This document shows positions 1 through 64,000 of a DNA stretch of 64,000 nt, piece after piece. Made by a program: the position numbers and the translations under genes. Under the pieces are notes generated by a model. It was given only the letters and a program-made list of their open reading frames with translations, did no database searches and was not told where the DNA came from. Each line of letters begins with the position of its first letter. Position 1 is the stretch's first letter. Source of the stretch: Pseudomonas sp. HOU2 (GTDB lineage Bacteria; Pseudomonadota; Gammaproteobacteria; Pseudomonadales; Pseudomonadaceae); NCBI RefSeq assembly GCF_040729435.1, contig NZ_CP160398.1, positions 930,001 through 994,000 of the forward strand, given 5' to 3'.

Positions 1-515
1 GTTCCGACGAGATCATCGCCGGCCTTGGCAACAACCAACTGGACCTGGGCGTGTGCTACCTCGACCACGTCAACCCGAACTATTTCGATTTTTTCGAGAT
101 CGGTGAAACCCGCGTCGGGCTGCTCTACGACAACCGTCACTTCCATTTCGAAGGCTCGGAAATGAGCTGGGAAGACGCCGCCGAACTGCCGCTGGGGATG
201 ATCACCACCGGCATGCATTACCGCAAATCCATCGACCTGAGTTTCCGCAGTCGCGGGCTCAATCCGCAGCCGATCATGGAAAGCGATTCGACCTATCAGC
301 TGCTACAGGCGATTCACCAGGGCTTCTGCTGCTCGATCATGCCGCTGGACAGCGGACTGGAAGAGCCGATCGAACACCTGTCGTTCATGCAATTGCCCGA
401 TGCCAGTGTGCTGGCGCCGCTGGGACTGGTGATGCGCAAGACCGAACCGCGTTCGGCGATTGCCGAAAAGTGTTTCGCCGAGGCGCGGAAGATGTTTGGG
501 GTTGAGGCAATTTAA
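1..515 (+). CDS. LysR-family transcriptional regulator, C-terminal part (5' end outside window)
   Basis: The reading frame is open from the first bases and ends with TAA at 513-515, so the gene starts before the window. What is visible is about 170 residues of a LysR substrate-binding domain: a DLGVCYLDH strand, a central hinge, and the late GFCCSIMPLDSG segment that normally precedes the C-terminal strand. The DNA-binding helix-turn-helix is not in view. It lies just upstream of and in the same direction as fdhD, so it may regulate formate dehydrogenase maturation or a neighbour outside the window; the ligand cannot be read from the sequence. A REP hairpin follows its stop. Confidence 0.85.
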   Translation, partial: SDEIIAGLGNNQLDLGVCYLDHVNPNYFDFFEIGETRVGLLYDNRHFHFEGSEMSWEDAAELPLGMITTGMHYRKSIDLSFRSRGLNPQPIMESDSTYQLLQAIHQGFCCSIMPLDSGLEEPIEHLSFMQLPDASVLAPLGLVMRKTEPRSAIAEKCFAEARKMFGVEAI

Positions 516-531
516 CCAGATACACGCCCCC

Positions 532-622
532 TGTAGGAGCTGCCGAAGGCTGCGATCTTTTGATCTTGATTTTGGTTTTTAAGATCAAGATCAAAAGATC
601 GCAGCCTTCGGCAGCTCCTACA
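532..622. repeat. REP/REPIN hairpin (GTAGGAGCTGCCG family)
   Basis: Two inverted copies of a palindromic unit beginning GTAGGAGCTGCCGAAGGCTG face each other across a T/A-rich centre, giving a hairpin with an almost perfect stem of about 38 bp. The same family recurs at 11811, 26731 and 41963, and as single arms at 47938 and 57921. It sits directly after a stop codon and may act as a transcription or mRNA-stability barrier. Confidence 0.85.
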
Positions 623-734
623 CGGGAGGCTGTGGTGATAGATCAGCCCGATCACCGCATCAGAACAAGCGATTGGACGCACTTTCACCACGCCCGTAGC
701 CTGAACCCACTTCAGCGCTTCGGGACTTTTCAAG

Positions 735-1580
735 ATGCTCTGCCACGTCGAAACTACCACCGAACCCAACACCGAACCCAACGCCCCCGCACCGCAACCG
801 TCACAGGTGGCGTTTCGTGAATACCTGCCGCACGCCCCGCTCTCGCACGTCGCCCTGGCCGCGGAAATCGCTCTGGCGATCACCTTCAATGGCCTGAGCC
901 AGGCGGTGATGATGGTCTCGCCCGGCAACCTCGAAGACTTCATCCGGGGCTTCGCCCTGAGCAACGCGATTATCGACAGCGTTGACGAGATCTACGACAT
1001 CCGCCTGAGCCATTTCGATCAAGCCTGTCAGGCTGACGTGCAGATTTCCAGCCGCGCGTTCTGGGCGCTGAAAGATCATCGTCGGCAAATGGCCGGCACC
1101 AGCGGCTGCGGCATTTGTGGCGTCGAGGCGCTGGAGCAGGCGTTGCCGCAACTGCAGATTCTGCAACCCTGCGCGCTACCGCCGGCTGCGCATTTCGACG
1201 GTATCCGCCAACGTATCGAACAGGCCCAGCAACTGGCCCGCAGCAGCGGCGCCCTGCACGCGGCGCTGTACTTCGATGCCAGCGGTGAAGCGCTGCTATG
1301 CCGCGAAGACATCGGCCGGCACAACGCCCTCGACAAGCTGATCGGCGCGATGCAAATCGCTGACGTCGATGCGCGTCAGGGCTTCGTGGTGGTCACCAGC
1401 CGTTGCAGCCTGGAGCTGATCCACAAAGCCGTGCGGGCCCGCCTCGGCACCCTCGTCAGCCTGTCCGCCCCCACCGCGTTGACGGTGCGTTGGGCACTCA
1501 AGCATCGGCTCAATCTGATCCACGTTCCGCACCGCAACGCCCCCCGAATCTACAGCCCGATCCAGGAGCTTTCAGCATGA
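735..1580 (+). CDS. fdhD: Formate dehydrogenase accessory sulfurtransferase FdhD
   Basis: FdhD passes sulfur from the cysteine desulfurase IscS to the molybdenum cofactor of formate dehydrogenase, which is inactive without it. The 281-residue protein has the family's conserved CxxC pair in GTSGCGICG (Cys125 and Cys128), which forms the flexible sulfur-carrying loop, and the later [14 protein letters not shown] segment typical of the family. Length matches FdhD proteins, with a Pro/Thr-rich N-terminal tail of about 25 residues that may or may not be translated, since no strong ribosome site precedes the ATG. Its stop overlaps the moaC start (ATGA), so fdhD heads a molybdenum-cofactor operon. 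The formate dehydrogenase itself is not in the window. Confidence 0.93.
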
Positions 1581-2068
1581 GCAACACCCTCACCCACCTC
1601 GACGATCAGGGCCGCGCCAACATGGTCGACGTCAGCGACAAAGCCGCGACCCGCCGCGAAGCCACGGCGCAAGCCTGGGTGCAGATGCGCCCGGAAACGC
1701 TGCAGATGATCCAGGCCAACGGTCACCCCAAAGGCGACGTTTTCGCCGTGGCGCGCATCGCCGGGATTCAAGCGGCCAAGCGCACCCACGAACTGATCCC
1801 GCTGTGTCACGCGCTGCTGCTCAGCTCGATTCACGTTGAACTCAAGGCCTGCGAACCGGACCGCGTGCAGATCACCAGCACCTGTCGCCTCACCGGCCAG
1901 ACCGGCGTCGAACTCGAAGCCCTGACCGCCGCCAGTGTCGCGGCGCTGACGATCTATGACATGTGCAAAGCGGTGGACCGGGCGATGGTCATCGGCGACA
2001 TCCGCCTGCTGAGCAAACAGGGCGGCCGCTCCGGACACTTTCAATGGGAGGACGCGCAATGCTCCTGA
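1577..2068 (+). CDS. moaC: Cyclic pyranopterin monophosphate synthase MoaC
   Basis: MoaC converts the 3',8-cyclo-GTP made by MoaA into cyclic pyranopterin monophosphate, the first stable intermediate of molybdopterin. The 163-residue product carries the family signatures [19 protein letters not shown] and MCKAVDRAM. Asp128 and Lys131 in the last motif match the known active-site residues of the E. coli enzyme. The ATG overlaps the fdhD stop by four bases, and the 3' end overlaps the moaD start, so fdhD, moaC, moaD and moaE are probably co-translated. No moaA is seen here; it must be encoded elsewhere. Confidence 0.96.
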
Positions 2069-2310
2069 TCAACTACTTCGCCAGCTACCGTGATCGCCTG
2101 AATCTGGGCGGGGAAAAAATCCCCCTGAGCGACAACCTGCGCAGCATCGAGGATGTGCGGCAGATGCTCATGGCGCGCGGTGAGGAATGGCGCGAAGTGC
2201 TCGGCGCCGGCAACCTGATGTGTGCGTTGAATCAGGAGCTGTGCCAACCGAGCGCGGCGATCGAAGACTTCGACGAGATCGCGTTTTTCCCACCGGTCAC
2301 CGGGGGCTGA
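2059..2310 (+). CDS. moaD: Molybdopterin synthase small (sulfur-carrier) subunit MoaD
   Basis: This is the ubiquitin-like sulfur carrier of molybdopterin synthase. It has 83 residues and ends in the required Gly-Gly tail, which is adenylated by MoeB and then thiocarboxylated before donating sulfur within the MoaD-MoaE complex. Its ATG lies inside the last codons of moaC (10-base overlap) and its stop is two bases before the moaE start, so it is part of the same translationally coupled unit. Confidence 0.95.
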
Positions 2311-2312
2311 GC

Positions 2313-2774
2313 ATGACGGTTCGAGTCCAGTACAAAAGCTTCGACGTCGGCCAGTTGACCGCCGACCTGCATGCGCGCAATCCACGGGTCGGCGCGGTGG
2401 TGAATTTCATCGGCTATGTGCGTGATCTGAACATCGGGCAGAGCGTGAACGAGCTGTTTCTCGAGCACTATCCGGGCATGACCGAAAAAGCCCTCGAACA
2501 GATCGCCGAAGAAGCGCGCCAGCGCTGGCCGCTGCTGGGGGTCGAGATCGTGCATCGGGTCGGTGCGCTGGCGGTCAGCGAGCCGATCGTGTTCGTCGGT
2601 GTCAGCAGCAAACATCGGCACATGGCGTTCGAGGCCTGCGCGTTCATCATGGACGTGCTCAAGACCCGCGCGCCGTTCTGGAAGCGTGAGAGCACAGCGC
2701 AGGGTTCGCATTGGGTCGAGGCGCGGGAGAGTGACCAGAATGCGGCGCTGCGCTGGAGTCTGGCGCATACCTGA
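2313..2774 (+). CDS. moaE: Molybdopterin synthase catalytic subunit MoaE
   Basis: MoaE binds cyclic pyranopterin monophosphate and, with thiocarboxylated MoaD, inserts the two dithiolene sulfurs to give molybdopterin. The 153-residue protein contains the VGAVVNFIGYVRD start strand, the SSKHRHMAFEA motif and the conserved lysine region VLKTRAPFWKRE that lines the active site. It closes the fdhD-moaC-moaD-moaE operon. A REP-type inverted repeat follows the stop. Confidence 0.95.
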   Translation: MTVRVQYKSFDVGQLTADLHARNPRVGAVVNFIGYVRDLNIGQSVNELFLEHYPGMTEKALEQIAEEARQRWPLLGVEIVHRVGALAVSEPIVFVGVSSKHRHMAFEACAFIMDVLKTRAPFWKRESTAQGSHWVEARESDQNAALRWSLAHT

Positions 2775-2784
2775 AGAGCAAAAG

Positions 2785-2961
2785 CCCCTCACCCTAGCCC
2801 TCTCCCCGAGGGAGAGGGGACTGGTTGGGGGATATTGAAGAAATTCACCGAATTGAAAGATTGGCTCTGAATCCATAATCGACTCGATCTTTCAGGTCGA
2901 TGGATAACGCCAGACACCTCGGTCGGCCCCCTCTCCCTCTGGGAGAGGGCTGGGGTGAGGG
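2785..2961. repeat. Long inverted repeat of the CCCTCACCC...CTCTCCC family
   Basis: An arm with CCCCTCACCCTAGCCCTCTC and a hairpin tail at 2785-2825 is answered by the complementary arm ending GGCTGGGGTGAGGG at about 2925-2961, with some 100 bases between that include a short GATTCGA-type internal motif. The same element, with similar internal sequence, recurs at 23942-24118 and 41343-41502. All three sit between genes and look like one dispersed non-autonomous element. Confidence 0.8.
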
Positions 2962-3014
2962 TTGAAAGTCTGATTAGATAGCCACTCCGCCAGAATTAAA
3001 CTCCGGAGTCTCGT

Positions 3015-4358
3015 TTGAGCACAGCGCCCAACAACCTGCCCCGCCCCGCTCCCGTCACGCTGCGCCAGGCCTGGCGCTTCTGGCTGAAACTCGGCTGCAT
3101 CGGTTTCGGTGGCCCGGCCGGGCAGATCGCGATCATGCATCAGGAACTGGTCGAGCGCCGGCGCTGGATCTCCGAGCGACGTTTCCTCCATGCACTCAAC
3201 TACTGCATGTTGCTGCCCGGCCCCGAGGCCCAGCAACTGGCAACGTACATTGGCTGGCTGTTGCATCGTACCTGGGGCGGGGTGATTGCCGGGGCGCTGT
3301 TCGTGCTGCCGTCGCTGGTCATCCTGATTGCGCTGTCGTGGGTGTACATCGCGTTTGGCGATGTGCCGGTGGTGGCCGGGATCTTCTACGGGATCAAACC
3401 GGCGGTGACCGCGATTGTCTTGCACGCGGCACATCGCATCGGCTCGCGAGCGCTGAAAAACAGTTGGCTGTGGGCGATCGCCGGGGCGTCATTCGTGGCG
3501 ATTTTTGCCTTCAATCTACCGTTCCCGCTGATTGTGCTCGGTGCCGCGTTGATCGGCTATGCCGGCGGGCGACTGGCACCGCAGCGCTTCGACAATCGCG
3601 GGCAGCGCAGCAGCGGCAAATCCTTCGGCCCGGCGCTGATCGATGACGACACGCCAACACCTGAACATGCGCGCTTCAGCCTGCCGAAGCTGTGGCGTCT
3701 GCTGCTGGTTGGCGCGGCACTGTGGTGTTTACCGATGGCGCTGCTGACCGCACTGTTCGGCTGGGACGGTACGTTGACGCAAATGGGCTGGTTCTTCACC
3801 AAGGCTGCGCTGCTGACCTTCGGCGGCGCTTACGCAGTGTTGCCGTATGTCTATCAGGGCGCGGTCGGGCATTACGGCTGGCTGACGCCGACGCAGATGA
3901 TCGACGGCCTCGCCCTCGGCGAAACCACGCCCGGGCCGTTGATCATGGTGGTGGCGTTTGTCGGTTTCATCGGCGGCTACGTGCAACCGGCGTTCGGCGC
4001 GGAACATGCGTTCGCCGCCGGTGCACTGGCGGCGACGCTGGTGACCTGGTTCACCTTCCTGCCCTCGTTCCTGTTCATCCTCGCCGGCGGGCCGCTGGTG
4101 GAATCGACCCACAACGAACTGAAGTTCACCGCACCGTTGACCGCGATCACCGCAGCGGTGGTCGGGGTGATTCTCAACCTGGCGTGTTTCTTCGCTTACC
4201 ACGTGTTCTGGCCGAGCGGTTTTGCCGGGCACGCGGATCTGTTTTCGATCGGACTGGCGCTGCTGGCCGCACTGGCGCTGTTCATTTTCAAGCGCGGTGT
4301 GATTGAAGTGTTGATCGTTTGCGCACTCGCCGGGCTGGGCTTGCATCTCATGCGCTGA
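3015..4358 (+). CDS. chrA: Chromate transporter, ChrA family (two-domain)
   Basis: This is a 447-residue integral membrane protein of the CHR family, which exports chromate or related oxyanions from the cytoplasm. Two homologous halves are visible: an N-terminal CHR domain with GCIGFGGPAGQIAIMH and MLLPGPEAQQLATYIG, and a C-terminal one with FFTKAALLTFGGAYAVLP and GETTPGPLIMV, joined by a hydrophilic linker near residues 195-225. The start is TTG at 3015, chosen because GGAG at 3005-3008 lies at proper spacing and no ATG fits. It is a lone gene, without a chrB regulator next to it, so its physiological substrate is inferred from the family only. Confidence 0.9.
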   Translation: MSTAPNNLPRPAPVTLRQAWRFWLKLGCIGFGGPAGQIAIMHQELVERRRWISERRFLHALNYCMLLPGPEAQQLATYIGWLLHRTWGGVIAGALFVLPSLVILIALSWVYIAFGDVPVVAGIFYGIKPAVTAIVLHAAHRIGSRALKNSWLWAIAGASFVAIFAFNLPFPLIVLGAALIGYAGGRLAPQRFDNRGQRSSGKSFGPALIDDDTPTPEHARFSLPKLWRLLLVGAALWCLPMALLTALFGWDGTLTQMGWFFTKAALLTFGGAYAVLPYVYQGAVGHYGWLTPTQMIDGLALGETTPGPLIMVVAFVGFIGGYVQPAFGAEHAFAAGALAATLVTWFTFLPSFLFILAGGPLVESTHNELKFTAPLTAITAAVVGVILNLACFFAYHVFWPSGFAGHADLFSIGLALLAALALFIFKRGVIEVLIVCALAGLGLHLMR

Positions 4359-4420
4359 ACCCTGGCCTGCGAATCTCCCGTTTACACGCCCGCGAATTCC
4401 CCCTTACTATCCGGGCACAC

Positions 4421-4632
4421 CGGTGGACGGGGCCAGCCCGCCACCGACGTTTTCCGCCAACGGAAACACGCGTTATGAGTACGTCACCACAACAACCAGA
4501 AAGGTTGAACGTCTCCGCTGTGTGCGCCCTCTGTCACAGGGGCCGCGCATGAATCGCATCGTCAATCTCCCCATGGCCCTGCGCCGTTCCAAGCTGCGTC
4601 ATTCCGCACGCCCGCCGGATATCGATTGCTGA
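4421..4632 (+). other. Tandem hairpins followed by two overlapping micro-ORFs (possible leader)
   Basis: In the 516-base gap between chrA and the synthetase gene, two consecutive hairpins are visible: 4421-4446 (GGTGG and CGGG arms with one bulged A) and 4448-4470 (CGT-TTTCCG with a CCAA loop). Five bases later an ATG at 4475 opens a 25-codon ORF ending in VCALCHRGRA. Its TGA overlaps the ATG (4549) of a 27-codon ORF ending 4632. The ATGA coupling and the hairpins suggest a leader, but no strong Shine-Dalgarno is present and neither peptide is recognised. It could equally be chance in a gap otherwise filled by a REP element. Confidence 0.3.
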
Positions 4633-4657
4633 TTTCTGTCAGCCAGAAAAGATCCAT

Positions 4658-4766
4658 TGTGGTGAGGGAGCTTGCTCCCGCTGGACTGCGTAGCAGTCCC
4701 CTGCCTTTGAATCAAAAAGCGAGAGCCGCTTCGCGCCCCAGCGGGAGCAAGCTCCCTCGCCACAGG
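4658..4766. repeat. REPIN inverted pair (GAGGGAGCTTGCTCCCGCT family)
   Basis: Two inverted copies of the unit with core GAGGGAGCTTGCTCCCGCT enclose about 50 bases. Each unit is itself a short palindrome (GGGAGC-GCTCCC). Related copies occur at 10606-10737, 16001-16135 and 29869-29965, always between genes. Confidence 0.85.
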
Positions 4767-4874
4767 TTCTGTATCAAGTCTGACTGATCTCCGTTTGATA
4801 TCCCTGCCGGGACGCGCTCCATGCGCCCGGCCCGATTCTGCGCGCCCATACGGCGCCATCGTGAGTGATTGACC

Positions 4875-6239
4875 ATGAAATTCGCAGCCATCGAAGACGC
4901 ACGCCTGTTCCTTGAACAAAACCCCGACATCGACATGATCGAACTGTTCATCCTCGACGCCAACGGCGTGCCACGCGGCAAGTTGTTGCACCGCGAAGAA
5001 CTGCTCGCTGTCTATGAAAGCGGTCGTCCGCTGCCCAGCACCATCCTCGGTCTGACCGTGCAGGGCGAAGACGTGGAAAACTCCGGGCTGGTGTGGGACG
5101 TCGGCGACATCGACTGCCGCGCCTACCCGCTCGAAGGCAGTCTGGTGCGCTTGCCGTGGCGACAGATTCCGACCGCGGCGGTGCAGGTCAGCATGCACCC
5201 GACCGAGGGCTTGCCAGCGAGCATCGCCGACCCGCGTCATCTGCTGATCAAAGTCATCGACGGCCTCAAAGCCGAGGGTTATCACCCGGTCATGGCCTGC
5301 GAGCTGGAGTTCTATCTGCTCGACGCCAAACGCGATCACAACGGTCGCCCGCAACCGGCACTCGATGCCGACGGTGGCCGACCGCGACACACGCAGGTCT
5401 ACGGTTTGCGTGAACTGGAACAGATCGAACCGTTCCTCGCCGACCTCTACAGCGCCTGCAAACTGCACGGCATTCCGGCGCGCACGGCGATCTCGGAATA
5501 CGCCCCGGGCCAGGTGGAAATCACCCTCGAACACGGCGACGCATTGCTCGCGATGGATCAGGCGGTGCGTTACAAACGCCTGGTCAAAGCCGTGGCACAC
5601 AAACACGGCATGCAGGCGACATTCATGGCCAAGCCGTTTGATGATCTGGCCGGCACCGGCATGCACATGCAAGTCAGTCTTGCTGATGGCGAGGGGCGCA
5701 ATCTGTTCGCCGCCGAGGACCCGGCGGGCACCCCGCTGCTGCGCACGGCGATTGGCGGGATGCTCGCCTCGCTGCTCGATACGCTGCTGCTGTTCTGCCC
5801 CAACGCCAACTCCTACCGCCGCTTCCAGGCCAACAGCTACGCGCCGTTGGCGCCGACCTGGGGCGTCGACAACCGTACCGTCAGCCTGCGCGTACCGGGC
5901 GGCCCGGCCAACACCCGGCACATCGAACACCGCATCTGCGGCGCCGATGCCAACCCGTATCTCGCAGCCGCCGCGATCCTCGCCGGCATCCATCGCGGGA
6001 TTCGCGAAAAGCTTGATCCGGGCGCGCCGGTCGAGGGCAATGGCTACGCGCAAGCCAAGACGTTGCTGCCGACCGATTGGCTGACCTCGCTGCAGGCGCT
6101 GGAAAACTCGGTGTGGGCGCGGGATGCCCTGGGCCAGGAATTTCTCGGGGTGTATCTGGCGGTGAAACGTGCCGAGTACCGGCAGTTCATGGCCGAGGTG
6201 GGTGAGCAGGATTGGCGTTGGTATCTGACCGAAGCCTGA
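4875..6239 (+). CDS. Glutamine synthetase-family gamma-glutamylpolyamine synthetase (PauA/PuuA-like)
   Basis: A 454-residue class of glutamine-synthetase fold protein that joins glutamate to an amine using ATP. In Pseudomonas such enzymes (PauA/Spu family) act on putrescine, cadaverine or spermidine. The ATP/glutamate motifs are visible: ELEFYLLD, GTGMHMQVSL, VDNRTVSLRV and the RICGADANPYLAAAAILAGI region. It lacks the adenylylation loop of true GlnA. The ATG at 4875 is preferred over the TTG six bases upstream. The following gene is a PuuB-like FAD oxidase, which makes the gamma-glutamylpolyamine role likely; the exact amine is not decidable here. A second such pair is at 24144-25520 and 21062-22345. 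Confidence 0.85.
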   Translation: MKFAAIEDARLFLEQNPDIDMIELFILDANGVPRGKLLHREELLAVYESGRPLPSTILGLTVQGEDVENSGLVWDVGDIDCRAYPLEGSLVRLPWRQIPTAAVQVSMHPTEGLPASIADPRHLLIKVIDGLKAEGYHPVMACELEFYLLDAKRDHNGRPQPALDADGGRPRHTQVYGLRELEQIEPFLADLYSACKLHGIPARTAISEYAPGQVEITLEHGDALLAMDQAVRYKRLVKAVAHKHGMQATFMAKPFDDLAGTGMHMQVSLADGEGRNLFAAEDPAGTPLLRTAIGGMLASLLDTLLLFCPNANSYRRFQANSYAPLAPTWGVDNRTVSLRVPGGPANTRHIEHRICGADANPYLAAAAILAGIHRGIREKLDPGAPVEGNGYAQAKTLLPTDWLTSLQALENSVWARDALGQEFLGVYLAVKRAEYRQFMAEVGEQDWRWYLTEA

Positions 6240-6253
6240 CATACACCCTAAAT

Positions 6254-6348
6254 CCTGTGGGAGCTGGCTTGCCAGCGATGGGGCCGGCAAATTCAGCATC
6301 TCTGGTGACTGATACTCCGCTATCGCTGGCAAGCCAGCTCCCACAGGG
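6254..6348. repeat. REPIN inverted pair (GGGAGCTGGCTTGCCAGCGATG family)
   Basis: Inverted copies of CTGTGGGAGCTGGCTTGCCA flank about 40 bases in the gap between the synthetase and the FAD oxidase. Despite its presence, the two genes are probably still in one transcription unit. The same family is found at 7680, 31150, 34471 and 59733. Confidence 0.85.
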
Positions 6349-6386
6349 TCCTCGATTTGACTTGCGAATTTTGTGTGGACACCGAC

Positions 6387-7670
6387 ATGACCCAACGCTG
6401 CAATTCCTACTACACCGCCACCCTCAACCAGGACACCGACTACCCGACCCTGCTAGGTCGACATCAAGTCGATGTGGTGATCATCGGCGGCGGTTTCACC
6501 GGCGTAGCCACCGCCGTCGAACTCGCCGAAAAAGGCCTGAAAGTCGCCATCGTCGAGAGCCACAAAATCGGCTGGGGCGCCACCGGACGCAATGGCGGAC
6601 AAGTCACCGGCAGCCTCTCCGGCGACGGTGCGATGCGCAAACAGATGCGCCCGAAACTCGGTGATGAAGTCGACGATTTCATCTGGCACCTGCGCTGGCG
6701 CGGGCATGAAATCATCCAGCAGCGGGTGGAGAAGTACGGCATCCAGTGCGACCTCAAACACGGCCATCTGCACGCTGCTTACAAGCCGAGCCATATGGAC
6801 GGTTTGCGCCAGGATTACGACGAAGCCGTGCGCCGGGGCATGGCCGACGAGGTCAGCCTGCTCGACCGCAGCCAGGTGCGCGACCTGCTGCAAAGCGACC
6901 TCTACCATGGCGCGATCAAGAACACCCGCAACATGCACCTGCACCCACTCAACCTGTGCATCGGCGAAGCGCGGGCGGCGGAAAGTCTTGGTGCGCTAAT
7001 CTTCGAAAACAGTGAAGTGCTGGAAATCATTCACGGCAAAACCCCAGGCGTGCGCACCGCCCATGGCCAGATCGACGCCAATCAGGTGATGCTCGCCGGT
7101 GACGTCTATCACAAGCTCGAACCGGGCCAGCTCAAGGGCAAGATTTTCCCGGCCATGGGCGGCATCGTCACTACCGCACCGCTGGGTGATCTGGCGCGGC
7201 AGATCAACCCCGAAGACCTCGCGGTGTACGACTGCCGTTTCGTCCTCGACTACTACCGCCTCACGGCCGACGGGCGCCTGCTGTTCGGCGGCGGCGCCAA
7301 CTACAGCGGCAAGGATTCACGGGACATTGCCGCCGAGCTGCGCCCGTGCATCGAGCAAACCTTCCCGGCGCTCAAAGGGGTGCAGATCGACTACCAGTGG
7401 AGCTGCGCGATGGGCATCGTGATCAACCGCATCCCGCAACTGGGCAAGCTTTCGGATAACGTCTGGTATTGCCAGGGCTACTCGGGACACGGCATCGCGA
7501 CGACGCACATCATGGGCGAAATCATGAGCCGCGCGATCACCGGGCAGATGGAGCAGTTCGAGACCTTTGCGCAGTGCCAGCACATTCGGGTGCCGATGGG
7601 GGATTTGCTGGGCAATCCGTTGTTGGCGGCGGGAATGTGGTATTACCAGATGCTTGAAAAGTTGCGTTGA
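6387..7670 (+). CDS. FAD-dependent oxidoreductase, gamma-glutamylputrescine oxidase-like (PauB/PuuB)
   Basis: A 427-residue DAO-fold flavoenzyme expected to oxidise the gamma-glutamylated amine made by the upstream synthetase, giving an aldehyde, ammonia and H2O2. The Rossmann FAD motif is VVIIGGGFTGVATAVELA at about residues 30-48, followed by the family's GWGATGRNGGQVTGS stretch and the late GYSGHGIATTHIMGE motif near the flavin. The ATG at 6387 is chosen since it gives the NSYYTATL start shared with the paralogue at 21062-22345; an upstream TTG frame adds ten unlikely residues. It is about 147 bases downstream of the synthetase, separated only by a REPIN. Confidence 0.88.
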   Translation: MTQRCNSYYTATLNQDTDYPTLLGRHQVDVVIIGGGFTGVATAVELAEKGLKVAIVESHKIGWGATGRNGGQVTGSLSGDGAMRKQMRPKLGDEVDDFIWHLRWRGHEIIQQRVEKYGIQCDLKHGHLHAAYKPSHMDGLRQDYDEAVRRGMADEVSLLDRSQVRDLLQSDLYHGAIKNTRNMHLHPLNLCIGEARAAESLGALIFENSEVLEIIHGKTPGVRTAHGQIDANQVMLAGDVYHKLEPGQLKGKIFPAMGGIVTTAPLGDLARQINPEDLAVYDCRFVLDYYRLTADGRLLFGGGANYSGKDSRDIAAELRPCIEQTFPALKGVQIDYQWSCAMGIVINRIPQLGKLSDNVWYCQGYSGHGIATTHIMGEIMSRAITGQMEQFETFAQCQHIRVPMGDLLGNPLLAAGMWYYQMLEKLR

Positions 7671-7679
7671 CCGGACTGG

Positions 7680-7776
7680 CCCCATCGCTGGCAAGCCAGC
7701 TCCCACAGTGTCCGTGTCGGACTAAACCTCATGTACACCACCAAAACCTGTGGGAGCTGGCTTGCCAGCGATGAGG
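7680..7776. repeat. REPIN inverted pair, opposite orientation
   Basis: The same GCTGGCTTGCCAGC unit as at 6254 but arranged with the CATCGCTGGCAAGCC arm first, so the arms point the other way. It lies between the convergent ends of the FAD oxidase and the DeoR-family regulator, where it could serve both as a shared end signal. Confidence 0.8.
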
Positions 7777-7797
7777 CCAGCAGCCTCACTACAAATC

Positions 7798-8583
7798 TCA
7801 GTCCGGCAACTGCTCCACCACAATCCCCAACCGCCGATAATCCTCGACACTCCCCGACGCCACATGACGCTCGGTAATCAGCGTATGCAGGCGCGTGCAC
7901 GAAGCCACCACGAACGGCTCCACTGCCCCCAGCTTGTCCGCCGTGGTCACCGCAATCACCCGCGCCGCGCTGTCGAGCAAGGCCTGCTTCACCGGCACTT
8001 CATCGAAATGCAGCGAGGTGATGCCCACCTCCGGGTGAATCGCACAGACGCCGGTAAACGCCAGATCCGCCTTGATCCCGGCCAGCATGCGCACCGCCTC
8101 GTGCCCACCGGCCGACATCGTGCGCGGGTTCAGTTGTCCCCCGGCCAGAATCACTTTCACGCCCTTGTACTCGGACAGGGCAATGGCCGTCATCGGCGCG
8201 GCGGTCACTGCAGTGATCTGAATATCCGCGCGCAACGAACGCGCCACCTGCAACGCGGTCGAGCCGGAATCGAACAGCACAATCTGCCCGTCCTCGACCT
8301 TTTGCGCCGCCAACTGCGCCAGACGCACCTTCACCTCATCAGTTTCTTCCAGCCGGGTGAAGTAATCCTTGCCACTGTCCTTGGGCCTTGGCAGCGCCCC
8401 GCCATGCACGCGCTGCACCAGGCCGGCGTGGTCCAGTTCGGCGAGGTCGCGGCGGATGGTGTCTTCGGACACGGCGAAGTGCTGGCTCAACTCGGAAGCC
8501 ATGACCTTGCCGTCGCGTTCGAGGATCAGGAGGATTTTCTGCCGACGCAGGGACGGCAGTTCAGTGACCGAATGATCGTGCAT
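7798..8583 (-). CDS. DeoR/GlpR-family transcriptional regulator
   Basis: A 261-residue regulator with an N-terminal winged helix (about residues 10-64, including VSEDTIRRDLAELDHAGLVQRVHGGAL, the DeoR signature) and a C-terminal DeoR sensor domain of the phosphosugar-isomerase fold (GQIVLFDSGSTALQVARSL and the late TTADKLG motif). DeoR proteins repress sugar or polyol catabolic genes and respond to a phosphorylated sugar. No sugar operon is adjacent, so its target is not visible. It is convergent with the FAD oxidase and stands alone. Confidence 0.88.
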   Translation of the reverse strand: MHDHSVTELPSLRRQKILLILERDGKVMASELSQHFAVSEDTIRRDLAELDHAGLVQRVHGGALPRPKDSGKDYFTRLEETDEVKVRLAQLAAQKVEDGQIVLFDSGSTALQVARSLRADIQITAVTAAPMTAIALSEYKGVKVILAGGQLNPRTMSAGGHEAVRMLAGIKADLAFTGVCAIHPEVGITSLHFDEVPVKQALLDSAARVIAVTTADKLGAVEPFVVASCTRLHTLITERHVASGSVEDYRRLGIVVEQLPD

Positions 8584-8762
8584 GGTTTTGCCTGTTTATG
8601 CTTGTAGTTGCAGGTTTTGCCGAGACTAGCGAAAGCCTCGGGCAAACACAAACCGGCCGGTATCAATTGTTTCGATCATTGGAATCAACATGCCGAATTT
8701 TTTCTTTGCCGTGCGTCTGTTCAGAATGGCCTCAATTTAAAAAGGCTCAGGATGACCAGCTG

Positions 8763-8831
8763 ATGAATCTCAATTTTGCGTTTGCGTGCATGATCGTGGT
8801 GTCTTTTGCGATTGCTCTGGGGCACGCCTGA
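8763..8831 (+). CDS. Candidate 22-residue hydrophobic small protein
   Basis: ATG at 8763 opens a 22-codon frame, MNLNFAFACMIVVSFAIALG followed by HA, that is almost entirely one potential membrane helix. A weak AGGA lies about 12 bases upstream. It sits in the gap between divergent-looking regulators and ends four bases before the 3' end of the LysR gene on the other strand. Codons are ordinary for the genome. It is unrecognised and may be chance, but its composition is that of a small inner-membrane protein. Confidence 0.35.
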   Translation: MNLNFAFACMIVVSFAIALGHA

Positions 8832-8835
8832 TACC

Positions 8836-9729
8836 TCACACCGACGCCGCCAGATGCTCACGCAACCATTTGTGCGCCGGGTCGCGATGCGCGCGCTCGC
8901 CCCAGAACATCGCCATCTCGTAGCCCGGCACCGGCAATGGCGCATCGACTACCTGCAACACCGGGTTGCCGCGCACCAGCCGTGACGGCAGCATCGCCAC
9001 CAGATCGGTACTCGCCAGCACCGACATCACCATCAGAAAGTGCGGCACCGACAGCACCACTTTGCGCGCCAGACCAACCTCGGCCAGCGCCTTGTCGGTC
9101 ACCCCGAAAAAACCCCCGCCCTCGCGCGACACCATCACGTGTTCCAGCGCACAGAACTGTTCGCGAGTCGGCTTACGCGTCAACCCCGGATGCCCGACGC
9201 GACCGGCCAACACGTAATGCTCGGTGAACAGCACCCGCTGATGCAGATCCAGCGGCGCCTCTTCGGTGATGTGCAGCGCCAGGTCAAACACGCCCTGCTC
9301 CGCCTGCTTCACTAACTGCGCCGGCATCAGGTCGAGCACCGCCAGCCGGGTGCCGGGTGCCTGAGTGCGCAAACCGCTGAGCGCGGGCAGCACCACCGTC
9401 GACTCGCCGTAATCGGTGGCCGCGACTTTCCAGATGTGGCGGGCCTGCGCCGGATCGAAGGCACTGGCCGGCGCGACTGCCCGCTCCAGTGCTTCCAGCG
9501 CCTCGCGCAACGGCTCGCGCAATTCATCGGCCCGCGCCGTCGGGCGCATGCCCCGTGGCCCGGGCAGCAACAGTGGGTCGCCGAAGATCTCGCGCAGCTT
9601 GGCCAGGTGCACGCTCACCGACGGCTGCGACAGGCTCAAGCGCTCTGCGGCGCGGGTTACGTTGTGTTCTGCCAACAACACGTCTAGGGTCAACAGCAAG
9701 TTGATATCCAGACGTCGTAAATTATTCAT
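8836..9729 (-). CDS. LysR-family transcriptional regulator (probably of the adjacent quinone reductase)
   Basis: A 297-residue LysR protein. The helix-turn-helix spans about residues 8-50 (LLLTLDVLLAEHNVTRAAERLSL..), followed by a PBP2-type effector domain with TDYGESTVVLPALS and a C-terminal GERAHRDPAHKWLREHL, as in NodD/SyrM-like regulators. The ATG at 9729 is chosen over one 24 bases upstream because it gives the usual short N-terminus before the first helix. It is divergent from the NAD(P)H oxidoreductase at 9814, with an 84-base shared promoter, the classic arrangement for a LysR activator and its target. Confidence 0.88.
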   Translation of the reverse strand: MNNLRRLDINLLLTLDVLLAEHNVTRAAERLSLSQPSVSVHLAKLREIFGDPLLLPGPRGMRPTARADELREPLREALEALERAVAPASAFDPAQARHIWKVAATDYGESTVVLPALSGLRTQAPGTRLAVLDLMPAQLVKQAEQGVFDLALHITEEAPLDLHQRVLFTEHYVLAGRVGHPGLTRKPTREQFCALEHVMVSREGGGFFGVTDKALAEVGLARKVVLSVPHFLMVMSVLASTDLVAMLPSRLVRGNPVLQVVDAPLPVPGYEMAMFWGERAHRDPAHKWLREHLAASV

Positions 9730-9769
9730 GGCTATACCTGACATATCAGACATTCATTTCCAATATACC

Positions 9770-9784
9770 GATCAAGGATTGATC
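9770..9784. promoter_or_regulatory. Palindrome GATCAA-GGA-TTGATC in the divergent promoter
   Basis: A perfect 6-bp inverted repeat with a 3-base spacer lies between the LysR gene and the quinone reductase gene, about 30 bases before the latter's ATG. It fits the T-N11-A form of LysR sites. The function is inferred only from position and symmetry. Confidence 0.4.
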
Positions 9785-9813
9785 CTGCCTGCATTCAACC
9801 AAGGAGTTGCACC

Positions 9814-10590
9814 ATGAATGTGCTACTGGTCTACGCCCACCCCGAACCCACTTCGCTCAACGGCTCGCTCAGAGACTTTACCGTCCAGCGTCTGCAAGCC
9901 GCCGGCCACACCGTGCAAGTCTCCGACCTGTATGCGATGAACTGGAAGACCACGATCGACGCCGATGATGCTCCCGGTCGCGATGAGAGCCGCCCCTTCC
10001 ACGCTTCGATCGATTCGAAACTGGCTTACCAACAGGGCCGGCAGTCGGCCGACATCGCCCGCGAGCAGGAAAAACTATTGTGGGCCGACGCGCTGATCCT
10101 GCAGTTCCCGCTGTGGTGGTTCACCATGCCGGCAATCCTCAAGGGCTGGGTCGAGCGCGTGTACGCCTACGGGTTTGCCTACGGTGTCGGCGAACACTCC
10201 GATGCGCGCTGGGGTGAGCGTTACGGCGAGGGCAAGATGAAGGGTAAACGCGCGATGCTGCTGGTCACCACCGGGGGCTGGGATTCGCACTACAGCCCAC
10301 GCGGAATCAATGGGCCGATTGATGATTTGCTGTTTCCGATTCAGCACGGCGTGTTGTTCTACCCCGGTTTCGACGTGGTGCCGCCCTTCCTGGTGTACCG
10401 CGCCAGCCGCATGGATCAAGCGCGGTTTGCCGAGACCTGCGAGGCGCTGGGCACGCGTCTGGATGAGTTGTGGAGCACGCGGCCGATCGCGTATCGGCAG
10501 CAGAATGCCGGGGATTACGAGATTCCGGCGTTGACGCTCAAGGATGATGTCGTTCCGGGTGAGGAAGGCTTCGCCGCGCACACTCGGTAA
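9814..10590 (+). CDS. NAD(P)H dehydrogenase (quinone), flavodoxin fold, NQO/KefF-like
   Basis: A 258-residue flavodoxin-fold enzyme of the NQO1/MdaB family, which reduces quinones or nitro/azo compounds by two electrons from NAD(P)H using FAD or FMN. Motifs visible are the opening MNVLLVYAHPEPTSLNGSL flavin-phosphate loop, ADALILQFPLWWFTMPAILKGWVERV near residues 90-115, and LLVTTGGWDSHYSPRGING. A good AAGGAG lies before the ATG. It is divergent from a LysR gene that probably controls it in response to a quinone-like or electrophilic stress compound; that last point is inference. Confidence 0.9.
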   Translation: MNVLLVYAHPEPTSLNGSLRDFTVQRLQAAGHTVQVSDLYAMNWKTTIDADDAPGRDESRPFHASIDSKLAYQQGRQSADIAREQEKLLWADALILQFPLWWFTMPAILKGWVERVYAYGFAYGVGEHSDARWGERYGEGKMKGKRAMLLVTTGGWDSHYSPRGINGPIDDLLFPIQHGVLFYPGFDVVPPFLVYRASRMDQARFAETCEALGTRLDELWSTRPIAYRQQNAGDYEIPALTLKDDVVPGEEGFAAHTR

Positions 10591-10605
10591 GGATCACTGA
10601 ACCTT

Positions 10606-10737
10606 TGTGGCGAGGGAGCTTGCTCCCGCTCGGCGACGTAGTCGCAAAACCTGCGATTTCGGTGCACCTGAAACACTGCGGCGTCGGGGTTTGGGGCCGC
10701 TTCGCAGCCCAGCGGGAGCAAGCTCCCTCGCCACAGG
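10606..10737. repeat. REPIN inverted pair (GAGGGAGCTTGCTCCCGCT family)
   Basis: Two inverted copies of TGTGGCGAGGGAGCTTGCTC surround about 80 bases between the convergent ends of the quinone reductase and the AbrB-type gene. The right arm ends with GCTCCCTCGCCACAGG. Confidence 0.85.
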
Positions 10738-10748
10738 GGGGATGTGCT

Positions 10749-11768
10749 TCAGACTTCCTCCCGCGCCCGCCGCACCTGCACCAGCAACGCCGGCGCAAAG
10801 TGCAGCAGCACCATCCGCGCCAGATGGTGAGTCAGGATGAACACCACATTCAGCCCGCCGGCAAACGCGACAATCGCAATCGTCTCGATCGCCCCTGGCA
10901 TGTACGCCAGCCACAGCGACAACGGATCACTGCTCAACCAGCGCGCCGCCACTTCGGCAAATGCCGCCGCCACCACGATCATCAAGCCAACCGATACCAG
11001 CGCCGTGCGACCATGCCGTCCCAATTCCGCAAGGCCAAGTCCCTGAAAGCGCGAGCCGATCCGCACGCCAAGAATCAGCGCCGCCAGGTTCAGGCTCCAG
11101 TCCGGCATGTGGAAGCCGTGCAGCCATCCCGATTTCACAAACACCGCCGTCAGCAGAATCGCCGTCAACATGAACGGCGCCGGCACGCCGATCACCAACA
11201 GCAAGCGCCCGATGACGATGCTCGCGCCGATCAGCGCCAACACGGTCAATGCCATGCCCGTGCTCAACGGAGCGCTTTCAATCACCGCCACCGAGGCCTG
11301 CCCGGGAATCAAAAAGCTCACCAGCACCGTGATCAACAGCAAGCGCATCAGGTGCACGATAATGACTTTGCTCGAGGCCTTTTCCGACTCCAGCAAATCG
11401 AACACCGCCGCCAATGCACCGGGATACACCGCCAGTAGCGCGTCGGTGCGATTCCATCCCGCGCCGCGAGTCAGCCACCATCCGGCGAGGGCGATCTGCA
11501 CCGTCAGACACAGTAGCAACACGCCAAGGCTTGGCAACATCGCCGAAGCCGTCGCACTGTCCCACGCCTCGAACATCAACCCGGTGGCGATGCCCAGCGT
11601 GACCTGGATGTAGCCCAGACCATAAGGGGTTGCGGGGGCAAAACCGGTGCGAGTGGTGACCAGCGCGGCAACGAGGATCGCCCCCAGCAACAGGCCGTGA
11701 GGAACACCGCTGAACTGCAACGCAGCGCCAACGGCGGCCGCGATCAACAAACACAGAATCGATTTCAT
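10749..11768 (-). CDS. AbrB-family (COG3180) inner-membrane protein
   Basis: A 339-residue polytopic membrane protein with about nine to ten hydrophobic helices, including the repeated HGLLLGAILVAALV and YPGALAAVFDLLESEKAS segments and the late YMPGAIETIAIVAFAGG motif typical of the AbrB duplication family (also called putative ammonia monooxygenase). These are thought to be regulators or transporters; no enzymatic activity is established. The Met start at 11768 is directly followed by a hydrophobic helix. It stands alone between two REP elements, so its neighbours do not hint at a substrate. Confidence 0.82.
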   Translation of the reverse strand: MKSILCLLIAAAVGAALQFSGVPHGLLLGAILVAALVTTRTGFAPATPYGLGYIQVTLGIATGLMFEAWDSATASAMLPSLGVLLLCLTVQIALAGWWLTRGAGWNRTDALLAVYPGALAAVFDLLESEKASSKVIIVHLMRLLLITVLVSFLIPGQASVAVIESAPLSTGMALTVLALIGASIVIGRLLLVIGVPAPFMLTAILLTAVFVKSGWLHGFHMPDWSLNLAALILGVRIGSRFQGLGLAELGRHGRTALVSVGLMIVVAAAFAEVAARWLSSDPLSLWLAYMPGAIETIAIVAFAGGLNVVFILTHHLARMVLLHFAPALLVQVRRAREEV

Positions 11769-11810
11769 ATTCGCCTTCCTGGCTATTCAACTGACCCAAC
11801 ACATTCCACA

Positions 11811-11896
11811 TGTAGGAGCTGCCGCAGGCTGCGATCTTTTGATTTTGCTTCTAAAAATCAAAGTCAAAAGATCGCAGCCTGCGGCAGCTCCTACAG
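11811..11896. repeat. REP hairpin (GTAGGAGCTGCCG family)
   Basis: Near-perfect hairpin with arms TGTAGGAGCTGCCGCAGGCT and its complement around a TTTTGATTTTGCTTC centre. It lies between two minus-strand genes, upstream of the AbrB-type gene and downstream of the HD gene. Confidence 0.85.
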
Positions 11897-11909
11897 GGGG
11901 GATTCGTTC

Positions 11910-12332
11910 TTACGTGCGCAACCGCCCGATCGCGCGGCGGTATTTCTCGATCCGTTCCAGATCCTCCCAACTTGGCGAGGCAATCCGCGACAGGTCGCTG
12001 TTCTCTTCCAGATCCGCCAGTTTCACCGCCCGGCCAATCGGGTTCTGCGCCGCACGCTCGACAAAATCCTCATAGGACTCGCCAGGCACTTTGGTCACGG
12101 ATTCAATCGCGCTCAGCACCTCTTCACTGAAACCTTCCTTACGCAAATCATCGAGGCTGATGCCGCAATCCTCGACCACATCGTGCAGCACCGCGACGAT
12201 GCGTTCTTCCAGCGTGGTCATGCGCAACATGACTTTCAGCGGATGCAGAATGTACGGCGCACCGCCCTTGTCGACCTGACCGGCATGGGCGGTGGCAGCG
12301 ATGGCGATGGCGCGTTCGAGGGTCTGGGTCAT
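11910..12332 (-). CDS. Small HD-domain phosphohydrolase, alarmone-hydrolase-like
   Basis: A 140-residue single-domain HD protein resembling the hydrolase half of RelA/SpoT. Visible are His16 in ATAHAGQ, GGAPYILHPLKVM (His30), the HDVVED motif at residues 50-55 (His50, Asp51, Glu54, Asp55) and VKLADLEEN (Asp107). These match the metal and catalytic residues of Mn-dependent (p)ppGpp 3'-pyrophosphohydrolases (small alarmone hydrolases, MESH1-like). It would cut (p)ppGpp or a related nucleotide in the cytoplasm; the activity is inferred from the motif set. It precedes nothing obvious; the gene at 12347 lies just upstream in the same direction. Confidence 0.85.
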   Translation of the reverse strand: MTQTLERAIAIAATAHAGQVDKGGAPYILHPLKVMLRMTTLEERIVAVLHDVVEDCGISLDDLRKEGFSEEVLSAIESVTKVPGESYEDFVERAAQNPIGRAVKLADLEENSDLSRIASPSWEDLERIEKYRRAIGRLRT

Positions 12333-12346
12333 GGGGATTTCTCGGG

Positions 12347-12727
12347 TTAGATGCCGTAACGGCCGCCGACGTGGATATTGCGTTTGAGCCAGTTGCCAAT
12401 TGTTTTCAAGCGTCCCACTGGCCGGGAATGTTGCTCAAGAATCATGGACACCAATGACGCCTGATCCGTCCCCGGATACGCATCGACCAATTGCGCGACC
12501 CACGCACAATCGGCTTTCTTCAGATGCTCACGCCACTCGCCAGGCCAGCCATCCAGCTCATCCAGCGCCAACCACCGAGCCCCGCCCTGATTTGCATGCC
12601 CACCGCCAATCGATTGCTCGAAGCAGAATGGCGTCCCCGGTCGGGACAGGTCAACGCAGAAAATGTAGATGTCTTGAGTTGGGTGCTGTGGCGTGGGGGC
12701 GTTGTTGCGGCTGCCGATTTCGATCAT
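12347..12727 (-). CDS. Conserved hypothetical protein, 126 residues
   Basis: An intact minus-strand frame with genome-like codon use, ending 14 bases before the HD gene, so the two may be co-transcribed. The protein is soluble, has no signal peptide, and contains a central ARWLALDELDGWPGEWREHLKKADC stretch rich in Trp and acidic residues and a basic C-terminal GNWLKRNIHVGGRYGI. I do not recognise a domain. The start at 12727 lacks a clear ribosome site and could be wrong by several codons. Confidence 0.6.
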   Translation of the reverse strand: MIEIGSRNNAPTPQHPTQDIYIFCVDLSRPGTPFCFEQSIGGGHANQGGARWLALDELDGWPGEWREHLKKADCAWVAQLVDAYPGTDQASLVSMILEQHSRPVGRLKTIGNWLKRNIHVGGRYGI

Positions 12728-12895
12728 GCGCGGTTCCGTCCGTGGGTTAGGCTTTACAACTTGTTTCGCAGTCTACGTCGTGGTGCCGATGGGGGGAACC
12801 ATTGGCGATGAGATGCGGACGGACAACTGAAATGGTTCAATCCACCCTCTTTTGTGTAACATTTCCAAAACAGCGTATTTACAAGGATGTTCACC

Positions 12896-13426
12896 GTGTC
12901 AGGAAAACCTGCTGCTCGAGTTACTGATCCAACCTCCTGCCCGCTCCCTGGGCATGGAGTCAATCCAATCGCCGTGGGCTCACCCGACGTTTTTATGGAT
13001 GGCTTACCTGCAGCCCGCCAGAACGATAAGAGCGCTTGTGGCAGCCCGATCGTGGGAGACGTCGCTTCCACCGTGCTCATCAACGGCATGCCTGCTGCAA
13101 CCGTGGGAAGTGTCGGAGGTCACGGCAATAAAGTAATCGCCGGCTCATCAACTGTAATTATCGGAAATTCGCACACGCCCGCGGAATTCGTCCCTCCATC
13201 AGCCATGCCTCTCTGGGCCATGAAATTTGACGAAAAATTTTGCATCGTTGGGAGTGACGGCCAGCCCCTCGCCAATGTGCCATACCACATCAAGGACGAA
13301 GCAGGCAGGGTTTATACAGGCTTCTCTGATGAAACTGGGCACACACCTCGTATCGCAACCAGCAAGCAAGAAACTCTTGAAGTTACAACCGGTGTAGCCG
13401 CGCTGGAAAAATGGGAGGAAGCATGA
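12896..13426 (+). CDS. PAAR-domain protein, T6SS spike tip/effector carrier
   Basis: PAAR proteins cap the VgrG spike of type VI secretion and carry toxins. This one has 176 residues. The PAAR repeats are clear: PAARVTDPTSC, GLPAARQNDKSACG and GMPAATVG within about residues 4-95, followed by an extension of about 75 residues with a beta-rich FCIVGSDGQPLANVPYHIKDEAGRVY module. A GTG start at 12896 is chosen because AAGGA at 12883-12887 lies 8 bases upstream; the in-frame ATG at 12887 would overlap that site. Its stop overlaps the next start (ATGA), so the toxin is coupled to it. No VgrG or T6SS core gene is nearby. Confidence 0.88.
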   Translation: MSGKPAARVTDPTSCPLPGHGVNPIAVGSPDVFMDGLPAARQNDKSACGSPIVGDVASTVLINGMPAATVGSVGGHGNKVIAGSSTVIIGNSHTPAEFVPPSAMPLWAMKFDEKFCIVGSDGQPLANVPYHIKDEAGRVYTGFSDETGHTPRIATSKQETLEVTTGVAALEKWEEA

Positions 13427-14316
13427 CGGAGTTTTCTTGCAAAGTACCAACAAACAAGCAGGCGAACTCCGTTAGCAACGTACCCGGCTATTTGATGCCG
13501 GCGAATATTCATTTATTTGTTGTGGTAGACGAAATCGGCAAGGACGGATTTTTAGTCAGAAAAATTTACTCTTCCCCCGATAATCCTCATCTGATCGCAA
13601 AAAACCTTTCCGAACTTCAGATCAAAAACGAAATCTGGCCAGAAAAGTATGGGATGCGTTCTGTTGCGCCGAATTCTGGGGCCACGGTAGCCCAACATGT
13701 TTACAGTAGTCGAAAGTACCCCTCAGGCTATATTTCCACGAGTTCTGAATTCCCGAATGGATCACCAAGATTCGAAGGAAAAACTGTTTATATTGATATT
13801 GAAAAAGCCAAAGCTGCAGGCGCAAAACTGGTAACAACTGAAGAAATCCTAAAAGCGCTAGAGGACTACAAAAAGCACGCACCAAAAAATGTAGCAAAAA
13901 TCGATGAAATTGCCGGCTGGGTAAAGAACATCGACAAAGAAGTACTGGTTCAAGCAGATAAAGTACCAGCAAGAGCGGTCTTTACGCCGACTTCACACCA
14001 AGTCACAAGTGCCTTTATAAAAGGAGCAAGAGTTGTGCGGGTGTTCGGGATTGCATTTACTGCATACGACCTGAAAGTCGCGACTGAAGAATCAATCAAA
14101 CAAAACAGTATCAAGCCTATTTCCGTTGAGGTCGTCAAACAGGCGGGAGGCTGGGGCGCGGCGATAGCTGGCGCCAGGATTGGCGTGGTGGCCGGAGCAG
14201 CGGTAGGAATCGAGACAGGCCCCGGTGCAATTGTCAGCGGCGCTATCGGAGGCATTATATTTGGCACTGCCGGGTATTTAGGTGCTACTTGGTTAACTGA
14301 ATATATGCAAGAGTGA
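13423..14316 (+). CDS. Putative T6SS toxin subunit with C-terminal glycine-rich membrane region
   Basis: A 297-residue protein translated directly from the PAAR gene's end. An N-terminal region with RKYPSGYISTSSEF (STS at 105-107), TVYIDIEKA and a later KNIDKEVLVQADKVPARAVF has the strand order of ADP-ribosyltransferase-like toxins, but a full R-STS-ExE triad is not certain; only Glu153 is in a plausible place. Residues 231-275 form a glycine/alanine-rich hydrophobic region of the kind common near the ends of secreted antibacterial toxins. A/T-rich compared with housekeeping genes, suggesting transfer. The target is unknown; calling it a toxin rests on the PAAR gene before it and the immunity-like gene after it. 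Confidence 0.7.
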   Translation: MTEFSCKVPTNKQANSVSNVPGYLMPANIHLFVVVDEIGKDGFLVRKIYSSPDNPHLIAKNLSELQIKNEIWPEKYGMRSVAPNSGATVAQHVYSSRKYPSGYISTSSEFPNGSPRFEGKTVYIDIEKAKAAGAKLVTTEEILKALEDYKKHAPKNVAKIDEIAGWVKNIDKEVLVQADKVPARAVFTPTSHQVTSAFIKGARVVRVFGIAFTAYDLKVATEESIKQNSIKPISVEVVKQAGGWGAAIAGARIGVVAGAAVGIETGPGAIVSGAIGGIIFGTAGYLGATWLTEYMQE

Positions 14317-14323
14317 GAGCCGC

Positions 14324-14943
14324 ATGAGATTCATCAAAAAAATAATGGCACTGATAAAGCCAGAACCTAGGCAAGAGCAAATAGCCGGGTACAGCAAACA
14401 GGAGCTTAAAAGCTTGTTTGCTCGGCCTTTAGCACAGACCAACCTACCCGTTCAGCCTCCCACTACTTCATTGGAAGGCGCTGATATCTGCGCATTTTTT
14501 TCGCAGTTCCTAATCGACCCTAAAGATTTGGTTGAATTTGAATCACTCGTCGAATCTCACTTCAGAAAAAATACTGAAAGAACCTTCAATGATCTTCCGG
14601 TATTTGAATACGAAAGCGCATTGAGCGGAGACCGACTGATATTTTTCGCATCTACTAGAGAATTCAACTCCGTCACGATTCGTTTGATAACTAACAACTT
14701 TGACTTTTTAACGATACTTAGCCGCAAAAAATTTGCGGTTCCTCCACCATGGGTTGCTTTTGAAGGCTACGAGCCTTCTTGGTGGGGGGGAGCATGCAAG
14801 GTGCTCAAGAATATTACAACAACAATTACTTTTTCAGTTTTTTCACTCAATTGAGCGACATTGAAAAGCAATCTTATTATTCGAGGTTTCGCGCAACTGA
14901 TGAGTGGATCGAAAGGTTAGAGTTAATGTACGACACAGAGTGA
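14324..14943 (+). pseudogene. Cognate immunity-like gene, frameshifted at a G7 tract
   Basis: The first frame runs from ATG 14324 through ..YEPSWWGG and then goes off into a low-complexity tail ending 14854. A second frame from 14794 reads MQGAQEYYNNNYFFSFFTQL and on through ATDEWIERLELMYDTE to TGA 14941-14943, which looks like real protein. They join at a run of seven G at 14784-14790; one extra G would give a continuous protein of 206 residues with WWGGSMQGAQEYY across the join. Either the strain's gene is broken, the tract is phase variable, or the base call is wrong. It lies 7 bases after the toxin gene, the normal place for an immunity gene. No signal peptide, so it would act in the cytoplasm. 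Confidence 0.75.
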
Positions 14944-15068
14944 GTTGAACAGGAGCACCTTCGCGCACTCTCACCGGAATGGTTGATGGAACCTTCCGAG
15001 AGAAGCCAATATCGAAACCATAAGCGCCCCGCTCACGATCAAACACGGTGCCATGGGAGAGTTCCACG

Positions 15069-15500
15069 ATGAACATCCGAATGTTGCTTCTGATCGCCAC
15101 CTTCGTCGTCATCCCCACCTGCGTCATGGCCGAAGGCTGCGACGTCCAGACCCAATCCTCCAGCGCTTCGGTGCCAGCGGTGGAAACCCACAGCTGCTAC
15201 GAATACGAAGGCATGCCCGTCAGTTCCATCGACTGGTCGTGCAGCAATGAAAGCAAAGACATGCTCAGCAGTACGAAAACCAAGGTCGAGCACTGTGCCG
15301 ACCACTATCAGGCCACGTGTATCGCCACGATCACCCAGGAATCCCTGGCCAACCCGCACTCCACCAGCAAAGACAAAAACGCCAAGTCGCTGAACATCCC
15401 CGATAACGCCCAAGTGACCACGTATTACTACGACGTGGAGCATTTGGCCCAGGCGCGAATTGATTGTGAGAATGGTGGCGGGCAATGGAAGGCAAAGTAA
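15069..15500 (+). CDS. Secreted hypothetical protein, 143 residues, Cys-rich
   Basis: The start is ATG 15069 with GGAGAG about seven bases upstream; an ATG in frame 21 bases earlier lacks such a site. The N-terminus MNIRMLLLIATFVVIPTCVMA is a clear signal peptide with cleavage after CVMA. The mature part of about 120 residues has seven cysteines (for example CDVQ, HSCYEY, WSCSNE, EHCADHYQATC), suggesting a periplasmic disulfide-bonded protein. I do not recognise a family. It follows the toxin cassette, but has host-like composition and ends at a strong terminator, so it is probably independent. Confidence 0.7.
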   Translation: MNIRMLLLIATFVVIPTCVMAEGCDVQTQSSSASVPAVETHSCYEYEGMPVSSIDWSCSNESKDMLSSTKTKVEHCADHYQATCIATITQESLANPHSTSKDKNAKSLNIPDNAQVTTYYYDVEHLAQARIDCENGGGQWKAK

Positions 15501-15535
15501 GCGTTTGATATCTGTGTTTGCGACAGGCAAAGAAA

Positions 15536-15562
15536 AGCCCGGCTCTAAGACCGGGCTTTTTT
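15536..15562. terminator. Bidirectional rho-independent terminator
   Basis: Stem AGCCCGG / CCGGGCT with an eight-base loop, A-run before and T-run after. It lies between the convergent ends of the genes at 15069-15500 (+) and 15578-15862 (-) and can serve both. Confidence 0.9.
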
Positions 15563-15577
15563 AGTGCGTGACATCCG

Positions 15578-15862
15578 TTAACCACCGCCGTTACCCCCAC
15601 TGCTGCTACCGGTCGGTTGACCCGCAGGGCTGGGCTTGGAGGCAGAAGGCACCGGCCCATTGTCGGTCTTGCCACCATCACCACCCTTAGGCAGCGAATT
15701 GGCATCCGGATCGGCGTTAGTGGCAGGAGACGCCGGGTCGCGAGTCTGGCTGTTGCCGTCGTTCGCCGTTGGGGTCGGCGTCTCGCCCGCCGCGATCGCA
15801 TACAGCGAACTGCCGGACAGCAACGCCGCGAGGGTAAACACCGCAATTTTATGGTTCAGCAT
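15578..15862 (-). CDS. Exported low-complexity protein, Pro/Ser/Gly/Asp-rich
   Basis: A 94-residue protein starting with a signal peptide (MLNHKIAVFTLAALLSGSSL then YAIAAG). The mature 70 residues are low-complexity, rich in Pro, Thr, Ser, Asn, Asp and Gly, ending SSGGNGGG, and look disordered. This is a known style of small Pseudomonas periplasmic or surface protein of unknown role. It is convergent with the Cys-rich secreted protein gene. Confidence 0.65.
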   Translation of the reverse strand: MLNHKIAVFTLAALLSGSSLYAIAAGETPTPTANDGNSQTRDPASPATNADPDANSLPKGGDGGKTDNGPVPSASKPSPAGQPTGSSSGGNGGG

Positions 15863-16000
15863 GGTGGCTCTTCCTTTGCGTGGTGAGTTACAACATTGGA
15901 AGAAGGTGCGCGGCGAAGGTGCGGTGTGTCGGACGAATGGTTATCGCCCGGTAGATTCGCCCAATTTCGATATCTGAAAACTTCGTAGGAAAGCACTCCA

Positions 16001-16135
16001 CGTGGCGAGGGAGCTTGCTCCCGCTGGGCTGCGAAGCGGCCCCTAAACCCGATAGTCCGTTTCTCCCGGATATGCCACAGGCCGCGAATTACGCCGACTG
16101 CGTCGCCGAGCGGGAGCACGCTGCCTCGCCACAGG
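16001..16135. repeat. REPIN inverted pair, right arm degraded
   Basis: GTGGCGAGGGAGCTTGCTCC at the left is answered by GCGGGAGCACGCTGCCTCGC at the right, which differs from the intact family arm at two positions. The rest of the 15863-16300 gap contains no gene that I can support. Confidence 0.8.
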
Positions 16136-16300
16136 TACGCGTTTCACATCCTACAGGTTGGTTGTGACTGGTGAAATTAATGCCTAGAGTGGGGTTGTCG
16201 CTGAGCAAATTCAGCACCAGGGTTTCGCAGCCCTGACGATACGTGTAGTAACCTAGCGCCTCCTAAAAACGGTGGCGGTCGCACTAGCGCCCGAAATCCG

Positions 16301-16438
16301 CTCAATGGTGGCTGTGTGTGGGAGACCTTCGGGTCTGCCGGGTTCCTCGTATCCTCGGTCTGCGAACCCGCACATGGCTACCACCCTTCGACTCGCAGCG
16401 AATGGCAGTGGCTTCTCTCCCAGATACGAGGAAGTTTT
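16301..16438 (+). promoter_or_regulatory. Structured mRNA leader able to mask the Shine-Dalgarno of the next gene
   Basis: Upstream of ATG 16439 the SD is GAGGA at 16428-16432. The 11 bases that contain it, 16423-16433, are the exact reverse complement of 16343-16353 (TTCCTCGTATC), so the ribosome site can be fully paired. Just before lies a perfect hairpin AGACC-UUCG-GGUCU (16323-16336), enclosed by longer arms TGTGTGGG (16315-16322) with CCCGCACA (16367-16374) and GGTGG (16307-16311) with CCACC (16381-16385). A competing stem GGGTTC (16340-16345) with GAACCC (16364-16369) would free the SD. This is the form of a riboswitch, thermometer or sRNA target. I recall similar leaders before DUF6124-type genes in other Pseudomonas, but cannot verify that here. 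Confidence 0.65.
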
Positions 16439-16729
16439 ATGCCTACGGACAAGCCGCTCCACCACTACGCAAAAATGTCCCACCCCGCCACCGATAATGC
16501 CGTACTTCTCATAGACGCCGATGCCCCATTGCGCGAACTCCACGCCTGCCTCGCCGAACGCCTCAACGCCGTCCTCAAATACCTCGACCTCATCGCCTGC
16601 ACCAGCCTCCCCGATTACGCCGAACATGACATCAACACTGTGACCAACATCGCCAGGATCATGGTGCAGGATGTCAGTGATGTGTTTCGGGTGATTGAGC
16701 AGCGTGGGTTTGGTGCATCCGCAGAGTAG
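16439..16729 (+). CDS. Small DUF6124-like cytoplasmic protein
   Basis: A 96-residue soluble protein with an all-helical look: DAPLRELHACLAERLNAVLKYLDLIA and INTVTNIARIMVQDVSDVFRVIEQ. It resembles DUF6124-type proteins common in fluorescens-group Pseudomonas, often in several copies, although it is shorter in the N-terminus; that assignment is from memory. ATG 16439 is used because GAGGA precedes it at six bases; the frame stays open back to GTG 16316, but that part coincides with the structured leader. Function unknown. A short stem-loop follows the stop. Confidence 0.65.
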   Translation: MPTDKPLHHYAKMSHPATDNAVLLIDADAPLRELHACLAERLNAVLKYLDLIACTSLPDYAEHDINTVTNIARIMVQDVSDVFRVIEQRGFGASAE

Positions 16730-16751
16730 AGCGATCACCAGAACATAAAAA

Positions 16752-16771
16752 GCCTGCGATGCTGCAGGCTT
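16752..16771 (+). terminator. Short stem-loop after the DUF6124-like gene
   Basis: AGCCTGC / GCAGGCT with a six-base loop, preceded by an A-run and followed by only two T. It is more an A-side signal than a textbook terminator, but it stands 23 bases after the stop. Confidence 0.5.
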
Positions 16772-16920
16772 CTGATCTGATGGTTATTCGGTCCTACAAA
16801 AAACGGGATGTCACGAGGGCCCCAAATGAAATAATTCAGACTCGCGTTGGTCGTGAAAAAGTTCTAAAATTCTAAAAAATTTGCAACTCTGGATTTAAAG
16901 CTTTACAAGATGCTTTAACA

Positions 16921-18057
16921 ATGAACTCACTTACATATCCCTCAAGGATGACGAGCGCAGCGATGGACGATACAACCAACGATAGCCAAAAACCAACAGA
17001 TCGCGTACATGGCCCGCGAACCAAGCGCATAAAAAGCTATTGGGAGCCAATATACGACCCAAAATTTAAAGGTACGACTAGCGTTTTTCTGTGGGATACG
17101 CGAAAGACAACCGGGGTTAAAGCAGCGCTTTGTAAATCTGAAACTCTTAAAAAATTGCTATCAACAGTTGGAGCCAGAGGCTGGACGATTAAATCTTATG
17201 GATTTACCGATTGCGACTTTATCGGACACTTCGACCCAGGACTTGCATTTAACAGCTGTAACTTTGAAAACTGCGACCTAGGCTCAACTACTTGGAGAGG
17301 AACCAAGTTTACCAACTGCACATTCAAAAAATGTTCATTTACACTAGCCACATTTGAACAATGCCAATTCAATAGTTGCAGCTGGACTAACTCAGGACTC
17401 TCAGGAACAGAAACCAAACTCTTTGACACTGTGGTGGGAAATCCCGAAAACTTCATCAACTCTGGATACACTAACTCAGACATTAACGTCCTTAGTCAAA
17501 ATGGCAGCACAACACCTGCCTATCAACTAATGCGACTCGAAGAAACAAAAATGAAACTGGCTCGCGCAGTTCTTTCAAACAACGAAAGAAATGCCGAGGA
17601 CTCCGTCTATTACGAGTCCGTGAAAGTTTATCTTCTTCAAGCGCTCAAAGCAAAACAACAACAACTACTACATCAATACAGCAACAAACAGAACAGAATT
17701 CGCAGCGCAGGAAGTATATTGCTATGCAAACTTGAAGAGTTTGTAATTGGCGTTTCTGGCATGCTGAATGGCTGGGGAGGAAATCTCGCCCGAGCAACTT
17801 TCATCGGAATAGTACTGATGGCGATATTCGCTGTAGCCTACTTCACATTAGGGCGACAAGAGACGACTCCACTCACATGGAAATTAGCACTGATAAAATC
17901 TTTTGACATCACGCTACTTGTAGGCTACACAAAACACGCCACTGCGGCCCTAGGTTGGAAAACTCAAGCTTTATATGGTGCCAACGCGCTGCTAGGACTC
18001 TGGTGGTATGCAATATTCGTCCCCACAGTAATCAATCGAATTTGCAGGGTACGCTAA
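16921..18057 (+). CDS. Pentapeptide-repeat protein with C-terminal two-helix channel-like module
   Basis: A 378-residue protein. Residues about 95-165 form a pentapeptide-repeat beta-helix (FNSCNFENCDLGSTTWRGTKF style, with Phe and Cys recurring every five). A helical linker (KMKLARAVLSNN, KVYLLQALKAKQQQLLHQY) follows. The end has a membrane helix near 289-311, a short re-entrant-like segment with LLVGYTK (V334-G335-Y336), and a last helix ALLGLWWYAIFVPTVINRI, the layout of 2-TM ion channels of the K+ type but with a non-standard filter. A/T-rich codon use sets it apart from the flanks. Its TAA overlaps the next ATG (TAATG), so the two are coupled. The function is not known. Confidence 0.72.
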   Translation: MNSLTYPSRMTSAAMDDTTNDSQKPTDRVHGPRTKRIKSYWEPIYDPKFKGTTSVFLWDTRKTTGVKAALCKSETLKKLLSTVGARGWTIKSYGFTDCDFIGHFDPGLAFNSCNFENCDLGSTTWRGTKFTNCTFKKCSFTLATFEQCQFNSCSWTNSGLSGTETKLFDTVVGNPENFINSGYTNSDINVLSQNGSTTPAYQLMRLEETKMKLARAVLSNNERNAEDSVYYESVKVYLLQALKAKQQQLLHQYSNKQNRIRSAGSILLCKLEEFVIGVSGMLNGWGGNLARATFIGIVLMAIFAVAYFTLGRQETTPLTWKLALIKSFDITLLVGYTKHATAALGWKTQALYGANALLGLWWYAIFVPTVINRICRVR

Positions 18058-18749
18058 TGGCGATTTTGGCACTAGCACTATATGGAAGCCGTGCTCGCGG
18101 CGATAGCAATGAACATTCTGACATTGATTTCTTTGCAATCACCGATGATAGCGACTATAAAATGATGGTTACCGGAAATACTAACATTGCTTGCTACCCA
18201 CTAAGTTTAGCCGTAGAAAGAGCTAAAGATGGAGATTTGTTTATATTGCACATATGCCTGGAGGCAAAAGAATTATACAGCACCAACTCTGAGCTTTCGG
18301 ACCTGCGAGATTTATTCCAATATAAAAACGATTATGAGCGTGAAATATCCATGGCATCGGATCTCGCATGGTTTCTGGTTGAGTCAGGGTCAAACTTTCG
18401 AAATTTCACGCTCCTAAATAAACGAATAGCTTGGTGCGTTCGCACTATCTTGATAGCAAAATCTGCCGAAGCTAGATCGGCGGTATTCTCCTCTCTAGAG
18501 CTAGCTAAGCTTTCAGGCACTCCTCGAACAGCGAAGCTGATACAAGGAAAAAACGAAACCGTCTTCCGACCCGAACTAATACGAGAGCTAGTCTTATTCT
18601 TGCAATCTTTTGGAAAACCAAAGCCAAACTTATCGGGTACGAGCAAGATCGATGACTATGCTTGGCTCTTCACACAATCAAAAAACATCATGGGACTAAA
18701 AACCTTACAGTCAGTTCAGGGAGATGCAACTTCAGAAAATTACACATAA
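18057..18749 (+). CDS. Minimal nucleotidyltransferase (MNT/pol-beta superfamily) with helical C-terminus
   Basis: A 230-residue protein. Its N-terminus holds the nucleotidyltransferase signature ALYGSRARGDSNEHSDIDFF, with Gly10-Ser11 and the metal pair Asp22/Asp24. The third carboxylate expected on a later strand is not obvious (NIACYPLSL is where a ..D.V.. strand would fall). The C-terminal 130 residues are helical (DLAWFLVESGSNFRNFTLLNKRIAWCVRTILIA), as in nucleotidyltransferases fused to a HEPN or substrate-binding domain; no RxxxxH HEPN motif is seen. It may transfer AMP or another nucleotide to a protein or RNA. Its start overlaps the stop of the channel-like gene, hinting that both act together, for example in defence; this is inference. 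Confidence 0.75.
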   Translation: MAILALALYGSRARGDSNEHSDIDFFAITDDSDYKMMVTGNTNIACYPLSLAVERAKDGDLFILHICLEAKELYSTNSELSDLRDLFQYKNDYEREISMASDLAWFLVESGSNFRNFTLLNKRIAWCVRTILIAKSAEARSAVFSSLELAKLSGTPRTAKLIQGKNETVFRPELIRELVLFLQSFGKPKPNLSGTSKIDDYAWLFTQSKNIMGLKTLQSVQGDATSENYT

Positions 18750-19027
18750 ACCAGAAGACTAAAAACTGAAGATGCGAGATATCGCAACTTAGACATCACC
18801 ATATTCAGAAGCAGCGAGCTACATTAGACGCACACACAAATCGAATTTTCAGTACAAGGATGCAACCTCACCAACTTGCTGCCCCAAAAGCCACCTTAAC
18901 CGCACTAACAATAGATATCCCAATACCAAAAATAAAAAACTCACGCAGTTAATTTCGGAACTTTTAACGACATCACCATCCTATTGAAACCGCCAATCTA
19001 AATCCTTATCTCAAGGCAGAGCGAACA
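18750..19027. other. A/T-rich gap with a possible promoter for the FRG gene
   Basis: Nearly 280 bases with no supportable ORF on either strand. Near its end TTGAAA and TTATCT are 16 bases apart, a fair sigma-70 promoter, followed by AAGGCAGAG before ATG 19028. The gap suggests that the FRG gene is transcribed separately from the upstream pair. Confidence 0.4.
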
Positions 19028-19849
19028 ATGCATACACATCAACACCTAGAGGAATTCTGGAACTTATTTTTACGTGAAGCTTTCAATACTGATTTTGGCG
19101 GGCCTGAATTAATATTTCGTGGCATAACAAACAAAGACCACTCACTAATCCCATCTATCGGGCGCCACAGACGCGAATATACGGACAACAATATTTCGAC
19201 GCTGGAAGACACGCTCATGACAGAGTTCAAGAGGCTTTCGATACCTGAACTAGACACACCACCAAATAATGATTTCGAATGGATGTTTCTTGCTCAGCAC
19301 TATGGACTGCCGACTCGACTCCTTGATTGGTCAACAAATCCACTTGTCGCGTTATTCTTCGCGGTAGAAAAAGACGACGACACAGACGGAGCCATATACA
19401 TAACCCCGAGAGCTGTAACAGACCAATACGAACTCTTTGACTTTAGGACTGCCAATTACACAACCGAACACAAGAAAGCCCCAGCTAGCCTATTTGCAAT
19501 TCAACCGAATCAAGGGACAGTTATTTTCGTGCGACCCAAGTACAAAGACCGTAGATATCAAAACCAAAAATCAGTTTTCTCATGCCCTCAAGACCCTTAT
19601 ACACCATTAGAAATAGAAAACATGATTAAGATTAATTTTGATAAAAACCTTAAACCACAACTCAGAGAAAGACTCAAAAAAATGGGAGTTTCGACTTCTT
19701 TCATCTACCCTGGACTTGCAGGAATCGCGTCAGAGGTTAAAAGCCTTAACTACGACCCTGTACATTCTGGAAAGCACCAAATAGTGACAATGACATGCCA
19801 TATCGACTTGAGCGCCCTACAACAATCCAAACAAGACCTCCACGACTGA
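19028..19849 (+). CDS. FRG-domain protein
   Basis: A 273-residue protein of the FRG family (named for the Phe-Arg-Gly at its start; here LIFRGITNKDHSLIPSIGR at about residues 28-46). The family's second hallmark, FEWMFLAQHYGLPTRLLDWSTNPLVALFFAV, lies at about 80-110. FRG proteins occur in mobile islands and polymorphic toxin or defence loci, and have been linked to the ADP-ribosyltransferase-like fold; their activity is not settled. A/T-rich codon use matches the two genes before it. The neighbours suggest a small accessory island ending here. Confidence 0.85.
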   Translation: MHTHQHLEEFWNLFLREAFNTDFGGPELIFRGITNKDHSLIPSIGRHRREYTDNNISTLEDTLMTEFKRLSIPELDTPPNNDFEWMFLAQHYGLPTRLLDWSTNPLVALFFAVEKDDDTDGAIYITPRAVTDQYELFDFRTANYTTEHKKAPASLFAIQPNQGTVIFVRPKYKDRRYQNQKSVFSCPQDPYTPLEIENMIKINFDKNLKPQLRERLKKMGVSTSFIYPGLAGIASEVKSLNYDPVHSGKHQIVTMTCHIDLSALQQSKQDLHD

Positions 19850-19940
19850 CCCATATCACCTCCTTAAAACTAAAGCCATGCATAACTTTATTCTTGGGGA
19901 GAAACGAGATTTTTAAACCCTCAATTACTAAAAGTGACAC

Positions 19941-19972
19941 TTAAAAAGTCGGAATCTGAGCGATACCGACTT
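19941..19972 (-). terminator. Terminator for the XRE-cupin regulator
   Basis: Arms AAGTCGG / CCGACTT with a 13-base loop; read on the minus strand it is followed by TTTTTAA. It lies 52 bases past the regulator's stop. Confidence 0.6.
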
Positions 19973-20023
19973 ATCGTTATTTATAGTAGGCAATTTAAAT
20001 TAAAGCATTCGACATCTCAGATA

Positions 20024-20572
20024 TCAAAAATTCGCCGGCGTATTCGCACTTATAATCTCAGCCTCATCCGCCCCGATATTCCGGAACTTATGCGGCAGCG
20101 TGGTCGGGAAGTAATACCCATCACCGGCATTCAACACGCTCACCTGGCCATCCACGGTCAACTCCACTGTGCCACGGGTTACCAACCCACACTCCTCGCC
20201 TTCCGCATGCACAATCGGCTCTTCCCCGGAACTCGCACCCGGCGCGTATTGCTCGCGCAGCAGGCGCATCTGGCGGCTGGGCACTGAGGCGCCGATCAGC
20301 AGCAGGCGCAAGCCGTGGCGGCCCAGATCGGGTTGTTCGTTGGCGCGGAAGACGTATTGGTGTTCGCGCGGGGGCTGGTCGAAGGTGAAGAAGTCGGCCA
20401 GGGACATCGGGATGCCTTCGAGCAGCTTTTTCAGCGAGCTGACGGAGGGGCTGACGCGATTCTGTTCGATCAGGGAGATGGTGGCATTGGTCACGCCGCT
20501 ACGCCGGGCCAGCTCGCGCTGGGAGAGTTTGTAGCTTTCGCGTACTAGTTTGAGTCGAGAACCCGTATCCAT
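20024..20572 (-). CDS. XRE-family regulator with cupin sensor domain (PuuR-like)
   Basis: A 182-residue regulator. The N-terminal helix-turn-helix (about 4-60: LSQRELARRSGVTNATISLIEQNRVSPSVSSLKKLL) is joined to a C-terminal cupin barrel (about 105-178) with HAEGEECGLVTRGTVELTV and GDGYYFPTTLPHKFRN. This is the architecture and length of E. coli PuuR, which represses putrescine degradation and senses putrescine. It stands directly upstream of a PuuB/PuuC/PuuA-like set in the same direction and is the obvious candidate regulator of it. The cleft ligand is inferred from context. Confidence 0.88.
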   Translation of the reverse strand: MDTGSRLKLVRESYKLSQRELARRSGVTNATISLIEQNRVSPSVSSLKKLLEGIPMSLADFFTFDQPPREHQYVFRANEQPDLGRHGLRLLLIGASVPSRQMRLLREQYAPGASSGEEPIVHAEGEECGLVTRGTVELTVDGQVSVLNAGDGYYFPTTLPHKFRNIGADEAEIISANTPANF

Positions 20573-20762
20573 GACAGCCTTATGTGAGAACGACTTAAGG
20601 GCGATGGGGGTGGGTGGCGGGTGACGCGCCGAGGGCGCGGATCACGTTGCTCCCGTGTCCCGGAACCGTGAAAGGCGGCTATTAAATCACGTTTGCCGGT
20701 GTTGCTCAGCAGGTTCGATGGACGGTGCAGCAAAAGTCCTTGTTTCCTTGGTAATACAGTCA

Positions 20763-20997
20763 CTGTGGGAGCGAGCCTGCTCGCGAAAGCGGTGTGTCAG
20801 ACGACAGGGAGGTTGGCTGATATGGCCTCTTCGCGAGCAGGCTCGCTCCCACAGTTGGATCTCTTTTGCGTCAGTTGGCTGGTGATGTTTGTCAGGCCGT
20901 CATCGCTGGCAAGCCAGCTCCCACAGGGTTTGCAGTGTTTCTGAGGGAGTGTTGGTGCCTGTACTGGCGCCATCGCGAGCAGGCTCACTCCTACAGT
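20763..20997. repeat. Cluster of REP units from two families
   Basis: A full inverted pair of the GGGAGCGAGCCTGCTCGCGA type occupies 20763-20854. A single GCTGGCAAGCCAGCTCCCAC arm follows at 20900-20928, and a single CATCGCGAGCAGGCTCACTC arm at 20970-20997. The remaining bases of the 20573-21061 gap hold no gene, only the promoter side of the regulator gene and the terminator below. Confidence 0.8.
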
Positions 20998-21018
20998 GGG
21001 CACGTTGGTGTTTCAGGT

Positions 21019-21052
21019 AAAAAACCGGCGGGGTCTTGGGGACCGCCGCCGG
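21019..21052 (-). terminator. Rho-independent terminator of the FAD oxidase gene
   Basis: A strong G/C stem CCGGCGGGGTC / GACCGCCGCCGG (one bulged base) is followed, on the minus strand, by a run of six T (21024-21019). It lies about ten bases after the stop of the oxidase gene. Confidence 0.8.
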
Positions 21053-21061
21053 GGAGGTAAC

Positions 21062-22345
21062 CTAGATGCCGAAACGGTCGCGCAACGAGTAATAGACGGC
21101 GCCGAGGGCGGTCAATGGGGCGGAGAAGGTGCGGCCGCCGATCATTGGCATGTGTGGCAGGGAGGCGAAGGCGTCGAAGCGTTCGGCGTCGCCGCGGATC
21201 ATTTCCGAGATCAGTTTGCCGGCCAGGTGCGAGCAGGTGACGCCGTGGCCGCTGTAGCCCTGCATGTAGTAGGCGTTTTTCTCGATGCGGCCGAATTGCG
21301 GCATGCGTGACATGGTCAGCAGGAAGTTGCCGGTCCAGCGGTAGTCGATTTTCACGTCCTTGAGCTGCGGGAAGGTCTTGAGGATCTTCGGCCGGATCAG
21401 CTGTTCGATGTCGTCCGGTTCCCGCGCGCCGTAGACCACGCCGCCGCCGTACAGCAGACGGTTGTCGGCCGTCAGACGGTAGTAATCCAGCAGATAGTTG
21501 CAGTCTTCGACGCAGTAGTTGTTGGTGATCAGGCTGCGCGCCTGCTTCTCGGTCAGCGGTTCGGTAACGACAATCTGCGAGCCGCACGGCATGCTTTTCG
21601 CGGTTACGCGGTTGTCCAGACCTTGTGGCAGGTAGGCGTTGCCGGCGATCAGCAGGTACTTGGCGCGCACCTGGCCTTTGGCGGTGCGCACCACGTTCGG
21701 CTCGCCGTATTTTATTTCCACGGCAGCGGACTGCTCGTAGATCTTGCCGCCCAGACGCACGATGGCTGCCGCTTCACCGAGGGCCAGGTTCAGCGGATGC
21801 ACGTGGCCGCCCTGCAAGTCCAGCAGGCCGCCAACGTAGGCATCGGAGCCGACCTCGCGACGGATGTCAGCGGCATCGAGCATCTTCAGGTTCTTGTTGC
21901 CGTAACGTTCCCAACTGCGCTTCTGCTCGGCCAGGCCGTTGAGTTGTTTCTTGTTCATCGCCGCGAAGATCCCGCCCGGGCGGTAGTCGCATTTGATGTC
22001 GTATTCCTTGATCCGCGAACGGATGATGTCGGCGCCTTCGAAGATCATGCTGCCGAGGATTTCCGCCGTCTTGTCACCGTAGCGCTCTTCGATCACATCG
22101 ACGTCGCGGCTGTAGGAGTTGACCAGTTGCCCACCGTTGCGACCGCTGGCGCCGTAGCCGACTTTCGCCGCTTCGAGCACCGTCACTTTATAGCCCGCTT
22201 CGGTGAGGAACAGCGCCGAAGAAAGGCCGGTGTAACCAGCGCCGATGATGCAGACATCACACTCGACCGACTCTTCAAGGGTCGAGAAGTCGATGACTTC
22301 GTTGCGGGTGGCGGCGTAGTAGCTGTTGACGTGTTGTTGCTTCAT
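21062..22345 (-). CDS. puuB: FAD-dependent gamma-glutamylputrescine oxidase (PuuB-like)
   Basis: A 427-residue DAO-fold flavoenzyme. The FAD motif CDVCIIGAGYTGLSSALFL lies near residues 28-46, then GYGASGRNGGQLVNSYS, and the late GYSGHGVTCSHLAGKL. It shares the NSYYAATRNE start with the paralogue at 6387. It oxidises gamma-glutamylputrescine to the aldehyde, which the adjacent aldehyde dehydrogenase converts to gamma-glutamyl-GABA. ATG 22345 is chosen because GGAG lies nine bases before it; an in-frame start 39 bases upstream has none. It is 51 bases downstream of the dehydrogenase gene in a minus-strand operon. Confidence 0.9.
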   Translation of the reverse strand: MKQQHVNSYYAATRNEVIDFSTLEESVECDVCIIGAGYTGLSSALFLTEAGYKVTVLEAAKVGYGASGRNGGQLVNSYSRDVDVIEERYGDKTAEILGSMIFEGADIIRSRIKEYDIKCDYRPGGIFAAMNKKQLNGLAEQKRSWERYGNKNLKMLDAADIRREVGSDAYVGGLLDLQGGHVHPLNLALGEAAAIVRLGGKIYEQSAAVEIKYGEPNVVRTAKGQVRAKYLLIAGNAYLPQGLDNRVTAKSMPCGSQIVVTEPLTEKQARSLITNNYCVEDCNYLLDYYRLTADNRLLYGGGVVYGAREPDDIEQLIRPKILKTFPQLKDVKIDYRWTGNFLLTMSRMPQFGRIEKNAYYMQGYSGHGVTCSHLAGKLISEMIRGDAERFDAFASLPHMPMIGGRTFSAPLTALGAVYYSLRDRFGI

Positions 22346-22396
22346 TTTATTGTTCTCCGAGGGTCGCTCATCAGAAGCGACCACCGCTGTAGAAAA

Positions 22397-23887
22397 TCAG
22401 AGCTTGATCCAGGTCGCTTTCAGCTCGGTGTACTTGTCGAACGCGTGCAGCGATTTGTCGCGGCCATTGCCCGATTGCTTGAAGCCACCGAACGGTGCCG
22501 TCATGTCGCCGCCGTCGTACTGGTTGACCCAGACACTGCCGGCCCGCAGGCCACGGGCGAAGGTGTGCGCCTTGCTCAGGTTGCTGGTCCAGACGCCGGC
22601 GGCAAGGCCGAAGATGCTGTCGTTGGCGATCTGCAGCGCTTCTTCAACGGTGTCGAAGGTGATCAGCGACAGCACCGGGCCGAAGATTTCTTCCTTGGCG
22701 ATGGTCATGGCGTTGGTCACGCCGTCGAAAATCGTCGGCTCGATGTAAGTGCCGCCGGTTTCTTCGAGGGTGCGTCGACCACCGGCGATCAGCTCGGCGC
22801 CCTGCTCGCGGCCGATGCTGATGTAGCGCAGCACGTTGTCCAGTTGCCGCTGATCGACGACGGCGCCGACGGTGGTGGCCGGGTCAAGCGCGTGCCCCGG
22901 TTTCCACGCTTGCAGCGCCTCCACCAGCAGCGGGATAAATTGCTCGCGGATCGAACGTTCCACCAGCAAGCGCGAACCGGCGGTGCACACTTCGCCCTGG
23001 TTGAAGGCAATGGCGCCCGCCGCAGCTTGTGCTGCCGCGCGCAAGTCCGGGGCGTCGGCAAACACCACGTTCGGGCTCTTGCCCCCAGCTTCGAGCCAGA
23101 CGCGTTTCATGTTGCTTTGGCCGGCATAAATCATCAGTTGCTTGGCAATCGCCGTGGAGCCGGTGAAGGCCAGCACGTCGACGTCCATGTGCAGCGCCAG
23201 CGCCTTGCCGACGGTATGGCCGAAGCCCGGCAGCACGTTGAACACGCCTTTCGGAATGCCCGCGTCCAGCGCCAGCTGGGCGATGCGGATCGCGGTCAGC
23301 GGCGACTTTTCCGAAGGCTTGAGGATGAACGAGTTGCCCGCCGCCAGCGCCGGGGCGAATTTCCAGCTGGCCATGATCAGCGGGAAGTTCCACGGCACGA
23401 TCGCAGCGACTACGCCGGATGGCTCGCGGGTCACCAGACCGAGCTGGTCGTGCGGGGTGGCGGCAACTTCGTCGTAGATCTTGTCGATGGCCTCGGCGCT
23501 CCAGCGGATCGCATTGGCGGTCGCCGGGATGTCGATGCTCATCGAGTCGCTGATCGGTTTGCCCATGTCGAGGGTTTCCAGCAGCGCCAGTTCTTCCTGG
23601 TGTTGCAGGATCAGATCGGCGAAGCGGATCAGAATGCGTTTGCGCTCGGCCGGGGCTTTGTTGGCCCACACGCCGGAGTTGAACGACTGGCGTGCGGCTT
23701 CGACGGCGAGGTTGGCGTCGGCTTCATCGGTGCTGGCCACGGAGGCGAGGAAACGGCCATCGACGGGGCTCAGGCACTCGAAGGTATCGCCACTGATCGC
23801 CGGGCGGTATTCACCGTTGATGAACGCGCGGGATTCGATTGTCAGGGACTGGAAGCGTTGTTCCCAGTCGTTGCGGGTGGTGGTCAT
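22397..23887 (-). CDS. puuC: Gamma-glutamyl-aminobutyraldehyde dehydrogenase (PuuC/KauB-like)
   Basis: A 496-residue NAD(P)-dependent aldehyde dehydrogenase. Motifs are the VPWNFPLIMASWKFAPALAAG cofactor region, GFGHTVGKAL and FTGST of the Rossmann fold, the catalytic general base in LEAGGKSPN, and the nucleophile in FNQGEVCTAGSRL (Cys near residue 302). Length is standard. Position between the PuuB- and PuuA-like genes says that it oxidises gamma-glutamyl-gamma-aminobutyraldehyde; KauB-type enzymes in Pseudomonas also act on other polyamine-derived aldehydes. Confidence 0.92.
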   Translation of the reverse strand: MTTTRNDWEQRFQSLTIESRAFINGEYRPAISGDTFECLSPVDGRFLASVASTDEADANLAVEAARQSFNSGVWANKAPAERKRILIRFADLILQHQEELALLETLDMGKPISDSMSIDIPATANAIRWSAEAIDKIYDEVAATPHDQLGLVTREPSGVVAAIVPWNFPLIMASWKFAPALAAGNSFILKPSEKSPLTAIRIAQLALDAGIPKGVFNVLPGFGHTVGKALALHMDVDVLAFTGSTAIAKQLMIYAGQSNMKRVWLEAGGKSPNVVFADAPDLRAAAQAAAGAIAFNQGEVCTAGSRLLVERSIREQFIPLLVEALQAWKPGHALDPATTVGAVVDQRQLDNVLRYISIGREQGAELIAGGRRTLEETGGTYIEPTIFDGVTNAMTIAKEEIFGPVLSLITFDTVEEALQIANDSIFGLAAGVWTSNLSKAHTFARGLRAGSVWVNQYDGGDMTAPFGGFKQSGNGRDKSLHAFDKYTELKATWIKL

Positions 23888-23941
23888 GGTTGTGGCTCGA
23901 CAAGGGGGAATTGGGGTGTCGTGTCTGGCTTGAGATAGCTG

Positions 23942-24118
23942 CCCTCACCCTAGCCCTCTCCCAGAGGTAGAGGGAACCGACCGAGTTGTCTCGGGAGTTG
24001 CGCCGACCTGAATGACCGAGTCGATTATGGATTCGGTAAAGCAGGTTCAGGTCGCAGGATTTCGCAAGCATCGCCGGGTCAGTCCCCTCTCCCTCCGGGA
24101 GAGGGTTAGGGTGAGGGG
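23942..24118. repeat. Long inverted repeat of the CCCTCACCC...CTCTCCC family
   Basis: Left arm CCCTCACCCTAGCCCTCTCC at 23942, right arm ending GAGGGTTAGGGTGAGGGG at 24118, with an interior that includes ACCGAGTT and GATTATGGATTCGG, also seen in the copies at 2785 and 41343. It separates the aldehyde dehydrogenase and synthetase genes. Confidence 0.8.
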
Positions 24119-24143
24119 CCTTGGCTTTTGCGGGCCGAAACCA

Positions 24144-25520
24144 TCACACCGTATGCAGATACCAGTTGTACTCAAGGTCGGAGATCGAGTTCTCGAACTC
24201 GGCCAGCTCGCTTTCCTTGCACGCGACGAACACGTCGATGTACATCGGGTCGATGTACTTGGCCATGACTTCGCTGTCGTCCAGCTCGCGCAATGCATCA
24301 CGCAGGTTGTTCGGCAGGCTCTGTTCGTTCTGCTCGTAGCTGTTGCCTTCAACCGGCGCGCCCGGCTCGATCTGGTTGGTCAGGCCGTGGTGGATACCGG
24401 CCAGCACCGAAGCCATCAGCAGGTACGGGTTGGCGTCGGCACCGGCCACGCGATGTTCGATGCGCACGGCGTCGGCCGACCCGGTCGGCACACGGACTGC
24501 AACCGTGCGGTTGTCGATGCCCCAGCTCGGCGAGTTCGGCACGTAGAACTGCGCGCCGAAGCGACGGTACGAGTTGACGTTCGGGCAGAGAAAAGCCATT
24601 TGCGCAGGCAGGGTCTCCAGCACACCGCCGATCGCGTGTCGCAGCGCGGCGTTCTGCTCGGGATCCTCGCTGGCGAAGATGTTGTTGCCTTCTTTGTCCA
24701 GGATCGAAATGTGTACGTGCAGACCGTTGCCCGCCTGACCCGGATACGGCTTGGCCATGAAGGTGGTGTCCATCTCGTGGTCGTAGGCGATGTTCTTCAC
24801 CAGACGCTTGAGCAGCACCGCGTAATCGCAGGCCTTGATCGGGTCGGAGACGTGATGCAGGTTGACTTCGAACTGCGCCGGGGCGCTTTCCTTGACGATC
24901 GCGTCAGCCGGGATGCCCTGCTCTTTCGCGCCTTCGAGGATGTCTTGCAGGCAGTCGACGTATTCGTCGAGATCGTCGATCAGGTACACCTGAGTCGACA
25001 CCGGACGCTTGCCGGAAACCGGCGAACGTGGCGACTGCGGACGGCCGTTCACGTTGTCCTGGTCGATCAGATAGAACTCGAGTTCGAACGCGGCGCAGAT
25101 AGTCAGGCCCAGTTCATCGAACTTGCGCACCACGTTGGCCAGCACTTCACGCGGATCGGCGAAGAACGGCTCGCCTTCGATCTCGTGCATGGTCATCAGC
25201 AGTTGCGCGGTTGGACGCTTCTGCCACGGCTCGATGCTCAGGGTGCCCGGGATCGGGTAGCAGATGCGGTCGGCGTCGCCGATGTCCAGACCCAGGCCGG
25301 TGCTTTCCACCGTGGAGCCATTGATGTCGAGAGCGAAGAGCGAGGCCGGCAGGTTGATGCCTTTCTCGTAAACCTTGTGAAGACTGGTGCGCTCGATGCG
25401 CTTGCCGCGCACCACACCGTTCATGTCTGCAATCAGAAGGTCGACGTACAAAACCTCAGGATGTTTCTTAAGGAATGCGTTTGCTTCGTTGAGTTGAACG
25501 GCACGCAGAGGGACCGACAT
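24144..25520 (-). CDS. Gamma-glutamylputrescine synthetase (PuuA/SpuI-like)
   Basis: A 458-residue glutamine-synthetase-fold enzyme that ligates glutamate to putrescine or another polyamine. Motifs are AFELEFYLID, GQAGNGLHVHISIL, GIDNRTVAVRV and HRVAGADANPYLLMASVLAGI. It lacks the Tyr adenylylation loop of GlnA. Upstream on the other strand is the PuuD-like hydrolase; downstream are PuuC- and PuuB-like genes, giving the complete gamma-glutamyl route from polyamine to GABA. It differs clearly from the paralogue at 4875 (for example in the N-terminus), so the two probably serve different amines. Confidence 0.9.
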   Translation of the reverse strand: MSVPLRAVQLNEANAFLKKHPEVLYVDLLIADMNGVVRGKRIERTSLHKVYEKGINLPASLFALDINGSTVESTGLGLDIGDADRICYPIPGTLSIEPWQKRPTAQLLMTMHEIEGEPFFADPREVLANVVRKFDELGLTICAAFELEFYLIDQDNVNGRPQSPRSPVSGKRPVSTQVYLIDDLDEYVDCLQDILEGAKEQGIPADAIVKESAPAQFEVNLHHVSDPIKACDYAVLLKRLVKNIAYDHEMDTTFMAKPYPGQAGNGLHVHISILDKEGNNIFASEDPEQNAALRHAIGGVLETLPAQMAFLCPNVNSYRRFGAQFYVPNSPSWGIDNRTVAVRVPTGSADAVRIEHRVAGADANPYLLMASVLAGIHHGLTNQIEPGAPVEGNSYEQNEQSLPNNLRDALRELDDSEVMAKYIDPMYIDVFVACKESELAEFENSISDLEYNWYLHTV

Positions 25521-25802
25521 GATGCACCTATTTAGCTGTTAATTATTATGTTCACTGCTGTTTCGCCGAGCCAGTCAATCCGAAAGGCAAAGTGAAGTCA
25601 ATAGCGAACACCTGGCCGCTCAGCGTTTATTTTTCGGGCTTTTTTTAACACTCACGTGCCAATGCAGGCGCCACAAGGCCTGGAATCATGAAGATTTGAT
25701 GAACGGCGTTTAGAATTTTTTACATGGCAGTTGTTAATTAAAATCAACGAGGCTAAGCTCCGGAAAAGCTCGTTCAAGTGTCAAACTTCGAGGTGAATAA
25801 AA
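25521..25802. promoter_or_regulatory. Divergent promoter region of the puuA- and puuD-like genes
   Basis: A 282-base, A/T-rich region without ORFs. The octamer GTTAATTA appears twice, at 25538-25545 (18 bases from the synthetase start) and 25733-25740 (about 60 bases before the hydrolase start), a possible operator pair for the PuuR-like repressor. GAGGTG precedes the hydrolase ATG. The operator reading is a guess from repeat and position. Confidence 0.45.
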
Positions 25803-26564
25803 ATGGCATTCAAGCCATTGATCGGCGTTACTGCGTGCGTCAAACAGATTGGCCTGCACCCCTATCACATCAGCGGCGACAAGTACGTACGTGCTGTCAG
25901 CGTTGGCGCTCAGGGTCTTCCAGTGGTCATTCCTTCCCTTGGCAAACTGACTGAAATCGAAGACCTGCTCGGTCAGCTCGACGGTCTGTTGCTGACCGGC
26001 TCACCCTCGAACGTGGAACCCTTCCACTATCAAGGCCCGGCCAGCGAACCCGGTACGGATCACGATCCGGCGCGGGACGCCACTACCCTTCCTTTATTGC
26101 GTGCAGCCATTGCGGCGGGCGTTCCGGTACTCGGTATCTGCCGTGGCTTCCAGGAAATGAACGTGGCCTTCGGCGGCAGCCTGCACCAGAAAGTGCATGA
26201 GCTGCCGGGCATGCTCGATCACCGTGAAGCCGACAGCCCGGACGTGGCCGTGCAGTACGCACCGGCGCATGCCGTGAGCGTGCTCGCTGGCGGTGTGTTC
26301 GAGGCGCTGGAGTTGCCGGGCGAGTTCCAGGTCAACTCGATTCACAGTCAGGGCATCGACCGCCTCGCCCCCGGCCTGCGTGCCGAAGCGGTGGCGCCAG
26401 ATGGCCTGATCGAGGCGATCTCGGTCGAGCACAGCCCGACCTTCGCCCTCGGCGTGCAATGGCACCCGGAATGGCAGGTGCTGGACAACCCGAACTACCT
26501 GAAGATTTTCCAGGCGTTCGGCGCGGCTTGCCGGCAACGGGCGGCGCGACGCAACCAGCGCTGA
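25803..26564 (+). CDS. puuD: Gamma-glutamyl-GABA hydrolase (PuuD-like)
   Basis: A 253-residue class I glutamine-amidotransferase-like hydrolase that releases GABA and glutamate from gamma-glutamyl-GABA, the final step of the Puu pathway. The nucleophile elbow is VPVLGICRGFQEMNVAFGG (Cys113) and the His-Glu pair is in LGVQWHPEW near residue 222. GAGGTG before ATG 25803 fixes the start. It is divergent from the synthetase and followed, after a REP element, by a polyamine ABC transporter on the same strand. Confidence 0.92.
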   Translation: MAFKPLIGVTACVKQIGLHPYHISGDKYVRAVSVGAQGLPVVIPSLGKLTEIEDLLGQLDGLLLTGSPSNVEPFHYQGPASEPGTDHDPARDATTLPLLRAAIAAGVPVLGICRGFQEMNVAFGGSLHQKVHELPGMLDHREADSPDVAVQYAPAHAVSVLAGGVFEALELPGEFQVNSIHSQGIDRLAPGLRAEAVAPDGLIEAISVEHSPTFALGVQWHPEWQVLDNPNYLKIFQAFGAACRQRAARRNQR

Positions 26565-26730
26565 CACCACCCAGGATTCCAAAACTGTTTACTGCCCCCA
26601 CGGGGTCGGCGGCGGCGCGTGTGCGCATCCGTCATCCGTGAAAACAACAAACCGTAATAACAACAAGTACGACCCAGGCAGCCAGGACGGCGGCGCCGAC
26701 CAGGTCAGGGTACCCGCAGCCAATGCGATC

Positions 26731-26820
26731 CCTGTAGGAGCTGCCGAAGGCTGCGATCTTTTGATTTTGTTTTTCAGGATCAAGATCAAAAGATCGCAGC
26801 CTTCGGCAGCTCCTACAGGG
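26731..26820. repeat. REP hairpin (GTAGGAGCTGCCG family)
   Basis: Arms CCTGTAGGAGCTGCCGAAGG and complement around TTTTGATTTTGTTTTTCAGG. The rest of the 26565-26912 gap (about 260 bases) has no gene I can support and presumably carries the promoter of the ABC transporter operon. Confidence 0.85.
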
Positions 26821-26912
26821 GCCATGTGTGGCGAGGATTGTTTTCCCTGGCTTGCAATCCACTTAAGCCCGGCCACGTTGGCCGAGCGAACGAAACCTGT
26901 TGGGAGTTTCAC

Positions 26913-28055
26913 ATGGCAAACGCCTCCAGCACTTACCGGAAGGCACTTGAAGGCCACCAGCAACCGAAAAAGGTTCTGGTGAAAGTCGATCGTGTCACCA
27001 AGAAGTTCGACGAAACCACGGCCGTGGACGATGTGTCCCTGGAGATCCATCAGGGCGAAATCTTTGCCCTGCTCGGCGGCTCCGGTTCGGGCAAATCGAC
27101 CCTGCTGCGCATGCTCGCCGGTTTCGAGCGGCCGACCGAAGGGCGGATTCTGCTCGACGGTGTGGACATCACCGACATGCCGCCGTACGAGCGGCCGATC
27201 AACATGATGTTCCAGTCCTACGCGCTGTTCCCGCACATGACTGTGGCGCAGAACATTGCCTTCGGCCTCAAGCAGGACCGTTTGCCGGCCAGCGAAATCG
27301 ATGCCCGCGTCGAAGAGATGCTGCGCCTGGTGCACATGACCCAATACGCCAAACGCAAACCCCATCAGTTGTCCGGCGGTCAGCGCCAGCGCGTCGCCCT
27401 CGCCCGCTCCCTCGCTAAACGTCCAAAGCTGTTGCTGCTCGACGAGCCGATGGGCGCGCTGGATAAAAAGCTGCGCTCGCAGATGCAACTGGAACTGGTG
27501 GAGATCATCGAGCGCGTCGGCGTGACCTGCGTGATGGTGACCCACGACCAGGAAGAGGCCATGACCATGGCCGAGCGCATCGCGATCATGCACCTCGGCT
27601 GGATCGCCCAGATCGGCAGCCCGGTGGACATCTATGAAGCACCGGTCAGCCGCATGGTCTGCGAATTCATCGGTAACGTGAACGCCTTCGACGGCACCGT
27701 GGTGGAAGACCTTGAAGGTCACGCGATCATCCACAGCCCGGACCTGCAGCAGAAGATCTATGTCGGTCACGGCGTCAGCACCTCGGTGCAGGACAAGTCG
27801 ATCACCTACGCGATCCGTCCGGAAAAAATGCTCGTCAGCACCCTCAAACCCGAAGTCCGCTACAACTGGTCCGAAGGCAAGGTGCATGACATCGCCTACC
27901 TCGGCGGCCACTCGGTGTTCTACGTCGAGCTGCCCGGCGGCAAGATCGTCCAGTCGTTCATGGCCAACGCCGAACGCCGTGGCGCGCGTCCGACCTGGGA
28001 CGACAAGGTCTACGTGTGGTGGGAAGACGACAGCGGCGTGGTACTGCGCTCATGA
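26913..28055 (+). CDS. Polyamine ABC transporter ATP-binding protein (PotG/SpuF-like)
   Basis: A 380-residue ATPase of the spermidine/putrescine importer class. Walker A is GSGSGKST (residues 56-63), the signature is LSGGQRQRVALARSLA, Walker B LLLLDEPMGALD and the switch VTHDQEEAM; a TOBE-like regulatory domain fills about residues 255-375. ATG 26913 follows GGGAG at good spacing; the open frame upstream runs through the REP gap and is not used. Its end overlaps the first permease gene (ATGA). Confidence 0.93.
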   Translation: MANASSTYRKALEGHQQPKKVLVKVDRVTKKFDETTAVDDVSLEIHQGEIFALLGGSGSGKSTLLRMLAGFERPTEGRILLDGVDITDMPPYERPINMMFQSYALFPHMTVAQNIAFGLKQDRLPASEIDARVEEMLRLVHMTQYAKRKPHQLSGGQRQRVALARSLAKRPKLLLLDEPMGALDKKLRSQMQLELVEIIERVGVTCVMVTHDQEEAMTMAERIAIMHLGWIAQIGSPVDIYEAPVSRMVCEFIGNVNAFDGTVVEDLEGHAIIHSPDLQQKIYVGHGVSTSVQDKSITYAIRPEKMLVSTLKPEVRYNWSEGKVHDIAYLGGHSVFYVELPGGKIVQSFMANAERRGARPTWDDKVYVWWEDDSGVVLRS

Positions 28056-28966
28056 GAACCTTCAATCAGCAATTCCTGCGCCTGGTGCCCAGCGGGCGAA
28101 AATTCGTCATCGGCATCCCGTTCATCTGGCTGTTTCTGTTCTTCATGCTGCCGTTCTTCCTGGTGATGAAGATCAGCTTCTCGGAAGCCGCGCTGTCGAT
28201 CCCGCCGTACTCGGAGATCTACACCTACGCCGAACAGAAATTCCAGTTGATGCTCAACATCGGCAACTACACCATGCTCGGCGAAGACGAGCTGTACCTG
28301 TCCGCTTACCTCGGTTCGCTGAAGGTGGCGGCGCTGAGCACGATGATGTGCCTGTTGATCGGTTTCCCGATGGCCTACGCGATCACCAAAGCGAGCAAGG
28401 AAGCGCAAAACGTCCTGCTGCTGTTGATCATGATGCCGACCTGGACCGCGATCCTGATCCGCGTTTACGCGTGGATGGGCATCCTCAGCAACAACGGTCT
28501 GCTCAATGCGTTTCTGATGTGGACGGGGCTGACCGATCACCCGATCGAGATCCTCAACACCAATACCGCGGTGTATATCGGCGTGGTGTATGCCTACCTG
28601 CCATTCATGGTGCTGCCGCTGTACGCCAACCTGGTGAAGCACGATGGCAGCCTGCTGGAAGCGGCGTCGGATCTGGGGTCGAGCAACTTCAACAACTTCT
28701 GGAAAATCACTGTGCCGCTGGCCAAGAACGGCATTATCGCCGGCTGCATGCTGGTGTTCATTCCGGTGGTCGGCGAGTTCGTGATCCCCGAACTGCTGGG
28801 TGGCCCGGAGACGCTGATGATCGGTCGCGTGCTGTGGCAAGAGTTCTTCAATAACCGCGACTGGCCGGTGGCGTCTGCGCTGGCGGTGGTGATGCTGTTG
28901 ATCCTGATTGTGCCGATTCTGCTGTTCAACCGCAGCCAGGCCAAAGAGATGGAGGCACGGGGATGA
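28052..28966 (+). CDS. Polyamine ABC transporter permease (PotH/SpuG-like)
   Basis: A 304-residue inner-membrane permease with six predicted helices and the cytoplasmic EAA loop (LLEAASDLGSSNFNNFWKITVPLAKNGI, near residues 205-235) that docks on the ATPase. With the other permease it forms the channel for putrescine/spermidine taken from the periplasmic binding protein. Both ends overlap neighbouring genes by four bases. Confidence 0.93.
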   Translation: MRTFNQQFLRLVPSGRKFVIGIPFIWLFLFFMLPFFLVMKISFSEAALSIPPYSEIYTYAEQKFQLMLNIGNYTMLGEDELYLSAYLGSLKVAALSTMMCLLIGFPMAYAITKASKEAQNVLLLLIMMPTWTAILIRVYAWMGILSNNGLLNAFLMWTGLTDHPIEILNTNTAVYIGVVYAYLPFMVLPLYANLVKHDGSLLEAASDLGSSNFNNFWKITVPLAKNGIIAGCMLVFIPVVGEFVIPELLGGPETLMIGRVLWQEFFNNRDWPVASALAVVMLLILIVPILLFNRSQAKEMEARG

Positions 28967-29838
28967 AACGCTTCGGTTTTTCCAAGTTCATGTTGATCTT
29001 CGGCCTGATGTTCATCTATCTGCCGATGCTGATTCTGGTGATCTACTCGTTCAACGCCTCGAAACTGGTGACGGTGTGGGGCGGCTGGTCGGTGAAGTGG
29101 TACGTCGGCCTGCTCGACAACACGCAACTGATGGGCTCGGTGGTGCGCTCGCTGGAAATCGCCTGCTACACCGCGATTGCCGCCGTCGCACTGGGCACCC
29201 TCGCCGCGTTCGTCCTGACGCGCGTTACGCGCTTCAAGGGTCGTACGCTGTTTGGCGGTCTGGTCACCGCGCCGTTGGTGATGCCCGAGGTGATTACCGG
29301 CCTGTCGCTGTTGCTGCTGTTCGTGGCGATGGCGCAGTTGATCGGCTGGCCGCAGGAGCGTGGCATTGTCACGATCTGGATCGCCCACACCACGTTTTGT
29401 GCAGCCTATGTGGCGGTGGTAGTCTCCGCCCGCCTGCGTGAACTGGATCTGTCGATCGAAGAAGCCGCGATGGATCTGGGGGCCAAGCCGTTCAAGGTGT
29501 TTTTCCTGATCACCATTCCAATGATCGCGCCGTCGCTGGCAGCGGGCGGGATGATGTCGTTCGCCCTGTCGCTGGACGATCTGGTGCTGGCGAGCTTCGT
29601 CTCCGGCCCGGGTTCGACCACGCTGCCGATGGAGGTGTTCTCGGCGGTGCGTCTGGGCGTCAAGCCTGAGATCAACGCTGTGGCGAGCCTGATTCTGCTG
29701 GCGGTGTCGCTGGTGACTTTCCTCGTCTGGTACTTCGGCCGCAAGGCAGAGGCCAGCCGCAAGAAAGCGATTCAGGAAGCGATGGATCAGACGGCGAATG
29801 AGGCGTGGCAGCAGCCGCAACGCGCCGCCACCGCCTAA
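28963..29838 (+). CDS. Polyamine ABC transporter permease (PotI/SpuH-like)
   Basis: A 291-residue permease with six helices and the EAA motif IEEAAMDLGAKPFKVFFLITIPMIAPSLAAGG. It pairs with the product of the previous gene. The C-terminal tail of about 25 residues is hydrophilic (KKAIQEAMDQTANEAWQQPQ). A REPIN lies between this gene and the binding protein gene. Confidence 0.92.
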   Translation: MKRFGFSKFMLIFGLMFIYLPMLILVIYSFNASKLVTVWGGWSVKWYVGLLDNTQLMGSVVRSLEIACYTAIAAVALGTLAAFVLTRVTRFKGRTLFGGLVTAPLVMPEVITGLSLLLLFVAMAQLIGWPQERGIVTIWIAHTTFCAAYVAVVVSARLRELDLSIEEAAMDLGAKPFKVFFLITIPMIAPSLAAGGMMSFALSLDDLVLASFVSGPGSTTLPMEVFSAVRLGVKPEINAVASLILLAVSLVTFLVWYFGRKAEASRKKAIQEAMDQTANEAWQQPQRAATA

Positions 29839-29868
29839 GCAACAACGATGAACAACTGTGATGAACAA

Positions 29869-29965
29869 CTGTGGCGAGGGAGCTTGCTCCCGCTTGAGTG
29901 CGCAGCGCTCACAAGATTTTGGGGGCTGCTTCGCAGCCAGCGGGAGCAAGCTCCCTCGCCACAGG
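29869..29965. repeat. REPIN inverted pair (GAGGGAGCTTGCTCCCGCT family)
   Basis: Inverted copies with TGTGGCGAGGGAGCTTGCTC lie within the transporter operon, between the second permease gene and the binding protein gene. In such places they often stabilise the 3' end or differ expression levels of the parts. Confidence 0.85.
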
Positions 29966-30016
29966 TTTACGTACACCCGATGTGTGTTTTTGAATAAAAA
30001 GAATGGAGTTTCACCG

Positions 30017-31114
30017 ATGAAAATGTTTGGCAGGACTCTGCTGACACTGTCCTTAATGGGCGCAATCGCCACGGGCGTCCAGGCCAACGACAAGGTGCTG
30101 CGTGTTTACAACTGGTCCGATTACATCGCGCCGGACACCGTCAAGAAGTTCGAAGACGAGACCGGCATCCGCGTGACCTACGACGTGTTCGACAGCAACG
30201 AGACCCTCGAGGCGCGTTTGCTGGCGGGTAAATCCGGCTACGACATCGTCGTGCCGTCCAACAGTTTCCTGGCCAAGCAGATCAAGGCCGGGGTCTATCA
30301 GCCGCTCGATAAATCAAAACTGTCGAACTGGAAGAATCTCAACCCGGTGCTGCTGAAAAACGCCGCCGCCAGTGATCCGGACAACGCTCACGCGTTCCCG
30401 TACATGTGGGGCTCGATCGGCATCGGCTACAACCCGGACAAGGTCAAGGAAGTGCTCGGTGCCAACGCCCCGACCAACTCCTGGGACCTGCTGTTCAAAC
30501 CGGAAAACGCCGAGAAGCTCAAAGCCTGCGGCATCAGCTTCCTCGATTCGCCGACCGAAATGATCCCGGCCGCCCTGCACTACCTGGGCTACCCGGTGAA
30601 CGACAAGGACAAGGCGCACATCCTCGAAGCCGAAGCGCTGTTCATGAAGATCCGCCCGTACGTGGCGTACTTCCATTCCTCGAAGTACATCTCGGACCTG
30701 GCCAACGGCAATATCTGCGTGGCGGTCGGTTACTCCGGTGACGTGCTGCAGGCCAAGGCCCGCGCGGTGGAGGCCGGTAACAAGGTGCAGATCGACTACA
30801 GCATTCCGAAGGAAGGTGCCGGCAGCTTCTACGACATGGTCGCCATCCCGCGTGATGCGGCGAACGTCGACAACGCCTACCTGTTCATGAACTTCCTGAT
30901 GCGCCCCGACATCATCGCCGAGATCACCAACAGCAACGGTTACAGCAACGCCAACGCGGCCGCCACGCCACTGGTGGACGAAGCGATCCGCAACGACCCG
31001 GGTTCGTACCCGTCGCAAGCGGTGATGGCGACGCTGTACGCGGTGCCGGATCAACCGATTGCCACCCAGCGGATCATGACCCGCGGCTGGACCCGGGTGA
31101 AGCTCGGCAAATAA
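30017..31114 (+). CDS. Periplasmic polyamine-binding protein (PotF/SpuD-like)
   Basis: A 365-residue solute-binding protein. The signal peptide ([20 protein letters not shown] then VQA) is cleaved near residue 23. The mature start [24 protein letters not shown] is the PotF/PotD signature; Trp and Asp residues that bind the amine are in that strand and in WGSIGIGYN and AVGYSGD. It supplies the PotGHI-like importer encoded just before. Whether putrescine or spermidine is preferred cannot be read here. Confidence 0.93.
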
Positions 31115-31149
31115 TCCGGCTGATTGAAGATTGTGACAAGACTGGAAAA

Positions 31150-31244
31150 CCTGTGGGAGCTGGCTTGCCAGCGATGGCGATGAGTCAGTCAACGACGATG
31201 TTGGATGTGCCGCCCCAATCGCTGGCAAGCCAGCTCCCACAGGG
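31150..31244. repeat. REPIN inverted pair (GCTGGCTTGCCAGC family)
   Basis: Inverted copies of CTGTGGGAGCTGGCTTGCCA follow the binding protein gene by 35 bases. They are the first part of the 31115-31417 gene-free stretch. Confidence 0.85.
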
Positions 31245-31264
31245 TTGAGCGCTCACATTGAAAA

Positions 31265-31411
31265 TTGTGGCGAACACCATTTTTTCGTGAGGGCAGAATT
31301 TGCGGTTTCCCGTTCACGCAGCGCCTTACCACCGCTGCACCCTGCAATGAACGGCCTCACCTGGCTCCCTCGGCTCAGGTGAATTTCAGGCGCCCTCGGG
31401 CGCCTTTTTTT
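31265..31411 (+). ncRNA. Candidate small RNA ending in a strong terminator
   Basis: After the REPIN, about 145 bases without an ORF end in a textbook plus-strand terminator: AGGCGCCC-TC-GGGCGCCT at 31388-31405 plus seven T to 31411. Immediately before is another hairpin, CACCTG...CAGGTG, around GCTCCCTCGGCT. The distance from the binding protein stop (almost 275 bases) and the intervening REPIN argue against a simple gene terminator. It may be an independent sRNA or one cut from the mRNA's 3' end. No match to a known sRNA is claimed. Confidence 0.4.
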
Positions 31412-31417
31412 CTGCGC

Positions 31418-31957
31418 TCAATTCAGTGGCCAATCCTGCAGAATCCGGTAGCGACCCTTGTGCGATTCGAACAGGGCGAAGCGCTCGGCGCGCAGGAAGA
31501 ATTCCGGCGGCGTGGCGGCTTCCGGTGCCGCTGCGCGGTAGTCCCGAGCCAGGGTCAGGTGCGGGCGAAACTCGCGTGGTGATTCTTCGAAGCCGAACGG
31601 CAGCATCGCCTGTTCGAGCGCATACAACAGACGCAACAAGGCCGGCGGGGCCTGCTCCGGCGCCAGAGATAGAATCCCGGCCCGATGCCAGACCTGCAGC
31701 CGATCCAGCGCAATCCGCAACGGCTCACCCGGCGTACGCACTTTGCCGGCGGCCTCGCAGACTTCATGGATCTGCGCCAGCGGCACGGCGCCGAGAAACA
31801 ACAGCGTCAGATGAAAGTTATCCGCCGGCACCGGTTTACCAGTACGCAGCCCCAAGTCGCTACGCCACTGAGCGATAGTCTTGCGCTGCGCCGGTGGGCA
31901 GTCGAGGGCGAAAAACAGTCGCTTGAACGGTTCATCCCTACGCGCATCATCGGTCAT
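31418..31957 (-). CDS. thpR: RNA 2',3'-cyclic phosphodiesterase (2H family, ThpR)
   Basis: A 179-residue 2H phosphoesterase. The two HxTx motifs are DNFHLTLLFLG and EFRPHLTLARD, placed symmetrically in the two lobes. The family opens 2',3'-cyclic phosphates at RNA ends and was first seen as a bacterial RNA 2'-5' ligase. It starts at ATG 31957 and stands alone, convergent with the candidate small RNA. Confidence 0.9.
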   Translation of the reverse strand: MTDDARRDEPFKRLFFALDCPPAQRKTIAQWRSDLGLRTGKPVPADNFHLTLLFLGAVPLAQIHEVCEAAGKVRTPGEPLRIALDRLQVWHRAGILSLAPEQAPPALLRLLYALEQAMLPFGFEESPREFRPHLTLARDYRAAAPEAATPPEFFLRAERFALFESHKGRYRILQDWPLN

Positions 31958-32062
31958 GGCCCTGCTCCTTCGCTCGTCGATCAGCCGATTCTACACAGCC
32001 TTTTCTGACGACTCGCGACAGCCGGCTATAGTTCAAGGATTGCCATCGAACCGGAGGCCGCC

Positions 32063-32257
32063 ATGCGCGAGATCCTCAGCAAAGAACCGTGGTGGGCCAG
32101 GCCACCCAACCCCGGGCAGGATGAAACCGAACTGGAATGGGGCTGGCTGGTGCATTACAGCGAGGGTGAACCTCGATTCGAATTCGTCCGCGAACGGCCG
32201 ACGGAAGAACAAATCCGCAACCGCAAAGGCTGCCGGATCACGCCCTCTGCAGAGTGA
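32063..32257 (+). CDS. Small conserved hypothetical protein, 64 residues
   Basis: ATG 32063 follows GGAGG at normal spacing. The protein is soluble, acidic and Trp/Glu-rich (WWARPPNPGQDETELEWGWLVHY), with a charged C-terminus RERPTEEQIRNRKGCRI. No domain recognised. The stop is right at the start of the REPIN array. Confidence 0.65.
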   Translation: MREILSKEPWWARPPNPGQDETELEWGWLVHYSEGEPRFEFVRERPTEEQIRNRKGCRITPSAE

Positions 32258-32269
32258 TCACAATTTCCT

Positions 32270-32950
32270 GTAGGAGTGAGCCTGCTCGCGATGGCGGTGG
32301 GTCAGCCATGAAGATATTGGCTGTGCCGACCTCTTCGCGGGCAAGCCCGCTCCCACAGGGTTTCGCAGGACGACGACAATCGTGCGCACGCCACAGATCC
32401 AAGGTGGGAGCGAGCTTGCTCGCGAAAGCGGTGGGTCAGCAAAAGAGATATTGGCTGTACTGACGCCATCGCGAGCAGGCTCACTCCCACAGGGTTTCGC
32501 AGGATGACGACAATCGTGGGCACGCCACAGCTCCAGGGTGGGAGCGAGCTTGCTCGCGAAAGCGGTGGGCCAGCAATGAAGGTATTGGCTGTGCTGACGC
32601 CATCGCGAGCAGGCTCGCTCCCACAGGGTTTCGCAGGATGACGACAATCGTGGCCACGCCACAGCTCCAGGGTGGGAGTGAGCCTGCTCGCGATGGCGGT
32701 GGGTCAGCAATGGAGATATTGGCTGTGCCGGCCTCTTCGCGGGCAAGCCCGCTCCCACAGGGTTTCGCAGGACGACGACAATCGTGCGCACGCCACAACT
32801 CCAGGCTCGCCCCACAGTTTTATGGCGTATGGATAATCGCGGCATCTCAGCAGAACCTGTGGGAGCGTGGCTTGCCCGCGAAGAGGCCGGCACATTTTGC
32901 AAACCCGTTGACTGAAACTCCGCCATCGCGAGCAGGCTCACTCCTACAGG
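32270..32950. repeat. Tandem REPIN array, 134-bp period
   Basis: The 698-base gap is almost filled by REP units. The anchor TTTCGCAGGA recurs at 32361, 32495, 32629 and 32763, exactly 134 bases apart. Each period holds an inverted REP pair (GTGGGAGCGAGCTTGCTCGC and CGCGAGCAGGCTCACTCCCA types) plus a conserved non-REP spacer with GACGACAATCGTG and CACGCCACA. A diverged fifth pair ends near 32950. Tandem duplication of a whole REPIN with its flank is the simplest explanation. Confidence 0.9.
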
Positions 32951-32955
32951 CCATA

Positions 32956-33309
32956 TCAGGGTTCAAGAAGGTTTTTGAAGCCGCCAAAGATCATGCGCTG
33001 ACCATCAAACCCCATCGGGTTGACGTCCGGTTGCATGCGCGGGTCTTCCATCATTTTCGCCATGCCGGCATCACGGGTGGCTTTGTCCGGCCAGATCAGC
33101 CAGCCGGCCGAAACGGTCTCGCCTTCCTTGAGTTTTACCGCCATCGGGAATGACGTGACTTTGCCCTCCGGCACGTCATCGCCCCAGCACTGAACCACCT
33201 CCTTCGCTCCGTATTCCTTGAACAGTTTCTCTGCGATCTCACAATGTTTTTTGTACTGCTCGCGATTGGCATTCGGCACAGGCGCGACAAAGATATCGAT
33301 GTAAGACAT
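32956..33309 (-). CDS. DUF1428-family protein
   Basis: A 117-residue small dimeric alpha/beta-barrel type protein (ferredoxin-like fold) of the DUF1428 family: MSYIDIFVAPVPNANREQYK at the start, VQCWGDDVPEGKVTSFP, and GFDGQRMIFGGF at the end. The role is unknown. The start at 33309 is selected because AAGGAG lies eight bases before it; an ATG two codons upstream is too close to that site. The TGA of the lipoprotein gene is two bases upstream, so they are coupled. Confidence 0.85.
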   Translation of the reverse strand: MSYIDIFVAPVPNANREQYKKHCEIAEKLFKEYGAKEVVQCWGDDVPEGKVTSFPMAVKLKEGETVSAGWLIWPDKATRDAGMAKMMEDPRMQPDVNPMGFDGQRMIFGGFKNLLEP

Positions 33310-33311
33310 GT

Positions 33312-34391
33312 TCATTCTCCTTGTACGTTGGGTTCGATCTGCCGGGTAGTCGATTGCGGCGGCTGCCATTCGACACGATTCACACCCAGCCCGACCGACG
33401 GTTGCTCTGTACCACCAAGGCTGCCCTCGACTTGCCCGGCAATATGCAGCGTTCCGGCCATGACCCCGGTGGTCGGGTTCTGCAGCAATTTCGCCCAGGC
33501 CTTATCGAACGTGCTGCCCAGGCTGCTGCGAATCAGCGCTTCGCTGTCGGGCCGGTCGTTGGCCTGGATGATCGCGCGGATACCCGCCACGCCGATCGAA
33601 ATCACCCCGCCAACCAGTTTCCCCGCTGCGGCCGCCACCGCACTGGCCGCCCCGCGAGGGGCCATTTCCGCTTCCATCCGCTGGCTGGCGCGCTTGGCTA
33701 CGGGGGCCATGCCGGCGTCGGTCGAGGCAATCCCCTTGCTGCCGCCCTCGGTGTGGATCTTGTCGATCAACGCGGCATACGCCGGCAAGGTGTTCAGCGG
33801 CTCGGTGCTGATGACCTGATACAACGAAGCATCCCGCGCCGGCGGCGGGCCGAGGGCTATGGCCGGAACCTTCTGCAGCCGCCCGTTGAGCTGTGCAACC
33901 GGCACGCCATAACGCTGGGCGATGAGCGGCATCTGCTGGGCCATCAGTTGTGCATAGAACGCCGTGGCCTGCCCGAGGATCGCGTCCGGATCGATCTCCA
34001 CCGCCACCGGCGCCAGCACCCTTTCCTGATATTGCTCAAGCAGATAGCTCGCCAGGCGCTTGGCTGAAGCGTCCTGTTCGCCGCCGGCACTGATGGTGTA
34101 CCAACTGACCTTCATCGACAGCCATTCCTGGGTCCAGTAGCTGCTGAACCACGGAATGAAATTTTCTTCAGTTTGCTGATAGACGCGAGTGCGCCAATGT
34201 TCCATCGAGCCACGGGCAAATACTTTGACTTGCTCGGTGGATTGCTGCGAGGCGCTGACGATGTCGCGGTCGATCTGCTGCCAGGTGGCAGGTGACACCA
34301 CCACGGCCGGCTGCGCCACCGGGGCCCGGGCCGAGGTGGCGCAGCCAGCCAACAGACACAGTGCGGCGACGACCAGCGCACGCAGGTTCAC
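33312..34391 (-). CDS. Lipoprotein of unknown function, 359 residues
   Basis: GTG start at 34391, with AAGGA ten bases upstream. The N-terminus MNLRALVVAALCLLAGCATS has a lipobox LLAGC, so Cys17 is lipidated. The mature protein has a helical, Gln-rich N-terminal half (ATWQQIDRDIVSASQQSTEQ, YYLLEQYQERVLAP region), and a hydrophobic Ala/Gly stretch near residues 255-280 (AAAAGKLVGGVISIGVAGIRAI) that may insert in a membrane. I recognise no domain. It is co-directional and coupled with the DUF1428 gene. Confidence 0.72.
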   Translation of the reverse strand: MNLRALVVAALCLLAGCATSARAPVAQPAVVVSPATWQQIDRDIVSASQQSTEQVKVFARGSMEHWRTRVYQQTEENFIPWFSSYWTQEWLSMKVSWYTISAGGEQDASAKRLASYLLEQYQERVLAPVAVEIDPDAILGQATAFYAQLMAQQMPLIAQRYGVPVAQLNGRLQKVPAIALGPPPARDASLYQVISTEPLNTLPAYAALIDKIHTEGGSKGIASTDAGMAPVAKRASQRMEAEMAPRGAASAVAAAAGKLVGGVISIGVAGIRAIIQANDRPDSEALIRSSLGSTFDKAWAKLLQNPTTGVMAGTLHIAGQVEGSLGGTEQPSVGLGVNRVEWQPPQSTTRQIEPNVQGE

Positions 34392-34470
34392 GGTGGTGAG
34401 GTCCTTGAGTGGAGGGAGACAGCATTGAGTATAGGTGTGTCAGTTTCCGAGGATGTTGGCTGTACCGACG

Positions 34471-34632
34471 CCATCGCTGGCAAGCCAGCTCCCACAGAGA
34501 TCTTCAGTGGCCATAAATCCAATGAACAGCCGAAAACCTGTGGGAGCTGGCTTGGCAGCTCCATGGAGATTTTCAGTGGCGATGAATCCAATAAACACCC
34601 GAAAACTTGTGGGAGCTGGCTTGCCAGCGATG
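34471..34632. repeat. Partly tandem REP cluster, 69-bp period
   Basis: A CATCGCTGGCAAGCCAGCTC arm is followed by two 69-base repeats sharing TTCAGTGG, AATCCAAT and CCGAAAAC, each ending in GTGGGAGCTGGCTT. The second is followed by a full GCCAGCGATG arm. The remaining parts of the 34392-34762 gap show no gene. Confidence 0.8.
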
Positions 34633-34762
34633 AGGCCAGTCAATCCACCCCACCTCTCAACCATCAACGCCGTCGATATTCACCATCGCCACGATTGCCT
34701 TCCGCCCGCCGCCCGGCGAAGGCACGATTGACCCATCCGAGACGCAACGAGGAGTACCCATC

Positions 34763-35035
34763 ATGATTCGCACCATCACCCTCTCCGTGAGCTTCCCGGT
34801 GTTCGGCAGCAACTACTACGACCAGCAGGTCGTCTCGCGCAAGACCCAAGCGCTGCTGTTCAACGAAGATTTCGACGATGTGCTGATGCCCGCCGCAAGC
34901 AATCACTTCAGCAATGAGGTGGTCGGCATCAACGATCAGTTCCGCTTTCTGAGCGACATACTCGCCACCCATTTGCTGGATCTCGAGGCCACCGCGCCTG
35001 CGCAAACCAGCGTCCGGGCGAGCGCTCATTTTTAA
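34763..35035 (+). CDS. Small hypothetical protein, 90 residues
   Basis: ATG 34763 with GAGGAG at ten bases. No signal peptide; opening MIRTITLSVSFPVFGSNYYD then QQVVSRKTQALLFNEDFDDV, a likely small beta-rich cytoplasmic protein. Not recognised. It ends with a strong terminator seven bases past the stop, which supports it as a real gene. Confidence 0.6.
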   Translation: MIRTITLSVSFPVFGSNYYDQQVVSRKTQALLFNEDFDDVLMPAASNHFSNEVVGINDQFRFLSDILATHLLDLEATAPAQTSVRASAHF

Positions 35036-35042
35036 TCGACGA

Positions 35043-35070
35043 GGGCGTTCCCGTTGCAGGAACGCCCTTT
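35043..35070 (+). terminator. Rho-independent terminator
   Basis: GGGCGTTCC / GGAACGCCC, seven-base loop, TTT after. It follows the 90-residue gene and faces the 3' end of the small lipoprotein gene. Confidence 0.75.
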
Positions 35071-35080
35071 GGATTTCTAC

Positions 35081-35287
35081 TCAGTCATCGTCGCGATCAC
35101 GATAGTAACGACGCCCGTCGCGACGACCATCGTCGCGGTCATCCCAACGCCGATCATGGTCGTCATAGCGCCCGTGATCACGGTCGTAATGTCGTCCGTG
35201 GCGATGATCATCATCAAAATCCGCCACACAGCCAGCCAGAAAAACAGCAGCGGTTACCGTCAACAGCAAAGTTGTTGCACGCATCAT
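35081..35287 (-). CDS. Small lipoprotein with Asp/Arg/His-rich tail
   Basis: A 68-residue protein. The N-terminus MMRATTLLLTVTAAVFLAGC ends in the lipobox FLAGC, so it is predicted to be anchored by Cys20. The rest is made almost only of Asp, Arg, His and Tyr (DDDHRHGRHYDRDHGRYDDH), potentially metal binding but not shown. Such short charged lipoproteins are common in Pseudomonas; the role is unknown. No useful content is seen in the 240 bases between it and the lactate permease gene except the promoter side. Confidence 0.65.
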   Translation of the reverse strand: MMRATTLLLTVTAAVFLAGCVADFDDDHRHGRHYDRDHGRYDDHDRRWDDRDDGRRDGRRYYRDRDDD

Positions 35288-35527
35288 TCAAACTTCCCTA
35301 ACACCAAAGTCTTGACCACGAACGGCTGTCACTGCCCACGCCTTCAGGACGCAGTGCGCGCAGCCGCTGATACGACCGGACAAACGGACTTTGATTCACT
35401 GCCCGTCCACGACCGTTGATCGGCCCGCCGCCGGCATCCGGGCAGCGGCGAAATGCCACCTATACTGCTGCTTAGCGACTCCCACGCAACGGATCTGCGC
35501 CTCGATAACAACAAGCAGAGGTGGACC

Positions 35528-37282
35528 ATGGTCTGGCAGCAAATCTACGACCCGTTCGGCAACCCGCTGATCTCCACGCTCATGGCCGCGGTGCCGGTGG
35601 TGGTGATGCTCGCGGCGCTGGCGTTCTTTCACGTCAAGGCGCATCTGGCCGCATTGTTGGCGTTGGCTTCGGCCCTGCTCATCTCGATCTTCGCCTTCGG
35701 CATGCCGGCGAGCATGGCCGGCTCGGCGGCGTTGTTCGGCGCGGCCAATGGCTTGCTGCCGATCGGCTGGATTGTGCTCAACATCATCTTTCTGCACCGC
35801 CTGACCACCGAGAACGGCTCGTTCAAAGTGCTGCAGGATTCTCTGGCGCGGATCACCGATGACCGGCGTTTGCAGTTGCTGCTGATCGCGTTCTGCTTCG
35901 GCGCGTTTTTCGAAGGCGCGGCCGGGTTCGGTACGCCGGTGGCGGTGACCGGGGCGATTCTGATCGGCCTCGGTTTTTCGCCGTTGGCCGCCTCGGGGCT
36001 GGCGTTGATTGCCAACACCGCCCCGGTGGCGTTCGGCGCACTCGGCACGCCGATTATCACCCTGGCCAAGGTCACCGGGCTGGACGAAATGGAGCTGTCG
36101 ATGATGGTCGGTCGGCAGCTGCCGCTTTTCTCGGTGCTGGTGCCGTTCTGGTTGATCTGGGCGTTTGCCGGGTGGCGCAAGATGCTGGAGATCTGGCCGG
36201 CGATTCTGGTGGCCGGGATCAGCTTCGCGGTGCCGCAATTCCTCGTGTCGAACTTCCATGGGCCGATGCTGGTGGACGTGATCGCCGCGCTGATTTCCAT
36301 GGCCTGCCTGACGTTGTTTCTGCGAGTCTGGAAACCGGCGACGGTGTACACCTCGGCCGCCCTCTCGGGGCGAGTCGACAACTCCCGGGTCGAGGAAGAA
36401 AAAGTCAACGCCAGCCCCGCCTTCAGCGATCAGGCGCGCCCGGCGGTGATGCGCGCGTGGATGCCGTGGATCATCCTCACGGTGTTCGTGTTTGCCTGGG
36501 GCACCCAGGGCTTCAAGAACATCTTCGACGTGCGCCCGGCGCTGGACCCGGTAACCCATTCGGTGAAACTCGATGCGCAAGGCAAACCGCTGAATGAGGC
36601 CAACCCGATTTTCTCGCCGGCGCTGACCTTTACCACCCTGCACCTGCAAGTGCAGAAAGTCCCGCCCGTAGTGGCGGCGCCGAAAGCCGAAGAAGCGATC
36701 TACAAGTTCACCTGGTTCACCGCCACCGGCAGCGGCATTCTGCTGGCGGCAATCGTTGGCGGGTTGCTGATGGGTTACTCGATCCCGCAGTTGATCAGGC
36801 AGTACCTGCGCACGTTGTGGGTGGTGCGCTTTTCGCTGATCACCATTGCGGCGATGCTGGCGCTGGGGTTCCTCACGCGCTATTCGGGACTTGATGCAAC
36901 CATGGGCCTGGCGTTTGCCGCGACCGGGGTGTTCTACCCGATGTTCGGCACCCTGCTCGGCTGGCTCGGCGTGGCATTGACTGGCTCGGATACGGCGTCG
37001 AACGTGTTGTTCGGCGGGCTGCAACGGGTGACCTCGGAACAGCTGGGCATCAGCCCGGTGCTGATGGCGGCGGCCAACAGTTCCGGCGGGGTCATGGGCA
37101 AAATGGTCGATGCGCAATCGATCGTGGTCGCCTCCACCGCCACCCGCTGGTATGGGCACGAGGGCGAGATTCTGCGCTACGTGTTCTTCCACTCGATCGT
37201 GCTGGCGGTGCTGGTGGGCGGGCTTGTCACCTTGCAGGCGTATGTGGCGCCGTTCACGCACATGGTGGTTGGCGGGCATTAA
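35528..37282 (+). CDS. L-lactate permease (LctP/LldP family)
   Basis: A 584-residue membrane transporter of the lactate permease family, importing L-lactate or glycolate with protons. Some 13 to 14 hydrophobic helices are visible. Family motifs include FCFGAFFEGAAGFGTPVAVTG, APVAFGALGTPIITLAKVTG, and the C-terminal LTGSDTASNVLFGGLQ and ANSSGGVMGKMVDAQSIVVA. A soluble loop between residues 275 and 410 is typical. ATG 35528 is chosen; the open frame upstream has no ribosome site. No lactate dehydrogenase or lldR is next to it, so the regulation is unseen. Confidence 0.93.
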   Translation: MVWQQIYDPFGNPLISTLMAAVPVVVMLAALAFFHVKAHLAALLALASALLISIFAFGMPASMAGSAALFGAANGLLPIGWIVLNIIFLHRLTTENGSFKVLQDSLARITDDRRLQLLLIAFCFGAFFEGAAGFGTPVAVTGAILIGLGFSPLAASGLALIANTAPVAFGALGTPIITLAKVTGLDEMELSMMVGRQLPLFSVLVPFWLIWAFAGWRKMLEIWPAILVAGISFAVPQFLVSNFHGPMLVDVIAALISMACLTLFLRVWKPATVYTSAALSGRVDNSRVEEEKVNASPAFSDQARPAVMRAWMPWIILTVFVFAWGTQGFKNIFDVRPALDPVTHSVKLDAQGKPLNEANPIFSPALTFTTLHLQVQKVPPVVAAPKAEEAIYKFTWFTATGSGILLAAIVGGLLMGYSIPQLIRQYLRTLWVVRFSLITIAAMLALGFLTRYSGLDATMGLAFAATGVFYPMFGTLLGWLGVALTGSDTASNVLFGGLQRVTSEQLGISPVLMAAANSSGGVMGKMVDAQSIVVASTATRWYGHEGEILRYVFFHSIVLAVLVGGLVTLQAYVAPFTHMVVGGH

Positions 37283-37290
37283 TCACAATC

Positions 37291-37382
37291 CCTGTGGGAG
37301 CGGGCTTGCCCGCGATGGCGGTGTGTCATTCAAGCAATGCTGACTGACACGACCCCATCGCTGGCAAGCCAGCTCCCACAAG
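37291..37382. repeat. REP pair with arms from two families
   Basis: Left arm CTGTGGGAGCGGGCTTGCCC (GCGGGCTTGCCCGC type), right arm CATCGCTGGCAAGCCAGCTC (GCTGGCAAGCCAGC type). The hybrid pair can still fold through the shared CTGTGGGAGC ends. The rest of the 37283-37559 gap is promoter region for the molybdenum oxidoreductase. Confidence 0.75.
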
Positions 37383-37559
37383 GTCAAGCGTCGCCCAGCT
37401 CATTAATGAATCCTGCGCATAACTCTATAGCGCAAATCCGCAAAAACCTTTTCCCCTCCACGCAGGTCATTCCAAGAACGAGACCGGCAAACATGCCGGC
37501 GCGCCCCTATGGGCCCTTCAATCCCTGCCGTCCTGATTAAGCCAGAGAGGAATCGAAGC

Positions 37560-38183
37560 ATGACGATTTCCCGACGAAGATTCCTGATCCTCGGCGCGGT
37601 CACCGCCGCCGCGTTTGCAATGCCCCCCTTCATCAGCCTCAAGGCCTATGCGGCCACTCTGGAGCAGCCCGCCATGGCCAAACTGACGATCAACGTCAAC
37701 GGTAAACCCCAAGCCCTTGAGGTCGACAACCGCACCACCCTGCTCGATGCCCTGCGCGAGCACCTGCACCTGACCGGCAGCAAAAAAGGCTGCGACCACG
37801 GCCAGTGCGGCGCCTGCACCGTCATCGCCGACGGCCGCCGGATCAACTCCTGCCTCACGCTTGCGGTGATGCACGAGGGCAGCGAGATCACCACCATCGA
37901 AGGCCTCGGCATGCCCGACAACCTGCACCCGATGCAGGCCGCGTTCATCAAGCACGACGGTTATCAATGCGGCTATTGCACGCCGGGGCAGATCTGTTCG
38001 GCGGTGGCGGTGCTCAAGGAAATCCGCGAGGGCATTCCCAGCCACGTCAGCCCGAGCCTGGCCGAAGCCCCGCAACTGATTGCCAGCGAATTCCAGGAGC
38101 GCATGAGCGGCAACATCTGCCGCTGCGGCGCCTACTCCAACATCATTGAAGCCATCACTGAAGTCGCGCAGGAGCCAGCATGA
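37560..38183 (+). CDS. paoA: Aldehyde oxidoreductase 2Fe-2S subunit, Tat-exported (PaoA-like)
   Basis: A 207-residue iron-sulfur subunit of the xanthine-oxidase family. Residues 1-31 form a Tat signal ([20 protein letters not shown]). Two [2Fe-2S] cluster motifs follow: [21 protein letters not shown] in the plant-ferredoxin part, and CGYCTPGQ...CRCG in the helical part. As in E. coli PaoABC, the complex would oxidise aromatic and other aldehydes in the periplasm using molybdenum cofactor with cytosine dinucleotide. AGAGAGG precedes ATG 37560. It ends overlapping the next gene (ATGA). Confidence 0.92.
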
Positions 38184-39136
38184 GAGCGTTCAATTACAGC
38201 CGCGCCGACTCCCCCGCCGCAGCCGCAACGCTGGCGGCGCAGGTCGAAGGCGCGAAGTTCATCGCCGGCGGCACCAACCTGCTGGACCTGATGAAACTCG
38301 ACATCGAAACCCCGCTGCACCTGATCGACGTCAACCACCTGGGCCTCGATCAGATCGAAGCCACGCCTGAAGGCGGATTGCGCATCGGCGCGCTGGTGCG
38401 CAACACCGATCTGGCCGCCGACAGCCGCGTGCGCAAGGATTACGCTTTGCTCTCCCGCGCCCTGCTCGCCGGCGCTTCCGGGCAGTTGCGCAACATGGCG
38501 AGCACCGCCGGCAACCTGCTGCAACGCACCCGCTGCCCGTATTTCTATGACGTCAATCAGGCCTGCAACAAACGCCAGCCCGGCAGCGGCTGCGCGGCGA
38601 TTGGCGGGGTCAGCCGGCAACTGGGACTGATCGGCGTCAGCGACGCCTGCATCGCCACCCACCCCAGTGACATGGCGATTGCCATGCGCGCCCTCGATGC
38701 GCAGGTTGAAACGGTGAAGCCGGACGGCAGTACGCGCAGCATTGCCATCGCCGATTTCCATCAACTCCCCGGCAACACGCCGAACATCGAAACCAGCCTC
38801 ACGCCCGGCGAGTTCATCACTTCGGTAACCCTGCCGGCCCCGGTTGGCGGCACGCACATTTATCACAAGGTGCGCGATCGCTCGTCGTACGCTTTCGCGC
38901 TGGTGTCGGTTGGTTTGATCCTGCAAAAGGACGGCAGCGGCCGTGTGGCGGTCGGCGGTATTGCGCCGAAACCGTGGCGGGTCGAAGACGCCGACGCGCT
39001 GCTGCCCAAAGGCGCAAAAGCCGTCAGCGAACGCCTGCTCGACGGTGCCACGCCAACCCACGACAACCAATTCAAACTGACCCTGGTCGAGCGCACGCTC
39101 GGCTCGGTGTTGGCGCAAGCGAGGGATGAAGCATGA
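38180..39136 (+). CDS. paoB: Aldehyde oxidoreductase FAD-binding subunit (PaoB-like)
   Basis: A 318-residue flavin subunit. The FAD pyrophosphate loop is [15 protein letters not shown] near residues 28-42. The insertion [20 protein letters not shown]...CAAIGG with its three to four cysteines is what binds the extra [4Fe-4S] cluster in PaoB of E. coli. It transfers electrons from PaoC through PaoA to an acceptor. Both ends overlap adjacent genes by four bases. Confidence 0.92.
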
Positions 39137-41328
39137 AGTTCGACACGCCCGCCACCACCAACCCGATCGACCAACTCAAGGTCGTCGGCAAACCCACCGA
39201 CCGCATTGAAGGCCCGCTGAAAACCAGCGGTCAGGCACCGTATGCCTACGAGCAGCACGAGGCCGTGGCGAATCAGGCTTACGGTTTCATGGTCGGCTCG
39301 GCCATCGCCAAGGGCCGCATCAGTCACATCGATCTCGACGCCGCCGAAGCCTCGCCGGGCGTGCTGGCCATCGTCACCGCCGCCAACGCCGGCAAGCTCG
39401 GCAAGGGCAAATACAACTCGGCACCGCTGCTGGGCGGGCCCGAGGTGCAGCACTATCACCAGGCCGTGGCGCTGGTGGTCGCCGAAACCTTCGAACAGGC
39501 CCGCGCTGCGGCGCAATTGGTCAAAGTCGATTACGTCACGGCCAAAGGCGAGTTCGAGCTGGCCAACGTGCTTGACCAAGGCGTCGAAGACGACGAGTTG
39601 CCCGACGTCACCCACGGCGATTTCGACAAAGCCTTCGCCGCCGCGCCGGTGCAGTTCGACCAGACCTACACCACCCCGGACCAGTCCCACGCGATGATGG
39701 AGCCGCACGCGACCCTGGCCGCGTGGAAAGGTGATCATCTGACCTTGTGGACCTCCAATCAAATGATCGCCTGGAGCGTCGGCGACGTCGCCACCACCCT
39801 TGGCCTGCCCAAGGAAAACGTGCGCCTGATCTCGCCGTACATTGGTGGCGGCTTCGGCGGCAAACTGTTCATTCGTGCCGACGCGATTCTCGCCGCCCTC
39901 GGTGCGCGCCTGGCCAATCGCCCGGTGAAAGTCGCCCTCGCCCGCCCGCAAATGGCCAACAACACCACCCACCGCCCGGCCACGATCCAGCGCATTCGGA
40001 TGGGCGCCACGGCGGACGGCAAGCTCAGCGCCATCGCTCACGAAGGCTGGTCGGGCAACCTCAAGGACGGCAAGGTCGAAGTCGCCGCGCAACCGAGCCA
40101 GCTGCTTTATGCCGGGGAAAACCGCCGGGTGACCATGCGCCGGGCGCCACTGGATCTGCCCGAAGGCAACTCCATGCGCGCGCCGGGTGAAGCGCCGGGG
40201 CTGATGGCGCTGGAAATCGCCATGGACGAGATGGCCGAGCAGCTCAAGCTCGATCCGGTGCAGTTCCGCATCCTCAATGACACGCAAGTCGATCCGGTGA
40301 AAACCGAGCGTCCGTTTTCCCAGCGCCGGCTGATCGAATGCCTGCAGACCGGCGCCGAGAAATTCGGCTGGAACCAGCGCAACGCCAAACCCGGCAGTCG
40401 TCGTGAGGGTCGCTGGCTGATCGGCATGGGCGTCGCCGCCGCGTTTCGCAACAACCTGCTGCTGAAGTCCGGCGCCCGGGTGCGGCTGGAGCGCGACGGC
40501 AAGGTCACGGTGGAAACCGACATGACCGACATCGGCACCGGCAGTTACACCATCATCGCCCAGACTGCGGCCGAGATGATGGGCGTACCTCTGGCGGATG
40601 TGACGGTGCATCTGGGCGATTCGAACTTCCCGGTGTCGTCCGGCTCCGGCGGCCAGTTCGGCGGCAATTGCTCGACTGCCGGGGTGTATGCCGCGTGCAT
40701 GAAACTGCGCGAAGCCGTCGCGAGAAAACTCGGCATGGCCGGCGATGAGGTCGAGTTCGCCGACAGTCAGGTCCGCGCCGGCGGCAAGACCCTGGCGCTG
40801 CGTGATGCGGCAAAAGATGGCGTGGTCGAAGCCGAGGACAGCATCGAGTTCGCCGACCTCGCCAAGCAGTATCAGCAATCGACTTTCGGCGCGCATTTCG
40901 TGGAGGTTGCGGTGGATGCAGCGACCGGCGAAGTCCGCGTGCGGCGCATGCTCGGGGTGTGCGCGGCGGGACGGATTCTCAACCCGAAAGCCGCGCGCAG
41001 CCAGGTGATCGGCGCGATGACCATGGGCGTCGGTGCGGCGCTGATGGAAGAGCTGGCGGTGGACAAACGGCTGGGCTTTTTCGTCAATCACGATCTGGCC
41101 GGATACGAGGTGCCGGTACACGCCGACATCCCGCATCAGGAGGTGATTTTCCTCGACGAAACCGATCCGATTTCGTCGCCGATGAAAGCCAAGGGTGTGG
41201 GTGAATTGGGGATTTGCGGCGTGAGTGCGGCGGTGGCGAATGCGATCTACAACGCCACCGGGGCGCGGGTGCGTGAGTATCCGATTACGCTGGACAAGAT
41301 CCTCGATTCGTTGCCGGAGATGATCTGA
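39133..41328 (+). CDS. paoC: Aldehyde oxidoreductase molybdenum-binding subunit (PaoC-like)
   Basis: A 731-residue catalytic subunit of the xanthine-oxidase family. It includes [18 protein letters not shown] and [20 protein letters not shown] of the cofactor pocket, [15 protein letters not shown], and the C-terminal [17 protein letters not shown] with the catalytic Glu (GELG). It oxidises aldehydes to acids. The chaperone PaoD that inserts the cytosine-dinucleotide cofactor is not in this window; a long REP-type element follows. The cofactor precursor could be supplied by the MoaCDE set at the start of the window. Confidence 0.93.
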
Positions 41329-41342
41329 GCAACCTGGAAAAG

Positions 41343-41502
41343 CCCCTCACCCTAACCCTCTCCCAAAGGGAGAGGGGACTGACCGAGTTGTCTTATGGGA
41401 TGCGCCGACATGAGAGGTCGTGTCGATTATGGACTCAGCGTAGTGCTCACAGACATCCCCCAATCGGCCCCCTCTCCCTCCGGGAGAGGGCTGGGGTGAG
41501 GG
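41343..41502. repeat. Long inverted repeat of the CCCTCACCC...CTCTCCC family
   Basis: Third copy of the element seen at 2785 and 23942: CCCCTCACCCTAACCCTCTC at the left, GGCTGGGGTGAGGG at the right, and an interior with GACCGAGTTGTCTTATGGG and GTCGATTATGGACTC. It lies between the convergent paoC-like and cupin genes. Confidence 0.8.
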
Positions 41503-41509
41503 AACCGCG

Positions 41510-41932
41510 TCACTCGGATCGCAAATACTGCTCAGCACTCACCTGCTCCATCCACTCCACCACTTCACCTTCCAGCACTTCGGCAATCGCAATGTGCGTC
41601 ATCGCCGTGGTCGGCGCGGCGCCATGCCAGTGCTTCACCTGCGGCGCGATCCACACGGTATCGCCGGGGCGGATCTCGCGAACCGGTTGCCCCCACTCCT
41701 GCACAAAACCCGAACCGGCGGTGACGATCAGCGTCTGACCCAACGGATGGGTGTGCCACGCCGTCCGCGCACCCGGCTCGAAAGTCACCGTGGCACCGCT
41801 GACTCGCGCCGCCTCGCTACCCTTGAACGGCGCGTCAACGCGCACAGTGCCGGTGAACCAATCCGCCGGGCCTCGGGCCGAAGCTTGTGAGCCAGTCGGG
41901 GTGACAGTGACGCCTGAGATATGTGCATTCAT
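41510..41932 (-). CDS. Cupin-domain protein ((R)-mandelonitrile lyase/quercetinase-like)
   Basis: A 140-residue single cupin. Motif 1 is [26 protein letters not shown] with His-His-Gln metal ligands, motif 2 [18 protein letters not shown] with its His. The family includes bacterial cupin (R)-mandelonitrile lyases as well as many uncharacterised proteins, so the substrate is not decided. The ATG at 41932 is preferred to a GTG just upstream. It is divergent from a LysR gene across a REP hairpin, a frequent arrangement for these cupins and their activator. Confidence 0.85.
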
Positions 41933-41962
41933 CACAAGACTCCAAATCTGTAAGAGATCTCC

Positions 41963-42048
41963 CTGTAGGAGCTGCCGCAGGCTGCGATCTTTTGATGTTG
42001 GTTTTGAGGATCAAGATCAAAAGATCGCAGCCTTCGGCAGCTCCTACA
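41963..42048. repeat. REP hairpin (GTAGGAGCTGCCG family)
   Basis: Arms CTGTAGGAGCTGCCGCAGGC and CGCAGCCTTCGGCAGCTCCT, differing by one change in the stem, in the divergent region between the cupin and LysR genes. Confidence 0.85.
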
Positions 42049-42130
42049 AAGGAACTTGCGTCACTTTAGCGGGCCGTACTCTTCAGATAATCGACTAGAA
42101 TTCGAAATAACTTATGCAGGACACTCATTA

Positions 42131-43024
42131 ATGCTTCGAGAAAACGCCAGTGACCTGCTCGCCTTCCTCGCGGTGGCCCGCGAGCGCAGTTTCACCAAAG
42201 CCGCTGCCAAACTGGGCGTTTCGCAATCGGCGCTCAGCCACACCATCCGCGCCCTCGAAGCGCGCCTTGGCCTGCGCCTGCTGACCCGCACCACCCGCAG
42301 CGTCTCGCCCACCGAAGCCGGCGAACATCTGCTGCAGACCATCGGCCCGCGTTTCGAAGAGATCGAATCTGAACTGGCGGCCCTGAGCAACCTGCGCGAA
42401 ACCCCGGCGGGAAAGATCCGCATCAGTGCCACCGACCACTCGCTGAACTGGCTGCTGCGTCCGGTGCTCAAGGAATTCCTGCCCCAGTATCCGGACATCG
42501 CCGTCGAGGTGATCTGCGATTACGGTTTCGTCGACATCGCCGGGCTCGGTTTCGACGCCGGGGTGCGCCTGGGCGAAGACGTCGCCCAAGGCATGATCGC
42601 CACCCGCATCGGCCCGGACATGCGCATGGCGGTGGTCGGCTCGCCAGCCTATTTCGCCAAGCGGGAAAAGCCGCAAACGCCACGGGATCTGACCACCCAC
42701 GCCTGCAACAACCTGCGTCTGCCCACCAACGGCGGGCTGTACACCTGGGAGTTCGAGAAGGACGGCGAAAGCCTCAAGGTGCGAGTATCCGGGCAAGTCA
42801 CCCTGAACGGCGTCTACCCGCTGCTCGACGCCGCACTGGACGGTTTTGGCCTGAGCTACATCCCGGAAAACATCGTCGCGCCGTATCTGGCCGACGGGCG
42901 TCTGCTGCAAGTGCTGGCAGACTGGTGCCCGACTTTCGCCGGTTACCACCTGTACTACCCGAGCCGGCGGCAGGCGGCGCCGGCGTTTGCGTTGTTGGTG
43001 GAGGCTTTGCGGTATCGCGGGTGA
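42131..43024 (+). CDS. LysR-family regulator, probably of the cupin gene
   Basis: A 297-residue LysR protein of the CrgA/DmlR type. The helix-turn-helix is at residues 8-50 (LLAFLAVARERSFTKAAAKLGVSQSALSHTIRALEARLGLRLL), the linker TTRSVSPTEAGEHLL, and the effector domain from about 90 with GKIRISATDHSLNWLLRPVL. ATG 42131 gives the family's usual N-terminus. Divergent from the cupin gene, which is its likely target. Confidence 0.9.
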   Translation: MLRENASDLLAFLAVARERSFTKAAAKLGVSQSALSHTIRALEARLGLRLLTRTTRSVSPTEAGEHLLQTIGPRFEEIESELAALSNLRETPAGKIRISATDHSLNWLLRPVLKEFLPQYPDIAVEVICDYGFVDIAGLGFDAGVRLGEDVAQGMIATRIGPDMRMAVVGSPAYFAKREKPQTPRDLTTHACNNLRLPTNGGLYTWEFEKDGESLKVRVSGQVTLNGVYPLLDAALDGFGLSYIPENIVAPYLADGRLLQVLADWCPTFAGYHLYYPSRRQAAPAFALLVEALRYRG

Positions 43025-43042
43025 AAAATCTGCCGGGACCTA

Positions 43043-43246
43043 TCATTTTTTATAGCAACCCGCCGCCCCCCACTGGGCTTTCGCCTTTTTGTTCGCGGCC
43101 TCCAGAGAGCTGGCGGTGACAGTAGTATTTTGCCCGCGCTGCATTCCAAGACAGATGTATTCGGCACTCGCGGCGTAAGCGCCCAATGACATCAACAGAA
43201 AGCATACCGCAACGCGACCGACGAGCCTGTTGGCTGAAGCGTTCAT
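43043..43246 (-). CDS. Small exported protein, 67 residues
   Basis: The N-terminus RLVGRVAVCFLLMSLGAYAA with cleavage near ASA-EYI is a signal peptide. The mature part of about 40 residues has two cysteines (YICLGMQ and AGCYKK) and ends with two lysines. ASSLEAANKKAKAQWG suggests a short helix. Not recognised. It lies alone between the LysR gene and the reductase. Confidence 0.6.
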   Translation of the reverse strand: MNASANRLVGRVAVCFLLMSLGAYAASAEYICLGMQRGQNTTVTASSLEAANKKAKAQWGAAGCYKK

Positions 43247-43308
43247 GATCTGCCTGCTTTATTCAAGCCAGTGAATCTGCATGATCATGTGCTGGGGTCG
43301 CCCTTCCA

Positions 43309-43326
43309 ACTGTCAGACCTGACAGT
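43309..43326. other. Perfect palindrome ACTGTCAG-AC-CTGACAGT
   Basis: An eight-base inverted repeat with a two-base centre in the 138-base gap between the small exported protein gene and the reductase gene. It is about 60 bases upstream of the small gene's start, so it may be an operator for it. No T-run follows, so it is not a terminator. Confidence 0.4.
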
Positions 43327-43384
43327 CTTTCAGACGCGTTCGCGATAAAGCTGCGCGTTAAAGCCTTGATCTGTCACAGATGGA

Positions 43385-44344
43385 TCAGCCCAACAGCGCA
43401 ATCAACTGATGCCGCTGCGCATCGGTGAGCATCGGCCCGAATCCGGCCCCGGCGTTGTCGGCCATGTAGCGCGGATTGCCGGTGCCGGGAATCACGCAGG
43501 TCACCGCCGGGTGCGACAGTAGAAACTTCAGCGCCAGTTGTGCCCAGCTGTTGACCTGCACGTCTGACACCCACGCCGGCAGCGGCTTGCCCTTGAGCCG
43601 CGCGAGCAACCCGCCACCGCCGAATGGCCGATTGCAGATCACCGCCACCCCGCGCTCGCGGCACAGCGGCAGAATGCGTTTTTCCACGCCACGGTCGTCG
43701 AGGGCGTAGTTGATTTGTAAAAAGTCGAGCTGTTCGGCCTTGAGTGCAGCTTCGACTTCATCGTAGGCCGACGGCGTGTAATGGGTGATGCCGATGTAGC
43801 GGATGCGGCCCTGGGCTTTCCACTCGCGCAGGGTCGGCAGATGGGTTTGCCAGTCCAGCAGGTTGTGGATCTGCATCAGGTCGATGCGCTCGGTACGCAG
43901 CAGGCTGAAGGATTTTTCCATCTGCGCGATGCCCTCCTCGCGCCCGCGTGTCCACACTTTGGTCGCCAGAAAGGCCGGCGAGCGTGGTTCGTGGATCGAC
44001 AACAACTCGCCAGTGGTCTGCTCGGCGCGGCCGTACATCGGTGAGCTGTCGATCAGCGTGCCGCCCTTTTTGAACAGCTCGTCGAGCACTGCCGGCAATT
44101 GCTTGTAGGCGGTGTCGCCGGGCGCGACGTCGAAGCCGCGATACGTGCCCAGGCCCACCATGGGCAGCCGCTCGGAGCTTGAAGGGATGGAGCGGGTCTG
44201 CATGGTCTGGTCTCCTGCCTGGCTCGGCGAAATGGCAGTCGGCGGCGTGGCAGTGGCCAGCGCCCGGTCGAAGGTGAAGACCGCCGAAACCCCGGCAGCC
44301 AGCGTGAGCAATCGGCGACGGGAGCAACCCTCAGTGTGGCTCAT
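43385..44344 (-). CDS. Aldo/keto reductase with Tat-like signal
   Basis: A 319-residue aldo/keto reductase. The N-terminus SRRRLLTLAAGVSAVFTFDR looks like a Tat signal, so the enzyme may be periplasmic. The catalytic set is present: Asp and Tyr in GGTLIDSSPMYGRAE, Lys in FLATKVWT, His in LMQIHNLLDW. The NADPH-binding end is VIPGTGNPRYMADNAGAG. The substrate is unknown. It is divergent from the hydrolase gene, with 112 bases between. A frame open upstream is not used because ATG 44344 gives the signal directly. Confidence 0.85.
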   Translation of the reverse strand: MSHTEGCSRRRLLTLAAGVSAVFTFDRALATATPPTAISPSQAGDQTMQTRSIPSSSERLPMVGLGTYRGFDVAPGDTAYKQLPAVLDELFKKGGTLIDSSPMYGRAEQTTGELLSIHEPRSPAFLATKVWTRGREEGIAQMEKSFSLLRTERIDLMQIHNLLDWQTHLPTLREWKAQGRIRYIGITHYTPSAYDEVEAALKAEQLDFLQINYALDDRGVEKRILPLCRERGVAVICNRPFGGGGLLARLKGKPLPAWVSDVQVNSWAQLALKFLLSHPAVTCVIPGTGNPRYMADNAGAGFGPMLTDAQRHQLIALLG

Positions 44345-44456
44345 GCTGGTTCCCCTGCTGCGTGAATCTGTTGCACGTTGTGTGCGACGCCTGCCCGTCC
44401 GCTGCGCTGGACTACACTGCGACAGCGAACACCCGCGCCCCGTTAAAGTTAGCCGA

Positions 44457-45230
44457 ATGTCCAGAAAGCTGATGTCACTCGTCGCCTTGCTCATCGCCCT
44501 CTACCTGTTGCTGTGCGCAGCGCTGTTCATTTTTCAGCGCTCGCTGATCTACTTTCCCCAATCCGGCAGCGCCGTCACCGCGCCGGATTCCCGGATGAAA
44601 TTGGCGATGCCGGATACCGATGTCTGGGTGACCGTTCGCGAGCATGCCGGGCCGAAGGCGCTGATCTACTTCGGCGGCAATGCCGAAGACGTGTCGCGCA
44701 ATCTGCCTTCGTTCAGTGAGGCTTTTCCCGACTACGCGGTGTTTTTGCTCAACTATCGAGGGTTCGGCGGCAGCGGTGGCTCACCCTCCGAAGAAGCGAT
44801 TGCCGAAGATGCGCTGGCGTTGTTCGATCAGGTGTACGCCAGCCATCCGCAGATCGCTGTGATCGGACGCAGCCTGGGATCGGGGGTGGCGGTGCGATTG
44901 GCCAGTCAGCGCCCGGCGACACAGCTGATTCTGGTGACGCCGTACAACAGCCTCGAAGAACTCGCCGTCCGGCAATACCCGTGGGTGCCGGTGAAGTGGC
45001 TGCTCCGGGATCGTTTCGAATCGGGCCGCTACGCCGTGCACGTTCGCGTGCCGACCTTGCTGCTGGCCGCCAGCGATGACGAGGTGATTCCACGGGCCAG
45101 CACACAGCGACTGCTGGAGAGTTTCCCCAAAGGCGTGGCGACCCTGCGGGTGGTGCCGGATTCGGGGCACAACTCGATTTCCGAGCGGGTGCAGTATCTG
45201 CGGTGGATGCAGGAAGTGCTTCATCGCTGA
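44457..45230 (+). CDS. Alpha/beta hydrolase, membrane-anchored (BEM46/YfhR-like)
   Basis: A 257-residue hydrolase. Residues 6-28 form one N-terminal membrane helix. Then the fold: YFGGNAEDVSRN, LLNYRGFGGSGGSPSEEA, nucleophile elbow VIGRSLGSGVAV (Ser in GRSLG), acid in LLLAASDDEVIP, and His in VPDSGHNSISE. The family name is Bem46/YfhR; the substrate is not known. ATG 44457 is preferred to many upstream in-frame codons inside the divergent reductase gene. Confidence 0.88.
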   Translation: MSRKLMSLVALLIALYLLLCAALFIFQRSLIYFPQSGSAVTAPDSRMKLAMPDTDVWVTVREHAGPKALIYFGGNAEDVSRNLPSFSEAFPDYAVFLLNYRGFGGSGGSPSEEAIAEDALALFDQVYASHPQIAVIGRSLGSGVAVRLASQRPATQLILVTPYNSLEELAVRQYPWVPVKWLLRDRFESGRYAVHVRVPTLLLAASDDEVIPRASTQRLLESFPKGVATLRVVPDSGHNSISERVQYLRWMQEVLHR

Positions 45231-45260
45231 TGGCTGTTTATTGTATTGTCTGGACTGGCC

Positions 45261-45420
45261 CCTTCGCGAGCAGGCTCGCTCCCACAGAGGTACGCATTGC
45301 AAAGGTGGGGCGAGCCTGCGCGCGAAGACGCCAGTGCAGACAACACCAATCCAGGATTGCCCTGCCCTCCTTTTGACAGTGCGATCCCCTGTGGGAGCGA
45401 GCTTGCTCGCGAAGGGGTCA
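45261..45420. repeat. Cluster of REP units (GAGCGAGCTTGCTCGC family)
   Basis: Units at 45261-45290, 45304-45330 (with a changed GCGCGCGAAG core) and 45388-45420 in alternating direction. These fill the first half of the 45231-45578 gap; the rest has no gene and should contain the promoter of the CAP-domain gene. Confidence 0.8.
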
Positions 45421-45578
45421 GTGCAGACAACACAAAGTCCGGCTCGCCTGCCCCGCATCAGCCCCGCAAAAAAGCCAGGTGGCCAGCATGAACCAAGTCC
45501 CGAAAGCCCAGTCCTAGTGGCGCCGTATTCTGCGACTGCCCACTTCAGCACTGTCCTTTTCCCAGAGCCTGCCGTCCC

Positions 45579-46445
45579 ATGCGCCATGCCGTTCGCTCAT
45601 CACGCTTTGTTTCGCTGTGCCTGCTGATCCTTGCCCCACTGTTCACCGAGACCGCCCACGCCAGCGAAGAACGGCAACTGGTAGCGGCCATCAACGACTA
45701 CCGCGCGCATCCGCAACGCTGCGAACGCCGCCCGGTCCAGCGCCTGGCACCACTGGCGCTGAAATCGAATCTGGCACTGCCGATCGGCTATGGCTACGGC
45801 GGTGGCTTGCGTGAGACCTTGAAGTCCTCGGGGTATTCGGCGGTGGCGGTGCGCAGTATCCGCATTGTCGGCGCCGGGGATGCCGAGGAAGCCTTTGAAC
45901 AGTTGCAAAACAGCCATTGCACCGCGCTGCTTGACGCCCAGTACGCCGACATCGGCGTCAGCCGCTCCCGTGGTGAATGGCAAGTGGTGCTGGCGCAACC
46001 GGTGCTCGACAGCCGTGTCGGTGACAACCGCAGCGTCGGCAAAGCCTTGCTCGCCGAGGTCAACGCCGCCCGCGCACGCCCACGGATGTGCGGACGCCAA
46101 CGCTTCGCCGCCGCCCGTCCGCTGAGCTGGAATCCCGCGCTGGGTGCCGCCGCACAAGGGCACAGCAAGGCCATGGCCTACGGCAACTATTTCGCCCACC
46201 GCGACCCAGACGGCGACCTCCCGGCGGATCGCGCCCGGGCGGCGGGTTATCGGGGGCGGCAGATCGGCGAAAACATTGCCGCCGGGCAGAGTTCGCCGAG
46301 CAAGGCGATGGCTGGATGGCTGGCCAGCCCCGGGCATTGCGCCAACCTGATGAACCCGATGTTCACCCAGGTCGGTGCCGGGTTTGCCAGTGAGGCGCGC
46401 AGTGATGAAGGCGTGTACTGGACGATGGTGTTTGGTGCGCCTTGA
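45579..46445 (+). CDS. Exported CAP-domain (SCP/PR-1) protein
   Basis: A 288-residue secreted protein. A signal peptide ends at about residue 29 (SSRFVSLCLLILAPLFTETAHAS). Residues about 155-285 are a CAP domain: LLAEVNAARARPRMCG, LSWNPALGAAAQGHSKAMAYGNYFAHRDPDG, GENIAAGQSSPSKAMAGWLASPGHCANLMNP and VGAGF, with the paired His and Glu that form the CAP cleft. The first 120 residues (LVAAINDYRAHPQRCERR) look like a second, diverged CAP copy. Bacterial CAP proteins act in the periplasm or outside; their role is unknown. Confidence 0.85.
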   Translation: MRHAVRSSRFVSLCLLILAPLFTETAHASEERQLVAAINDYRAHPQRCERRPVQRLAPLALKSNLALPIGYGYGGGLRETLKSSGYSAVAVRSIRIVGAGDAEEAFEQLQNSHCTALLDAQYADIGVSRSRGEWQVVLAQPVLDSRVGDNRSVGKALLAEVNAARARPRMCGRQRFAAARPLSWNPALGAAAQGHSKAMAYGNYFAHRDPDGDLPADRARAAGYRGRQIGENIAAGQSSPSKAMAGWLASPGHCANLMNPMFTQVGAGFASEARSDEGVYWTMVFGAP

Positions 46446-46468
46446 CTTTTGGGGTTGATGCGGCTGGC

Positions 46469-46550
46469 CCCTTCGCGAGCAAGCTCGCTCCCACATGGGT
46501 TCAGCGTAAACCGGACTCAATGTGGGAGCGGGCTTGCCCGCGAAGGGGTC
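46469..46550. repeat. REP pair (CGAGCAAGCTCG and GGCTTGCCCGCGAA types)
   Basis: CTTCGCGAGCAAGCTCGCTC and GTGGGAGCGGGCTTGCCCGC lie in opposite directions between the CAP gene and the convergent NUDIX gene. Confidence 0.8.
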
Positions 46551-46629
46551 GGTACGGACAACATCAATCACTCGGGCCGCCGCACTATTTGTAATCGGAA
46601 AAGTATGAAATCGAGACCTTCGCCGGATC

Positions 46630-47076
46630 TCAAACAAGCAATCCGGCGCTCTTCAGCAGCTCATGCAATCCCTTTGGAACCAATGGCCCGTGCTCGCTGA
46701 AACTTGCACTGTCATGCCAGCGGATGATGAAGGGAGCCCCGTCGCTTTCATGGCCATGAATTTGCGCACGTTCATACGTGCCAGGATCGGCAAACGTCGC
46801 ATCGTAGACCTGGACAATCTCATGCCCCGGTTTGCCGTTGTAGACGAACAGACTTTCAAGTGTGCCGAGCAGTCGTAAGTCGGACATGGACAGGCCCAGC
46901 TCCTCCTGGACTTCACGCACAATAGCCTCGGCACTGGTCTCGCCGAATTCGATACCACCGCCAACAGGCCGAAAACAGATTTGCTGGCTGACCGGGTCAC
47001 GAAATTCGTTGACCAGAATTTTGCCGTTATGGTGAAAAACACAGATTGCGAGCGCGCGAATACGTCGTTCGTCCAT
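46630..47076 (-). CDS. NUDIX hydrolase
   Basis: A 148-residue NUDIX protein. The Nudix box GGGIEFGETSAEAIVREVQEELG (G-x5-E-x7-REUxEExGU) lies at about residues 39-61, with the metal-binding Glu residues intact. RPVGGG before it and GLHELLKSAG at the end are ordinary. The substrate, a nucleoside diphosphate linked to another group, cannot be told from sequence. It stands alone. Confidence 0.9.
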   Translation of the reverse strand: MDERRIRALAICVFHHNGKILVNEFRDPVSQQICFRPVGGGIEFGETSAEAIVREVQEELGLSMSDLRLLGTLESLFVYNGKPGHEIVQVYDATFADPGTYERAQIHGHESDGAPFIIRWHDSASFSEHGPLVPKGLHELLKSAGLLV

Positions 47077-47164
47077 GGGATGAGGTCCGTTTACAGATGT
47101 GAAGCGCAGAATTTAACCACGATTCGCGCTGCACATCTGTGGACGCCTAATGCAGCAGGTCACC

Positions 47165-47248
47165 TCAGACCGGAGAGATCGTCGCGAGCATTCCGATCAG
47201 AATGGTCAACGTCAGAAACCCACCCAGGAAAATCGCCATCTTGTTCAT
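47165..47248 (-). CDS. 27-residue small membrane protein
   Basis: ATG at 47248 (minus) follows GAGGAG with a seven-base spacer. The product reads MNKMAIFLGGFLTLTILIGM and then LATISPV, a single membrane helix with a positive start, so it should sit N-in in the inner membrane. The good ribosome site and composition make it more likely than chance, but no function is known. It sits in the 438-base gap between the NUDIX and NTF2-like genes. Confidence 0.6.
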   Translation of the reverse strand: MNKMAIFLGGFLTLTILIGMLATISPV

Positions 47249-47382
47249 GCTGCTCTCCTCAATACTGAGCGTGCGGTGCACCGGGCGCTTCGGGATGAAG
47301 GACTGCCGCAGGTGACCGGACTGCAGGGCCATTTTGATCGCCTGACTGAACCGGAAACAGAGGCAGATCCAACAGAAAAATA

Positions 47383-47406
47383 CGGATCAGATGCTCATCT
47401 GATCCG
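47383..47406. other. Perfect 11-bp inverted repeat
   Basis: CGGATCAGATG and CATCTGATCCG face each other across CT. It lies 109 bases upstream of ATG 47515, without a T-run, so it may be an operator for the NTF2-like gene or a hairpin in its leader. Confidence 0.45.
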
Positions 47407-47514
47407 CTCCGGACATGGTCTGGTATTCAGATCGGCACACGAAGGTTCGTAATCCGCCGCTTTGAACTAGAGTGATTGCCGTCGCGCGAAGAATAACAAT
47501 TCCAGGAGTGGTCA

Positions 47515-47970
47515 ATGTCCGAACTGAACCTGCAACCCAACGCCGCCGAATCCCTGAAATGCTGGCACGAGATGATCCGCACCGGCAATCTCAAGGCCTT
47601 GCCCGAATTGCTCGACCCGAACGCGGTATTCCGCTCGCCCATGGCCCACTCGCCCTACCCCGGCGCGCCAGTGGTGACGATGATCCTCAACACCGTGTTC
47701 GACGTGTTTGAAGATTTCAAATACCACCGCGAACTGGTGACTGCCGATGGCTTGAATGTGGTGCTGGAGTTCAGTGCCAGGGTGGGGACGAAAGAGTTGA
47801 AAGGCATCGACATGATTCGCTTTGATGAGAGCGGGAAAATTGTCGAGTTCGAGGTGATGGTGCGGCCATTGAGCGGGTTGCAGGCACTTGGAGAAGAGAT
47901 GGGGCGGCGGCTTGGCGCCTACCTGGCAAACGCTAAACCTGCGGCAGCTCCTACAGGATTTGGGGCATGA
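47515..47970 (+). CDS. NTF2/SnoaL-like domain protein with REP-derived tail
   Basis: A 151-residue protein of the NTF2-like (cone) fold: SLKCWHEMIRTGNLKALPEL, LLDPNAVFRSPMAHSPYPG, and late IDMIRFDESGKIVEFEVMVRPL. The family includes isomerases, hydrolases and binding proteins; the role is unknown. ATG 47515 follows CAGGAG. The last eleven residues, KPAAAPTGFGA, are encoded by a single REP arm (CCTGCGGCAGCTCCTACAGG at 47938-47957), so a REP insertion has likely replaced or extended the original C-terminus. A strong terminator follows directly. Confidence 0.8.
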   Translation: MSELNLQPNAAESLKCWHEMIRTGNLKALPELLDPNAVFRSPMAHSPYPGAPVVTMILNTVFDVFEDFKYHRELVTADGLNVVLEFSARVGTKELKGIDMIRFDESGKIVEFEVMVRPLSGLQALGEEMGRRLGAYLANAKPAAAPTGFGA

Positions 47971-48007
47971 AAAAGCCCACTGACCGTTACCGGTGCAGTG
48001 GGCTTTT
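47971..48007. terminator. Bidirectional rho-independent terminator
   Basis: AAAAGCCCACTG / CAGTGGGCTTTT with a 13-base middle that itself can pair (ACCG-TTA-CGGT). It stands between the convergent NTF2-like and mqo genes and ends both. Confidence 0.9.
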
Positions 48008-48024
48008 GTGCGAATGGCGTCTAG

Positions 48025-49671
48025 TTACAGCGCCATGTCACGTGCAGCATTTTCCTTCGGTGCTTCAGCTTTTTCAGCTGCAGGTGCGGCCGGAGCAGCA
48101 GCCTGACCAATCACCGGAGGGGTTGGCAGTTCGAGGATCTTGGCGGTGTACGCCCACTCTTGTGCCACTTTGGCCGGATCGTTGTTCAGCTGGGTGCCGT
48201 AGCTTGGCACGATCTGGTGCAGCTTGGCTTGCCACTCAGGGGTGGCGACTTTGTCTTTGAAGACTTTCTGCAGCACGCTCAGCATGATCGGTGCAGCGGT
48301 CGACGCGCCTGGCGATGCACCCAGCAGGCCGGCGATGGAGCCGTCTTGTGCAGCAACGATTTCGGTGCCCAGTTTCAGCACGCCGCCAGCGGCTTCATCA
48401 CGCTTGATGATTTGCACGCGTTGGCCGGCCTGCCACAGGCGCCAGTCTTCGGCTTTGGCGTTCGGGAAGTATTCCTTCAGCGCGTTCAGACGGTCTTCAT
48501 CCGACAGCATCAGTTGACCGGCCAGGTACTCGACCAGCGGGTATTCCTTGATGCCGACCTTGGTCATCGGCCAGATGTTGTGGGTGGTGGTGCTGGTCAG
48601 CAGGTCCAGGTACGAGCCTTCTTTGAGGAACTTGGTGCTGAAGGTCGCGAATGGGCCAAACAGGATGACACGCTTGCCGTCCAGAACACGGGTGTCCAGG
48701 TGCGGAACCGACATCGGTGGTGCGCCAACCGAAGCCTTACCGTAGGCCTTGGCCAGGTGTTGCTCGGCGATGGCCGGGTTATCGGTCACCAGGAACGAGC
48801 CGCCGACCGGGAAGCCCGCGTATTCCTTGGCTTCAGGAATGCCCGACTTCTGCAGCAGGTGCAGAGCGCCGCCGCCCGCGCCGATGAACACGAACTTGGC
48901 GTCGGTTTCGGTCTTGGTGCCGTCTTTCAGGTTTTTGTAGCTGACGCGCCAGGTGCCGTCGGCATTCTTGGTGATGTCTTCGACTTCACTCGACAGCTTC
49001 AGGTCGAAGTTAGGCTTGGTCTGCAGGTAACCGGCGAACTGGCGGGTGATTTCGCCGAAGTTCATGTCGGTACCCAACGGGCTCCAGGTGGCCGCGATTT
49101 TCTGGTTCGGGTCACGCCCTTCCATCATCAGCGGGACCCACTTCTTGATCACAGCCGGGTCTTCGGAGTACTGCATGCCGGCGAACAGCGGGCTCGCTTG
49201 CAGGGCTTCGTAGCGCTTTTTCAGGAACTTGATGTTGTCATCACCCCACACGAAGCTCATGTGCGGCGTGGTGTTGATGAACGAGCGAGGGTTCTTCAGA
49301 ACGCCTTGCTGAACCTGCCAGGCCCAGAATTGACGGGACACCTGGAACGCTTCGTTGATCTCGACGGCTTTCGGGATCGTCACGTTGCCTTTGTCGTCTT
49401 CCGGGGTGTAGTTCAGCTCAGCCAGGGCGGAGTGACCGGTACCGGCGTTGTTCCAGCCGTTGGAGCTTTCCAGGGCGACGCCATCGAGACGTTCGACCAT
49501 TTCCATCGACCAGCTCGGTTCCAGCTCATTGATCCACACACCCAGGGTGGTGCTCATGATGCCGCCGCCGATCAGCAGAACGTCGACTTTCTTTGCTTCT
49601 GCAGCATTGGCGGACGACATCCCCATCGCCAAAGCCAGCCCGAGCAAGGCTGTGTTCACTTTCTTAAACAT
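48025..49671 (-). CDS. mqo: Malate:quinone oxidoreductase
   Basis: A 548-residue FAD enzyme that oxidises malate to oxaloacetate and passes electrons to ubiquinone in the membrane. The N-terminal FAD motif [19 protein letters not shown] at about residues 29-47 is preceded by a stretch [20 protein letters not shown] that looks like a signal peptide, as in some Pseudomonas Mqo paralogues. [19 protein letters not shown] and [14 protein letters not shown] are family motifs. A low-complexity Ala/Pro/Glu C-terminal tail ([19 protein letters not shown]) is present. ATG 49671 is preferred to GTG 49680 by spacing to AGG. The N-terminal leader suggests a periplasm-side enzyme, which would be unusual. 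Confidence 0.92.
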
Positions 49672-50118
49672 CCGTTGCACCTATGATAAAACGCCTTCCG
49701 CCCGCCGCTGTTGTGGGTATGAGGGCCTTTTGTCGCGACACTCAGGCCAGGGTCGCGGACACCTTCACACTGCAATTTTGACGGGTGGGCACACAAGGCC
49801 GACGTACCGCATCGACCTCAGTTAATGTCCCTTCTGAACTGACTTTTTATCATTATTGGCTTCAGCTACTTGAGCGACAGGGATTCCGTCAGCCTGCCAA
49901 ACGGCAAGCAAACTGAATAAGGTCAAACCAAGTTGGCGCGAAGAATATCACGTCAGGGCAAACCCGCGCGTCTGTTCCCGACTTGAGAGTCTTTTTCCGC
50001 TGTGGGCGTTATCGGCCGGTTTGGACTGAACATGATCGCCGAAACCTGCGGTGGCTGAGCTGACCCCATCGCGAGCAGGCTCACTCCTACAGGAAATGGG
50101 CTGCTCGCGATGGCGGCA
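49672..50118. other. Gene-free stretch with single REP units
   Basis: About 450 bases before mqo. Nothing coding is supported. CATCGCGAGCAGGCTCACTC at 50064-50093 and GCTCGCGATGGCGG at 50101-50116 are single REP arms facing each other just after the stop of the chemoreceptor gene. The rest should carry the mqo promoter; no operator is obvious. Confidence 0.5.
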
Positions 50119-51732
50119 CTACAACCGAAACCGATCCACCGACTGCGCCAGCGCCCCCGCCAGACTCGACAGCTCATCGGTAGTATTGGCCGTCTGCCCG
50201 ATCACCTTGCTGTTGCCCTCGGACATCCCGGCGATCATTTCCACCTGATGGGCGATTTCGTTGCTGGCCTGGCTTTGCTCGCCGATGGTGCGGGTGATGT
50301 CGTTGACCAGTTGCGTGGTGCTGAGGGTGGCGTCGAGGATCTCGCGGATCGCCCGTTCGACTTCAGCGGTGACCGCCATGCCCTTGTCGACCTGGGCCAC
50401 GCCGGCCTCCATGCTGCTGACCGCCTCGCGTGTGCTATGCTGGATGCGTGCGACCATCGCAGCGATTTCCTGGGTTGAGGCACTGGTGCGTGCCGCCAGG
50501 CTGCGCACTTCGTCGGCAACCACGGCAAAACCCCGGCCCTGCTCGCCGGCCCGCGCCGCCTCGATGGCGGCGTTGAGCGCCAGCAGGTTGGTCTGATCGG
50601 CGATGCTCTTGATCACCTGAATGATGTTGAAGATGCCTTCGGACTCCTGATCCAGCGTACGGATGACCTGCGCCGACTGTTGCGCCGAGCGGGCGATGTC
50701 GTCCATGTCGCTGACCACCTGATGGATCACCTGCCCGCCGCTCTTGGCCAGCGACTCGGCCTGATTGGCCATGCCCAGCGCGCGCTCGGCATGACGGGTG
50801 ATTTCCTCGATACTGGCGGTCATCTGGCTCGCGGCGGCGGCCATGGTGCCGGCCGCGGCGCTTTGCTGCTGACTGCTGTCAGCGACCTGATGGCAGCCGT
50901 GGCTCAGTTGCTCGCTCATGCCGCTGACGCCATGGGCGTTGCGCCGCACCACGTCGATCATGTTGCGCAGGTCGCGCTGCATGGTCGCCAGGCTGCGGAT
51001 CAGCGTGCTGGCCTCGTCCTTGCCGGGCGGTTCGTTGATCGGCTCGCTGAGATTGCCGTGGGCGATGCTTTGTGCAATATGGTTGGCGGATTTCAGCGGG
51101 CCCATGATGCTGCGGGTCACCCAGCGCCCTTGCGCCACCAACAGCAACAGACTGGCGAGCAACACCACGCCGAGGGCGAGGTTGGCATTGCGAATGGCGC
51201 TGTCTGTGGCCTGGCTGGTGTCGCGGGTATTGCTTTCAATCAGTTCGCTGAGGGCGGCCATCTGCGTTTCGAGTTGACTGAACGCGACATTGAACGTGCC
51301 GAGTTCCCGCTGCGCGCTGTCCGGGTTGTCCAATGCGAGGCCGACGATGCGCTCGGCGGCCTCGATGTAGGTGTCCAGGCTGGGCTTGATCTGCTCCAGC
51401 GCGGTCTTGATGGTGGGGTTGACCGGCAACTTCAGGTTTTCTCCCAGCACGTCGCGAAAATGCGTGGCGTGTTCGTTGATCGAGTCCCGCACCTCGCCAG
51501 CCGTGCCGGTGCTTTTGCCCAGGCCCACCAGCATTGCCGAGTACACATCGGCCCGCAGCGCGTCGTGCATCATGTCGGCTTCCATGTGATTACGCAGCGC
51601 GCTCATGCTCACCGCGTTGTCGTTCACCGCTGCGGACATGCGCGTATTCCCCACATAGCTGACCAGACTCACGATCAGCGCCGTCAACAGACTGGTTGCA
51701 ATCAGCAGCCGCAAACGCAATTTGATCGACAC
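50119..51732 (-). CDS. Methyl-accepting chemotaxis protein
   Basis: A 537-residue chemoreceptor. The first membrane helix is at about 8-29 ([20 protein letters not shown]), the periplasmic four-helix-bundle sensor to about 190, the second helix [23 protein letters not shown] ([22 protein letters not shown]), and the signalling hairpin with [29 protein letters not shown] at its tip. GTG 51732 is the start, with GGAGGA eight bases upstream. No C-terminal CheR-docking pentapeptide is seen. The ligand is unknown. Confidence 0.93.
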
Positions 51733-51921
51733 CGTGGGTTCCTCCCCTGAGGCGCGCCGAATGCGCCTTTCAGGATTTCAGTTAAGCTTATTTGTGCAGA
51801 TGTGCCGCTTCAGAGCGTTTCAGCAAGTATCCGCGTGTTCAAACGGAACTCCGGCAAAGGTCGCACCTCTGAGATTATGTAGTCCTTCCTTTTTGCTTCG
51901 CGCTTGTGGAGGAACATCGTC

Positions 51922-52236
51922 ATGCGCAAGTTAGTGCTCATTTCTTCTCTTCTGCTGTGCCTCCCTGTCGGCTCGGCTCTGGCCCGTGTCGATGCTGGCG
52001 ATGTCGCCACCTCGGCGGGCGTTTCCGCATCGCTTTACTCGACCTTCAAGGATCACAAAATGGTGATCCCGGCGCGCGACGACCTGTCAGCGTTCGTCGC
52101 CAGCGGCGGGGCCATCCGTGGGGTTTATCTGGAGTCGGTGCTGCAACAGGTGCGGCACGACAACCCCGGCCTCAATGCCAGCGATGAAGACCTCGCCAAC
52201 GCGATTCTGGTGCATTACGAAGGCCTCAATCAGTAG
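51922..52236 (+). CDS. DUF2388-family exported protein
   Basis: A 104-residue protein with signal peptide MRKLVLISSLLLCLPVGSAL ending near ALA-RVD. The mature 80 residues, with ATSAGVSASLYSTFKDHKMVIPARDDLSAFVASGGAIRGVYLES, are the DUF2388 domain, found almost only in Pseudomonas, often in tandem copies, and of unknown role. Here it is a single copy. GGAGG precedes the ATG. Confidence 0.88.
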   Translation: MRKLVLISSLLLCLPVGSALARVDAGDVATSAGVSASLYSTFKDHKMVIPARDDLSAFVASGGAIRGVYLESVLQQVRHDNPGLNASDEDLANAILVHYEGLNQ

Positions 52237-52304
52237 TTGCCAGGGACGCAGCGGCCGATGGACGGCAGCTAAGGGCGCATAGGCAAAACCGTCTGACGGC
52301 CTCT

Positions 52305-52727
52305 ATGATGGAGGCCATGACGACTCTTGCGCCTGCTGCGCCTTTGCGCTCACCCTGCCCGCCCGGCGCCTGCGATTGCGGGCGCGACGCGTTGCTGGAA
52401 GTGCCTGGCATGGATCTGCGCATCCTGCGCCTGACCCGCGAGCAGGAAAAAATCCTCCTCGCCCGCCTGGAACAACTCAAAGACCTCGCGGATCTGCGGC
52501 ATCTGCAACAGCGCATGCACGAGCAATTGGGCCTGCGCGTGGAAATCGCTCCGGGGTTTCATGAGGTGCGCAGCATGCTCGGCATCGAGATTCAGATCGA
52601 AGACCTGCCGGGGCTGTGCCGCAAGACACGCAAGTCGATTCCGGCGGCCATTCGCCGGGGCCTGAACAACCATCCAGAAATCGCTTTCGAACTGCTCAAC
52701 GCCCACGACTTGCTGCGCGACACCTGA
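52305..52727 (+). CDS. Conserved hypothetical protein, about 140 residues
   Basis: A soluble protein. The N-terminal CPPGACDCGRDALLE with its three Cys could bind a metal or be a disulfide site. Then a helix-rich middle (LTREQEKILLARLEQLKDLADLRHLQQRMHEQLG) and a C-terminal SIPAAIRRGLNNHPEIAFELLNAHDLL. The start could be 52305, 52308 or 52317. It is not recognised. It ends next to the 3' end of ligD on the other strand. Confidence 0.65.
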   Translation: MMEAMTTLAPAAPLRSPCPPGACDCGRDALLEVPGMDLRILRLTREQEKILLARLEQLKDLADLRHLQQRMHEQLGLRVEIAPGFHEVRSMLGIEIQIEDLPGLCRKTRKSIPAAIRRGLNNHPEIAFELLNAHDLLRDT

Positions 52728-55346
52728 TCATCTCTTCATGCCAACCCGCTTGCGCATCTCTGCGGTGATGCTCTGGCGGGTTTTCTTCAGGTCGGCCCAC
52801 GGCTCGTCGCCGACCTCGTTCAGACGCTCATGAACATTGCTGATGTTCCACTGATTGCCGCCCTTGATCTCGGCCACCTCTTCGCGAAACAGCGGTACCG
52901 ACACCGGCAGTCCCTCCCGGGTGCGCGCCGCATAGGCACAAATGGTGGTGGCGCCCAGACCGTTGCGCAGGTAATCGATAAAGATCCGCCCGACACGGTT
53001 TTTCGGCCCGGACACCGCGGAAAAGCGTTCCGGCAACAGCTTGGCCATATGGCTGACGATCGCATGGCTGAAATCCTTGACCTCGTCCCAGCCATGCTTG
53101 CGGGTCAACGGCACCACCAGGTGAATACCCTTGCCGCCACTGGTCTTGAGAAAGGCTTTGAGCCCGAGTTCATCCAGCACGGTGAGGGTCAGCGCCGTGG
53201 CTTCGACCATGCTTTTCCACGGCAGCGCGGGATCCGGATCAAGGTCGAGAACAAACCGGTTAGGCTTGTCCAGATCGACGGTGGTGGCGTTCCAGGTGTG
53301 CAATTCGACCGTGCTCATCTGCACTGCGCCGATCAAGGCTTCGGCGTTGTTGATCAGCATCACCGGTTGGCCGGTGACGTCCTTGTCCAGCGTGGTGATG
53401 CCGGGAATCGCCAGGCGCTCGGCGTTTTTCTGGAAAAACAGTTCGCCGGCGATGCCATCCGGTGCCCGCACCAGTGCGACCGGGCGATCCTTGAGCTGCG
53501 GCAGAATCCACTCGGCGACGCTGGCGTAATACTCGGCCAATTGCATCTTGGTGGTGCCGCTGACCGCATCGATCACCCGGTCGGGGTGGGTGATGCGCAC
53601 TTTGCCGCTGGCGAGGCCCAGCTGGGACGGCGCCGCTTCGGCTTTCTTCGGCTCAGTGGCTTTCTTTGATTCTGCTGTTTTCTTCGACGAGGCAGCTTTT
53701 TTCGACGGGGTGGCTTTCGCTGAAGTCTTCACGGGTTTCGCGCGCTCCTCGGTAATCGACCTGGCCGGTTTGTCATTGCGCAGACCATGGAATACGGCGT
53801 GACGTACCGAGCCGTCCTTGGTCATTTCGGCGAACGCCACTTCTGCCAACAGATTCGGTTTGAGCCAGTGCACGCCTTTGGCCTCGAAGCCGCTCGGCGG
53901 ATTGACCACCGCCGCCTTCTTGACCTGCAACGGCTTGAGCTGGGCCAGGATGCTTTTCAGTGTGGTTTCGTTGAAACCGGTGCCGACCTTGCCGGCATAG
54001 CGCAACTCGCCACTGTCGCGATCATGCAGGCCCAGCAATAACGCGCCGAAGGCACTGCGCGCGCCTTTCGGATCGGTAAAGCCGACGACCACAAATTCCT
54101 GCCGATGCTTGCACTTGAGCTTGATCCAGTCACTGCTGCGCCGCGACACGTAAGGCGAGCCGAGACGTTTGCCGATCAACCCTTCCATCTGCATCTGGCA
54201 GGCGCTGTTGAGCAGTGCGTCCGCCGTTTCATCGAAAGCTTCGGAGAAGCGCAGCAACGGCTGCTCATGCCCGCCGAGCACCGTGGACAACGCCGCGCGA
54301 CGCTCCTCGACCGGCACTTCGCGCAGGTCGACACCGTTGAGGTACGGCATGTCGAACAGGTAGTACATGATGCTGGCGCTGCGCCCGGCTTCGAAGGCGT
54401 TTTGCAACGCCTGAAAGTCCGGTACACCCTGCTCGTTGGTGACCACCACTTCGCCGTCTAGCCATGCGGATTCGAGCCCCAGCTCAGCGAGGGCTTGCGC
54501 CTGTTGCGGCAGTTTGTGCGTCCAGTCGTGACCGTTGCGGGTGAACAGTTGCACCTGATCGTGATCGATGCGCGCCATGATCCGGTAGCCATCGAACTTG
54601 ATCTCGTAGCTCCACTGCCCTTCCGGTGCGCTGTCGACCAGCGTCGCCAGTTCCGGCTTGAGCTGCGCCGGCAGTTTGGCCTTGCGCGCACCGGTGAGCG
54701 TCCCGGACGCCGCTTTGCGCGGTTTCGCCGTTGCCTTTTTCGCCGGCTTGACTTGCTCGGCGGCGAGCTTGGGTTTGCTGATCAGAGTGCGTTCGCTGAG
54801 CACGCTGTGCGGCTCCGCGCTGAGCACATCATAGTCGTCTTGCGGGCGCGCGGCGCTGTCCTGATGTTTGATCAGAAACCAGTTTTCCTTCTTGCCCGGC
54901 ATGTGCGTGCGCACCAGATTCCAGATCCCGGATAGCTTCTCGCCCTGCAGCTCGAACTTGAGTTTGCCCTTGGCGTAAGCCTTGGCCGGATCCTCCTGCG
55001 GAATCCACACGCCACGATCCCAGACGATCACATCGCCGGCGCCGTAATGCCCCTCGGGAATGCTGCCCTCGAACGTCGCGTAATCCAGCGGATGGTCTTC
55101 GACGTGTACCGCCAGACGCTTGACCTTGGGGTCGAGCGACGGCCCCTTGGGCACCGCCCAGCTTTTCAGCGCACCATCGAGTTCGAGGCGAAAGTCGTAA
55201 TGCAGGTGCGAAGCGTCGTGCTTCTGGATGCAAAACTGCAGCGCATGCTCAGTGGCCTTGCTGCGGCCACGGCGCCTGACCGCGGCGGGTTCCGACGTCG
55301 CGGAAAAGTCACGCATGCGGTTGTAGTCGTCAAGGTTCCTGGTCAT
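52728..55346 (-). CDS. ligD: Multifunctional ATP-dependent DNA ligase D (LigD)
   Basis: An 872-residue NHEJ ligase. The order is 3'-phosphoesterase (about 35-170, with His43/His49 and DFRLELDG, HVEDHPLDYATFEGSIP), ATP-dependent ligase (about 230-535, catalytic Lys250 in YEIKFDGYR, later LDGEVVV and EGLIGKRLGSPY), a Lys/Ala/Ser linker with several KKA repeats (about 545-585), and the archaeo-eukaryotic primase-like polymerase (about 590-870, LDLDPDPALPW and SGGKGIHLVVPL). With Ku it repairs double-strand breaks. A ku gene is not in the window. Confidence 0.95.
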   Translation of the reverse strand: MTRNLDDYNRMRDFSATSEPAAVRRRGRSKATEHALQFCIQKHDASHLHYDFRLELDGALKSWAVPKGPSLDPKVKRLAVHVEDHPLDYATFEGSIPEGHYGAGDVIVWDRGVWIPQEDPAKAYAKGKLKFELQGEKLSGIWNLVRTHMPGKKENWFLIKHQDSAARPQDDYDVLSAEPHSVLSERTLISKPKLAAEQVKPAKKATAKPRKAASGTLTGARKAKLPAQLKPELATLVDSAPEGQWSYEIKFDGYRIMARIDHDQVQLFTRNGHDWTHKLPQQAQALAELGLESAWLDGEVVVTNEQGVPDFQALQNAFEAGRSASIMYYLFDMPYLNGVDLREVPVEERRAALSTVLGGHEQPLLRFSEAFDETADALLNSACQMQMEGLIGKRLGSPYVSRRSSDWIKLKCKHRQEFVVVGFTDPKGARSAFGALLLGLHDRDSGELRYAGKVGTGFNETTLKSILAQLKPLQVKKAAVVNPPSGFEAKGVHWLKPNLLAEVAFAEMTKDGSVRHAVFHGLRNDKPARSITEERAKPVKTSAKATPSKKAASSKKTAESKKATEPKKAEAAPSQLGLASGKVRITHPDRVIDAVSGTTKMQLAEYYASVAEWILPQLKDRPVALVRAPDGIAGELFFQKNAERLAIPGITTLDKDVTGQPVMLINNAEALIGAVQMSTVELHTWNATTVDLDKPNRFVLDLDPDPALPWKSMVEATALTLTVLDELGLKAFLKTSGGKGIHLVVPLTRKHGWDEVKDFSHAIVSHMAKLLPERFSAVSGPKNRVGRIFIDYLRNGLGATTICAYAARTREGLPVSVPLFREEVAEIKGGNQWNISNVHERLNEVGDEPWADLKKTRQSITAEMRKRVGMKR

Positions 55347-55363
55347 GGCGCACCTGCCTTGTG

Positions 55364-56317
55364 TCAGCCAATGCGGGTCACGGTCAGCGCGACCACGGCG
55401 ATCCGGTCCACGCGCTGGTAACCGGGGTTCAACAACTCTTCACCGAACACGTCGGGATCCAATTCGCGATAGGTCCAGCCGAATCGCGTCGAATCCAGGC
55501 GCGGCACCACGGTGTCGAAAAACGGATCGCGGCCATCGACCACCGCCACGCCGGTGTACAGCAGCAACGAGCCACCGGGGGCCAGCCGATTGAGCGCCTG
55601 CTCGACGATGCGCAGCGACAGCCCGGCGCCGAGCGAGCCACCGCCATGCCGATAGGCACGACCGGCCGGATCGGCCATGTACGGCGGGTTGGCGACAATC
55701 AGGTCGAAGTTGCCTTCGGTGCCCTGCAGTACATCACTGGCCTGCACCTCGACATTGGCGACCTCGGCCAATGCTGCGTTGATCGCGGTCAGGCGCAGCG
55801 CGGCGGGGTTGATGTCAACCGCGAGCACTTGCGCTTCACGCCGGGCGCGAGCAATCAGGATGGCGCCGACGCCGGCACCGCAGCCGATATCCACCGCGCG
55901 TTGAATCGGCCCGAAGCTCTGTTGCAGATGCGCGTGAATCAGTTGCGCAAAACGATAAGTGTCAGGGCCGAAAAACACCGAATCGGCGGCATCGGTGGGA
56001 AAGCCGGAATGCACGAACAACAAGTCATCCAGGCTCGACCAGCGCACCCGGCTCTTCAAGCGGCCGTCGTAGACGTCAATCACTTGGGCCTCCTGCAATT
56101 GCCGCTGTTCATCGGCGGACAACAGCCCCGGTTCAAACGGGCGCGACCAGCCGAACACGTCGCGCAGGGTATCGGCGACCTGCCCTTCGTCACGCTGATT
56201 GACCCGCTGATGGGTCAGGGGCGTCGGCGTGATGAAACGGTAGCCGTCGGCCTGCAAGCGCCGGCCGAGCTGCAGCAGCGTCAGGTCATCGGCGGACAGT
56301 TGTTCTTCCTGATTCAT
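55364..56317 (-). CDS. Class I SAM-dependent methyltransferase (HemK/PrmC- or RlmG-type fold)
   Basis: A 317-residue protein. The SAM motif is VDIGCGAGVGAILIARA (about 145-161), then AVDINPAALRLTAINA, and the catalytic NPPY in DLIVANPPYMADPAGRAYRHGG, which marks N-methylation of glutamine or an exocyclic base amine. The first 100 residues are helical (SADDLTLLQLGRRLQADGYR). ATG 56317 is used. It is 10 bases downstream of the diiron gene in the same direction, so the two form an operon. The substrate is unknown. Confidence 0.85.
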   Translation of the reverse strand: MNQEEQLSADDLTLLQLGRRLQADGYRFITPTPLTHQRVNQRDEGQVADTLRDVFGWSRPFEPGLLSADEQRQLQEAQVIDVYDGRLKSRVRWSSLDDLLFVHSGFPTDAADSVFFGPDTYRFAQLIHAHLQQSFGPIQRAVDIGCGAGVGAILIARARREAQVLAVDINPAALRLTAINAALAEVANVEVQASDVLQGTEGNFDLIVANPPYMADPAGRAYRHGGGSLGAGLSLRIVEQALNRLAPGGSLLLYTGVAVVDGRDPFFDTVVPRLDSTRFGWTYRELDPDVFGEELLNPGYQRVDRIAVVALTVTRIG

Positions 56318-56327
56318 GAAGATTTCC

Positions 56328-57707
56328 TTAGCGCAGACTGGATTTGAGTTCGATGAAGCGACGTGTCGCCAGCAGCCCCGCCGGGTGAGCATGGCGGGCC
56401 GGTGTCAGCCACGGGATCAGCGTGGCCATTTGCGCGTGTCCGTCCTGACCTTGCAGCGCAAATGTCAGGCGCTGCACATCGGGATCGTGTTCGGGCACGG
56501 CGGCGTCGGGGGTGGCGATCTGACGGCTGCGTCTTGGTGCTTTGCGTTGCTCGGCCGGTGTCCAGTCACCCGCGATCCAGTCGTGCAGCAGCTGCTTTTC
56601 ATACGGGCTGAACACGCCGAACATTGCCGCGCCGTCGCCGTCGATCAACTGCCAGAAACGGCTGGCTTGTGGATCTTCGTTGCGTTTGATCCAGCCCTTG
56701 TCTTGCATCGCCTGCAGGAAACCCGGTAGCTGCTCGGGAGTGGCCAGCCACTGATTGACGGTTTTGCCTTCGAAGCGGCAGTAGTCGGAGTGCATGTGCT
56801 GACCGAACGGGCGCTTGCGTTCGAGCATCGCCAGCACTTCCTGCTCCAGGTCAAAACCCTCGATGATCGCGCGACTGCCCTGCCCAAGGTCGTTGAGTCG
56901 ATAGCCCAGCGAAACACGGCGCAGGAATTCGTCGCGATCGGCTTCCAGCGGCAGCAGGTCGAGCACCGACTGCACGGCTTTTTGCGCATGGCCGGTGCTG
57001 GCGTTATCGATGGTCACATGCAGGGTGAAGTAGTACGGATCGATGCCCAGCTCGCTGAGTTCATAGGCACTGATCAGCAAGTGCAGCGGCAATTGTTCGT
57101 AGCCGAGGTTGTAGCCGATCACCTCCGGCAGCAAGCTTTCGCCACAGGCACCGAGCGCCAGTTGCAGCGCGCCTTGCAGATAGCGCTCATCAGCGATGGT
57201 GCTGGCGTCCTGCAGGCCGTGTTCGGCGAGCAATTTGCGGTAGATCACCACGTGGTTTTGCGCAGGATTACCGTCGCCCAGTTCTTCCAGATAGGTACAC
57301 AGCAACCCGTCGAAACGCGGGTCGCGCCACTGCGGCAACAAGCCGTACAGCCACGCGCCATCGACCAGTTTGGTCGGCGCGACGGCTTGCAGAAAGTACA
57401 ACGCGTGAGCCTTGTTGCTGAAGAACTGACGCGGTCCGCCGGCCTGACGCTGTTGCAGGTAATCGGCGTACTGTCGGGCAACTTCTGTGCAGTGCCCGGC
57501 GACCCAGTTTTGCCACGCCGACGGATCCTGCGGAAGTTCTTCGGGCAACAGCGCGGCACGTTGCAACTGCTCGGCGAGAAAATCCAGCGCGAGGGTTTCA
57601 GGCGCATCCTCAAGCAACAGCGCCTCATAAATACGCCGCAGGTCACCGTCGGCAGTGATGGGCTGTTGCTGCGCACTCGGCGCATGCAGAGGGGTCAGGG
57701 CAGTCAT
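56328..57707 (-). CDS. Iron-containing redox enzyme, heme-oxygenase-like diiron fold
   Basis: A 459-residue protein of the 'iron-containing redox enzyme' (Haem_oxygenas_2) group. Possible iron ligands are in TYLEELGDGNPAQNHVV (Glu141/142, His152), AYELSELGIDPYYFTLH (Glu216/219, His230) and VTIDNASTGHAQ (Asp234, His240), the E-H-E-D-H pattern of heme-oxygenase-like diiron oxidases/oxygenases (SznF, UndA, BesC). The C-terminal 160 residues (about 300-459) form a separate part with a winged-helix-like look (TVNQWLATPEQLPGFLQAMQDKGWIKRN). The reaction is not known. It probably acts with the methyltransferase gene downstream. Confidence 0.82.
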   Translation of the reverse strand: MTALTPLHAPSAQQQPITADGDLRRIYEALLLEDAPETLALDFLAEQLQRAALLPEELPQDPSAWQNWVAGHCTEVARQYADYLQQRQAGGPRQFFSNKAHALYFLQAVAPTKLVDGAWLYGLLPQWRDPRFDGLLCTYLEELGDGNPAQNHVVIYRKLLAEHGLQDASTIADERYLQGALQLALGACGESLLPEVIGYNLGYEQLPLHLLISAYELSELGIDPYYFTLHVTIDNASTGHAQKAVQSVLDLLPLEADRDEFLRRVSLGYRLNDLGQGSRAIIEGFDLEQEVLAMLERKRPFGQHMHSDYCRFEGKTVNQWLATPEQLPGFLQAMQDKGWIKRNEDPQASRFWQLIDGDGAAMFGVFSPYEKQLLHDWIAGDWTPAEQRKAPRRSRQIATPDAAVPEHDPDVQRLTFALQGQDGHAQMATLIPWLTPARHAHPAGLLATRRFIELKSSLR

Positions 57708-57844
57708 GTCAGTGTTCTCACTCGGTTGGCCGGTCAGGGCGTTGTTTCACGCCTCTACATCAGCAGAGCAACCGCTACGGAGAAAAATTCAATCGACATG
57801 AAAATTGCCCTGACGGACGGCGCTGATTAGCGCCAGTTCTCTTT

Positions 57845-57920
57845 CACTTGATCACTTGATCACTTGATCACTTGATCGCTTGATCGCTTGATCGCTTGAT
57901 CGCTTGATCGCTCGATCGCT
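57845..57920. repeat. Octamer minisatellite: CACTTGAT x4, CGCTTGAT x4, CGCTCGAT x1
   Basis: Nine full tandem copies of an 8-base unit and half of a tenth run from 57845 to 57920, changing from CACTTGAT to CGCTTGAT to CGCTCGAT. A GATC tetramer occurs every eight bases. Directly after it a single REP arm GTAGGAGCTGCCGAAGGCTG begins at 57921 and has no partner. It is located between the diiron gene start and the DUF533 gene end. Confidence 0.95.
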
Positions 57921-57958
57921 GTAGGAGCTGCCGAAGGCTGCGATCTTTTGATTTTGCT

Positions 57959-58735
57959 TTAAACCGTCCCCTTGGCCTGTTGTTCCAGATGCACCTGCAA
58001 TTGCGGGTCAATCTTCAGCGCGGCAGCCAGTTCATCCAGGTAGTTGCGTTCGGCGTCCTGTTGATCGTCGACCAGGATCACGCTGACCAAATACATTTCA
58101 GCGGCCATGGCCGGGTCATCGTTGGCAGCCGTGGCGACTTCGTTGGCATCCAGCGGTTTGGCAACTTCGCTTTCGAACCACTGCTGCAATTGCGGATCGT
58201 CGGTGTGCTTGCTGATTTCACTGTTGATCATCTGTTGTTCCCGGGCGTCGATCTCGCCATCAGCCTTGGCTGCCGCGATCAGCGCCCTCAGCACAGCATG
58301 CCCGTGTTCCTCGACTTCGGGCCCGGCCAGCAGATTCGCCGTTTGCGGGATCTGTTGTGGCGCCGCCGAAGCCTGACTGCGTTGCCAGGCCTGATACGCC
58401 TGGAACGCCATCATCCCCAGCGAGGCCAGCGCCGCGTAATTGGTGCCGCCAGAACGACTTTGTGTACCGCCGCCACCGAGTGCACCGCCAAGTGCACCGC
58501 CCAGGCCACCACCGCTACCGCCGCCGAGCAGGCCACCGAGCAAACCGCCCAAGCCGCCCAAGCCGCCCAGCCCGCCAGACTGCGCGCCACTGGCGCCGGT
58601 ACTCGCGCCGCCACCCAACAGACCGCCAAGCAAGCCGCCCAACCCACCCAGCCCACCGCCGGCCGAACCAGCACCTTGTTGTCCCGCCGAGGCCTGGCCC
58701 CGCAGCAGTTGTTCGAGCAAATCACTGGTGTTCAT
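57959..58735 (-). CDS. DUF533 (YebE/TerB-like) protein with glycine-rich N-terminus
   Basis: A 258-residue protein. Residues about 20-95 are a glycine/leucine-rich low-complexity stretch (GGLGGLGGLLGGLLGGG in repeats). The C-terminal half is the DUF533 domain, a TerB-like helical bundle with acidic residues (LRALIAAAKADGEIDAREQQMI and YLVSVILVDDQQDAERNYLDEL), probably associated with the inner membrane as in YebE. The start is ATG 58735; a frame open upstream contains no ribosome site. The role is unknown. The repeat region may vary in length between strains. Confidence 0.82.
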   Translation of the reverse strand: MNTSDLLEQLLRGQASAGQQGAGSAGGGLGGLGGLLGGLLGGGASTGASGAQSGGLGGLGGLGGLLGGLLGGGSGGGLGGALGGALGGGGTQSRSGGTNYAALASLGMMAFQAYQAWQRSQASAAPQQIPQTANLLAGPEVEEHGHAVLRALIAAAKADGEIDAREQQMINSEISKHTDDPQLQQWFESEVAKPLDANEVATAANDDPAMAAEMYLVSVILVDDQQDAERNYLDELAAALKIDPQLQVHLEQQAKGTV

Positions 58736-58985
58736 GATCTCGTCCTCAGCCATTGGCAATAAACGCGTCAGGCAACAATAGACCGCCGGCGCTGACGCGC
58801 CAGCACCGTTTGGCTGACGCTGACAGATTTCGCCGAGGTATTTTTTGTGCGGGCAGCTAAGATTCAAAGGTGGTGAACCTTAACCCGGCCAAACCGGTCG
58901 ATAGCTGCAACCCCGACCCGGTTTGCCGGCGCCCTTTGCCCAAGGGTGATACCCGGCATGCTTCATTTTTCTGGAGAACGCCCCT

Positions 58986-59708
58986 GTGATATCGACCGTA
59001 CACATCGCCAGGCTCAAAGCATGGGGCGCCCATGGTTTTACCGCGACCGGCGTGGTCACAGCCTTTCTGGCGACCCTCGCCCTGCTGGAGAACCAGCCGA
59101 CCCACTGCCTGATGTGGCTGGGCGTGGCATTGATCGTCGACGGTCTCGACGGGGCGTTGGCGCGCAAGGTCAATGTGCAGTCGGTGCTGCCGAGCTTCGA
59201 CGGCTCGATCCTCGATCTGGTGATCGACTACCTGACCTACGTGTTCATTCCGGCGCTGTTCATCTATCGCTACATTCCCCTGCCCGACTACACCCTGCTG
59301 CTGAGCGTGTCGCTGATTCTGGTGTCGTCGCTGTTCTGCTTCTGCAACGTCAACATGAAGAGCAAGGACAACTATTTCGTCGGCTTCCCCGCCGCGTGGA
59401 ACGTGGTCGCGCTGTGCCTGTACATCATCAATCCGGGGCCGTGGATCACCTTTCTGACCATCATCGGTCTGGCGCTGCTGACCGTCACCCGCATGAAATT
59501 CCTGCACCCGTTCCGCGTACGCCGGTTCATGCCGATCAACATCGCGGTGACGGCGATCTGGCTGTTGTGCAGCCTGTCGCTGGTGCTCAATCACCCGGTG
59601 ATCAATCCGCTGGTGATGGGTTTGTGGCTGCTGGCGTCGGCGTACTTTCTGGGGATCTGCATCTGGCGTACGGCGCTGGAGTGGTTTGACGGGGCGCATT
59701 TGAAATAG
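58986..59708 (+). CDS. pcs: Phosphatidylcholine synthase
   Basis: A 240-residue inner-membrane enzyme making phosphatidylcholine directly from CDP-diacylglycerol and choline. The CDP-alcohol phosphotransferase motif is DGLDGALAR...FDGSILDLVIDY (Asp52, Asp55, Arg60, Gly73, Asp77, Asp81), with the spacing special to bacterial Pcs. About eight membrane helices. GTG 58986 is the start; GGAG lies about 11 bases upstream. It stands alone. Choline would have to be taken from outside, often from a host. Confidence 0.93.
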   Translation: MISTVHIARLKAWGAHGFTATGVVTAFLATLALLENQPTHCLMWLGVALIVDGLDGALARKVNVQSVLPSFDGSILDLVIDYLTYVFIPALFIYRYIPLPDYTLLLSVSLILVSSLFCFCNVNMKSKDNYFVGFPAAWNVVALCLYIINPGPWITFLTIIGLALLTVTRMKFLHPFRVRRFMPINIAVTAIWLLCSLSLVLNHPVINPLVMGLWLLASAYFLGICIWRTALEWFDGAHLK

Positions 59709-59732
59709 CACCAGACCTGCCAAACACGAATA

Positions 59733-59826
59733 CCTGTGGGAGCTGGCTTGCCAGCGATTTCGTACTGTCAGTCGACATCGTTTTGACAGGACGGCCGCCA
59801 TCGCTGGCAAGCCAGCTCCCACAGGG
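59733..59826. repeat. REPIN inverted pair (GCTGGCTTGCCAGC family)
   Basis: CTGTGGGAGCTGGCTTGCCA and its complement around about 40 bases, between convergent pcs and methyltransferase genes. Confidence 0.85.
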
Positions 59827-59845
59827 ATTGGCATTGTTCCGCCAT

Positions 59846-60658
59846 TCAGCGTTTGGTAATGACCACCTCCAGATACTCGCTCGGCACCACCAGCGACTTC
59901 TCTCCCACGCGGTTCGAGCGGGTCAGCAGATCCGCCAGATCACTCTCCAGCGCTTGCCCGCTTTCCGGTGGCAATGCCGCAAAGGCCTTGTGCACCGGCC
60001 CGTACCAGTGACGGAAAATGTCGATAAAATGCGCCGCCGAGCGATAGCGAAAATTGAAGGTGCGGCGGGTGACCTGCAGCAGAAACTCGCGCTCATTGAA
60101 GTGGCTGTGCAACCACGCTTCAGTGCCCCAGTTCGACGGCGGCTGGGCCACGGCGGGGGGCGGGACGTGGCGACCGAGAATCTTGAACATCTGGCCGACG
60201 AAGCCTTCCGGCGTCCAGTTCGCCAGACCGATGCGCCCGCCCCTTCGGCAGACCCGTGCCAGTTCTGCAGCTGCAGTGGCCTGATCCGGGGCGAACATCA
60301 CGCCGAAGGTCGACAGCACCACATCGTAACTCTCATCGGCAAACGGCAATGCTTCGGCATCGGCGACCTGAAAAATCACCTCCAGATGTTCGGCCCGTGC
60401 CCGATCCTGTCCCCGCTCCAGCAGCGCCGCGACATAGTCGGTCGAGGTCACCTGACAACCACGTCGCGCCGCCGCCAGTGTGGCGTTGCCATTGCCGGCG
60501 GCGACATCCAGCACCTCCTCGTCGCAGTGCAGGTCGCAGGCCTCGGCGAGGTTTTCGCCGACGATTTGCAAGGTGGTGCCGATCAGCGCGTAATCGCCGC
60601 TGGCCCACGCGACTTTCTGGCGCTCTTTCAGACCCGTCAGATCAATGGGAGTACTCAT
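59846..60658 (-). CDS. Class I SAM-dependent methyltransferase (UbiE/ArsM-like)
   Basis: A 270-residue methyltransferase. SAM motif I is EVLDVAAGNGNATLAAARRG (about 46-65), then VTSTDYVAALLERGQ, DAEALPFADESYDVVLSTFGVMF and ARVCRRGGRIGLANWTPEG, the standard order of Methyltransf_11/25. ATG 60658 is chosen over a TTG just upstream. It follows the DUF4242 gene by 30 bases; they are probably co-transcribed. The substrate is not known. Confidence 0.87.
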   Translation of the reverse strand: MSTPIDLTGLKERQKVAWASGDYALIGTTLQIVGENLAEACDLHCDEEVLDVAAGNGNATLAAARRGCQVTSTDYVAALLERGQDRARAEHLEVIFQVADAEALPFADESYDVVLSTFGVMFAPDQATAAAELARVCRRGGRIGLANWTPEGFVGQMFKILGRHVPPPAVAQPPSNWGTEAWLHSHFNEREFLLQVTRRTFNFRYRSAAHFIDIFRHWYGPVHKAFAALPPESGQALESDLADLLTRSNRVGEKSLVVPSEYLEVVITKR

Positions 60659-60688
60659 CAATCGTGCTCCGCAGCAGGTTGGAGGACT

Positions 60689-60961
60689 TCATTCGGCCGT
60701 GGTCGGGTCAATGACCGTCATCACCCGCGCCACGCTGTTGGCCGGGAATCCACCCAGCCTGGCGTGCTCGCGCACCTGCTCTTCGTCAGGAGCGATGTAG
60801 ACGCAATAGATTTTGTCGGCGGTGACGTAACTCTGCAGCCACTGCACCTGTGGCCCGAGTTCACGCAACACCTGGCAGGAGGTTTGCGACACGGCCTGGA
60901 GTTCTTGCGGCGACAGCTTTCCGGCCCCTGGAATCTCGCGTTCAATCACGAATTTCGGCAT
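60689..60961 (-). CDS. DUF4242-family protein
   Basis: A 90-residue ferredoxin-like fold protein of the DUF4242 family (also annotated SCO4226-like, nickel-binding): PKFVIEREIPGAGKLSPQEL, WLQSYVTADKIYCVYIAPDEEQVREHARLGGFP and VARVMTVIDP. In a known Streptomyces relative the dimer binds nickel, but key residues cannot be confirmed here. First gene of a two-gene unit with the methyltransferase. Confidence 0.82.
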   Translation of the reverse strand: MPKFVIEREIPGAGKLSPQELQAVSQTSCQVLRELGPQVQWLQSYVTADKIYCVYIAPDEEQVREHARLGGFPANSVARVMTVIDPTTAE

Positions 60962-61189
60962 GGCAACCTCGCGTTCTTTTTATCAGTGACAGGGCCGGCA
61001 GTGGCCCTGCTCATCCACTATCGCGCCGAGGGTCGATGGCGTCCCTGCCAATCGTCCGAAGAGCCCGCAAAACCGCGGCCTGGCCGATGAGTGGCGGTTT
61101 TTTGTAAAGGCCTCGAGACACTCCGAGATTGCCATTGCATGGGGCAATCGGCTTTTATGCCTTCCCGTCTTCCGTGAATGGATTCCATC

Positions 61190-61651
61190 ATGTCCCTGCG
61201 TCTTGAATGGCTCGTCGATCACCCACAGCACAGCGACACTTACGCCGCGTGGATTCACCGCCAGTTCGCCTACGAATATGCCGAGCAACCCTTGGCCGAA
61301 TGGCAACGCGAGTTCGCTGCCGGCCAGAACAATGGCGACTGGTCGTGCCTGATTGCGCTGGACGGCGAACGTCTGCTCGGCGGTGCGGCACTGGCCCGGG
61401 CGGACCTGGACCTGCGCCCGGATCTCGGCCCGTGGCTGGCATGCGTGTTTGTCCGCCCGCAAGCTCGCGGCCAGGGGCTGGCAGAACGGTTGATCGACGG
61501 CATCAGCCAGGCGGCGAAACAGCGTGGCTTCGCACGTTTCTATCTGCACACCCAGAGCAAGCAGGACTATTACGCCAAACGCGGCTGGACAGTGCTGGAG
61601 CGCTTTCGCGCGTGGGACAACGAGCAATGGCTCATGGTGCGCGACCTGTGA
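61190..61651 (+). CDS. GNAT-family N-acetyltransferase
   Basis: A 153-residue GNAT. The acetyl-CoA binding motif is ACVFVRPQARGQGLAERLIDGI (R/Q-x-x-G-x-A type, about 88-109), and the C-terminal part AAKQRGFARFYLHTQSKQDYYAKRGWTVLER is typical (YAKRGW). ATG 61190 is preferred to 61178, though neither has a strong ribosome site. It acts on an unknown amine. Confidence 0.87.
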   Translation: MSLRLEWLVDHPQHSDTYAAWIHRQFAYEYAEQPLAEWQREFAAGQNNGDWSCLIALDGERLLGGAALARADLDLRPDLGPWLACVFVRPQARGQGLAERLIDGISQAAKQRGFARFYLHTQSKQDYYAKRGWTVLERFRAWDNEQWLMVRDL

Positions 61652-61693
61652 GCCATTGATATGCGGGCAGCGACTGTCGATGCATCTGAGCAC

Positions 61694-61957
61694 TCAGTTC
61701 TGGTTGTTGCAGCCGTCGGCGAATTTGCGGTAATCCAGCACCTGGGTTTTTCCGGCCGAATCCAGGTACGTCATGCGCGCATCGACAACGCCGCAGGTCA
61801 CCGCGTTGTCCTCGGTCATCGACAGCACTTTCTGGATGTCCAGGTGCGTGCCGTAGGTGTAGGTGTGCGGGCTGACATCGGCTTCGGCCCGGGCCGACAG
61901 GGTGCAGATGTTCAGGGCGGCGAACAGGCAGGCGGCGACAACGGTTTTGTGCGTCAT
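61694..61957 (-). CDS. DUF2790-family exported protein
   Basis: An 87-residue protein. A signal peptide (MTHKTVVAACLFAALNICTL then SARAEA) precedes the DUF2790 domain: YTYGTHLDIQKVLSMTEDNAVTCGVVDARMTYLDSAGKTQVLDYRKFADGC. These are Pseudomonas proteins, often near two-component systems for metals or stress. Here it is divergent from such a system. GAGGAA precedes the ATG. Confidence 0.88.
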   Translation of the reverse strand: MTHKTVVAACLFAALNICTLSARAEADVSPHTYTYGTHLDIQKVLSMTEDNAVTCGVVDARMTYLDSAGKTQVLDYRKFADGCNNQN

Positions 61958-62071
61958 GGTGGTTTCCTCAAGGCTTGTATGGGTTGAGCCGAGGCAAGTT
62001 GTGCAGGCCTCGATGGAGCCTATTTGAGGCGCGAGAGGTATCGCGTCTGTGTCAGCAAACGCCCGTTATCA

Positions 62072-62185
62072 ATCGCTGTGTATCCCCACCGCCCGGAGAT
62101 ACACAGCGATACAAAACCCCGAAAAAAATCGCGTTTTTGCCTGTGTATGTATCCGTCAGGACGCCAGATACACTGCAATACACAC
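62072..62185 (+). promoter_or_regulatory. Long inverted repeats of GTGTATC/GATACAC before the two-component genes
   Basis: ATCGCTGTGTATC at 62072-62084 and GATACACAGCGAT at 62098-62110 are a perfect 13-bp inverted repeat with a 13-base spacer. A second, looser pair follows: GTGTATGTATC at 62143-62153 and GATACACTGCAATACAC at 62167-62183. All lie in the divergent region between the DUF2790 gene and the response regulator gene. OmpR-type regulators bind tandem half-sites, so this may be autoregulation or a shared operator; the hairpin could also act in RNA. Confidence 0.55.
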
Positions 62186-62254
62186 CCGGGCAGGCAAGCC
62201 GGCGCAGGCTCGATAGACTGCATGGCATTGCCCTTTGATAGAGGTTCTGCACCG

Positions 62255-62995
62255 ATGGAACATGTCGATCACATTCTCATCGTCGACGACGACCGCGAGA
62301 TCCGCGAGCTGGTCGGCAATTACCTGAAGAAGAACGGACTGCGCACCACCGTGGTCGCCGATGGTCGGCAGATGCGCAGTTTTCTCGAAGCCAACACCGT
62401 CGACCTGATTGTGCTCGACATCATGATGCCCGGCGACGATGGCCTGCAGTTGTGCCGCGAATTGCGCGTGGGCAAACACAAGGCCACGCCGGTGCTGATG
62501 CTCACGGCGCGCAACGATGAGACCGACCGCATCATCGGCCTGGAAATGGGCGCCGACGATTACCTGACCAAGCCGTTCGCCGCCCGCGAACTGCTGGCGC
62601 GGATCAACGCGGTGCTGCGGCGCACACGCATGCTGCCGCCGAATCTGGTGGTCAGCGAAAGCGGTCGCCTGCTGGCCTTCGGCCGCTGGCAACTGGACAC
62701 CTCGGCCCGGCATCTGCTGGACAAGGACGGCACGCTGGTCGCCCTCAGTGGCGCCGAATATCGTTTGCTGCGGGTGTTTCTCGATCATCCGCAGCGGGTG
62801 CTCAGCCGTGATCAATTGCTCAATCTGACCCAGGGCCGCGAGGCCGATTTGTTTGACCGTTCGATTGATCTGCTGGTCAGCCGTTTGCGCCAGCGCCTGC
62901 TCGATGATGCGCGTGAACCGGCCTACATCAAGACCGTGCGCAGCGAGGGTTATGTGTTTTCGCTGCCGGTGGAGATCCTCGGAGCCTCGGCATGA
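62255..62995 (+). CDS. OmpR-family response regulator
   Basis: A 246-residue two-domain regulator. The receiver (5-120) has the acidic DDD pocket, phospho-acceptor Asp55 in LIVLDIMMPGDDG, and the Lys in YLTKPFAARELL. The C-terminal winged helix (about 145-238) shows LLDKDGTLVALSGAEYRLLRVFLDHPQRVLSRDQLLN and VRSEGYVFSLP, like OmpR/PhoB. ATG 62255 follows GAGG at good spacing. Its end overlaps the kinase start (ATGA). Confidence 0.93.
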   Translation: MEHVDHILIVDDDREIRELVGNYLKKNGLRTTVVADGRQMRSFLEANTVDLIVLDIMMPGDDGLQLCRELRVGKHKATPVLMLTARNDETDRIIGLEMGADDYLTKPFAARELLARINAVLRRTRMLPPNLVVSESGRLLAFGRWQLDTSARHLLDKDGTLVALSGAEYRLLRVFLDHPQRVLSRDQLLNLTQGREADLFDRSIDLLVSRLRQRLLDDAREPAYIKTVRSEGYVFSLPVEILGASA

Positions 62996-64000
62996 GTCTC
63001 AAGCTGCATTGGCCACGCACCCTGGCTTCGCGGTTGTCGCTGATCTTTCTGGTCGGACTGATCCTGGCCCAGGGCCTGTCGTTTGGCGCGCAGTATTACG
63101 AGCGTTTCCAAAGCGCCAGAAGCACCATGCTCAGCAATATGCAAAATGACGTTTCGACGTCGATTGCGATCCTCGACCGCTTGCCCGCGCAGGAACGCCT
63201 CGCCTGGCTGCCACGACTGGCTCGCACCAATTACGATTATCGGTTGGACAACGGCGACCCCGGCGCCCCGCTCGACGCCGAGGAGGTACCGGTGGCCGCG
63301 ACCTCGATCAGCAGTGCAATCGGCGGCGCCCATCCGCTGTCCTTCAGCCGTTTTCCCGCGGAGAAAAAACACTTCCAGGCCCATTTGCGCCTCAGCGACG
63401 GCAGCCCGCTGACCATCGATGTGCGTCCGGCCATGCCGCCGCTGTCGCCGTGGCTGCCGGGGGTACTGCTCGGGCAACTGGCGCTGCTGATCGCCTGCAC
63501 CTGGCTGGCGGTGCGCATCGCGATCCGCCCTCTCGCGCGGCTCGCCAACGCCGTGGAAAGCCTCGACCCCAACGCGCACCCGGTAATGCTCGACGAACAC
63601 GGTCCGACCGAAGTGGCCTACGCCGCACGGGCCTTCAACGCGATGCAGGCGCGCATCGCCGCGTATCTGAAAGAGCGCATGCAACTGCTGGCAGCGATTT
63701 CCCATGACCTGCAAACCCCGATCACCCGCATGAAGCTGCGCGCAGAGCTTATGGACGACTCGGTCGAGAAAGACAAACTGTGGAATGACCTCGGCGAGAT
63801 GGAACATCTGGTGCGCGAGGGCGTGGCGTATGCCCGCAGCATCCACGGCTCGACCGAGGAAAGCCGGCGCATCGATCTCGACTCGTTCCTTGACAGCCTG
63901 GTGTTCGACTATCAGGACATGGGCCAGGACGTGCAACTGAGCGGCAAAAGCGCGGCGGTGATCGATACCCGTCCCCAGGCCCTGCGCCGGGTGCTGGTGA
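62992..64000 (+). CDS. Sensor histidine kinase, EnvZ-like (3' end outside window)
   Basis: The frame is open to the end of the window (336 residues visible). First helix at about 13-33 (RLSLIFLVGLILAQGLSFGA), a periplasmic domain of about 110 residues, a second helix near 152-172 (WLPGVLLGQLALLIACTWLAV), HAMP, and the phosphorylation box AAISHDLQTPITRMKLRAELM with His238. The ATP-binding domain has begun (LRRVLV) but the N and G boxes are beyond the edge. Starts four bases inside the regulator's end. The signal is unknown. Confidence 0.9.
   Translation, partial: MSLKLHWPRTLASRLSLIFLVGLILAQGLSFGAQYYERFQSARSTMLSNMQNDVSTSIAILDRLPAQERLAWLPRLARTNYDYRLDNGDPGAPLDAEEVPVAATSISSAIGGAHPLSFSRFPAEKKHFQAHLRLSDGSPLTIDVRPAMPPLSPWLPGVLLGQLALLIACTWLAVRIAIRPLARLANAVESLDPNAHPVMLDEHGPTEVAYAARAFNAMQARIAAYLKERMQLLAAISHDLQTPITRMKLRAELMDDSVEKDKLWNDLGEMEHLVREGVAYARSIHGSTEESRRIDLDSFLDSLVFDYQDMGQDVQLSGKSAAVIDTRPQALRRVLV

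Follow-up and report, generated by a model that had tools for sequence, protein, structure and literature searches.

In phages P1 and P7, C4 antisense systems are laid out in the order a1/b1 - C4 - a2/b2 - gene, which is also the order found in the unit analysed here. According to the passages on phage C4 RNAs in PMC5320573, C4 is cut by RNase P, its b' element partly occludes the ribosome site of the target and its a' element gives upstream specificity; GGT/GGW is reported there as the RNase P cut motif of phage and Acinetobacter baumannii C4 RNAs, and parts of PMC12197685 also cover the C4 mechanism, the RNase P cut and specificity. C4 RNAs were thus already known, as were 21 C4-like sRNA copies in one A. 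baumannii genome (in the relevant part of PMC5320573). In Gifsy-1, as described in the sections of PMC4825925 on IsrK, the upstream IsrK RNA activates translation of the long IsrK form, and downstream of it there is a processed RNA.

Here, we analysed the leader of a gene encoding a 96-residue protein in a stretch of 64,000 nucleotides of Pseudomonas DNA (the window). Judging from its sequence, this leader looks like a chromosomal C4 antisense unit, a known RNA class rather than a riboswitch.

A C4 antisense RNA in front of a 96-residue gene

A preliminary description of this DNA had reported an exact 11-base complement to the Shine-Dalgarno (SD) region, a UUCG hairpin with long enclosing arms and an alternative GGGTTC/GAACCC stem, and had proposed that two exclusive folds form a translational switch. 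Direct reading confirmed the first of these features: TTCCTCGTATC at 16343-16353 is the exact reverse complement of GATACGAGGAA at 16423-16433, and each string occurs once on the + strand of the 64-kb window. When 16301-16441 was shuffled by mononucleotide 20,000 times, its last 25 bases had an exact 11-base complement elsewhere in the segment in 2 cases. The UUCG hairpin is perfect (AGACC-TTCG-GGTCT), the enclosing arms (16306-16322 with 16367-16383) are there too, and the fold of 16301-16460 had a z of -2.18, with 7 of 200 shuffles folding as well. An Rfam scan then gave these elements an identity, since 16301-16388 matched the C4 antisense RNA family over its whole model (RF01695, 78 bits for a gathering score of 45, model positions 1-87 of 87), so that the enclosing arms correspond to the C4 closing stem, the UUCG hairpin to the first C4 hairpin and the anti-SD to the b' loop.

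The window contained two Rfam matches over gathering, C4 and P10. The P10 match (Rfam's Pseudomonas sRNA; 12919-12990) falls within a same-strand PAAR gene (12887-13426), and a further P10 match is at 4976-5047 of L073; the Rfam P10 family may be protein-coding sequence.

The preliminary description overlooked a further set of pairings, in which a' (CTGCGAA) complements a1 over 7 nt and a2 over 6 nt, in addition to the 11 nt of b':SD and 6 nt of b':b1 (Table 1). Both a' and b' are therefore complementary to an SD-containing target. A permissive Rfam scan of 16001-16800 also detected the upstream target family c4-a1b1 (RF03163) with an E of 0.0057, at a score (21.6 bits) under the gathering score of 46.7 that membership would require, the 7-nt a1:a' match being present. 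The array a1/b1 - C4 (a', b') - a2/b2 thus resembles that of phage P1/P7. C4 is an RNA that folds independently and is probably processed; members of its family are expected as a species of about 77 nt whose 5' end RNase P makes, and here a GGT near the start is the candidate 5' end of the mature form. Further upstream, a promoter-like pair of hexamers stands 6 nt before the 5' hairpin, under the threshold of the promoter scanner, and would place the transcription start near 16196.

Table 1. Positions of the elements of the C4 unit in the window
Feature	Position	Strand	Basis
Promoter-like TTGTGA - 17 nt - TAGAGT	16162..16190	+	8/12 consensus matches, read from sequence; putative function
c4-a1b1-like upstream target: 5' hairpin and a1 hairpin	16184..16238	+	RF03163, 21.6 bits, under gathering
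a1, TTCGCAG	16224..16230	+	complement of a' 16360-16366
b1, GATACG	16238..16243	+	complement of part of b', weak in the window copy (6 nt)
C4 antisense RNA, full length	16301..16388	+	RF01695; fold covariation over 26 own-genome copies
GGT, putative 5' end of mature C4	16307..16309	+	sequence; motif from part of PMC5320573
UUCG hairpin adjoining closing stem	16323..16336	+	all 5 pairs with double changes across 26 copies
b' loop	16342..16354	+	16343-16353 complementary to SD
a' segment	16360..16366	+	complementary to a1 (7 nt) and a2 (6 nt)
a2, TCGCAG	16393..16398	+	complement of part of a'
b2, containing the SD sequence	16423..16433	+	complement of b'
96-residue target gene	16439..16729	+	Pseudomonas family without Pfam match; model of an extended segment plus helical hairpin

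The C4 fold and the alternative stem fared very differently when the copies of this RNA in the same genome were compared. In 26 of the 27 copies (L034, whose hairpin is lost, was dropped), the closing stem and both hairpins of C4 were kept by covariation: 95.4% of cells were paired over 27 pairs, 14 pairs had changed on both sides, and the covariation score was 0.455 against 0.245 in shuffled alignments (0 of 500 shuffles). Both arms of the GGGTTC/GAACCC stem exist in the window copy (16340-16345 and 16364-16369), but the stem showed no covariation across the copies, with 64.7% of cells paired against a shuffled mean of 65.5% and a score of 0.105 against 0.120, leaving the idea of a mutually exclusive switch unsupported. 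When the window C4 was folded alone, the second hairpin of the Rfam structure was absent and the predicted minimum used part of the GGGTTC/GAACCC stem. The predicted probability of SD:b' pairing was 0.002 in the predicted leader (16196-16500) and 0.87 if folding starts at 16301. Direct masking in cis is therefore not predicted, because in the predicted full leader the SD is engaged in other pairings and C4 adopts a fold of its own; such a picture would suit an RNA that is processed and acts in trans better than a switch in cis.

The gene behind this RNA belongs to a family of which 297 relatives were found at E<=0.001. Among the 120 of them that were listed, names point to Pseudomonas, save one row labelled Bacillus subtilis, and 7 proteins are annotated with more than 110 residues. 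Many of these 120 are named fructose-bisphosphate aldolase in public databases, which is surely a misnomer at such a length and without a Pfam match. The start at ATG 16439 is supported by an ATG at the equivalent place in 77 of 80 homologous loci. An N-terminal extension from 16316, which the preliminary description had kept as a possible true protein, is open in the window but not conserved, because 41 of 71 C4-positive leaders carry an in-frame stop within 138 nt upstream, the window being among the 30 that do not. The same description had called the gene DUF6124-like. We rejected this assignment, as the window protein matched no Pfam family and hhalign gave a probability of 0.5% against DUF6124 (PF19619). 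An AlphaFold model of the window protein (pLDDT 68, pTM 0.47) has a helical hairpin (31-54 / 59-88) and no PDB match at E<=0.001. A model of a DUF6124 protein (P0121, 99% identical to the L024 protein; pLDDT 77, pTM 0.47) has a C-terminal helical hairpin (62-86 / 89-114) and no viral match at E<=0.001, and its alignment had no PDB sequence match at E<=1. The helical-hairpin topology that the two models seem to share is suggestive only.

C4 units of the genome and of the genus

A search with the Rfam models returned 27 C4 loci in the same genome, all over the cut-off, and 24 a1b1 (RF03163) matches, 13 of them over the cut-off. By coordinates, all but one of these 24 adjoin a C4 on its upstream side; the exception, at 3110136, is without C4, and four C4 loci (the window, L021, L032 and L034) have no listed a1b1 match. 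By script, the 5' hairpin was detected in all copies except the window, L032 and L034 (24 of 27), and TANNNT lies 4-9 nt before it in 24 of 24 (shuffled mean 1.1, maximum 6 in 2,000 shuffles); the -35-like hexamers come from reading by eye. An open first gene with a normal start is present in 23 of the 27 units (96-133 codons; 22 ATG and 1 TTG, in L029). Broken first genes are found in L011 (open, start codon ATA), L025 (frameshift), L027 (early stop) and L030 (gene gone), and in L034 the gene is open and the b' loop of C4 is lost.

DUF6124, which is not the family of the window gene, is frequent in these units: by coordinates, C4 immediately precedes 20 of its 27 matches in the genome, 4 more stand second in a C4 unit and 3 are without C4. 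Two of the three DUF3077 matches also follow a C4, and the gene at 5612851 matches both families. Among the 12 of 23 open C4-controlled proteins that were scanned, the window's included, 8 matched DUF6124 and 1 matched DUF3077 at E<=0.1. In L016, L017, L019 and L011, a second DUF6124 match (partial in L011) stands in tandem behind the first, which suggests partner proteins.

Genes of the DUF6124, DUF3077 or window families also occur with an a1 hairpin and without C4 (L115, 3110136, L067, L070-L073, L080 and L099); in L070-L073 and L080, the place of C4 seems by eye to be occupied by a different hairpin. These genes are possible trans targets of sibling C4 RNAs. In L117, a gene matching DUF6124 and DUF3077 (1337-1675, - strand), with no C4 match, is divergent from a CI/LexA-like HTH/S24 repressor gene (1729-2466, + strand), an arrangement that hints at damage- or phage-linked control of the DUF6124/DUF3077 family.

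At 20 of 26 fetched loci of this genome, one long flanking ORF each was chosen by length and place. Fourteen of these 20 had a Pfam match at E<=1e-10, mostly to ordinary chromosomal families, with one VgrG-type (L032) and one Tle1-like (L014) gene, and neither integrase nor capsid genes were found among the 14. Three of the 27 units lie near type VI secretion genes: the window's, with the PAAR gene mentioned above, L032 (VgrG, 1072-3087) and L014 (Tle1-like, 4896-6173). Directly downstream of the window unit is a Hailong anti-phage pair (16921-18749 and 19028-19849), with matches to HalA (NF051894, 392 bits) and HalB (NF051895, 249.5 bits), followed by an FRG-domain gene that matches the PADLOC candidate PDC-S15.

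C4 was present in 184 of 199 sampled Pseudomonas genomes, at most 20 loci being counted in each; in a smaller sample of the genus, 35 of 39 genomes carried it (34 over the cut-off), with up to 42 loci, well within a limit of 84, and a median of 13; in the rest of the class, it was detected in 23 of 368 genomes, 22 with 1-6 loci and one with 10 (limit 11), all of these counts pooling phage-type and chromosomal units. C4 loci of phage type do occur: three Pseudomonas phage stretches carry C4, and in one locus of another genome (L125) a Bro-N gene follows it.

Pairing codes and their rewriting

The longest Watson-Crick run was then computed between each b' loop and its own as well as all other SD regions of the 27 loci. 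Cognate pairs had a mean run of 6.81 against 4.29 for non-cognate pairs, a difference matched by 0 of 20,000 permutations, although such counts, here and below, are not probabilities because paralogues and compared sets share ancestry. The own SD was best in its row in 20 of 27 loci, uniquely in 14. Runs of at least 6 were found in 22 of 27 cognate and 83 of 702 non-cognate pairs, the run of 11 in the window exceeds the non-cognate maximum of 8, and the five loci with cognate runs below 6 are L010, L018, L028, L030 and L034. The three other pairings behaved alike, each with 0 of 20,000 permutations: 6.89 against 3.96 for a':a2 (row-best 24 of 27, uniquely 9), 7.07 against 4.91 for a':a1 (23 of 27, uniquely 9) and 6.19 against 4.45 for b':b1 (13 of 27, uniquely 8). 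Mean duplex energies were also lower for cognate pairs, at -12.0 against -6.8 for b' with SD (row-best 14 of 27), -21.3 against -15.3 for loop plus a' with a2b2 (13 of 27) and -30.3 against -19.7 for the same segment with a1b1 (21 of 27).

All 26 intact b' loops differ from one another, L034 being left out, and there are 17 different a2 match strings among these loci, so each unit is expected to recognise mostly itself. On paper, this privacy is partial, because the cognate SD is best in its row in only 20 of 27 loci by run and 14 of 27 by energy. Some a' segments are common to several loci, and among the upstream targets that of L013 beats the window's own for the window C4 (-30.9 against -27.5 in duplex energy).

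Two further sets gave the same picture. The best 80 of 160 loci encoding a relative of the window gene gave, with the window, 81 leaders, 72 of which contain the motif of the second C4 hairpin. Their 35 distinct b' loops, some near-alike, had a mean cognate run of 7.2 against 4.81 (0 of 20,000 permutations; row-best 25 of 35). Thus, of the two stems that the preliminary description wanted examined for covariation across homologues, b':SD passed and GGGTTC/GAACCC did not. In the nine leaders without the motif, an a1 hairpin is still visible by eye in seven and absent in two (L097 and L103), whose protein match begins at residue 13. Rfam, at its gathering score, detected C4 in none of these nine and in all eight motif-positive homologues submitted. 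The second set comprised 29 loci, the best-scoring one from each of 29 other Pseudomonas genomes, with 0 of 20,000 permutations for every pairing: 8.17 against 4.78 for b':SD (row-best 22 of 29), 6.93 against 4.52 for a':a2 (29 of 29), 6.86 against 5.44 for a':a1 (22) and 6.79 against 4.59 for b':b1 (16).

How codes diverge can be read from the close paralogues L011, L016, L017 and L019, in which the genes are 94% identical, promoter plus a1 95%, the C4 backbone 88-92% and a2 93%, and identity falls to 61% in the b' loop, 56% in the SD region and 45% in the b1 spacer (gaps counted as differences). Each of the four retains a b':SD match of 6 to 10. Likewise, among own-genome copies, 10 pairs have genes that share more than 80% identity; their b' loops average 59% and the remainder of C4 84%, for 51% over all pairs of b' loops. 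The b elements have thus changed together next to a conserved gene and backbone, and the pairing code has been rewritten jointly after duplication. Selection for private codes would be the natural reading of this pattern.

Proposed mechanism and comparison with known systems

With a probability of roughly 0.88, we consider that the locus as a whole is a chromosomal C4 antisense unit. The sequences themselves establish the identity and fold of C4, the triple complementarity, its co-variation among paralogues and homologues and the joint recoding. A single transcript from about 16196 would run through the a1/b1 target, C4, the a2/b2 target and the gene for the 96-residue protein, and C4 would be excised from it, its 5' end probably being cut by RNase P. 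Pairing of the b' loop with the SD (b2) and of a' with a2 would then keep translation of the gene off, both on its own transcript and on those of siblings sharing its code, and the upstream a1/b1, which bears that code too, would probably compete for C4 as a decoy by which the block is set or relieved. We favour such a repression with an a1/b1 competitor because of the published accounts of phage C4, Gifsy-1 IsrK and Burkholderia cenocepacia (in the relevant parts of PMC5320573, PMC4825925 and PMC4603805).

The alternative that survives best, which we nevertheless hold to be unlikely, is an RNA-activated ON switch, in which a short a1/b1 RNA binds C4 within the long transcript and frees the SD, as IsrK does in Gifsy-1 according to the IsrK sections of PMC4825925. 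That a1/b1 carries the code in the run test on this genome's loci would suit this scheme, as would an isrK match (RF01394) overlapping a1b1 in a Pseudomonas phage and the terminator-like sites found between a1b1 and C4 in 12 of the 29 loci from other genomes (shuffled mean 0.2) and in 2 of the 27 own loci (L025 and L026; shuffled mean 0.15). No such site was found in the window copy, however, and the window b1 pairs over just 6 nt. Terminator-like sites are not confined to phage-type units, because L129 has one together with a DUF6124 gene. In nine loci of other genomes with such a site (L122, L123, L126, L128, L131, L133, L137, L141 and L146), an ORF of 52-54 residues follows C4; the four that were scanned (L122, L123, L128 and L131) had no Pfam match.

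Somewhat more doubtful is a control like that of P4 CI, in which C4 pairing would mainly halt transcription, either through loss of translation or through a terminator becoming exposed, and the block would bear on elongation and not on initiation. P1 C4 does cause transcriptional polarity. Moreover, P4 CI RNA pairs with seqA and seqC, up- and downstream of itself (as stated in part of PMC4825925). Against such a control, b' pairing falls in the SD region, with runs of at least 6 in 22 of 27 copies, and no terminator-like site was found on the + strand in 15800-17200. It is very improbable that the units are decaying phage remnants without present function: several copies are indeed broken (L011, L025, L027, L030 and L034), but SD complementarity is maintained through the turnover of the loops, the first gene remains open, with a normal start, in 23 of 27 units, and 14 of 20 flanking genes have Pfam matches, with no integrase or capsid among them. 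Least probable is a ligand riboswitch or an RNA thermometer that alternates between two exclusive folds, which was rejected despite a stable fold and the presence of both stems in the window copy, as the alternative stem lacks covariation, only C4 and P10 pass Rfam gathering in the window and the recognition loop varies far more than a ligand pocket would.

For the chromosomal C4 unit that we favour, what stands of the translational switch is an SD-masking RNA leader and its RNA-operated variant. On this view, the hope that the leader would give a handle on what the protein family senses fails, because the code looks like self-recognition and not like ligand sensing. We tentatively propose, as a conjecture we would not yet bet on, that the autonomous antisense units of Pseudomonas chromosomes form a birth-and-death family devoted to self-recognition, in which b1, b' and b2 are rewritten jointly after duplication with promoter, C4 body and gene unmoved, each copy silencing itself and incomers of the same code, not its siblings. 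If true, phage heteroimmunity would have been turned into a chromosomal, genus-wide and diversifying system of RNA identity.

In the articles searched, we found no link of C4 to DUF6124/DUF3077, no per-locus target and no joint recoding, no mention of DUF6124, and no C4 RNA with antisense in Pseudomonas fluorescens. Our results suggest an answer to an open question, namely that the targets of multi-copy bacterial C4 RNAs are their own neighbours; the evidence for these targets is co-variation, seen within this genome, among homologues and in other genomes of the genus. They tie two orphan families, DUF6124 and DUF3077, to one regulator and provide a natural set of dozens of antisense pairs with largely distinct codes, in which recoding after duplication can be studied base by base.

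Among the closest described systems is the c4 immI operon of phages P1 and P7 (RF01695 with RF03163), which has the same C4 fold, a b' that masks the SD, an a' that binds just upstream and a specificity set by few bases (as described in part of PMC5320573). In contrast to P1/P7, the present units are chromosomal, with 27 copies in this one genome and ordinary flanking genes where tested, and their target is a DUF6124/DUF3077 or unnamed small protein instead of icd/ant; the window unit accordingly has neither an icd/ant antirepressor downstream nor a phage setting, its gene being without Pfam match. In Gifsy-1 IsrK / orf45-anrP, an upstream RNA likewise shares complementarity with a downstream processed RNA (STnc1160), which is followed by a small ORF, but in that system the short RNA upstream is an activator and a terminator exists, whereas none was found in the window copy (compared with the IsrK sections of PMC4825925). 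The B. cenocepacia ncS23/ncS24 also combine isrK and C4 in one transcriptional unit, as seen by dRNA-seq, but at a single locus (according to the part of PMC4603805 on these RNAs). Finally, the Group 1 sRNAs of A. baumannii are likewise numerous, with 21 C4-like sRNAs in one genome, variable loops and a read coverage suggesting processing at GGW; their targets were left open in the passages of PMC5320573 that describe them, whereas in the present genome every C4 is directly followed by a target that matches it, as co-variation supports.
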